A DNA stretch of 24,414 nt, from positions 1-24,414 of the IMG/VR virus record IMGVR_UViG_3300032046_000215; one strand, given 5' to 3'. A program made the translations under genes and the position numbers. Of this stretch, positions 1 through 24,414 are shown one piece after another (the first letter of the stretch is position 1; every line of letters begins with the position of its first letter). The notes below the pieces were generated by a model. It searched no databases. It saw only the letters and a list, made by a program, of their open reading frames with translations, and was not told the origin of the DNA. The stretch comes from a virus.

Positions 1-224
1 TCCGCGATATCTATCATCTCATCTACAAGAGTTTCTGCTTGCTCTTCGCGTGCACGCGTGTATTGCTTAACTAACTCTTCGCTATTATTCAGCCACTTCC
101 ACACAGCCACTAAGCTCGGCATCTTCTCATCTTTGCAAATCTTACGCAATGATTCGCCTTCAGCAATTCTTACGCAAATTTCATCAAATATTTGTTGGCT
201 AAATTTTACGCTATTTTTTAGCAT
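1..224 (-). CDS. Phage terminase small subunit (N-terminal part)
   Basis: A minus-strand frame opens at the ATG at 224-222 and stays open to the window edge, giving about 74 residues; the C-terminus lies outside. The sequence has the DNA-binding N-terminal helices of the terminase small-subunit family that carries a resolvase-like HTH: an IAEGESLRKIC stretch, then MPSLVAVWKWL, then a YTRAREEQAETLVDEMI helix. In this family the protein recognises the packaging site and hands DNA to the large subunit. The large subunit is expected just beyond the left edge. The strand matches the tail genes at the right end, so this is probably the start of the late gene block. Family assignment is from recognisable motifs only. 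Confidence 0.8.
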   Translation of the reverse strand, partial: MLKNSVKFSQQIFDEICVRIAEGESLRKICKDEKMPSLVAVWKWLNNSEELVKQYTRAREEQAETLVDEMIDIA

Positions 225-584
225 GTTTCAATTACTCATTGTTTGTTAGTTGTGCCGCGCCATTTCATTAGTCGCTATTGCTTTCTGTCGATTTTTTTTG
301 CAAATCCAGTAGGAGTTTAGCAAGTTTGCTTTGCTCCCCCCTAACCCCCCAAAGAAGGGTTATTTGTCAAGTTATTTATTTTATTCTTAGATGTCAACAT
401 CTCTTTCTTTTTTTATCATCTTTCCCAATTTGATACACTACAAACAATCTTTTAATCACCTCCACTTTTTTCTTGCAAGTCGCTAGTCTCTAAGCTCCAC
501 GCTTTCCCTTTTTTTCTTATTGTACTATTTTGACGCACTTTATTGTTAGTATTAAATATATATCAAATAAGTATTAAATAATTG
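225..584. other. Divergent non-coding region between late and early genes
   Basis: About 360 bases without a convincing gene lie between the minus-strand terminase and the first plus-strand early gene. It holds two TTGACA-like hexamers facing the terminase (365-370 and 392-397 on the minus strand), one inside a 6+6 bp inverted repeat. There is also a GC-richer patch at 310-362 with the short hairpin AGCAA/TTGCT (318-329) and an AACCC/GGGTT pair. The position suggests a control region for both directions. The hairpins lack a clear U-run, so I do not call a terminator. Confidence 0.5.
369..402 (-). promoter_or_regulatory. Possible minus-strand promoter with overlapping palindrome
   Basis: On the minus strand TTGACA (397-392) is followed after 17 bases by TAACTT (374-369), a perfect -35 with a weak -10. 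The -35 sits in the centre of the inverted repeat AGATGT/ACATCT (389-402, 2-base spacer), which would suit a repressor or activator site. It points at the terminase gene, leaving a leader of about 140 bases. The weak -10 makes this tentative. Confidence 0.35.
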
Positions 585-613
585 TTGACACTTTAAAACT
601 AATAGTGCATAAT
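585..613 (+). promoter_or_regulatory. Strong sigma70-type early promoter
   Basis: TTGACA at 585-590, a 17-base spacer, then CATAAT at 608-613: a perfect -35 and a 5/6 -10. Transcription should start near 620. The -10 overlaps the first in-frame ATG of the following gene (612), so that ATG cannot be its start. Confidence 0.8.
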
Positions 614-671
614 GCTTTCAACAAATTCACATAAGAATTTGAATTTAATAATAACTAAAAACAGGCAAGAA

Positions 672-917
672 ATGAAAATCAATTATTCTAATCAATTAAA
701 CCCAAAGTTGAGAAATGGCGGCGGAATGTTTTATGAAATTTCAGGGAAGACAAAATATATTGCGTCAGTCACAAACTGGAATCACGCACCAGCAATTGTG
801 AATGCACAAACAGGCTTAACAATTGGTTATTTAAGAAAGGAGGGCTTTCAACGAGCTTGGGGCTTCAGAAAAGATTTAGGAAAATCAGGACTAGTTTCAA
901 AAAGTCTTAGTAATTAA
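672..917 (+). CDS. Small hypothetical early protein
   Basis: The protein has 81 residues from the ATG at 672. An in-frame ATG at 612 lies inside the promoter -10 and upstream of the predicted transcript start, so the later start is preferred. The sequence is basic and compact, with a central YEISGKTKYIASVTNW segment and tryptophans near the C-terminus. No family is recognised. It is the first gene behind a strong promoter and next to an HTH gene, so it is probably a very early host-takeover or regulatory protein (inference from position). Confidence 0.65.
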   Translation: MKINYSNQLNPKLRNGGGMFYEISGKTKYIASVTNWNHAPAIVNAQTGLTIGYLRKEGFQRAWGFRKDLGKSGLVSKSLSN

Positions 918-946
918 TTGATAAATATAAAATAAATATAAAATAA

Positions 947-975
947 TTGTAGACTATTAAAGTAACTTTTATTAA
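947..975 (+). promoter_or_regulatory. Probable early promoter upstream of HTH gene
   Basis: TTGTAG (947-952), 17 bases, TATTAA (970-975). The upstream bases share the TAATTGT..GAC run with the promoter at 585, which suggests a duplicated promoter region. It would place the start near 982, only about 9 bases before the HTH gene. Confidence 0.45.
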
Positions 976-990
976 ATTAAACTAAACAAC

Positions 991-1152
991 ATGACCAAAG
1001 AAGAATTTAAAAATTTAAGAAAAACAATGAGCAACAAAGAGTTAGCTATTTTATTAAAAGTATCAATGCCCACGGTTTACCAAATGGCTAAAGAACTTGG
1101 CTGCGAAAAGAAAAAAATGGGAGCAAGACCAAAAGTAATTTTGAAAGATTAA
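991..1152 (+). CDS. Small helix-turn-helix DNA-binding protein
   Basis: The protein has 53 residues. Residues about 14-37 form a clean helix-turn-helix: SNKELAILLKVS, then MPTVYQMAKELG, in the pattern of resolvase/MerR-like recognition helices. The tail is short and lysine-rich. The leader is very short, with no clear Shine-Dalgarno. By size and position between two early promoters it is probably a phage transcriptional regulator acting on nearby promoters (inference). The HTH itself is directly visible. Confidence 0.75.
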   Translation: MTKEEFKNLRKTMSNKELAILLKVSMPTVYQMAKELGCEKKKMGARPKVILKD

Positions 1153-1209
1153 ATGTTGTGTTAAATTGATACAGTATAAATATTATAAGAAAAAATCTTT
1201 ATAAATAGT

Positions 1210-1238
1210 TTGACAAAGAAATAGAGGCGGGGCATAAT
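1210..1238 (+). promoter_or_regulatory. Strong sigma70-type promoter
   Basis: TTGACA at 1210-1215, a 17-base spacer, then CATAAT at 1233-1238: the same two hexamers and spacing as the promoter at 585. It should drive the small-gene operon from 1287 onward. Confidence 0.8.
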
Positions 1239-1286
1239 AATAACACAACCAAAATGGTTTGGAAATATTAATCAATAAAAAAATTT

Positions 1287-1496
1287 ATGACTATACAAGA
1301 ATTTTTAAAACAGTTTCAAGAATTAAACGATAAGTTCTATAATTCAGTTCCTGCCGCTGATTATATTGCCGCTGCTATTGATGCCAGAGATATTATAGGA
1401 AATTATATTGATGATGCTCAAACACCAATCAATGAGTATGTATCTGATAGCTTTGGTGGCGAAGGCTGCACAATGAGAGAATTGAAAGGGGAATAG
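1287..1496 (+). CDS. Small acidic hypothetical protein
   Basis: The protein has 69 residues and is acidic and helical, with an alanine-rich central segment (AADYIAAAIDARDI, about residues 23-36). It is the first gene after the promoter at 1210. There is no good Shine-Dalgarno, as for several AT-rich starts here. No family is recognised. Its stop is followed after 2 bases by the next small gene. Confidence 0.65.
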   Translation: MTIQEFLKQFQELNDKFYNSVPAADYIAAAIDARDIIGNYIDDAQTPINEYVSDSFGGEGCTMRELKGE

Positions 1497-1498
1497 AT

Positions 1499-1603
1499 AT
1501 GGCATTTATATTTGGAATATTAGGCGGATTATTTGGAAGAAGAAAGAGCTTTATTATCTCGTTTAATCCGTCAAATTCGCAAAGAACTAAAAATCTTAAT
1601 TAG
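1499..1603 (+). CDS. 34-residue hydrophobic/basic peptide
   Basis: ATG at 1499 has GGGG about 8 bases upstream. The product begins with a hydrophobic stretch (FIFGILGGLFG, residues 3-13) followed by RRK and a polar tail, so it could be a small membrane-associated peptide. It sits tightly between 1287-1496 and 1612-1818. It is too short to judge by composition; spacing and the upstream purine run are the main support. Confidence 0.45.
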   Translation: MAFIFGILGGLFGRRKSFIISFNPSNSQRTKNLN

Positions 1604-1611
1604 AAAATAAT

Positions 1612-1818
1612 ATGCTTAAAGACAAAGACCGCTCAAAATTATTTATAATGATCGAGAAAAAGCTTCAAAAAAAGGCAAAAGCTTATTTTGAGAAAGAAGA
1701 CGCCGATGAAATTTGCGCTTATTCAGAAGATTTAATTGAAATGACTGAAAAGGGCGAAATTAGAGACAATGACGACACTAAATTATCTTTGTCAAATTTA
1801 AGGGAGTTAATGCAATGA
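1612..1818 (+). CDS. Charged helical hypothetical protein
   Basis: The protein has 68 residues, rich in Lys, Glu and Asp, and is predicted largely alpha-helical. No known motif is seen. Its stop overlaps the next start in an ATGA arrangement (1815-1818), indicating translational coupling to the following membrane peptide. Confidence 0.65.
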   Translation: MLKDKDRSKLFIMIEKKLQKKAKAYFEKEDADEICAYSEDLIEMTEKGEIRDNDDTKLSLSNLRELMQ

Positions 1819-1922
1819 CATTTGAACAAGCAATAATCACCAATCTTAAACTTATTCCCTTAGCCTTAGCCACTGTTATTATAGCTGGTGTTGGGGTTTG
1901 GATTTTATCAATTTTAATTTAA
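1815..1922 (+). CDS. 35-residue single-span membrane peptide
   Basis: The start overlaps the upstream stop (ATGA). The product has a polar N-terminus followed by one long hydrophobic segment (residues about 13-35: LIPLALATVIIAGVGVWILS..) reaching the C-terminus, which fits a single transmembrane helix. Coupling to the upstream gene supports translation. Function unknown. Confidence 0.55.
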   Translation: MTFEQAIITNLKLIPLALATVIIAGVGVWILSILI

Positions 1923-1928
1923 AAAAAC

Positions 1929-2336
1929 ATGAAAAGACAATTAATATCATTACCAATAATTCCAGACGAATTATCAATTAATACAGATAAAGACAAAATA
2001 GCGGAATTACTAGGAGTATCTTGGACACAAGAAAAATCACCAGAACTTTTCTTTTTTCACAAAAATTCTTTGTATAAATTTGAGGCTTTCGATTGGCAAA
2101 GCGAAACTAAAAGATATTATATTTGGAATTATGGTTTAGCTGATGGTTTTAAAGTAGAAGATGAGAATCAAGAAATCATTGAACTAAAAGCGTCTTCTAA
2201 AGCTTTATTCGCCTCTTTAGCATACGCAGGGCAAATAGCAATGAAAGAGCGAGATCACGCTCTTTCACAATTAGAAAAATTACAATCAGATTTACTTGAG
2301 ATAGTCGCGGCTGCACATGGTAAGAAACTTAATTAA
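1929..2336 (+). CDS. Hypothetical early protein, 135 residues
   Basis: The N-terminal two thirds look globular with several aromatics (ELFFFHKNSLYKFEAF; KRYYIWNYGL). The C-terminal third is a helical segment that may form a short coiled coil (ERDHALSQLEKLQSDLLEI). It lies 10 bases before the next gene, whose GGAG sits in the gap. No family is recognised. Confidence 0.75.
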   Translation: MKRQLISLPIIPDELSINTDKDKIAELLGVSWTQEKSPELFFFHKNSLYKFEAFDWQSETKRYYIWNYGLADGFKVEDENQEIIELKASSKALFASLAYAGQIAMKERDHALSQLEKLQSDLLEIVAAAHGKKLN

Positions 2337-2345
2337 AGGAGATTT

Positions 2346-2819
2346 ATGCTAACTAACGGAGAGCTACAACAAGCTAAAGAGCTATCTATCAGGCTTAAAA
2401 CTCAAGATAATAGAGGAACTAGAACCCCTATTTTGTTTTTGCTTAAAGATATATGCGATATACTAGTTCCTGACGGGCGTGGAAACATTTTCTTCTTTCC
2501 TGAAAATGATCAAAATATTTGGGAGGGGCTTAGTGAAGAAGATATTATACAGCAGATTTTAAAGGAGCGTCAAGATAATACGGATTCAGAATTATCAGCT
2601 AGACTTGAGGAAGAAATAAGAGAAGAGGTACAGGGAAAATGCAATGAATTTGAAAGAATTTTTGTAACAATACAAATTTTCTTAACAGAAAAAGCAGCAA
2701 AAGAACACTTGAGATTAAACCATTATAATTATTCAAAAAAAGCTAGAATTTATGTAGACCATGCTTGGAGAAATCCAGAAATGGAGCTAGTACACAAAAT
2801 ATTAACAACTTATTTTTAA
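2346..2819 (+). CDS. Phage hypothetical protein, 157 residues
   Basis: It is preceded by a good AAAGGAGA ribosome site. The N-terminal half (residues 1-60) is mixed and the centre is strongly acidic (SELSARLEEEIREEV). The C-terminal segment FLTEKAAKEHLRLNHYNY ... IYVDHAWRNPEMELV resembles a C-terminal pattern I have seen in uncharacterised phage proteins. No enzymatic motif is seen. Same operon as its neighbours. Confidence 0.8.
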   Translation: MLTNGELQQAKELSIRLKTQDNRGTRTPILFLLKDICDILVPDGRGNIFFFPENDQNIWEGLSEEDIIQQILKERQDNTDSELSARLEEEIREEVQGKCNEFERIFVTIQIFLTEKAAKEHLRLNHYNYSKKARIYVDHAWRNPEMELVHKILTTYF

Positions 2820-2823
2820 ATCT

Positions 2824-3015
2824 ATGCACAAAGACAAAATAATAGAGTTCAACACCAAAATCCTTGAACTATTAAAAGACAGCAAGAGAGTCAACAGAGA
2901 ACAGTTAATTGATGATTGCTATTATAGAATCGAGAATGCCAAAAACTTGGGCTTATCAGATCAATTTGATTCTGAACTTTTATTGGAACAATTACAAATG
3001 GAGGTTATTCAATGA
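2824..3015 (+). CDS. Small helical hypothetical protein
   Basis: The protein has 63 residues, mostly charged helices (KDKIIEFNTKILELLKDSKR..). It starts 4 bases after the previous stop and overlaps the next start by 4 bases (ATGA at 3012-3015), so it is translationally coupled on both sides. No family is recognised. Confidence 0.7.
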   Translation: MHKDKIIEFNTKILELLKDSKRVNREQLIDDCYYRIENAKNLGLSDQFDSELLLEQLQMEVIQ

Positions 3016-3458
3016 AAACAACTAACTACAAAATTTCTAAGCAGCTTAAAAAAAATGGGTTAAGCGAAAAACTTGGTTTTATCGATTATTATTACAACAC
3101 TGACAAACAACTTAGGCATAGAGATCAAGAATCATATTGTAGCACTGCTAAAGAAAATACTCAAGTTGATTGTTTTTCTTACGATTTCGAAACGATCTTA
3201 GAAGCTTTGCCAAAACAACATGATTTTTTTAGTCGCGGCGTTGGCAAATATGAATTACGAATTTGGTATCATCAAAAAAAGATGTTTATTGGCTATCAAA
3301 ATTTTGATGGTTACGATAAGCTGCTAACTTTGGAACAGGAAAAAAACGAATCACTAGCAGACATAGCCGCCAGACTATTAATTTTATTACACAACAAAGG
3401 TTTAATCAATTGCACTTGTTGTTGTTTCTGCGAAAGATTCAGTTGCGTTTGCGGTTGA
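3012..3458 (+). CDS. Phage hypothetical with cysteine-rich tail
   Basis: The protein has 148 residues. The body (ETILEALPK ... LRIWYHQKKMFIGYQ ... SLADIAARLLILLHNKGLI) resembles widespread small phage proteins of unknown function that show the same ILEALP and SLADAAARMLI-type segments. The last 15 residues hold seven cysteines (134, 136-138, 140, 145, 147), an unusual CxCCCxC...CxC cluster that could bind metal. Start overlaps the previous stop. Function unknown. Confidence 0.75.
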   Translation: MKTTNYKISKQLKKNGLSEKLGFIDYYYNTDKQLRHRDQESYCSTAKENTQVDCFSYDFETILEALPKQHDFFSRGVGKYELRIWYHQKKMFIGYQNFDGYDKLLTLEQEKNESLADIAARLLILLHNKGLINCTCCCFCERFSCVCG

Positions 3459-3499
3459 TCCGTCAATGGTATAACTTTCTTGTTTAACGAGGTTAAATA

Positions 3500-3700
3500 A
3501 TGCTTAAAAGAATAGCGCAGGTAATAGTCAGAAAGAACAACTTAGATAAATTCAATCATGCTCTTAAATTCACTGATTGCGACGGTGAATTAGTGAATGA
3601 CGAAATAAAAAAGTTTGAACAAGAAAGACCAAAGACAACTTTTATTGTTAAAGAATGCGAAAAATATTTAAAGGATCAGGAGCGTGAGAATGAAATATAA
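3500..3700 (+). CDS. Small hypothetical protein, 66 residues
   Basis: ATG at 3500 is preceded by ACGAGGTT, an acceptable ribosome site. The protein is basic at the N-terminus and charged-helical later. It overlaps the next small gene by 11 bases. No family is recognised. Confidence 0.65.
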   Translation: MLKRIAQVIVRKNNLDKFNHALKFTDCDGELVNDEIKKFEQERPKTTFIVKECEKYLKDQERENEI

Positions 3701-3782
3701 AATTAAACAGCTATTAAGGCGCATAAGAACCCTAAAATCAATGCTATTCGCTAAACTTAGGGGGATTGTATGCAAGAATTAG
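3690..3782 (+). CDS. 30-residue basic peptide (tentative)
   Basis: The reading frame starts at the ATG at 3690 with AGGAG about 8 bases upstream, overlaps the previous gene's end and overlaps the next gene's start by 13 bases. The product is very basic (KYKIKQLLRRIRTLKSML). It fits the packed overlapping style of the operon, but could equally be a leader that couples translation of the gene at 3770. Confidence 0.35.
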   Translation: MKYKIKQLLRRIRTLKSMLFAKLRGIVCKN

Positions 3783-4252
3783 ATATTGTTGATAGAAATA
3801 TCATTAAAAGCATTGATCTTGAAATTGGCAAGCTAAAACTAGGTCAGAATTTTGACAAAGATAATTGCTTTAAGCAATTTACTAGAATAACCAAAATAAA
3901 TTATGCAAAGCATGGCAAATATGCGTCAGATAATTTTCGACTAACCAAGCTTGGCTTTGTCAGAAAAAACAGAAGTTCAAAAGAATTTCGTCAGGGTCAA
4001 GTTGAACTAAGTGATTTTAGAAAAAGTTATTTAGATAAATTAAATCGTTTTCTTGCAATTTTAAACGAAGTGTCGGACTTTTCAAGTATTGGATTATTGA
4101 AAGTTTGCAAAGAAAGAAATTTGAGAATCCACAATCATTCAGATTTGACTAGACACATTGGCGACTTGTCAGATCTAGGAGCCGTTAAAATTACTTCCGT
4201 TGGTAATTCACCAAGAAAATTGGAGATCCTTAAAAAAAGCTTGATTAATTAG
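3770..4252 (+). CDS. Hypothetical protein, possible winged-helix
   Basis: The protein has 160 residues, with a strong AGGGGGA ribosome site ending 3 bases before the ATG. It is basic. The C-terminal half (SDFSSIGLLKVCKERNLRIHNHSDLTRHIGDLSDLGAVKI in outline) has a helix-helix-turn-helix pattern followed by a strand-like end, compatible with a winged-helix DNA-binding domain, but this is only a secondary-structure impression. It is the last gene before the first large RNA, and the RNA's promoter lies over its final codons. Confidence 0.75.
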   Translation: MQELDIVDRNIIKSIDLEIGKLKLGQNFDKDNCFKQFTRITKINYAKHGKYASDNFRLTKLGFVRKNRSSKEFRQGQVELSDFRKSYLDKLNRFLAILNEVSDFSSIGLLKVCKERNLRIHNHSDLTRHIGDLSDLGAVKITSVGNSPRKLEILKKSLIN

Positions 4253-4268
4253 AGCGAAAGTTTATTAT
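4241..4268 (+). promoter_or_regulatory. Promoter for the first large structured RNA
   Basis: TTGATT (4241-4246), 16 bases, TATTAT (4263-4268). It overlaps the end of the preceding gene and would start transcription near 4275, just upstream of the outermost helix of the structured RNA. It is a 4/6 and 5/6 match, so moderate. Confidence 0.5.
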
Positions 4269-4274
4269 TAAGTC

Positions 4275-4880
4275 AATCAGACAAGTATTGAGGGTTCTCG
4301 GTTCTTGATCTGGGACTAGAGCGGTTGCAAAAGTAATTAAGCGTTGCAACTGTATCTAGTACCTCCGCAAGTTATTCTAGACAATGACTTGCGGGGTTTG
4401 TATATTTTCTTTGCTTTTCTATACATATCTAAAAAACATGTATAGAGAAGGGCGAGGGAAGTGTAGAGGGCAAGTTTTAGCGGGGATTCCATCGGTTTCT
4501 TCGTGATGTGCTTTAAGATTAAAATCTTTTAGCGGGGCTAAGACAAATCGGACTAAGGGGCTGGCAAGTCTCCTGCCGTGAGGCGAAAGCCAATAAAATC
4601 TTGCCAAACTAGCTAGAAATAGCGGGAAAGCTGAAAAATTAGGTTTTCTTAAATTCCGAAAGGACATGAACCGCACGCAAAGGCGGGGACTAATAGTGCC
4701 TCCGGACGACTCCGAAAGGATCGCACCAGCGGGGGACAAAAGAATAGTCGGTGGCGGAAGGACTTTAAACTACCTCTTTGACAGCTTGTAAGTTAGACAG
4801 GCTATATTGATTGAAAGTAATCTAAGCGATTAGACGCTGAAATTCGGGTAGTTTCTAATTTAGGCGCTCGATCAATTAAA
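4275..4880 (+). ncRNA. Large ornate structured RNA, GOLLD/ROOL-like candidate
   Basis: There is no credible gene in about 640 bases, and the GC is higher than in flanking genes. Helices seen by eye: 4305-4310/4870-4875 closing the whole; 4315-4319/4356-4360 enclosing 4324-4330/4344-4350; 4365-4372/4387-4394; a 13-bp hairpin 4414-4426/4438-4450; 4562-4568/4600-4606; 4622-4625/4671-4674; 4688-4692/4745-4749; 4767-4774/4847-4854; 4825-4828/4835-4838. GNRA tetraloops close short stems at 4582-4591, 4612-4623, 4655-4664 and 4711-4720. Size, phage setting and GNRA-rich multi-helix build match the giant phage RNAs GOLLD and ROOL, whose role is unknown and which form large RNA assemblies. I cannot assign it to either without a covariance model. 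TTTTAGCGGGG occurs twice inside it. Confidence 0.7.
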
Positions 4881-4897
4881 AATAAAATAAATAAAAA

Positions 4898-5131
4898 ATG
4901 AAAGAAAAAACTATTGGTGAATTTAGAGTTAGAACCGAGTTTAATCCTTCTCAAGAAGGGATTGTTGACCATATCAAACAAAAAACAGCGGCTATTATTA
5001 ATTTAGTTTCTGAAATAAGATATGAGGGAGAAGGAAAGCCTGCTGCAAATGAAAGAATAAGATTAGTTGCGCTAGCTCTAACTAAATACGAAGAAGCGGC
5101 AATGTTTGCAGTTAAAGCGGCTACATTATAA
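4898..5131 (+). CDS. Putative Acb2/Tad1-type cyclic-nucleotide sponge
   Basis: The protein has 77 residues built as a helical hairpin: helix one after FNPSQEGIVDHIKQ (about residues 15-42) and helix two NERIRLVALALTKYEEAAMF (about 51-70), ending AVKAAT. The ALTKYEEAAM.AVKAAT-type second helix and NPS-x-x-x-VD start recall the hairpin domain family of phage Acb2 and Tad1. Those proteins sequester cyclic oligonucleotides or gcADPR signals and so block CBASS or Thoeris defence. No other domain is present, and the length fits Acb2. It starts 18-22 bases after the structured RNA and is probably co-transcribed with it. Assignment is by motif recall. Confidence 0.6.
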   Translation: MKEKTIGEFRVRTEFNPSQEGIVDHIKQKTAAIINLVSEIRYEGEGKPAANERIRLVALALTKYEEAAMFAVKAATL

Positions 5132-5146
5132 TTCAAAAATAGATTT

Positions 5147-5322
5147 ATCAAAAAATACAAATTGGTATATCAAGCAGAAGTTACAGTTGAAGTGGAAGCT
5201 TGTAATTGTTTTCTCTGTCTGCAATTAATAAAGCTCAAAAAGAAACTTTAAAGATTGGTAGAGAAAACAAAATATTTCTTGCCCCAACTAATGAGAAATT
5301 TGAATTAACTGAAGTAGAATAA
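5147..5322 (+). pseudogene. Broken small gene (lost start and frameshift)
   Basis: One frame reads KKYKLVYQAEVTVEVEA from about 5150, with no ATG, GTG or TTG at its head (ATC at 5147 where ATG would fit). The continuation SLSAINKAQKETLKIGREN to the stop at 5320-5322 lies in a frame offset by one base, the switch falling near 5205-5215. Together they read like one small beta-then-helix phage protein of about 58 residues. Either the gene decayed, or there is an indel in the assembly. Programmed frameshifting seems unlikely because no slippery run is present. Confidence 0.5.
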
Positions 5323-5471
5323 GTCAGCACGGCTTTTGGTGAGTGCATAAATGCCAGCTTGAACAAGACAAAGAGCTTTATGTATGAAGCTTGAAAGAGG
5401 TTTGCAATACTTGTGAGTGTTTTAACTGGCATTATAATCATTTCTAACAATTGCAAAAAAATACATAGTTA
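5323..5471 (+). other. Gene-free segment with a closed RNA-like fold
   Basis: No gene is seen. AATGCCAG (5350-5357) pairs with CTGGCATT (5426-5433), enclosing about 68 bases that contain further short complementary pairs such as AGCTT (5356-5360) with AAGCT and a CTTG/CAAG hairpin. A weak terminator-like hairpin follows. It may be a small RNA or a leader; I cannot name it. Confidence 0.35.
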
Positions 5472-5496
5472 GCCTTCTGTAAAAAGGCAATTTTCT
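5472..5496 (+). terminator. Weak intrinsic terminator candidate
   Basis: GCCTT (5472-5476) pairs with AAGGC (5484-5488), followed by AATTTTCTCTT. The stem is only 5 bp and the T-run is interrupted, so termination may be partial. It would end the transcript carrying the structured RNA and the sponge-like gene. Confidence 0.4.
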
Positions 5497-5553
5497 CTTG
5501 ATTCTTAGAAATAGGGGTTGAAAGTGTTAGAGTAATTTAATGTTAAACATGCA

Positions 5554-5739
5554 ATGAATCAAAATCAGCTAGAAGAATTAATAAATGAAGAGACTAAGCG
5601 ACTGGTTGGCTATATTATGCCAGTACTTGAATCTATGCAAGCAGATGTTAATCAAAAAACATCGGTAAAAAAGATGCTTTATTCTTTCAAGAATAATATC
5701 TGTGAAATGTTAATTAATGAAAAATCAAACAATCAGTAA
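5554..5739 (+). CDS. Small helical hypothetical protein before the origin
   Basis: The protein has 61 residues and is predicted all-helical (NQLEELINEETKRLV.. and MQADVNQKTSVKKMLYSFKN). No family is recognised and no clear ribosome site is seen. It lies directly upstream of the iteron array and could belong to the replication module, but that is only position. Confidence 0.5.
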   Translation: MNQNQLEELINEETKRLVGYIMPVLESMQADVNQKTSVKKMLYSFKNNICEMLINEKSNNQ

Positions 5740-5882
5740 AATCAATACTATAAATGCACTTGCATTGCACTTGCATTGCACTTGCATTGCACTTGCATTA
5801 GTTTTGCATATGCTAAACATAGTTTATTGTTTATAGTTTATAGTTTTATTAATTTATATATTAACTTTTATTCTATATAAAC
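5740..5882. other. Probable replication origin region
   Basis: An array of 11-bp direct repeats (5755-5809) is followed by a strongly AT-rich tract (5810-5880) containing GTTTATA repeats, immediately upstream of a replication initiator-like gene and a DnaB-like helicase. Iterons plus an adjacent easily melted tract beside the initiator gene is the classical layout of theta-type phage and plasmid origins. No perfect DnaA box is seen. The tract probably also holds the promoter of the initiator gene. Confidence 0.65.
5755..5809 (+). repeat. Iteron array, 11-bp unit TGCACTTGCAT
   Basis: Four perfect head-to-tail copies of TGCACTTGCAT lie at 5755-5765, 5766-5776, 5777-5787 and 5788-5798. A fifth, diverged unit (TAGTTTTGCAT, 5799-5809) keeps the TTGCAT half. 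With the preceding A each unit contains the dyad ATGCA-CT-TGCAT, so a dimeric protein could bind each one. The 11-bp period puts all copies on the same face of the helix. Confidence 0.85.
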
Positions 5883-6527
5883 ATGAAAGATAAAATTTAT
5901 TACTTCCAAGAAAAGTCAAACGATATATTAGACCTTCAAGACGAATTTACTCCAGAAGAGATTGGAATCTATTTTATTCTGAAAGCTGCTTACTTTAAAT
6001 ATTCTGGTGAACTGAAAGAAGATAATCTATGCCAACGCTGCAAATTCTTTGGAGATAAAGATAAACTTGTCGCTGTTTCTAAAAAGATTTTTACAGTAAC
6101 GGAAGGTTCACTGGTTAATAATTCTTGGCTATCAGAGATTAATAACATAAAAGAAAGATCTAAAAAAAGACAAGATGCAGCAAATGAGAGATGGAATCCA
6201 AGCAAACCAGAAGCAAGCGGCAAGCAAACCAGAAGCAAACCAGAAGCAATTGATGATACAAAATCTCAATTTGAATCTTTCTGGAATCTTTACGATAAAA
6301 AGAAAAGCAGACCAGATGCTGAAAAGAAATTCAAAGCAGCTCTAAAGAAAGATAGTTTCGAGAATATCATCGCTGGTCTTGAAAAATATGTCATGGCAAG
6401 AAGTCCTGATTCACAGTATTGGAAGAATCCTAGCACTTGGCTAAATCAAGAATGCTGGAAAGATGATTACTCAACTCCAAAAACTGAATCCACTTCTTTT
6501 AACTCAAGCCAATGGAGTAAATACTAA
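5883..6527 (+). CDS. Phage replication initiator (lambda O / DUF1376-like role)
   Basis: The protein has 214 residues. The N-terminal part (YYFQEKSNDILDLQDEFTPEEIGIYFIL..) follows the pattern of phage DUF1376/YdaU-type domains (winged-helix-like, DNA-binding). A basic linker (residues about 85-125, SKKRQDAANERWNPSKPEAS) follows. The C-terminal part has FESFWNLYDKKKSRPDAEKKF ... YWKNPSTWLNQECW, typical of phage replication proteins that load the helicase. It sits between the iterons and the helicase, and its stop overlaps the helicase start (TAATG), the usual initiator-helicase pair. It probably binds the iterons and recruits the helicase (inference). Confidence 0.75.
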   Translation: MKDKIYYFQEKSNDILDLQDEFTPEEIGIYFILKAAYFKYSGELKEDNLCQRCKFFGDKDKLVAVSKKIFTVTEGSLVNNSWLSEINNIKERSKKRQDAANERWNPSKPEASGKQTRSKPEAIDDTKSQFESFWNLYDKKKSRPDAEKKFKAALKKDSFENIIAGLEKYVMARSPDSQYWKNPSTWLNQECWKDDYSTPKTESTSFNSSQWSKY

Positions 6528-7822
6528 TGCACTATAACTTTGAAGCTGAACAAAACCTACTTGCTTATATCATCATGGATAATGACTGGTTATTGATAAC
6601 TGGAGCAGAGGAAGAAGATTTTTTGGAAGTAAACCACAAAAAGATTTTCGCTTATTTGAATAATTGTATTAAGAATAATGCACCCGCTAACAGAATAAGT
6701 CTTGTTTCTTTTTTTGAAAGTTTAAATCTAAAAGGTTACATTGCTGAACTTTTGAATAATCAGAAAACCATAATAGGAGCTTTGGAAAGCCTTAAAATTT
6801 TACGAGAGTTAAGGTTTAAAAGAGAATTAGAAGACATTACACTTGATACCAAGGAAATGCTTTCTGATGCTTCTAAAAACAGCCAAGAAATTAAAGATAT
6901 AATATCTGAAAGGTTGGAGGCTATCTCAATAAAAACTCAAAATCAATCAATTTCTCTCGGTAAAGCGGCTAAGGAAGCCTTTTCAAAAGAAAAAGTTATA
7001 TCTGTTTCTTCTGGCTATCAATCAATTGATGAAATTATTAATGGTTTTGACTTAGGAGATTTAGTTGTGATTGCTGGTCGTCCAGCTATGGGGAAAAGCT
7101 GTTTAGTTGCTAATATGGCTTTGAGATTAGCTAAGAAAGGAAATCCAATTTTGTTTATTTCTTTGGAAATGAAAGCAGATCAAATTTCAAAACGAATGAT
7201 CGCAAGTCTTGCTTCAATTCACTTAACTAAATTGAAAAATAATAATTTGACTTCTCAATATGAAGTTGAGGCTTTCCAAAAAGCTATGACAATTGCCGAT
7301 TCTTTACCAATAACAATTGAGGATAGCGGAAGCCTAACATTGCCAAAACTTCGCTATCAGATCAAAAAGTTTGTAAATAAAACTAAAGGGAAGGTAGTTA
7401 TAATTGATTATATCCAGCTAATTAAGCACAAAGGCAAAGGTCAAAGGGTTGATGATGTTACTGAAATCACCAATACTTTGAAAGATTTAGCAATGGAATT
7501 TAATATTGTTATCATTGGATTGTCGCAGCTTTCAAGAGCAGTTGAATCGAGAGATGATAAAAGACCAATTCTTTCTGATTTAAGAGAATCAGGTTCTATT
7601 GAGCAAGATGCAAGTGTGGTAATGTTTACTTTCAGACCTGAATATTATCTTGAGAGACAAAAGCCAGATGATCCTGTAAAGTTAAGACAATGGGAAGCTG
7701 AAATGCAGAGGCTAAAAGGTGTGGCTTATGTAATGGTTGCAAAAGTCCGTGATGGTAAATGCGGCGATGCTAAGTTGCACTTTGAAGGCGAGTTTCAAAG
7801 GTTTTCTGAAAACAATTTTTAA
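6527..7822 (+). CDS. Replicative DNA helicase, DnaB family
   Basis: The protein has 431 residues, near the usual DnaB length. An N-terminal helical domain (1-110; starts FEAEQNLLAYII) is followed by a linker helix and a RecA-like ATPase core: Walker A GRPAMGKS at 184-191, the FISLEM segment near 210, Walker B VVIIDYIQLI with Asp294, GLSQLSRAVESR, and the LRESGSIEQDA sensor/arginine-finger region. It unwinds DNA ahead of the fork as a hexameric ring. Its start overlaps the initiator stop by one base. Near-complete motif set; confident. Confidence 0.95.
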   Translation: MHYNFEAEQNLLAYIIMDNDWLLITGAEEEDFLEVNHKKIFAYLNNCIKNNAPANRISLVSFFESLNLKGYIAELLNNQKTIIGALESLKILRELRFKRELEDITLDTKEMLSDASKNSQEIKDIISERLEAISIKTQNQSISLGKAAKEAFSKEKVISVSSGYQSIDEIINGFDLGDLVVIAGRPAMGKSCLVANMALRLAKKGNPILFISLEMKADQISKRMIASLASIHLTKLKNNNLTSQYEVEAFQKAMTIADSLPITIEDSGSLTLPKLRYQIKKFVNKTKGKVVIIDYIQLIKHKGKGQRVDDVTEITNTLKDLAMEFNIVIIGLSQLSRAVESRDDKRPILSDLRESGSIEQDASVVMFTFRPEYYLERQKPDDPVKLRQWEAEMQRLKGVAYVMVAKVRDGKCGDAKLHFEGEFQRFSENNF

Positions 7823-7829
7823 GGATTAT

Positions 7830-8045
7830 ATGATCCACATTAAAGACATACTAGCAAAAATCACCACAAACGCAAGTAAAGCTAAATTTTACTATCACAA
7901 CAAGGAGAAATTCTTGAGGTACTTTGACAGTTCAGAGCAATATGATGCTTTGATATGGGCGGGGAAGTTTGGGAAGATTGAGGAGATAATCAAAGGTAAG
8001 AGTGAGTTTGATTTAGAGGGATTTTTATTAACTATTAAGGGGTAG
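7830..8045 (+). CDS. Small hypothetical after helicase
   Basis: The protein has 71 residues from the ATG at 7830, preceded by AAGGATT. An in-frame start at 7737 inside the helicase gene is rejected because it would overlap by 86 bases without a ribosome site. Predicted helical (HIKDILAKITTNASKAKFYY.. and QYDALIWAGKFGKIEEII). No family is recognised. Confidence 0.65.
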   Translation: MIHIKDILAKITTNASKAKFYYHNKEKFLRYFDSSEQYDALIWAGKFGKIEEIIKGKSEFDLEGFLLTIKG

Positions 8046-8047
8046 TG

Positions 8048-8152
8048 ATGAAATACTTAAACTTAAATGCAATAAATGCAATTTTGTCGGTTATATTATT
8101 TTTTGGTATTTTATATCACGATGAAATTATTTTATTTTTTATGAACCAATAA
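8048..8152 (+). CDS. 34-residue membrane peptide
   Basis: It starts 2 bases after the previous stop, with AAGGGGT as ribosome site. It has one hydrophobic segment (AILSVILFFGILY, about residues 11-23) and a second aromatic-rich patch at the C-terminus. Probably a single-span membrane peptide; function unknown. Confidence 0.5.
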   Translation: MKYLNLNAINAILSVILFFGILYHDEIILFFMNQ

Positions 8153-8159
8153 ACTAACT

Positions 8160-8282
8160 ATGAGCATCTACATCTGCACAATCTGCGAGCAACAAAAAGA
8201 CAGCGACTTTAACTGTGCTGAATTAGACGGGAAGGAATGCTGTGAGGAATGTTTTAGTGAGAATGGAATTATTAACGATTAA
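8160..8282 (+). CDS. 40-residue zinc-finger peptide
   Basis: Cysteines at 6, 9, 19, 27, 28 and 31 form CxxC ... CCxxC pairs, so it is probably a small zinc-binding treble-clef or ribbon. It is acidic overall. No clear ribosome site, but it fits the tight gene spacing. Function unknown. Confidence 0.55.
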   Translation: MSIYICTICEQQKDSDFNCAELDGKECCEECFSENGIIND

Positions 8283-8293
8283 GGGGTAATTAA

Positions 8294-8455
8294 ATGAAAG
8301 TATACATTGATACATTTTTGATTGTATTGGGTTTGGTTTCGATTTACTTAATAGCAGACAAGCGTGATGCGGTTAGTAGATATTCTCAAATTAGGTGTCT
8401 TGAACTCAATTTAGGAAAAGAGGTTTGTGATAAAATATTTAATATTAAGGAGTAA
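8294..8455 (+). CDS. Small membrane-anchored protein
   Basis: The protein has 53 residues, preceded by AAGGGG. Residues about 5-20 (IDTFLIVLGLVSIYLI) are hydrophobic and the remainder is soluble with two cysteines (35 and 45), so it is probably N-terminally anchored. Function unknown. The next gene starts 4 bases after its stop and uses the GGAG in its last codons. Confidence 0.55.
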   Translation: MKVYIDTFLIVLGLVSIYLIADKRDAVSRYSQIRCLELNLGKEVCDKIFNIKE

Positions 8456-8458
8456 ATT

Positions 8459-8671
8459 ATGAAATGGATTGATGTTAATGATAAGTTGCCAAAAGACTAC
8501 AAACCTAAATTAGTGCGATACACATCCTCGCAAAGAGGAGGTGTTTATTATGGAATTTCTGAAAGATTCTATGCTGCAAATGCAGGAAAGGACTGTTGGG
8601 ATTTAGAGTTTGCAAACACACAAGGGATTAGAATAACGCATTATGTTAATATTGAACAGATTAAGGAGTAA
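8459..8671 (+). CDS. DUF551-like small phage protein
   Basis: The protein has 70 residues with the DUF551 pattern: W-I-x-V-N-D-x-L-P near the N-terminus (MKWIDVNDKLPKDYKPKLV), a central aromatic strand region, and ITHYVNIEQI near the end, corresponding to the family's THW-x-P finish. DUF551 proteins are common in phages; no activity is known. Ribosome site TTAAGGAGTAA spans the previous stop. Confidence 0.7.
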   Translation: MKWIDVNDKLPKDYKPKLVRYTSSQRGGVYYGISERFYAANAGKDCWDLEFANTQGIRITHYVNIEQIKE

Positions 8672-8673
8672 AA

Positions 8674-8889
8674 ATGAGTTTAGAAAATAAAATATTATTA
8701 GCTGTGTCGATATTATTTCTTCTAAGAGGTTTATATTTATGGTGGCGTAGTCCAGAGGTTTGCCAGAATTGCACAGCAATAATTTATTCAGATTATAATG
8801 ACGATTACCTAAAGGGGAAAATAGAGGTTCATTGTTTTAACTGCGGCTTCCCTAGAGAAAAATTACTTAATAAAATAATCCGTAAATAA
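8674..8889 (+). CDS. Membrane-anchored zinc-ribbon-like protein
   Basis: The protein has 71 residues: an N-terminal hydrophobic helix (ILLAVSILFLLRGLYLWW, 7-24) followed by two CxxC pairs (C30/C33 and C54/C57) forming a likely zinc ribbon. A good AAGGAGT site precedes it. An unusual small architecture of unknown role. Confidence 0.65.
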   Translation: MSLENKILLAVSILFLLRGLYLWWRSPEVCQNCTAIIYSDYNDDYLKGKIEVHCFNCGFPREKLLNKIIRK

Positions 8890-8891
8890 AT

Positions 8892-9065
8892 ATGAATTGT
8901 CCAAATTGCAAAAGCGATAATACTTCCGTTGTAGATACGAGATCAAGAAAAACCTATATGTATCGCAGAAGAAAATGCGAAGACTGCAAGGAAAAATTTA
9001 CAACTTGGGAGCTTATAGTTTCTAAGAAGTGGGAAGAATTCTTTAAATTAACACAAAAGGATTAA
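8892..9065 (+). CDS. NrdR-like zinc-finger protein (finger only)
   Basis: The protein has 57 residues. CPNC (C3/C6), a VVDTRSR stretch, then RRRKCEDCKEKFTTWE (C29/C32) match the N-terminal zinc finger of the transcriptional repressor NrdR, which controls ribonucleotide reductase genes. The ATP-cone domain that NrdR needs for nucleotide sensing is absent, so this is either a stand-alone DNA-binding finger or a competitor of host NrdR. Its last 4 bases overlap the convergent minus-strand gene. Confidence 0.75.
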   Translation: MNCPNCKSDNTSVVDTRSRKTYMYRRRKCEDCKEKFTTWELIVSKKWEEFFKLTQKD

Positions 9066-9298
9066 ACCTTGCGACTTCTCTCGCCATTAAACAAAACTCT
9101 AACCTGACCAACGAAAGGAAGCTTCTTTTCCATCCTGTGACTTGAAGCTTCTATTCTTTCAGCTTTCTTCATCTTAGCCCAATCTTCCCTTATCTTCTCT
9201 GTTTCCATGCAGCAAGGGCAGTAATATTCTCCTTCTATGCTTTCAGGTTTCTTGCAAGATATGCAGATTGCTTTCATTGCGTTAAATATTTTTCCCAT
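9062..9298 (-). CDS. Small cysteine-rich hypothetical protein
   Basis: The protein has 78 residues, with cysteines at 12, 15, 27, 29 and 30 (CxxC ... CPCC), a likely zinc-binding N-terminus, then a basic helical region and a short C-terminal strand. A start at residue 8 (9277) is also possible; neither has a clear ribosome site. It converges on the NrdR-like gene with a 4-base overlap and follows the peptidase gene on the same strand, probably one transcript. Confidence 0.6.
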   Translation of the reverse strand: MGKIFNAMKAICISCKKPESIEGEYYCPCCMETEKIREDWAKMKKAERIEASSHRMEKKLPFVGQVRVLFNGERSRKV

Positions 9299-9372
9299 TT
9301 TACGATTTAGTATTTTTATTTTTTGATTTTCAAACTAAAGTGATGGTTTAGTTAAAGTGTATTATACTTAAA

Positions 9373-9828
9373 TTAAGCTAATTGTTTGACTTCCCATTTT
9401 CCATTAACTAATTCAGCAGTACCAAAGAAGTTTCTATTCTTTTCGTCATTCAAGTTAAACTGAATATGAACACAGCCTCTTTCAACAAAGCACTTATCAA
9501 TACTAATCTTACTATCTCTAATCCACTTCACAAGCTGGTCTTGAGTGTAGCCTTTTGCATTAATATCTACTGCCAATCCTTGTTGATGCCAAGACGAAGG
9601 AGATCCGCCAACAGCTTTGTTTACTTCTGGGCAGCGATAAGCACTATTGATTGTAATTGGTGCATTAATTTTGTCTCTAATCTCTTGCAGCTTATCTGCT
9701 ACTTTATTCAAGCAAGTCAGAATATTAACATTATCAGTAACATTATTTATTTTCAATTCTTTTGCTTTGTCTGAAACAAAAAAATCATCAGGCGCAAAGT
9801 TTTTTCTTCTTAAAGATTCTTTATTCAT
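9373..9828 (-). CDS. M15-family peptidase, probable endolysin
   Basis: The protein has 151 residues from the ATG at 9828. An in-frame start at 9891 is rejected because the likely promoter -10 lies between the two. The Peptidase_M15_3 pattern is complete: FAPDDFFVSDKA at the N-terminus, ITINSAYRCPEVNKAVGG, the zinc ligands His81 and Asp88 in SSWHQQGLAVDI, and His121 in CVHIQF. This family cleaves peptide cross-links of peptidoglycan (D-Ala or L-Ala-D-Glu type carboxy/endopeptidase). No signal peptide or binding domain is present, so export would need a holin. It is separated from the other lysis genes (near 20 kb). Confidence 0.85.
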   Translation of the reverse strand: MNKESLRRKNFAPDDFFVSDKAKELKINNVTDNVNILTCLNKVADKLQEIRDKINAPITINSAYRCPEVNKAVGGSPSSWHQQGLAVDINAKGYTQDQLVKWIRDSKISIDKCFVERGCVHIQFNLNDEKNRNFFGTAELVNGKWEVKQLA

Positions 9829-9854
9829 TTTGATAAAAATAGTGGTTGACAAGT

Positions 9855-9863
9855 ATTTTAGCA
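9855..9863 (-). promoter_or_regulatory. Extended -10 promoter for the peptidase gene
   Basis: On the minus strand TGCTAAAAT (9863-9855) is an extended -10 element (TGn plus a 5/6 -10). Transcription would start near 9848, 20 bases before the ATG at 9828. No good -35 is found at the usual distance, so it may need an activator. Confidence 0.4.
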
Positions 9864-9910
9864 AGTAAACACAAGGCTTTATAAAATGCAAATATTTTTT
9901 AAAACAGTTG

Positions 9911-9938
9911 TTGCATAATAAGAATTGATCTTTATATT
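9911..9938 (+). promoter_or_regulatory. Promoter of the recombination operon
   Basis: TTGCAT (9911-9916), 16 bases, TATATT (9933-9938). The whole 16-base spacer (9917-9932) recurs exactly as the spacer of the promoter at 16672-16699, suggesting a shared operator. It would start transcripts near 9945, upstream of the HTH gene at 9977, and diverges from the peptidase promoter. Confidence 0.55.
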
Positions 9939-9976
9939 GAGTGTCGTTAATTAACTTTTTATCAATAACAAATCAA

Positions 9977-10306
9977 ATGCGTAAAAAAAGACCTTACAAT
10001 AAGTTTGGCGAATTGCTAACAGAAACTTTGCTAACGATTAAGGGAAGTAAAACCAATGTTGCAAGAGCTACTAAGATTAAACTAGCCAGCGTATCTTGCG
10101 CTTGCTTTGAGTTTAACCAGATTACACTTGAAGATGTTGTAAAGATAGTAAGCTATTTAAAGTCACAAGGGGCTAAGGCTAATCTTGATGAGTTTTTAGG
10201 AGCTTATGGTCTAATTGCTACTGATATTAAGATTGGGATATTAAAAGATCCTAAGATTAATGCTAGGAAGGTTAGAAGAATATTAAAAATAAAAGGAGAA
10301 AAATAA
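9977..10306 (+). CDS. HTH-containing phage protein, possible regulator
   Basis: The protein has 109 residues from the ATG at 9977 (an upstream GTG at 9941 falls at the transcript start and is not used). Residues about 15-55 (LTETLLTIKGSKTNVARATKIKLASVS.. then QITLEDVVKIVSYLKSQG) have the helix pattern of a Cro/CI-like or DNA-binding-transposase-like HTH. The C-terminus is strongly basic. As first gene of its operon beside a divergent promoter it may be the operon's regulator (inference). The stop overlaps the next start (TAATG). Confidence 0.65.
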   Translation: MRKKRPYNKFGELLTETLLTIKGSKTNVARATKIKLASVSCACFEFNQITLEDVVKIVSYLKSQGAKANLDEFLGAYGLIATDIKIGILKDPKINARKVRRILKIKGEK

Positions 10307-10374
10307 TGGAAGATGACACAGATTACCAAGCTTTAGATTTTTATCTAAGTGATGAGATTATTAATAAATTATAA
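10306..10374 (+). CDS. 22-residue acidic peptide (tentative)
   Basis: ATG at 10306 overlaps the upstream stop (TAATG) and has a perfect AAAGGAG ribosome site 7 bases upstream. The product is acidic (EDDTDYQALDFYLSDEI). The strong ribosome site without another usable ATG nearby supports real translation; it may simply couple the flanking genes. Confidence 0.4.
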   Translation: MEDDTDYQALDFYLSDEIINKL

Positions 10375-10381
10375 GGAAAAT

Positions 10382-10573
10382 ATGGGATTAATAGAAACTT
10401 GTAAATATTATTCAGAGCAAGAAGGTTCTCTTAGTGAGGGCGAGTGGAAGTTAATTATGCCACAAGTAAGGCTTTCTAATAAAGTTAATAACTTTCTTGA
10501 GGAACTAAAAAAGCTTGGTGTTAGTGAAGAGGTAATTAATAAAGCAAATCAATCAACAAAGGAGAATTATTAA
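10382..10573 (+). CDS. Small hypothetical protein before recombinase
   Basis: The protein has 63 residues from the ATG at 10382, with ATAAGGAA as ribosome site; an earlier in-frame ATG at 10349 lacks one and overlaps the small peptide gene. Predicted helical. No family is recognised. It ends 2 bases before the recombinase start. Confidence 0.6.
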   Translation: MGLIETCKYYSEQEGSLSEGEWKLIMPQVRLSNKVNNFLEELKKLGVSEEVINKANQSTKENY

Positions 10574-10574
10574 T

Positions 10575-11294
10575 ATGACAGAAAAATTAAATAACATTAA
10601 TGAGATTCTTAATTCACTTCAAAAGGATCTTAAAGCTCCAAAAGATAAAATAAATAACTTTGGCAAGTTCCAGTATAGAAATGCGGAAGGGATTTTAGAG
10701 GCTTACAAAGAAGAAGTTAAAAAAGAAACTTATCCTAATGATTTAGTTTTAACTCATTCATTTAAAATTGATTTAATCGGGAGCAGAATATTTGCCATTT
10801 GCACCTCTACATTAGAAACATCTTGCGCTAAAAAAGAAGCGGTTGGCTTTGCTGAAATTGATGTAAGTAAAAAAGGCATGGATCAATCACAACTTTCTGG
10901 CGCGGTTACAAGTTATGCTAAAAAATATGCGCTTTGTAATTTGTTTGCAATTGATGATTCAAAAGACGATCCAGACGCAGATGAAAAGCCTAAGGAAGTT
11001 AAAAAAGAACCAATCAAGAACGCTTCTGGTCTTAAAGTTGGCACTGCTTTAACTGATGGCAGCGCAATGAAAGAAGCGCAAGCAGCGGAGAATAAAAGGC
11101 AATTTGCAAGGATTAAGGATTTAATAGAGAGTGTTGGATCTATTGCTGAATTAGAAGGAGTATGGTTTGATAATACAAAGCAAATCAATTCTATTAAGAA
11201 ATATCCTATACCTAAGGAAAATGAAGATGATGCCGCTCTTTTTGATTTACTTGTAGAAGCTAAAGATACTATGAAGGTTCAATTTATAGGATAA
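10575..11294 (+). CDS. ERF-family single-strand annealing recombinase
   Basis: The protein has 239 residues. The N-terminal 130 residues follow the ERF pattern: DKINNFGKFQYRNAEGILEAYK, then strand segments, then GMDQSQLSGAVTSYAKKYALCNLFAIDDS-KDDPDAD, the most conserved ERF stretch. ERF proteins anneal complementary single strands and serve phage recombination and circularisation. A charged linker and a separate helical C-terminal region (residues 165-239) follow; the C-terminus may bind SSB or other partners. An SSB gene and a RusA resolvase lie downstream in the same block. Confident. Confidence 0.9.
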   Translation: MTEKLNNINEILNSLQKDLKAPKDKINNFGKFQYRNAEGILEAYKEEVKKETYPNDLVLTHSFKIDLIGSRIFAICTSTLETSCAKKEAVGFAEIDVSKKGMDQSQLSGAVTSYAKKYALCNLFAIDDSKDDPDADEKPKEVKKEPIKNASGLKVGTALTDGSAMKEAQAAENKRQFARIKDLIESVGSIAELEGVWFDNTKQINSIKKYPIPKENEDDAALFDLLVEAKDTMKVQFIG

Positions 11295-11324
11295 AGAAAT
11301 GATTATTAATAAATGGGGGAGTAA

Positions 11325-11573
11325 ATGAGTAATTTTTGGAATGGTAGCAATGGCAAAATTGCAATTAGCGAAATGGATGATAAATATTTACGCAACGCAA
11401 TAAAATTTTGCGAAAATAATAATATGCAGGTTACATTAACTAGTGGCGGGGGAAATTGCCCTGATACTTTTTGGCATGAGGAAAAAACTTACAGCCTAAA
11501 ATCAAAATATGAAAGATTAAAATTAGAACTACGGCTTAGAGAAATTGAGAAAAATAAATGGGGGAGTAAATGA
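11325..11573 (+). CDS. Small hypothetical phage protein
   Basis: The protein has 82 residues with a GGGGGAG ribosome site from the repeated start cassette. The N-terminus (FWNGSNGKIAISEMDDKYL) and an LRNAI segment resemble small phage proteins seen beside recombination genes, with a charged C-terminal helix. No function known. It overlaps the next start by 4 bases (ATGA). Confidence 0.7.
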   Translation: MSNFWNGSNGKIAISEMDDKYLRNAIKFCENNNMQVTLTSGGGNCPDTFWHEEKTYSLKSKYERLKLELRLREIEKNKWGSK

Positions 11574-11803
11574 AGAATAAAACATTTAATGAATGCTTAG
11601 CAGAAGGATTGTTAATTTTTAACAAATACTGTAAGTCCGAAGAGATCAATTTGCGCGCAAGCAATGAGGCAATTTATTGTTATCCAGATAATGGAGTTAT
11701 CTCTGAACAAGATCAGTTAATGCTTGTAGAATTGGGGTGGTATAACATAACCAAAAAGGAAGAATGGGACCCGCTTTGTGGTTGGTGGCAATATTCAATT
11801 TAA
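11570..11803 (+). CDS. Small hypothetical phage protein
   Basis: The protein has 77 residues. It uses the repeated start cassette and overlaps the previous stop by 4 bases. The C-terminal half is rich in Trp and Tyr (LVELGWYNITKKEEW ... WWQYS), a pattern of many small phage proteins of unknown role that pair with host factors. No family named. Confidence 0.65.
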   Translation: MKNKTFNECLAEGLLIFNKYCKSEEINLRASNEAIYCYPDNGVISEQDQLMLVELGWYNITKKEEWDPLCGWWQYSI

Positions 11804-11819
11804 CTTAATGGGGGAGTAA

Positions 11820-11996
11820 ATGAAAATACTATTTATGGCAATATGGAAATTTAAATGGGTGTTTTTTTTCTTTGGAATGTTTCTATGGTTAGATGAGAAT
11901 TACGACAAAACCATTTGCGCTATGTTCACAGGCTTTTCTGCATTAGAAATAAAGATTGAAAGTCTATTTATAAAATATTTTGGAGAACGGAAATGA
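11820..11996 (+). CDS. 58-residue aromatic membrane protein
   Basis: It starts with the third copy of the start cassette. Residues 2-24 are hydrophobic and aromatic (FKWVFFFFGMFLWL), followed by a soluble part with a second amphipathic helix. Probably an inner-membrane protein. It overlaps the next start by 4 bases (ATGA at 11993-11996). Function unknown. Confidence 0.6.
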   Translation: MKILFMAIWKFKWVFFFFGMFLWLDENYDKTICAMFTGFSALEIKIESLFIKYFGERK

Positions 11997-12109
11997 AAGT
12001 TAAAGAACTAATAGCAAAACTACAAGAGTACGATAATGATCCATCCTTCTGGCGAGGAATATTTCTAAGTTATTTTATAACTGATGTAATATTGGATATT
12101 CTAAAATGA
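11993..12109 (+). CDS. 38-residue phage peptide, possibly truncated
   Basis: The N-terminus (MKVKELIAKLQEYDNDP) is the typical beginning of small phage proteins that normally run to 60-90 residues, but here it is followed by a hydrophobic tail (FWRGIFLSYFITDVILDIL) and ends early. It overlaps its neighbours by 4 bases on both sides. It may be a truncated or fused version of that family. Confidence 0.5.
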   Translation: MKVKELIAKLQEYDNDPSFWRGIFLSYFITDVILDILK

Positions 12110-12537
12110 AACTACTCTTCAACTTCCAAACCACAGACGATTTAGGAGATAAACAAGCGCAGGTAAGTAGACTAATGCGTGAATATCTTGCGGCAAAAAA
12201 AGATTTTTCTGTTGAGTTTAAGGAAGAAAAGAACCCTAAGTCTCAAGCCAGCTTAAATGGTTTTTGGCGTTTATGTACTTTACTTGTGCCACATGTACGC
12301 AAGAGCTATGGTGAAGTGTTTGACAAAGACTTAGTTAGTGATTTAGCTAAGATTAGCGCAGGTTATTGTGTTAAAACAAAGACAGGTAACTTGCCAAAGA
12401 GTTTAAAGACAATTAGTCAAGAGGATATGAACACCTTGATTGAAAAACTTTATTTTATGTGTGAGTTTTATGGGCTAAAGGATTATGAGTTAGTGCCGTA
12501 TGAGTTACAAGAGATTAATAATTATTTCAAGGAGTAA
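12106..12537 (+). CDS. NinB-like recombination protein
   Basis: The protein has 143 residues, close to NinB length. It has KNPKSQASLNGFWRLC (corresponding to the family's R-x-x-x-QNA-x-H start of the domain), a central VFDKDLVSDLAKISAGYC segment, and SQEDMNTLIEKLYFMCEFYGL, like the C-terminal NinB helix. In lambda-like phages NinB (Orf) binds single strands and SSB and aids annealing recombination. The location between ERF and SSB genes supports it. Some NinB landmarks are weak, hence moderate confidence. Confidence 0.55.
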   Translation: MKLLFNFQTTDDLGDKQAQVSRLMREYLAAKKDFSVEFKEEKNPKSQASLNGFWRLCTLLVPHVRKSYGEVFDKDLVSDLAKISAGYCVKTKTGNLPKSLKTISQEDMNTLIEKLYFMCEFYGLKDYELVPYELQEINNYFKE

Positions 12538-12539
12538 AA

Positions 12540-12788
12540 ATGAGAGATATTTTTGAGTTTAGTTTTTTAATTATTTGTTTATTTATGTTAATGGTTGGAT
12601 TATTTATGGGAATTGGATTAGTAGCGTCACATAACCAAGCCCAATACATAAAAAATCATTACAATATAGAAGTATCAACCAAAGATCTTTTTTGGAATGA
12701 AAAATTAGTTATGTCAGAATTACGCTCAAAAGGCATAATAACTGATACTAATCAAAATAATAATATTAAAATAAGTGAGGATAAATAA
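12540..12788 (+). CDS. Small membrane protein
   Basis: The protein has 82 residues. A hydrophobic helix at about 6-30 (FEFSFLIICLFMLMVGLFMGIGLV) is followed by a soluble domain of about 50 residues. Ribosome site CAAGGAGT at the end of the previous gene. Unknown function; it lies between NinB-like and SSB genes and ends directly before the SSB start. Confidence 0.65.
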   Translation: MRDIFEFSFLIICLFMLMVGLFMGIGLVASHNQAQYIKNHYNIEVSTKDLFWNEKLVMSELRSKGIITDTNQNNNIKISEDK

Positions 12789-13205
12789 ATGTCGGTATCA
12801 AAAACAATCTTAGTAGGAACTTTAGGGAAAAATCCTGAAATCAAAACAACAAGCAATGGCAAAATGGTTGCTAACTTCTCATTAGCTACTTCTAAAAAGT
12901 GGAAAAATGCAAATGGCGAGAAGCAAGAAAAGACTTCATGGCATAATATTACTTGCTTTGACGGATTGGCAAAGCTTTGTGATTATATTGAAAAAGGCTC
13001 TAAGATTTATTTAGAAGGGGAGTTAGATTATCAAGAGTGGGATGATAAAGAGACTAGTCAGAAGAAATATAGAACTATTATTAACGCTAATGCAATTGAT
13101 ATCATCAAAGGTAAGCCTAAGGATGAGGGAATTTCTCAACATTCAGTTGATAAGGGGAATGGGTTTGTGAGTGAAGCGGACGACTCAGACTCGGTGCCCT
13201 TCTGA
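12789..13205 (+). CDS. ssb: Single-stranded DNA-binding protein
   Basis: The protein has 138 residues. The OB fold is evident: SVSKTILVGTLGKNPEI, KMVANFSLATSKKW, KTSWHNITCFDGLAKLCDYIEKGSKIYLEGEL, YRTIINANAIDII. A flexible tail ends in the acidic tip DDSDSVPF, the docking peptide for partner proteins. It coats single-stranded DNA during replication and annealing. It sits directly between recombination genes. Confident. Confidence 0.95.
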   Translation: MSVSKTILVGTLGKNPEIKTTSNGKMVANFSLATSKKWKNANGEKQEKTSWHNITCFDGLAKLCDYIEKGSKIYLEGELDYQEWDDKETSQKKYRTIINANAIDIIKGKPKDEGISQHSVDKGNGFVSEADDSDSVPF

Positions 13206-13249
13206 TCTAACCTAGAGCCACAAGGCTTCATAACCTTAATTAAACAAAC

Positions 13250-13444
13250 ATGACCCGTAAAAACATAATTCAAAAGTGGAGAGACCCAGAATATAACCGA
13301 ATAATTATAGCGGAATTTCTCACGGGAAATGTTCAATGGGGAGTAGAGGGTGGTAATAAATTTACAATCGAACCAAGGCAAAAGTTTGATTTTAGAACCA
13401 GTAAGAATAATTGGGAATTAATTTGTGCTAATATTAATCAATAA
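13250..13444 (+). CDS. Small hypothetical protein
   Basis: The protein has 64 residues, basic and aromatic (IIQKWRDPEYNRIIIAEFLTG.. NNWELICANI). It starts 45 bases after the SSB stop; a short AGCC/GGCT hairpin lies in that gap. The stop overlaps the next start (TAATG). No family is recognised. Confidence 0.6.
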   Translation: MTRKNIIQKWRDPEYNRIIIAEFLTGNVQWGVEGGNKFTIEPRQKFDFRTSKNNWELICANINQ

Positions 13445-13812
13445 TGCAACCAAGAATCTTTAATATAAACGAGCTAAGAATAGGCAAGAAAGTAATTGGC
13501 TATATTAGACTTATAAAGCAACAAAGAAATGGCTTGCCTCATCTGGAATACTCTCTAATTGAGGAATATTGGAATCAAGGCGTAATGTCAATTGAGTTAC
13601 CAAAGTATCTAAAGAAGTGTAAAAGGTTAGGCATTCCAAGACTGGTTGCATTAGTTAAGAAAGATAACGAGGCTTCGATCAAGTTACTTGAGAAGAGTTG
13701 CTTTATCAAGATTACAACTTTCGATGATGTTTTTGGTTATGTATTGGCGCAGGATTTAATGGACGAGATTAAAGAATTTAATAAAAAAGCAGTTAGGAGT
13801 ATGGTTTTATGA
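13444..13812 (+). CDS. GNAT-type acetyltransferase domain protein
   Basis: The protein has 122 residues, a short GNAT. LEYSLIEEYWNQGVMSIEL (residues about 36-54) corresponds to beta-4/motif A with a degenerate acetyl-CoA loop (R-x-x-G-x-G/A is replaced by EYWNQGVM). GIPRLVALVKKDNEASIKLLEKSCF matches the motif B 'N-x-x-S-x-x-x-L-E-K-x-G-F' ending. Substrate unknown. It is coupled to the methyltransferase start (ATGA at 13809-13812), so it may act with DNA modification. Confidence 0.65.
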   Translation: MQPRIFNINELRIGKKVIGYIRLIKQQRNGLPHLEYSLIEEYWNQGVMSIELPKYLKKCKRLGIPRLVALVKKDNEASIKLLEKSCFIKITTFDDVFGYVLAQDLMDEIKEFNKKAVRSMVL

Positions 13813-14816
13813 AAGTATTATCTTTGTTTGATGGAATTGCTGGAGCTGCTCAAGCGTTAAAAGAACTTAATATTGATTGTGAATATTATGCTTGTGAAAT
13901 TGATAGGTGGGCGATTAAAATAGCAAGAAACAATCATTTTGATATTAACCATCTTGGGTCTTCTTATTGTGGATTGGATGTTAAAGATTTTCTATGTGAT
14001 GAGTGGGAAGCTACAACAAAAGAAATACAAGATATTGGCGGATATACAAAGCATAAAGAATTTATTGGTAATACTGATTTATTAATAGGTGGCTCGCCAT
14101 GCCAAGACCTATCAGTTGCCAAAAGAGGTGGAAAAGGTTTAGATGGAAATAAAAGTGGCTTATTCTTTGAATATCTAAGAATCCTAAATAAAGTTAAACC
14201 GAAATATTTTATTCTTGAAAATGTTGCATCAATGAAAGCTATTGATAGAGAAAAAATATCTAAGTATCTTTTTGATATTGAGCCTATTAAAATTTGTTCT
14301 TCTTTACTTACCGCCCAAATGAGAAAGCGTTTGTATTGGGTTGGGTCTTTACAAGAAGATGGAAGCTATAAAAAAGTAGAAATTCAGCAACCAGAAGACA
14401 AGGGAATTGCTTTAAAAGACATTATAGAAAGCGGAGACACAGAAAGGCTTAAATCATATTGCATACCCGCAACATACTACAAAGAGAATGTAAAAAGTTT
14501 GTTAAAAAGAAAAAAAGAAGGGTTGTTTGTTTCGTTAATTTGTTATTCGCCTTACAACGACAAAATAAATCAAGATAATAAATCTTATTCATTAGGCACT
14601 AATCCGCAATGTCAAACGGCAGTAGCTGGGCAAGTTTTAATTACAAAAGATATGGTTAGAAAATTAACCCCAATTGAATGCGAAAGATTGCAAGGTTTTC
14701 CTGATGAATATTCAGAAGGCGTAAGTCAAACCCAAAGATATAAAGCTCTTGGGAACTCTTTTACTGTGCCAGTTATTAAACATATTTTAAAATCAGTCTT
14801 AACACATGAAAGATAA
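13809..14816 (+). CDS. dcm: DNA (cytosine-5) methyltransferase
   Basis: The protein has 335 residues with the full motif order: I LSLFDGIAG (4-12), IV GGSPCQDLS with catalytic Cys98, VI FILENV (Glu137), VIII QMRKRLYWVG (170-179), a target-recognition region (about 200-275), and IX/X RKLTPIECERLQGFP ... YKALGNSFTVPVI. It transfers methyl from SAM to cytosine C5. No restriction enzyme gene is adjacent, so a protective, orphan role against host restriction is likely. It overlaps both neighbours (4 and 11 bases). Recognition site cannot be read from sequence. Confidence 0.93.
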   Translation: MKVLSLFDGIAGAAQALKELNIDCEYYACEIDRWAIKIARNNHFDINHLGSSYCGLDVKDFLCDEWEATTKEIQDIGGYTKHKEFIGNTDLLIGGSPCQDLSVAKRGGKGLDGNKSGLFFEYLRILNKVKPKYFILENVASMKAIDREKISKYLFDIEPIKICSSLLTAQMRKRLYWVGSLQEDGSYKKVEIQQPEDKGIALKDIIESGDTERLKSYCIPATYYKENVKSLLKRKKEGLFVSLICYSPYNDKINQDNKSYSLGTNPQCQTAVAGQVLITKDMVRKLTPIECERLQGFPDEYSEGVSQTQRYKALGNSFTVPVIKHILKSVLTHER

Positions 14817-15060
14817 TATAGTTAATTTTCCTAAAGATAAAATAATAAAGATTAACGCTATCAAAGAAGAGGGTTTTCATCAAAAAAGGATAAAAAAGCT
14901 TTTGTGGGAATTATCTTATGAATTTACAAAAGCTTATGAAGCGAAAGAGCTTGATATTAACGAGGAATTTCAATTTCATCAGATTTTACCAAATCGAAGA
15001 GATGATAGCAAATATACTAAATTAATGGTAATTGTCCACCCAACTACATTTCCTTGCTAA
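14806..15060 (+). CDS. Hypothetical protein overlapping methyltransferase
   Basis: The protein has 84 residues and starts 11 bases inside the methyltransferase end. Basic N-terminus and a helix RIKKLLWELSYEFTKAYEAKEL. The C-terminal LMVIVHPTTF segment is hydrophobic. No family is recognised. Confidence 0.6.
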   Translation: MKDNIVNFPKDKIIKINAIKEEGFHQKRIKKLLWELSYEFTKAYEAKELDINEEFQFHQILPNRRDDSKYTKLMVIVHPTTFPC

Positions 15061-15064
15061 ATTT

Positions 15065-15304
15065 ATGAAAGATAAAAAAATAAAACAAACCCTCTTTAAA
15101 ACATGCGAGAAATGTGGTAAGAAGGTGTCACATAGTTTGAGGTTTAACAATGGCAATCCTAAATACTATCCAAACTCCTATTGCGCTAATCGTGAAGAGC
15201 ATGAGTTTGCAGATAAGAGGGTTTATCTATTTGAGTTTGATGGGATTGATACCCCTGCGGATAGAGCTAAGAGGTTTAAGGAAATACTTAAAATTGAGAA
15301 TTAA
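15065..15304 (+). CDS. Small zinc-finger-like protein
   Basis: The protein has 79 residues from the ATG at 15065 (an in-frame TTG at 15032 overlaps the previous gene and is not needed). CEKC at 14-17 plus Cys40 and nearby His residues suggest a zinc site. The C-terminal half is charged-helical (DTPADRAKRFKEIL). Unknown function. Confidence 0.6.
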   Translation: MKDKKIKQTLFKTCEKCGKKVSHSLRFNNGNPKYYPNSYCANREEHEFADKRVYLFEFDGIDTPADRAKRFKEILKIEN

Positions 15305-15306
15305 AA

Positions 15307-15480
15307 ATGATTTTAAAGCACCTAAAAACAAATAAACCAGCAGGAGAGAAAGAGAAGGCTTATATTAAAGCAATCTTTGATGAAAGAGCTAACGAACCTG
15401 AAACAGAAAAGCCAATGGTTAAGCTTGATAATATTAAAGAAATAACTATAAACTATGACGGAAAATTCCCCCCAAGATAA
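15307..15480 (+). CDS. 57-residue hypothetical protein
   Basis: It starts 2 bases after the previous stop. Charged, with a helix EKEKAYIKAIFDERA and a C-terminal strand-like KEITINYDGK. It overlaps the next gene by 26 bases in another frame. No family is recognised; support is spacing and uninterrupted coding-like composition. Confidence 0.55.
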   Translation: MILKHLKTNKPAGEKEKAYIKAIFDERANEPETEKPMVKLDNIKEITINYDGKFPPR

Positions 15481-15661
15481 TATCAAGTATGTTGATGATT
15501 GTGCTATGAGGTTTGCGGCTGTTTTAACTGAACAGTTTTTTTTACAAAATTACAAACACAAAGGTACATACAAAGATTTAATGCCTAGTCTTGCAGAAGC
15601 TTCTTACTATGCCGCAGAAGCAATGCTTAAAGAAAAATTAAAAAGGAAAGGAAATAAATGA
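15455..15661 (+). CDS. Small helical phage protein
   Basis: The protein has 68 residues. The pattern MRFAAVLTEQFFLQNY ... LAEASYYAAEAMLKE resembles short helical phage proteins that follow zinc-finger genes in many genomes. It is coupled to the next gene by a 4-base overlap with AAAGGAAA as that gene's ribosome site. Function unknown. Confidence 0.65.
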   Translation: MTENSPQDNIKYVDDCAMRFAAVLTEQFFLQNYKHKGTYKDLMPSLAEASYYAAEAMLKEKLKRKGNK

Positions 15662-15951
15662 GTGGAAAAAAATTTCCAGTAATCGTGGAAAATGAGGATG
15701 GTTGGTCAGATTGGATTAAGCCCCAGATGAAAGGCTATAAAATGGCTTGCTGCGATTGTGGATTAGTGCATAAACTTGATTTTGAAGTGATAAAGCAGAA
15801 AAATATAGTAAAAGAGTATGCAGATGGAAATCATGAGTATTCTTATACGGAAGTAAAAAATCCAAAATATGTGGTTATGCTTAGAGCTTCCAGAGATAAT
15901 AGGTCAACTGGACAACATCGGAGATTTAAAAACAAAAATAAGGATTTGTAA
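15658..15951 (+). CDS. Phage zinc-binding protein (CCDCGLVH type)
   Basis: The protein has 97 residues. The core WSDWIKPQMKGYKMACCDCGLVHKLDFEV is a recognisable pattern of a widespread phage protein with a CCDCGLxH metal site (Cys31, 32, 34 and His38), and the basic C-terminus (RASRDNRSTGQHRRF) also fits that group. Its function is not known; a nucleic-acid role is suggested by the basic tail. Confidence 0.7.
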   Translation: MSGKKFPVIVENEDGWSDWIKPQMKGYKMACCDCGLVHKLDFEVIKQKNIVKEYADGNHEYSYTEVKNPKYVVMLRASRDNRSTGQHRRFKNKNKDL

Positions 15952-16284
15952 ATGAGTAAATTTATATTAGGTCAAAGTGTTTATATTGAACATCCTCAAT
16001 CAGGCATTGCGCCTTTTGTTATTATAAATGTTAAAATTGTTGGCGTAGTAAAGGTGGTAAGATATAGTTATTATTATCACGATTATATGAAAAGTCTTAA
16101 TGGTGAAAAAATTGACTATGAATACAGAGTGCAATTATCTCCTAGTGGATCTCAGATAAATGTTAAGGAGGATGAAATATTTTCCGATTTATCAGAATTA
16201 AAAGCAATACTTGAAATAAAACTAGAAGAAAAAAAGCAACGCTTACAGAAAGAAATTAACAATCTAAGCGTGCTTGTAGATTAA
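15952..16284 (+). CDS. Hypothetical protein with C-terminal coiled coil
   Basis: The protein has 110 residues. The N-terminal 60 look like a small beta barrel (KFILGQSVYIEH ... VVRYSYYYHDY). The C-terminal 35 are a likely coiled coil (ELKAILEIKLEEKKQRLQKE). The start directly follows the previous stop. No family is recognised. Confidence 0.65.
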   Translation: MSKFILGQSVYIEHPQSGIAPFVIINVKIVGVVKVVRYSYYYHDYMKSLNGEKIDYEYRVQLSPSGSQINVKEDEIFSDLSELKAILEIKLEEKKQRLQKEINNLSVLVD

Positions 16285-16298
16285 ATAAAAAAGGAAGA

Positions 16299-16628
16299 AT
16301 GGAAATTAAACTAGACATACCACCACTATCAGTTAATAAATGCTGGCAAGGAAAAAGATATAAATCAAAAGAATATCAAAAATATGAAAAAGATTTATTA
16401 TTTATTTTGCCAAAAAAGAAATTGCCAGAGCCTCCTTATTTAATCAAATTTGAATTTGGTTTTAGCAATAAATTATCAGACTGGGATAATCCAGTTAAGC
16501 CACTTCAAGATATCATGCAAAAGAAATATAATTTTGATGACAAAGATATTTATCAAGCTACTGTTGTAAAAATTATAGTTAAGAAAGGGAAAGAATATTT
16601 TAAGGTAAGCCTTGAGTCTCTAAGCTAA
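16299..16628 (+). CDS. rusA: RusA-family Holliday junction resolvase
   Basis: The protein has 109 residues. It begins with the typical LDIPPLSVNKCW...R strand, and the catalytic acidic residues are in place: Asp61 and Asp63 in SDWDNPVKPLQDIM and an Asp at 80-83 in NFDDKDI. RusA dimers cut four-way DNA junctions symmetrically. It closes the recombination block. Ribosome site AAAGGAAG. Confident. Confidence 0.9.
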   Translation: MEIKLDIPPLSVNKCWQGKRYKSKEYQKYEKDLLFILPKKKLPEPPYLIKFEFGFSNKLSDWDNPVKPLQDIMQKKYNFDDKDIYQATVVKIIVKKGKEYFKVSLESLS

Positions 16629-16671
16629 ATCATGTCAAGTAATTTATTTTCAATTATTTTAATCTTTTCTA

Positions 16672-16699
16672 TTGAAAAATAAGAATTGATCTTGATAAT
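16672..16699 (+). promoter_or_regulatory. Promoter of the second large structured RNA
   Basis: TTGAAA (16672-16677), 16 bases, GATAAT (16694-16699): both hexamers match 5/6. The spacer 16678-16693 (AATAAGAATTGATCTT) is identical to that of the promoter at 9911-9938. The start would fall near 16706, exactly at the first helix of the RNA. Confidence 0.65.
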
Positions 16700-16705
16700 A
16701 ATTTT

Positions 16706-17075
16706 TATCCCTAGGTTAAAGAAGTGGTATTATTTATTCTAGGGATAGCATCCACAGCCTTTTAAAAAAGAGAAGGAAAAGCTTACTTGGCTGTGGGTGT
16801 TTAATAATACAAGCGGGGATCTTTTAAGAAGTTATTGGTTAGGTTCAAGAAGGCTTAAAGAGATTGAGATTCGATTCTTAACCCTGCGCCAGAATATTTT
16901 TATGGTCGCAATCTACACGGGCAACAACAGGTCATGTTGCTTACTGATACTGGGGTTCTACAAAAACTTGCCATAGGTATCTAAATCTGATTCTTTTGTA
17001 GGGATAAGAGGGTAAAGACCAATAGAAAATATGTACAGCTTCTATTGATTGCGACTTTATAAATATTTAATTAGT
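16706..17075 (+). ncRNA. Second large structured RNA or long leader
   Basis: 470 bases separate the flanking genes and no reading frame is convincing. Helices read by eye: 16707-16714/16739-16746; 16749-16759/16789-16799 (11 bp); a two-part stem 16813-16818/16882-16887 plus 16824-16830/16875-16881; 16905-16913/17047-17055 (9 bp) enclosing 16921-16926/16935-16940, 16958-16965/16994-17001 (8 bp) and 17021-17027/17040-17046 (7 bp). The order is nested and nearly non-conflicting, as expected of a real folded RNA. No terminator is visible, so it may be a free RNA or a roughly 395-base leader of the gene at 17101. No known family is recognised (not tmRNA, RNase P or a tRNA). Confidence 0.6.
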
Positions 17076-17100
17076 CCTTAAAACAATTTTACTTTAAAAT

Positions 17101-17865
17101 ATGCCTTTTATAGACAACGAAAAAAGAGTTCTTTTCGCAAAAGACGGAGAGCCTTATTATTATAAAACAATTTGCAGCGTTGAGACATTAAGAGAAAACC
17201 CTCAAGTTATAGAGGCTTTAAATAGATTAGCTATTGAGTCAGAAGAAGATTTAAGTTTAAGCTTACAAGCTAAAGGTCAAAGATTAAAGAATCCATTGAC
17301 TTACGAGAATAGCTGGAAGGTTGACGAAAAATGGCTTGATACTTTTGAGGAAACTAGCAAATCAATAGCCTTGGTAGAAGATACTAATGGAAAATTAATA
17401 GCATTAACTGCTTTTATGGTTAATGATGAAGCTACTAGGGTTAATTTAGGAATAGATGAAGATTATATTATTTTTATTAAAGCTCTAACAGATAAAGCTT
17501 ACAGAAATACAGGAGTTATAACTTCATTATTGGGTGAAGTAATGAAAGAGGTTAAAGATCATTTATGCGTTGGTTGCGTTAGTATTAAGACCGCTATTAA
17601 TGAAGAAGGTGAAGAGTTTGATTATGTAATGAATTTGCCAAGGTACGCTCAAATGTTTAAGAAAACTTTTGAAAACAATAAGCTGCAAGTTAGATGTGAA
17701 TCGCCTATGGGTACTCAAAGAGGGGAAGAAAAAATAGAATTAGATTCTATTATAGAATCTGGATCTATTAACCAACAAACTTTATCTACAATTATTACTT
17801 CTCAAAGAGCGCAGGCTTTAGCTGGAGATAAAAAGTTGGTAGGTTTTTATATACACGGTAAATAA
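17101..17865 (+). CDS. GNAT-like acetyltransferase domain protein
   Basis: The protein has 254 residues. The centre has the GNAT strand order: SIALVEDTNGKLIALTAFMV (beta-2/3, about residues 88-107), then DYIIFIKALTDKAYRNTGVITSLLGEVMKEV (beta-4 and the acetyl-CoA loop RNTGVI, about 120-150). The C-terminal 70 residues are specific to this protein. It is the first gene after the second structured RNA, with a long untranslated leader. Substrate unknown; fold assignment is moderate. Confidence 0.5.
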   Translation: MPFIDNEKRVLFAKDGEPYYYKTICSVETLRENPQVIEALNRLAIESEEDLSLSLQAKGQRLKNPLTYENSWKVDEKWLDTFEETSKSIALVEDTNGKLIALTAFMVNDEATRVNLGIDEDYIIFIKALTDKAYRNTGVITSLLGEVMKEVKDHLCVGCVSIKTAINEEGEEFDYVMNLPRYAQMFKKTFENNKLQVRCESPMGTQRGEEKIELDSIIESGSINQQTLSTIITSQRAQALAGDKKLVGFYIHGK

Positions 17866-17877
17866 TATTAAAACAAC

Positions 17878-18048
17878 ATGAGATGCAAAAGAGGAAGTTA
17901 TGATTACTACATGACTTTTAACCAAATAGCTAAAATTGAGAATACTAGCTACCAAAATATTCAACAGATATATTTGAGGGCGGTGTATAAAATACAGAGA
18001 ATGATGGCTAAGAGATATAGCGAATTTAAAATAATAAATAATAACTAA
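17878..18048 (+). CDS. Small sigma-region-4-like HTH protein
   Basis: The protein has 56 residues. MTFNQIAKIENTSYQNIQQIY followed by LRAVYKIQRMM matches the sigma70 region 4.2 helix-turn-helix (T-x-x-E/Q-I-A-x-x-x-x-x-S-x-x-x-I-x-Q-I-x-x-x-A-x-x-K-I). Region 2 and other sigma parts are absent. Such stand-alone proteins may bind DNA or the RNA polymerase flap. Its place at the end of the plus-strand block makes a middle/late switch role plausible (inference). Confidence 0.7.
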   Translation: MRCKRGSYDYYMTFNQIAKIENTSYQNIQQIYLRAVYKIQRMMAKRYSEFKIINNN

Positions 18049-18072
18049 CTATGAAAGGTAAAATAACAATAT

Positions 18073-18826
18073 ATGCAAACTAAAACACAGCTTCAACTAA
18101 TTTTGGAAAACGAAACACTAAAAGAGCTAAACGCCATAAGTTATGATGCTAATGCAAGATTAAGCAAAGAAAATGAAGCACTACTAGCTAAGAACAAAGA
18201 GCTTGAAGAAGAGTTGCAAGAGCGCAAAGCTTATATAGTTGCTAATCCTTGCGCTCAATGCGGAGGTAAAATTAACGCAATGAAATGTGACGCTTGGGCA
18301 AAGAAAGCGAAGGAGCTTGAAGAAAAGTTAAAAAATAATGATATGTCAAAGCCAGAGCCTAAAATCGACATGAAAAAAGAATGTGTCGAGCCAGTGAGTA
18401 TTTGGAAGGATGTTAGTGAGTTGCCAGAAGTAGATCATGATTGTGTAATCTGCACCAATAGAGGTAAAATGGCTTTCGCAATGTATCAACACACAGACAA
18501 AAGTTTTTTACTTATCAAGTTGATGAAACTGATGGAAGCGTCTCAAATGGGTCGATTAAGCCGCATGAACATGAAAAAAGAATGTGTCGAGCCAGTGAGT
18601 ATTTGGAAGGATGTTAGTGAGTTGCCAGAAGTAGAGGTAAAATGGCTTTCGCAATGTATCAACACACAGACAAAAGTTTTTTACTTATCAAGTTGATGAA
18701 ACTGATGGAAGCGTCTCAAATGGGTCGATTAAGCCGCATGAAATGTATAAATATACAACTTTAACCGACTTCGTGAATCAAGTAGAAGACATGGAAGCAA
18801 GATTAAGAAAATTGGAGGGTAAATAA
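18073..18826 (+). pseudogene. Phage gene scrambled by internal tandem duplication
   Basis: The first part is intact: coiled coil (ENETLKELNAISYDANARL ... ELEEELQER), a CAQCGG zinc pair, a second coiled coil, then a DUF551-like SIWKDVSELPEV segment. Bases 18369-18569 are then repeated with a 28-base deletion. The normal C-terminus (TYQVDETDGSVS ... YKYTTLTDFVNQVEDMEARL, stop 18824-18826) lies in another frame, so the open frame ends at 18696 instead. The C-terminal frame ends in TAATG with the next gene, showing it was the true end. In copy one a -1 shift at T TTT TTA (18484-18520 area) would restore the C-terminal frame. Confidence 0.65.
18369..18742 (+). repeat. 201-bp tandem duplication, second copy deleted by 28 bp
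   Basis: Copy one is 18369-18569 and copy two 18570-18742. They are essentially identical except that copy two lacks 28 bases of copy one between two TAGA tetramers. The unit is 201 bp (67 codons, in frame); the deletion then breaks the frame. Near-identity means the event is recent, or two variants were merged in assembly. Confidence 0.9.
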
Positions 18827-19290
18827 TGTTATCAAACGAAGACAATATATCTTTCTTAGAACAAACAATTATTGAAATTGAATTTCTGCTTTCAGATACA
18901 GGAAATTTAAATTTCTATAATCCTCTAACATGTAAAGAAGAAACATTATATATAGATGATTTTAAAAGAGATTTCTTAAAAAATGTAGTAGAGCCTTATA
19001 ATGAATATAAAGAATCTCCGCAATTTTATTACGATTCCTCTTATTTTAAAGTTATGAGAGAACAAGTACTAAGAAGAATATGCGAGAATGCTTTTCAATT
19101 ACTTAATAATATTAAGTTAGCTAAAATATGTAGTACATCAAAACAAGTAAAAAATGAAAATGGCAAACAAAAGGATAGAAAAATTAAAAGAAACAAATTC
19201 ATCAGTCATCAAGAAGCTAAGAAAAAATCTTTTATCTTGTTCATTTTGCCCTGCTCATGGCGGAGAAAATTTAAAGAGATCTCCGCCTAG
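18826..19290 (+). CDS. Hypothetical protein, C-terminus uncertain
   Basis: The open frame gives 154 residues with GGAGGGT ribosome site and TAATG coupling. Residues 1-105 look like a normal helical protein (FLEQTIIEIEFLL ... MREQVLRRICENAFQLL). The last 45 residues overlap the next gene in another frame and are very basic, so the original stop was probably near 19153 and a small indel has extended the frame. No family is recognised. Confidence 0.55.
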   Translation: MLSNEDNISFLEQTIIEIEFLLSDTGNLNFYNPLTCKEETLYIDDFKRDFLKNVVEPYNEYKESPQFYYDSSYFKVMREQVLRRICENAFQLLNNIKLAKICSTSKQVKNENGKQKDRKIKRNKFISHQEAKKKSFILFILPCSWRRKFKEISA

Positions 19291-19348
19291 ATACGGAGTA
19301 ACAAAACCAAAATATAAAGATAAATTAACTAAATTGGAGGGGAAATAA
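19154..19348 (+). CDS. Small cysteine/histidine protein, phage type
   Basis: The protein has 64 residues (ATG at 19154 or 19160). CSFCPAHGGENLKR followed by PKYKDK is a recognisable phage pattern (CPWCPPHRGEN type), so this frame is the real one in the overlap with the preceding open frame. Basic N-terminus. Function unknown. The stop is coupled to the next start (TAATG). Confidence 0.6.
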   Translation: MKMANKRIEKLKETNSSVIKKLRKNLLSCSFCPAHGGENLKRSPPRYGVTKPKYKDKLTKLEGK

Positions 19349-19653
19349 TGTTATCAGAAAAGGAGCTAGAAAGAGGTTTAGAAATTATTAAAAGAATTTT
19401 AGGAGTTGATTTTTCTGACCGTCCAGATGTGAAATATGTAGTATTTAAATATGTGAACCATGTTATTTGTGGGCAGAGTACAGAAATGAATAGGAAATTT
19501 GACTCAATTCGTGATTGGGATTTTGAATTATATTATATAATGCGTCAGGGTGGCTTAACTGATAAGCAAGCTCACTATCAACTTGCTAATGGAATTGTTG
19601 ACAAGATTAATGAAGAACTTAAATTAATTGAAGAAAAAAAAGATGAAAAATGA
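19348..19653 (+). CDS. Hypothetical protein, 101 residues
   Basis: It starts at a TAATG overlap with GGAGGGGA as ribosome site. Helical, with an aromatic central part (DVKYVVFKYVNHVICGQ; RDWDFELYYIM) and an acidic coiled-coil-like end. No family is recognised. It overlaps the next small gene by 11 bases. Confidence 0.65.
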   Translation: MLSEKELERGLEIIKRILGVDFSDRPDVKYVVFKYVNHVICGQSTEMNRKFDSIRDWDFELYYIMRQGGLTDKQAHYQLANGIVDKINEELKLIEEKKDEK

Positions 19654-19789
19654 TCTATGGATCTACGCTGGATTCTTTGCTATTGTTATGATTGTAGCTT
19701 GGGCTTTTGGTTTTAACTTTGATGAGCCTTTTGATTCGTCAAAGTATATTGGGGTTTATACTGATGCTATTAATGATCCCTTAAAATAA
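19643..19789 (+). CDS. 48-residue membrane protein
   Basis: ATG at 19643 is inside the end of the previous gene. Residues 5-24 (LWIYAGFFAIVMIVAWAFGF) form one transmembrane helix, followed by an acidic soluble tail. It is the last plus-strand gene before the convergent late block. The gap to 19866 has no clear terminator hairpin. Confidence 0.55.
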   Translation: MKNDLWIYAGFFAIVMIVAWAFGFNFDEPFDSSKYIGVYTDAINDPLK

Positions 19790-19865
19790 GAAGGTTAAAG
19801 TTAAGTTAAATGAAGCACTAAAGTGTATTCCATCGCTAGAATTTGAAACAGCTTTAAAAGTAATT

Positions 19866-20276
19866 TTATTCACACCAAGACCCCTTTTTTTTTCCATCGT
19901 ACGATCGGGCTAATCCATTTTTTATTAGCTCGTCTGATAAGCTTTTGCCGTTTATTTCAACATCTGCAAGTAACCTGCCGCCGTACTTGTCCCATTGAAT
20001 ATTTCTGAAAGTAGCTGTTTTATTTTTGCCAATAAATTGCTTAGTAAATTTAGAAGCCTTTTCTGCTAACTTAGCTTCTTTTTCGCATTTAGCTCTTGAT
20101 CCTTTTTCTGGCGTATCAATTTTTAAAACTCTCACCGATAGCTTTAATTCTTTTGGGAAGCACTCGTTTTTTATTTCAATTGTATCGCCGTCAATTACAC
20201 GCAGAATTTCCCACTCGTAAGCGTAAGCGTTTGATGATATTGATAATAAAATTATAGTAAGTAATATTTTAATCAT
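19866..20276 (-). CDS. Secreted thermonuclease (SNase-like)
   Basis: The protein has 136 residues with a signal peptide (IKILLTIILLSISSNAYA, cut after residue 19). The SNase fold is complete with active residues by alignment: Asp29 and Asp31 in VIDGDTI, Arg49, Asp54 and Glu57 in VRVLKIDTPE, Arg101 in KYGGRLLADV. It cleaves DNA and RNA with calcium in the periplasm or outside. In a phage late block it may degrade released host DNA at lysis or block superinfecting DNA (inference). Its start overlaps the end of the lipoprotein gene by 8 bases. Confidence 0.88.
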   Translation of the reverse strand: MIKILLTIILLSISSNAYAYEWEILRVIDGDTIEIKNECFPKELKLSVRVLKIDTPEKGSRAKCEKEAKLAEKASKFTKQFIGKNKTATFRNIQWDKYGGRLLADVEINGKSLSDELIKNGLARSYDGKKKGSWCE

Positions 20277-20505
20277 TGGCAGGGCATTGTTTTAAGCAAG
20301 AGCAGTTATATTCTCTTTGGTAAATGTATAACACTCTTATCATTTCATCAGATAACATTTCTTCATAAACACCTTCTTTTTCGCCAGTAGGAAGAGGCTT
20401 TGCCCATTGGCAGAAGTTACTTTGTTTTGTTGCGTGACCGCAACCAGTTACGCTTATCAGCAATAGGAGTATTATCGTATTTCGCAATGCGTTCTTGAAT
20501 TTCAT
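20269..20505 (-). CDS. Probable o-spanin lipoprotein (Rz1-like)
   Basis: The protein has 78 residues: a hydrophobic signal (TIILLLLISV) and lipobox V-T-G-C at 19-22, then a short periplasmic part NFCQWAKPLP ... LSDEMIRVLYIYQREYN resembling the small phage lipoproteins with FCD-A-P and T-x-x-x-I-x-x-H-N patterns. Its first 89 bases lie inside the preceding i-spanin-like gene in another frame, the classic Rz/Rz1 arrangement. Spanin pairs fuse inner and outer membranes at lysis. Confidence 0.65.
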   Translation of the reverse strand: MKFKNALRNTIILLLLISVTGCGHATKQSNFCQWAKPLPTGEKEGVYEEMLSDEMIRVLYIYQREYNCSCLKQCPAND

Positions 20506-20662
20506 TTATATTTTTAATTTCAGATTCTTTTTCTTCTAAATTATCTTCCAGTCTTTTGTTTTCAGCCCTTAATTTTCCAATGAAGAAAGCGGCAATAACT
20601 CCAGCGAAAATAGCAAGCCCTTTTAAAAAATCAATCATTTTTACAGTAAAGAAATTAACCAT
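20417..20662 (-). CDS. Probable i-spanin (Rz-like)
   Basis: The protein has 81 residues: one transmembrane helix (about 12-29, FLKGLAIFAGVIAAFFIGKL) then a periplasmic coiled coil (RAENKRLEDNLEEKESEIKN) and IAKYDNTPIADKRNWLR, a common Rz-like ending. The start at 20662 is chosen because GAGGGGGC lies just upstream on the minus strand; an in-frame ATG at 20638 has no ribosome site. It overlaps the preceding gene by 22 bases and contains the start of the lipoprotein gene. Confidence 0.65.
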   Translation of the reverse strand: MVNFFTVKMIDFLKGLAIFAGVIAAFFIGKLRAENKRLEDNLEEKESEIKNINEIQERIAKYDNTPIADKRNWLRSRNKTK

Positions 20663-20844
20663 TTAGCCCCCTCAATGCAATCAGATACAGAAATTTTAGA
20701 GATAAAGAAGAACATGCCGCTACAAAAACTTATAGAAAAAAATGTGGCTCTTAACGGAGGTTTAGAAAAGAATTTAAAAAACTCTTTAACTATTCTCAAA
20801 GCAACTTCTGCGTTTGTTAGAGGTCTATCGCATTGGTCATTCAT
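20641..20844 (-). CDS. Small one-span membrane protein, holin candidate
   Basis: The protein has 67 residues from the ATG at 20844, which has AAGGAAAA upstream; an in-frame ATG at 20904 lies inside the previous gene without such a site. A basic amphipathic N-terminal half is followed by a transmembrane segment (ATFFSISFCSGMFFFI, about 33-48). A place directly before the spanin genes fits a holin or pinholin, but the family is not recognised. Confidence 0.5.
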   Translation of the reverse strand: MNDQCDRPLTNAEVALRIVKEFFKFFSKPPLRATFFSISFCSGMFFFISKISVSDCIEGAKWLISLL

Positions 20845-21235
20845 ACTTTTTCCTTTTTTCTCTTTTAATAAGAATTTCTCTAAATTCATCCAACATCTCT
20901 TCATCTTTAGAAATCAAAGCATCTGCAAGATATTGATTTTCAGTTTCTATATCATGCTTAACTTTTCTATAATTTCCAATTGAAAATTTTAATTCTACAA
21001 CTTCTTCTTTTAATTGACTAACATCTCCTTTAATAAATTCAAATTCTTTCTTAAATTCAGATTTTACTGCAGGTATCATTTTTGCTAAACCTTTATTAAT
21101 TGCGCCCTCGGCTGCACAAGCTCCAAGAAATCCAACAATTTTTACTAATCCGTAAACTATTAGACCCCAAAGAGCTATTAAGCCTCCAGCGGTTTTTAAG
21201 ATTAAAGAATTTATACTATCAAGTATTTCGTCCAT
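20837..21235 (-). CDS. Membrane protein with coiled coil
   Basis: The protein has 132 residues. Residues about 12-45 are hydrophobic (LILKTAGGLIALWGLIVYGLVKIVGFLGACAAEG) and may form one long or two short helices. The remainder is a charged coiled coil (KKEFEFIKGDVSQLKEEVVELKFSIG ..). This resembles phage holin-region proteins such as DUF1515/hemolysin-XhlA-like types in outline only. Overlaps its neighbour by 8 bases. Confidence 0.5.
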   Translation of the reverse strand: MDEILDSINSLILKTAGGLIALWGLIVYGLVKIVGFLGACAAEGAINKGLAKMIPAVKSEFKKEFEFIKGDVSQLKEEVVELKFSIGNYRKVKHDIETENQYLADALISKDEEMLDEFREILIKREKRKKYE

Positions 21236-21549
21236 TAAATTTCACTCACTGATTCAATTATAATAACATCGCCATTTTCATCAACTGGCAATAATACCGC
21301 ATCACTCTCTACTTCAGTAATAGATTCTGGTTCTAAGTTTAATTCAGTAATAGATTCTGGTTCTGCAAGAATTACGCCATCACTTTCGAAGCCTTCTAAG
21401 TCACCTACTTTGGTAACCAAGAAATTACCATCTAGATCTTCAGTTGGTTTTTCAATTTTGTTTGAATAACCTTTGCACCAATAAAAAACTGAAGCTCCCA
21501 AAGCACCAAGTAATCCGCCACCTAGTTTTAAATAAAGTAAATAGTTCAT
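21235..21549 (-). CDS. Membrane-anchored acidic repeat protein
   Basis: The protein has 104 residues: a short N-terminal hydrophobic segment (LYLKLGGGLLGALGASVFYW, 5-24) then an acidic region with an internal repeat (EPESITEL / EPESITEV, period 10). The repetitive acidic part looks like a flexible tether. No family is recognised. Confidence 0.55.
   Translation of the reverse strand: MNYLLYLKLGGGLLGALGASVFYWCKGYSNKIEKPTEDLDGNFLVTKVGDLEGFESDGVILAEPESITELNLEPESITEVESDAVLLPVDENGDVIIIESVSEI
21313..21364. repeat. 22-bp direct repeat, period 30
   Basis: TTCAGTAATAGATTCTGGTTCT occurs at 21313-21334 and 21343-21364, spaced by 30 bases (10 codons). It encodes the EPESITE repeat on the minus strand and probably arose by slippage. 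Confidence 0.85.
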
Positions 21550-21550
21550 G

Positions 21551-21757
21551 TTAATTAAATTTTATAATTTGATTGTTATTAAGTGTTTTTATTTCAATTC
21601 CTAAAATTAAATTTGGGTAATCTATATAAATTGCATTTAAAGAATCTAAAAGAGATCCTTGTTTTTGTTCTAAAAACTCCCATCTTTCCGTATTTGTTTC
21701 AATGCCAACAAGCTTAAAGATGTTCCAGTTGTTTTCTTGTATAATTATATTTTTCAT
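21551..21757 (-). CDS. Small late-region hypothetical
   Basis: The protein has 68 residues with hydrophobic strands (IIIQENNWNIFKLVGIE; YPNLILGIEIKTL). No family is recognised. It lies between the LamG-domain gene and the membrane genes, ending 2 bases before the next start. Confidence 0.55.
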   Translation of the reverse strand: MKNIIIQENNWNIFKLVGIETNTERWEFLEQKQGSLLDSLNAIYIDYPNLILGIEIKTLNNNQIIKFN

Positions 21758-21812
21758 TATTGTAATTTTTATAAAATTGTAATTTCGTTTTTAATTCTTT
21801 TAAAAATATTTA

Positions 21813-22484
21813 TTAAAATAAAGACAAAAAATTTGTCTTAGAATTAATAACACCGTCAAAAGGATTTAATGTGCTTGCTGTTACCAAATTACCTGTGTTT
21901 GTTATGGTAAAATTGTTAGCAGAAGCGTCAGTAAAAGGTAGGGTTGATTGTTGAAGTGTTAGTAAAGATGTTCCTGATATTGCACTTAAAGGCTCAACAG
22001 GTGGCGTAAAACCACTTGTATATATTGCAGTTCCTTTAACTACGCGTAAATTTGAAAGATAACCCTCAATAGCATTAGATATTCCGTTTATTGAGCCTAT
22101 TATGGGTGTGTTTGAAGTAAAAGATTGTGAATTACTCCCAGTTGCTTGGATATTGCCGTTTACATATAGCCTCAATGATGATACATTTTTTACTATCGCA
22201 ACATGATACCAAGTATTTAAAGTAAAAGTACTTATTGATGTTAATAAAATATTTCCATTAGAGGCAATTGAAAATTGGTTGTTAGAAGCGCCTGCGGTTA
22301 ATAAATAGACGTTATTAAGAACATTATATAATGTAGTAGTGCTAAAAAGCACTTGGCTAGCTTTATATGAAGAAGCCCTAAACCAACCTTCAATGGTAAA
22401 ATTGCCAATACCAAAAGTAAATGCTGAGCTTGTTGGCAATGATAAAAAAGCATTTCCTGCGAAATTTCCTGAGCCGTTTGCCAT
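21813..22484 (-). CDS. LamG/concanavalin-like virion protein
   Basis: The protein has 223 residues from the ATG at 22484, which overlaps the tail-fibre stop (TAATG on the minus strand); an in-frame ATG at 22514 lies inside the fibre gene and is not needed. FTFGIGNFTIEGWFRAS, NTWYHVAIVKNVSSLRLYVNG and GYLSNLRVVKGTAIY are the hallmarks of the Laminin_G_3 jelly-roll fold. Such domains bind glycans. Coupled to the fibre gene, it is probably a fibre-tip or receptor-binding subunit. Confidence 0.75.
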   Translation of the reverse strand: MANGSGNFAGNAFLSLPTSSAFTFGIGNFTIEGWFRASSYKASQVLFSTTTLYNVLNNVYLLTAGASNNQFSIASNGNILLTSISTFTLNTWYHVAIVKNVSSLRLYVNGNIQATGSNSQSFTSNTPIIGSINGISNAIEGYLSNLRVVKGTAIYTSGFTPPVEPLSAISGTSLLTLQQSTLPFTDASANNFTITNTGNLVTASTLNPFDGVINSKTNFLSLF

Positions 22485-23470
22485 TATAGTTGTGCTACCG
22501 CAATAACATCCCAAAATCCATCTTGGGAATTATACACGGCTCCTACATATACAGCTTTTGAAATTATAGTTGTTATTGGTAATGTTGTTCCAACGGCACG
22601 ATAACCGCCAGCAGAAGTAGTCCAAGTTAATACTCTTTCTGCTCCATTATCTTTAATACGAATTATAAGTTTTTGACCATCAACTGGCGTGCCACTAGGA
22701 ATTGCTATAGTTGCCGCAGCTGCTAACGCTGTTACAATATATTGGTCTGATGTATCCGCTGCGGGAGTAATTGTAGAAGCAGAAGCGATGCTTGTAACTC
22801 TAGGATTTATGCGAGTGCTACTAATTCCCCCACTAAATGTTTTATTACCTGCAATTGTTTGTGTTCCAGTTGATAATACCCCTCTAGCAGTTGAACTAGC
22901 ATTGGGCAGGGCAAAAGTAATAGTTGAGCCGCTTAAAGTAATCGAAAAATCACTGCCTATTGAAGAAGTTGCAGCTGTAACAGATTGAAGATTTTTTGAC
23001 GCATCAGTTCCTACTAGTAAAGACGCGGTAAGTGTGTCAACATTAAATTTTCCATCGGCTTCGTTAATTTTGGCTTTGGTAATTCCATCAATTTGAAAAA
23101 CTAAATCTTTTCTTGCGCCAGTGCCAACCTTTGTAGAATTTAAACCACAATGATTATCTGTGCCGTCTGAATAAACTTGTAAAAAAGACGCATTGTCAGC
23201 ATCAGTTCCGTCAAAACAATCTATGCCAGCAAGGCGAGAAGCGCCGTTTGGAAGTATAGGGACCCGAGTGTTGCCGTTTAGAGTTGAGGTTTGAAAAGCA
23301 AGGCGGTTTGCACGAGTTGCGTTTGAAAAATCGCCAGTAATATCTAAGCCGTTTCCGCTAAAATTAAGACTGCCAGTTAGTGTACCGCCAGTAAGTGGTA
23401 ATGCGCCTATTTCTTCAGCAGTAGGCTCAACGCCAGATCGTCCTTTGTATTTGTTTGTAAGTCCACCCAT
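22484..23470 (-). CDS. Tail fibre protein
   Basis: The protein has 328 residues. The N-terminal region has the phage fibre motif LPLTGGTLTGSLNF. The middle has S/T/A-rich repeats (SSTARGVLSTGTQTIAGNKTFSGG). The C-terminal domain (ATIAIPSGTPVDGQKLIIRIKDNG ... VYVGAVYNSQDGFWDVIAVAQ) is a common fibre and structural end. It should trimerise and take part in host recognition. Composition is low in Cys and high in Ser/Thr/Ala, unlike the early genes. The stop is coupled to the LamG-domain protein. Confidence 0.82.
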   Translation of the reverse strand: MGGLTNKYKGRSGVEPTAEEIGALPLTGGTLTGSLNFSGNGLDITGDFSNATRANRLAFQTSTLNGNTRVPILPNGASRLAGIDCFDGTDADNASFLQVYSDGTDNHCGLNSTKVGTGARKDLVFQIDGITKAKINEADGKFNVDTLTASLLVGTDASKNLQSVTAATSSIGSDFSITLSGSTITFALPNASSTARGVLSTGTQTIAGNKTFSGGISSTRINPRVTSIASASTITPAADTSDQYIVTALAAAATIAIPSGTPVDGQKLIIRIKDNGAERVLTWTTSAGGYRAVGTTLPITTIISKAVYVGAVYNSQDGFWDVIAVAQL

Positions 23471-23551
23471 ATAGTAAATGTTTTATAGCAATCATCTTTA
23501 CATTTACTCATATTTTATAAATGTTGCCGTGTTAATAAAAAAAATCAAGTA

Positions 23552-23857
23552 TTATTTTAATTCTTGATACATGCTTTGAAAAAAATTATTCCAATTTTTT
23601 CCTAGCTTTTCTTGCGCTGATGGTAAACCAAAAGTTGCACCAGTTGTTTTGTAGCTTTTCTCAAAAAATGAAAACCAAACTGAATCAATCTCGCCATTTT
23701 CTTTTGCTAAAGGTTGCCCTGCATTTGGTACTCCAATATCAACTAATAAATCAGTTTTTATTGTTGTTTTTATTTGCTGAAAAAAAGTATTCCATTCGGG
23801 TTTTACAATATTATTTTCTTCCACAATTGGTTGTTGAACATTTGGTAAATTAATCAT
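23552..23857 (-). CDS. Small tail-associated protein with internal repeat
   Basis: The protein has 101 residues from the ATG at 23857, which overlaps the end of the gp10-like gene; an in-frame ATG at 23890 is further inside it. Two or three diverged copies of a 'hydrophobic-P-x-x-x-Q-P-hydrophobic-x-E-N ... W-x-x-FF' unit are seen: LPNVQQPIVEENN ... WNTFFQQI, VPNAGQPLAKENG ... WFSFFEKS, and LPSAQEKLGKN ... WNNFFQSM. Similar repeat proteins occur beside podovirus tail genes. Function unknown. Confidence 0.65.
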   Translation of the reverse strand: MINLPNVQQPIVEENNIVKPEWNTFFQQIKTTIKTDLLVDIGVPNAGQPLAKENGEIDSVWFSFFEKSYKTTGATFGLPSAQEKLGKNWNNFFQSMYQELK

Positions 23858-24414
23858 CTTCTGATTCAACCTCCACAAAAGCCCCAACAATTTGAAACTT
23901 AGTTGGCTCGCTATAATTTAATCTAGCAATGAAAGAACGAGCTTTCCTGCCTATTTTTGTCCAAAATACCTCTGTTAAAAAAGAGCCTTCTGCGCCTATT
24001 GGCTGCCATAATTCATCCGTATAGGTTTTGCCGCCATTGTCAGAGAATCTGCCAACTAATTGTGGATCAATACCCTGTCCAGTTGCAATTCCAACTCCCG
24101 TGTCCATCATTACAACAAACTTATTTAAAGAGAATCTTGCAAAGTTTTTAAACATTGTTGTTCCAATAATTTCTCTTTTAATTACTGTTCCGTTTTCAGT
24201 ATAAACATCAGGGTCTATTTCGTAAATAATCCCAGTTTGGAAATCACCCACCAAGTTTTTACCTGCAAAATAAGCATGGCAATTGGTTCTCCATCTTCCA
24301 TCTTTGCCTTGATTATTAACGCTTTCTCTTTCGTGCCAGAGTTCAGTTGTAATGTCGTATTCCCAAGTCTTGTTTGCACTTGGAAAGGTTAGACAATAAA
24401 ACTTATGCCCGTCT
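23850..24414 (-). CDS. P22 gp10-like packaged-DNA stabilisation protein (C-terminal part)
   Basis: The frame is open from the window edge to the stop at 23852-23850, giving about 187 residues; the start lies to the right of the window. Landmarks of this family: GHKFYCLTFPSANKTWEYD, ELWHERES, GRWRTNCHAYFAGKNLVGD, GIIYEIDPDVYTENG, DTGVGIATGQGIDPQLVGRFSDNGGKTY. Gp10 forms the hexameric tail tube accessory ring that plugs the portal after packaging in P22-type podoviruses. This is the best clue to virion type in the window. Confidence 0.82.
   Translation of the reverse strand, partial: DGHKFYCLTFPSANKTWEYDITTELWHERESVNNQGKDGRWRTNCHAYFAGKNLVGDFQTGIIYEIDPDVYTENGTVIKREIIGTTMFKNFARFSLNKFVVMMDTGVGIATGQGIDPQLVGRFSDNGGKTYTDELWQPIGAEGSFLTEVFWTKIGRKARSFIARLNYSEPTKFQIVGAFVEVESEDD

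Follow-up and report, generated by a model that had tools for sequence, protein, structure and literature searches.

A mosaic structured RNA upstream of the replication operon in freshwater phages

To our knowledge, the known large RNAs of bacteria and phages (GOLLD, ROOL, OLE) have one conserved architecture each, and we know of no described RNA family in which the same blocks recur in the same order in differing selections. Antisense RNAs of the P1 C4 type are grouped with the CI RNA of phage P4; an antisense switch of the CI type is processed, acts in trans and brings about premature termination and lysogenic immunity. GOLLD is a giant phage RNA of aquatic sources, including lakes; tRNAs lie near or inside it, and its 3′ part is better conserved than its variable 5′ part (PMC12286853). 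In phage P4, CI RNA pairs with seqA upstream and seqC downstream, shutting off the replication genes (PMC4825925).

The stretch of DNA analysed here (the window, 24,414 nucleotides) is a 24.4 kb viral contig with a GC content of 0.33 that encodes a replication initiator, a DnaB helicase, an Erf-type annealing protein, a DNA methyltransferase and baseplate-like proteins. Among cultured phages, the nearest DnaB is only 34% identical (Xenohaliotis phage). We find an RNA island from 4275 to about 5526, split by a 77-aa gene (4898-5131), with a GC content of 0.44 versus 0.325 outside the island. Complete reading frames flank it on both sides (3770-4252 and 5554-5739). The original prediction had bounded the RNA at 4241-4880, and these limits have to be redrawn: there is a sharp module edge at 4453, and the island resumes after the 77-aa gene. 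The structured RNA is real and new in architecture, and it belongs to freshwater phages as a mosaic structured RNA. The features of the window are as follows.

4241-4268, + strand: candidate sigma70-type promoter (TTGATT-16 nt-TATTAT), 9 of 12 consensus matches, weak alone
4277-4313, + strand: 5′ hairpin (CAGACAAG ... CTTGATCTG), a predicted fold with counterparts read in L036, L037 and L040
4315-4396, + strand: module X, stem ACTAGA/TCTAGT and hairpin CCGCAAG..CTTGCGG, in 6 islands (automatic map), with compensatory changes
4406-4453, + strand: module A, long hairpin CTTTTCTATACA..TGTATAGAGAAG, in 15 islands, z = −5.8
4454-4546, + strand: module N, TTTTAGCGGGG .. GCGGGGCTAAGAC, 99-100% in L032/L043, divergent in L037/L046/L050
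4548-4606, + strand: module B2, TCGGACTAAGGGGCTGGCAAG .. GAGGCGAAAGCC .. CTTGCCA, 98-100% identity in 5 islands
4611-4666, + strand: module C, AGCTAGAAATAGCGGGAAAGC .. TCCGAAAGGA, in 6 islands, containing the supposed group I P element
4671-4689, + strand: module D, CCGCACGCAAAGGCGGGG, in 7 islands, containing the supposed Q element and part of R
4694-4738, + strand: module E, AGTGCCTCCG..CCGAAAGG..CGGGGGACA, in 11 islands, with a possible pseudoknot GTG/CAC
4739-4808, + strand: linker, no copy recognised in other islands
4809-4869, + strand: module M, GATTGAAAGTAATC .. GATTAGACGCTGAAA .. TTTAGGCGCTC, in 5 islands
4898-5131, + strand: gene for a 77-aa protein of the Acb2/Tad1 hairpin-domain family (Pfam PF24729, 38.5 bits, cut-off 27; phrog_717)
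5322-5465, + strand: module F2, beginning with a small pseudoknot (AGTCA GCA CGGCT..TGC), 83% identical to G012
5468-5488, + strand: module K, GTTAGCCTTCTGTAAAAAGGC, in 7 islands, with H always next
5496-5526, + strand: module H, TCTTGATTCTTAGAAATAGGGGTTGA, serving as 3′ landmark and present in 19 of 20 islands, in part because of selection
5554-5739: 61-aa open reading frame between the island and the replication initiator
5883-6527, + strand: replication initiator, first gene of the operon downstream of the RNA
6527-7822, + strand: DnaB helicase, second gene of that operon
10575-11294: Erf-type annealing protein

Protein-guided and exact-pattern scans of IMG/VR provided about 20 further contigs, and pattern scans of viral contigs revealed 19 related islands. 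Together with the window island (L032, 4236-5570) these form the set L032 to L051 (n = 20); because the search patterns came from modules A, E, H and I, those modules are over-counted. Annotated phages and plasmids contained no island homologues, with substantial matches only to an HNH-like gene of L043, and GTDB genomes contained no exact match to two module patterns. Across the set we denote 27 recurrent segments as modules (A, B1, B2, C ... Z), named by hand ahead of automatic mapping. Most are 20-130 bases long; they either fold by themselves or have ends that pair, and their copies are roughly 80-100% identical.

The window carries these modules in the order X, A, N, B2, C, D, E, (linker), M, [77-aa gene], F2, K, H. 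The string of modules is distinct in 19 of the 20 islands, and order is constant in 168 of the 180 module pairs that co-occur at least twice (within-island order shuffles: mean 54, maximum 78 constant pairs). The closest relatives part from the window abruptly: collinearity with G002 ends at 4453, where G002 jumps to module D, and in G003 B1 replaces N, with C and D absent. Module D is followed by L, O, E or a tRNA-like unit, depending on the phage. Many pairs of phages that share modules have no other DNA in common in the fetched stretches; the window and G018, for example, share 207 nt at 90% identity inside the island and none outside it. The modules thus pass from phage to phage, or persist, independently of the remaining DNA, with their relative order kept.

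Over 4260-4900 the + strand has a minimum free energy (MFE) of −207.8 kcal/mol (z = −5.9, 20 dinucleotide shuffles), and the minus strand is weaker (−151.5 kcal/mol, z = −4.1). The segment 4275-4400 reaches z = −8.4; modules B2, N and M do not outperform shuffles when folded singly. MFE is lower on the + than on the minus strand in each of the 19 islands tested. The 19 islands contain 55 GNRA hairpins with stems of at least 4 bp versus 7.0 in mononucleotide shuffles (maximum 14), and the window part contains 3 versus 0.4 in shuffles. Many helices and several GNRA (GAAA) hairpins are present, as proposed for 4241-4880, within a stretch whose fold is far more stable than its shuffles. The proposed outer helix (4305-4310/4870-4875, TTGATC/GATCAA) did not survive comparison: both of its sides pair locally in predicted folds, and G002 and G003 share the 5′ side and lack the GATCAA partner. 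The structured RNA is not one closed domain.

The stretch had also been described as free of genes. Frame conservation was looked for across the relatives, and no conserved protein reading frame was found in the compared islands, as the modules are joined in differing frames. The RNA at 4257-4440 is 99% identical to L003/L004 and the adjacent gene 92%. A good tRNA lies inside the island of L049 (55 bits) and a weaker one inside that of L033 (30 bits), and further islands contain tRNA-like 3′ halves with a CCA end. In its relaxed mode, which makes many false calls, ARAGORN reads one tRNA-like unit with a CCA end (L043:414-565) as tRNA-Val(TAC) carrying 58 inserted nt at position 34. A second copy of this unit adjoins module K at a separate place in its record (G009:C1:23878-24043, L052).

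The original prediction named homologue collection and covariation as its check; related islands were obtained, and compensatory changes support the folds. With structures fitted to the alignments, the modules that show such changes are A, C, E, F, H, I, M, N, R, S, V, X and Z; examples are 3 pairs with double changes in N and a G-C to A-T change at the outer pair of module E in L040. The small pseudoknot (window copy within 5322-5465) consists of a 5-bp stem whose 3-nt loop pairs 9 nt downstream. Across 14 sequences, 96.4% of its cells are paired and 5 of 8 pairs have changed on both sides, with a covariation score of 0.673 versus 0.315 for shuffled and at most 0.115 for slid partners. When each structure is predicted from just one sequence, 39 of 49 double-changed cells (80%) are still standard pairs, compared with 6-18 of 16-30 (23-60%) for slid partners. 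With the window copy as reference, 28 of 44 double changes are paired versus 4-16 of 26-37 slid, a noisy result because module A of the window is atypical (its 3′ side is unlike that of the relatives and lacks GCGCAGAAATGCG) and M was folded wrongly. Medoid references are cleaner, and the outcome is unchanged without module A. Some modules vary little, so that their folds rest on energy alone.

In records with readable downstream genes, the island closely precedes a replication initiator, which belongs to one of several types, and DnaB usually comes next, sometimes with a small open reading frame or another gene in between. Strong folding, covariation, mosaicism that keeps module order and this position upstream of the initiator are all established at the level of sequence. 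The claim of a promoter just upstream holds in part: a sigma70-like site is present at 4241-4268, but such sites show only a modest excess over chance in the window. TTGACT/TTGACA sites are similarly placed before some other islands (e.g., L037, L040 and L049), and a simple scan found no promoter-like site before several.

Many relatives have a hairpin as the final element ahead of the start codon, and the loop of this hairpin is complementary to one copy upstream and one downstream. In L016, for instance, the hairpin GGTCTGCGGTAGTCCCCTGTCGCAGATC is flanked by an upstream copy AGGGGAC and a downstream copy beside the ATG (AAGGGGACAGTATG). A scan identified this layout in L006, L011, L015, L016, L019, L020, L024 and L029; inspection by eye or alignments added L028, L031 and others. 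At least six loop/copy sets keep both complementarities (GTGCGG, GTGCAG, GTAGGG, AGGGGAC, GGTTCGG and GTTCGGG). As the background of the scan in AT-rich DNA is not negligible (189 clusters in 361 kb), we place weight on three features: the position is fixed, the words are rich in G and C, and all three segments change in parallel. The window has module H and no 3′ switch element.

The layout in the relatives resembles that of P4 CI RNA, with an upstream copy, a hairpin with a complementary loop, a downstream copy and a replication gene, and with specificity that varies by phage. It differs in that the downstream copy lies at the start codon, the sequence is unrelated, no integrase was found and the window is without the element. 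We found no tyrosine or serine recombinase or integrase in 21 fragmentary records; P4-style lysogenic immunity is therefore unsupported and we do not claim it.

We infer the function of the island RNA from sequence. The island would be transcribed from its own promoter as the untranslated leader of the replication operon. This leader, which may be processed into separate RNAs, would control the timing and amount of initiator made. In the relatives, the loop of the 3′ hairpin may pair with either the upstream copy or the copy at the initiator start codon, acting as a base-pairing switch on the following gene. The window would have lost this last element and kept the upstream modules and module H; because it has no 3′ switch, a switch mechanism for the window is an extrapolation from the relatives. 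Modules would be exchanged by recombination between colinear islands, and the window encodes an Erf-type annealing protein (10575-11294). We rate at about even chance the full reading of 4275-5526, as a large non-coding structured phage RNA of a new module-assembled class that would serve as own-promoter leader or regulatory RNA of the replication operon.

The original prediction offered two options, a divergent GOLLD or ROOL and a giant RNA family that would be new. Across the whole window, all Rfam families stay below their gathering scores. The covariance model of GOLLD (RF02032) has no match in the window (E ≤ 10) or the 20 islands (E ≤ 3), nor has that of ROOL (RF03087) in either set; searches of genome records with both were silent, as they also were in control genomes, which makes that last result weak alone. 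Rfam searches of the window and its 19 relatives thus give no support to a divergent member of either family, and the homologues, the covariation, and a size and tRNA association like those of giant phage RNAs favor the new family. Like GOLLD, the RNA is a giant phage RNA from an aquatic source, has tRNAs near or inside it and is variable in its 5′ part and more conserved in its 3′ part, but it has no sequence or structure match to GOLLD, its variable part consists of combinatorial modules common to phages, and it precedes a replication operon. With ROOL it shares a length of about 600 nt, a phage genome, many pseudoknots and the vicinity of tRNA islands, but there is no match, and ROOL has a fixed fold whereas almost all parts of the island are optional. 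As in phage tRNA arrays, tRNA-Cys and other tRNA-like units occur inside some islands; unlike in such arrays, most modules are not tRNAs.

Matches in 4241-4880 at E ≤ 10 (mir-1892, SNORA40 and the like, and a weak GP20-a) fall far below gathering scores, and the eukaryotic microRNA and snoRNA matches were rejected as biologically implausible chance matches to which the long hairpin of module A gave rise. We also dropped a hammerhead-like CTGATGA in module Q, which has no matching GAAA core.

The 77-aa gene inside the window island belongs to a family of cyclic-nucleotide sponges with anti-CBASS and anti-Thoeris activity. A single-sequence search of its protein found no PDB match. The gene lies within the island in the window phage only; in G004 its homologue is about 10 kb from the island, so the sponge gene behaves as a separate cassette. 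Homologues of the protein occur in two isolate-derived records (L008 and L009), in which an RNA query from L043 had no match.

The window contains strings resembling the P, Q, R and S elements of group I introns, in order, and a degenerate group I intron would explain them. These strings lie in three separate modules (C, D and E) and in the linker that follows E, and the R-like string GGGGACTA is completed only at the D-E junction, which is directly joined only in the window; the resemblance is an accident of module juxtaposition. The group I model (RF00028) has no match in 21 records, with three control genomes matched, and there is neither a P3 nor an interrupted gene, the reading frames on both sides being complete. 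We find an intron barely credible. Alternatively, the RNA could stand alone and act in trans as a giant RNA scaffold or cage, like the homo-oligomeric cages of GOLLD and ROOL, possibly enclosing tRNAs, its neighborhood of replication genes being incidental. Sizes of about 0.3-1.2 kb, many helices and pseudoknots, GNRA loops, embedded tRNAs and the phage setting are what such an RNA would have. We nevertheless consider a cage somewhat unlikely, as the GOLLD and ROOL models find nothing, the islands lie beside replication genes wherever these are readable, and one fixed symmetric assembly is hard to fit to an RNA in which nearly all modules are optional (19 distinct strings in 20 islands).

The anti-defence gene ties the locus to the arms race between phage and host, and its presence together with tRNA-like units and fast module turnover leads us to keep a counter-defence role among the candidates. 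Modules and tRNA-like units would then be decoys that tie up, or shapes that evade, RNA sensors and tRNA-cutting nucleases of the host, with turnover reflecting the arms race. One CBASS cyclase does sense a structured phage RNA (PMC10686824). We judge this role unlikely, since the gene is in the island in one phage and far from it in G004, and we saw no direct link of any module to a defence protein. The interspersion of modules with small genes (43-80 aa) and an HNH-like gene, and the ability of single DNA strands to fold, would also suit selfish or neutral palindromic DNA and cassette debris in a permissive gap, or DNA-level origin structures, with no RNA function. Such a reading is quite improbable: module order is conserved far above chance, and the + strand folds better in every tested island and is enriched in GNRA loops. 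The folds also tolerate G-U changes, tRNAs occur in the islands, and conservation of the RNA exceeds that of the neighboring gene. We thus prefer the leader of the replication operon. A bolder reading, less likely than not, is a combinatorial class of phage non-coding RNA with no universal core, in which recombination would insert and remove folded modules (pseudoknots, GNRA hairpins and tRNA-like units) at set relative positions. Every phage would then own a distinct RNA, diversified because its modules are recognised by factors of the host or of competing phages, or defend against them. An RNA locus with interchangeable folded parts in a kept order would show that structured RNAs can evolve by module shuffling, as multidomain proteins do. 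It would also supply about 27 short RNA modules, each a subject for work on structure and function through its natural variants, and, in the relatives, a testable base-pairing switch ahead of phage replication genes.

Further elements occur within and around the islands. The HNH-like gene lies within the G012 island (L043:1324-1764); it has no Pfam match at 0.01, and the HNH label comes from the annotation of its DNA matches in phages. A possible GIY-YIG-like gene, recognised by eye, is located just after the G017 island (L026). Small cassette genes between RNA modules (L045:220-558 and L047:641-775) encode an acidic protein of 43-44 aa, at different places in two phages, and a 64-aa protein with a weak match to the DnaJ CXXCXGXG motif, below the Pfam cut-off. 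Upstream of the islands of L028 (near 11851-12330) and L031 (near 4180-4480), an extra structured or tRNA-like stretch is followed by a hairpin resembling an intrinsic terminator (GCCGCTCC..GGGCGGCTTTTTT). Short CAGCAACTC-type repeats occur on the minus strand of L011 (~1980-2070), within a DNA methyltransferase-like gene just upstream of the island. In the window, a short tandem repeat of TTGCATTGCAC-like units at 5755-5800, in the gap between island and initiator, is a possible iteron-like element.
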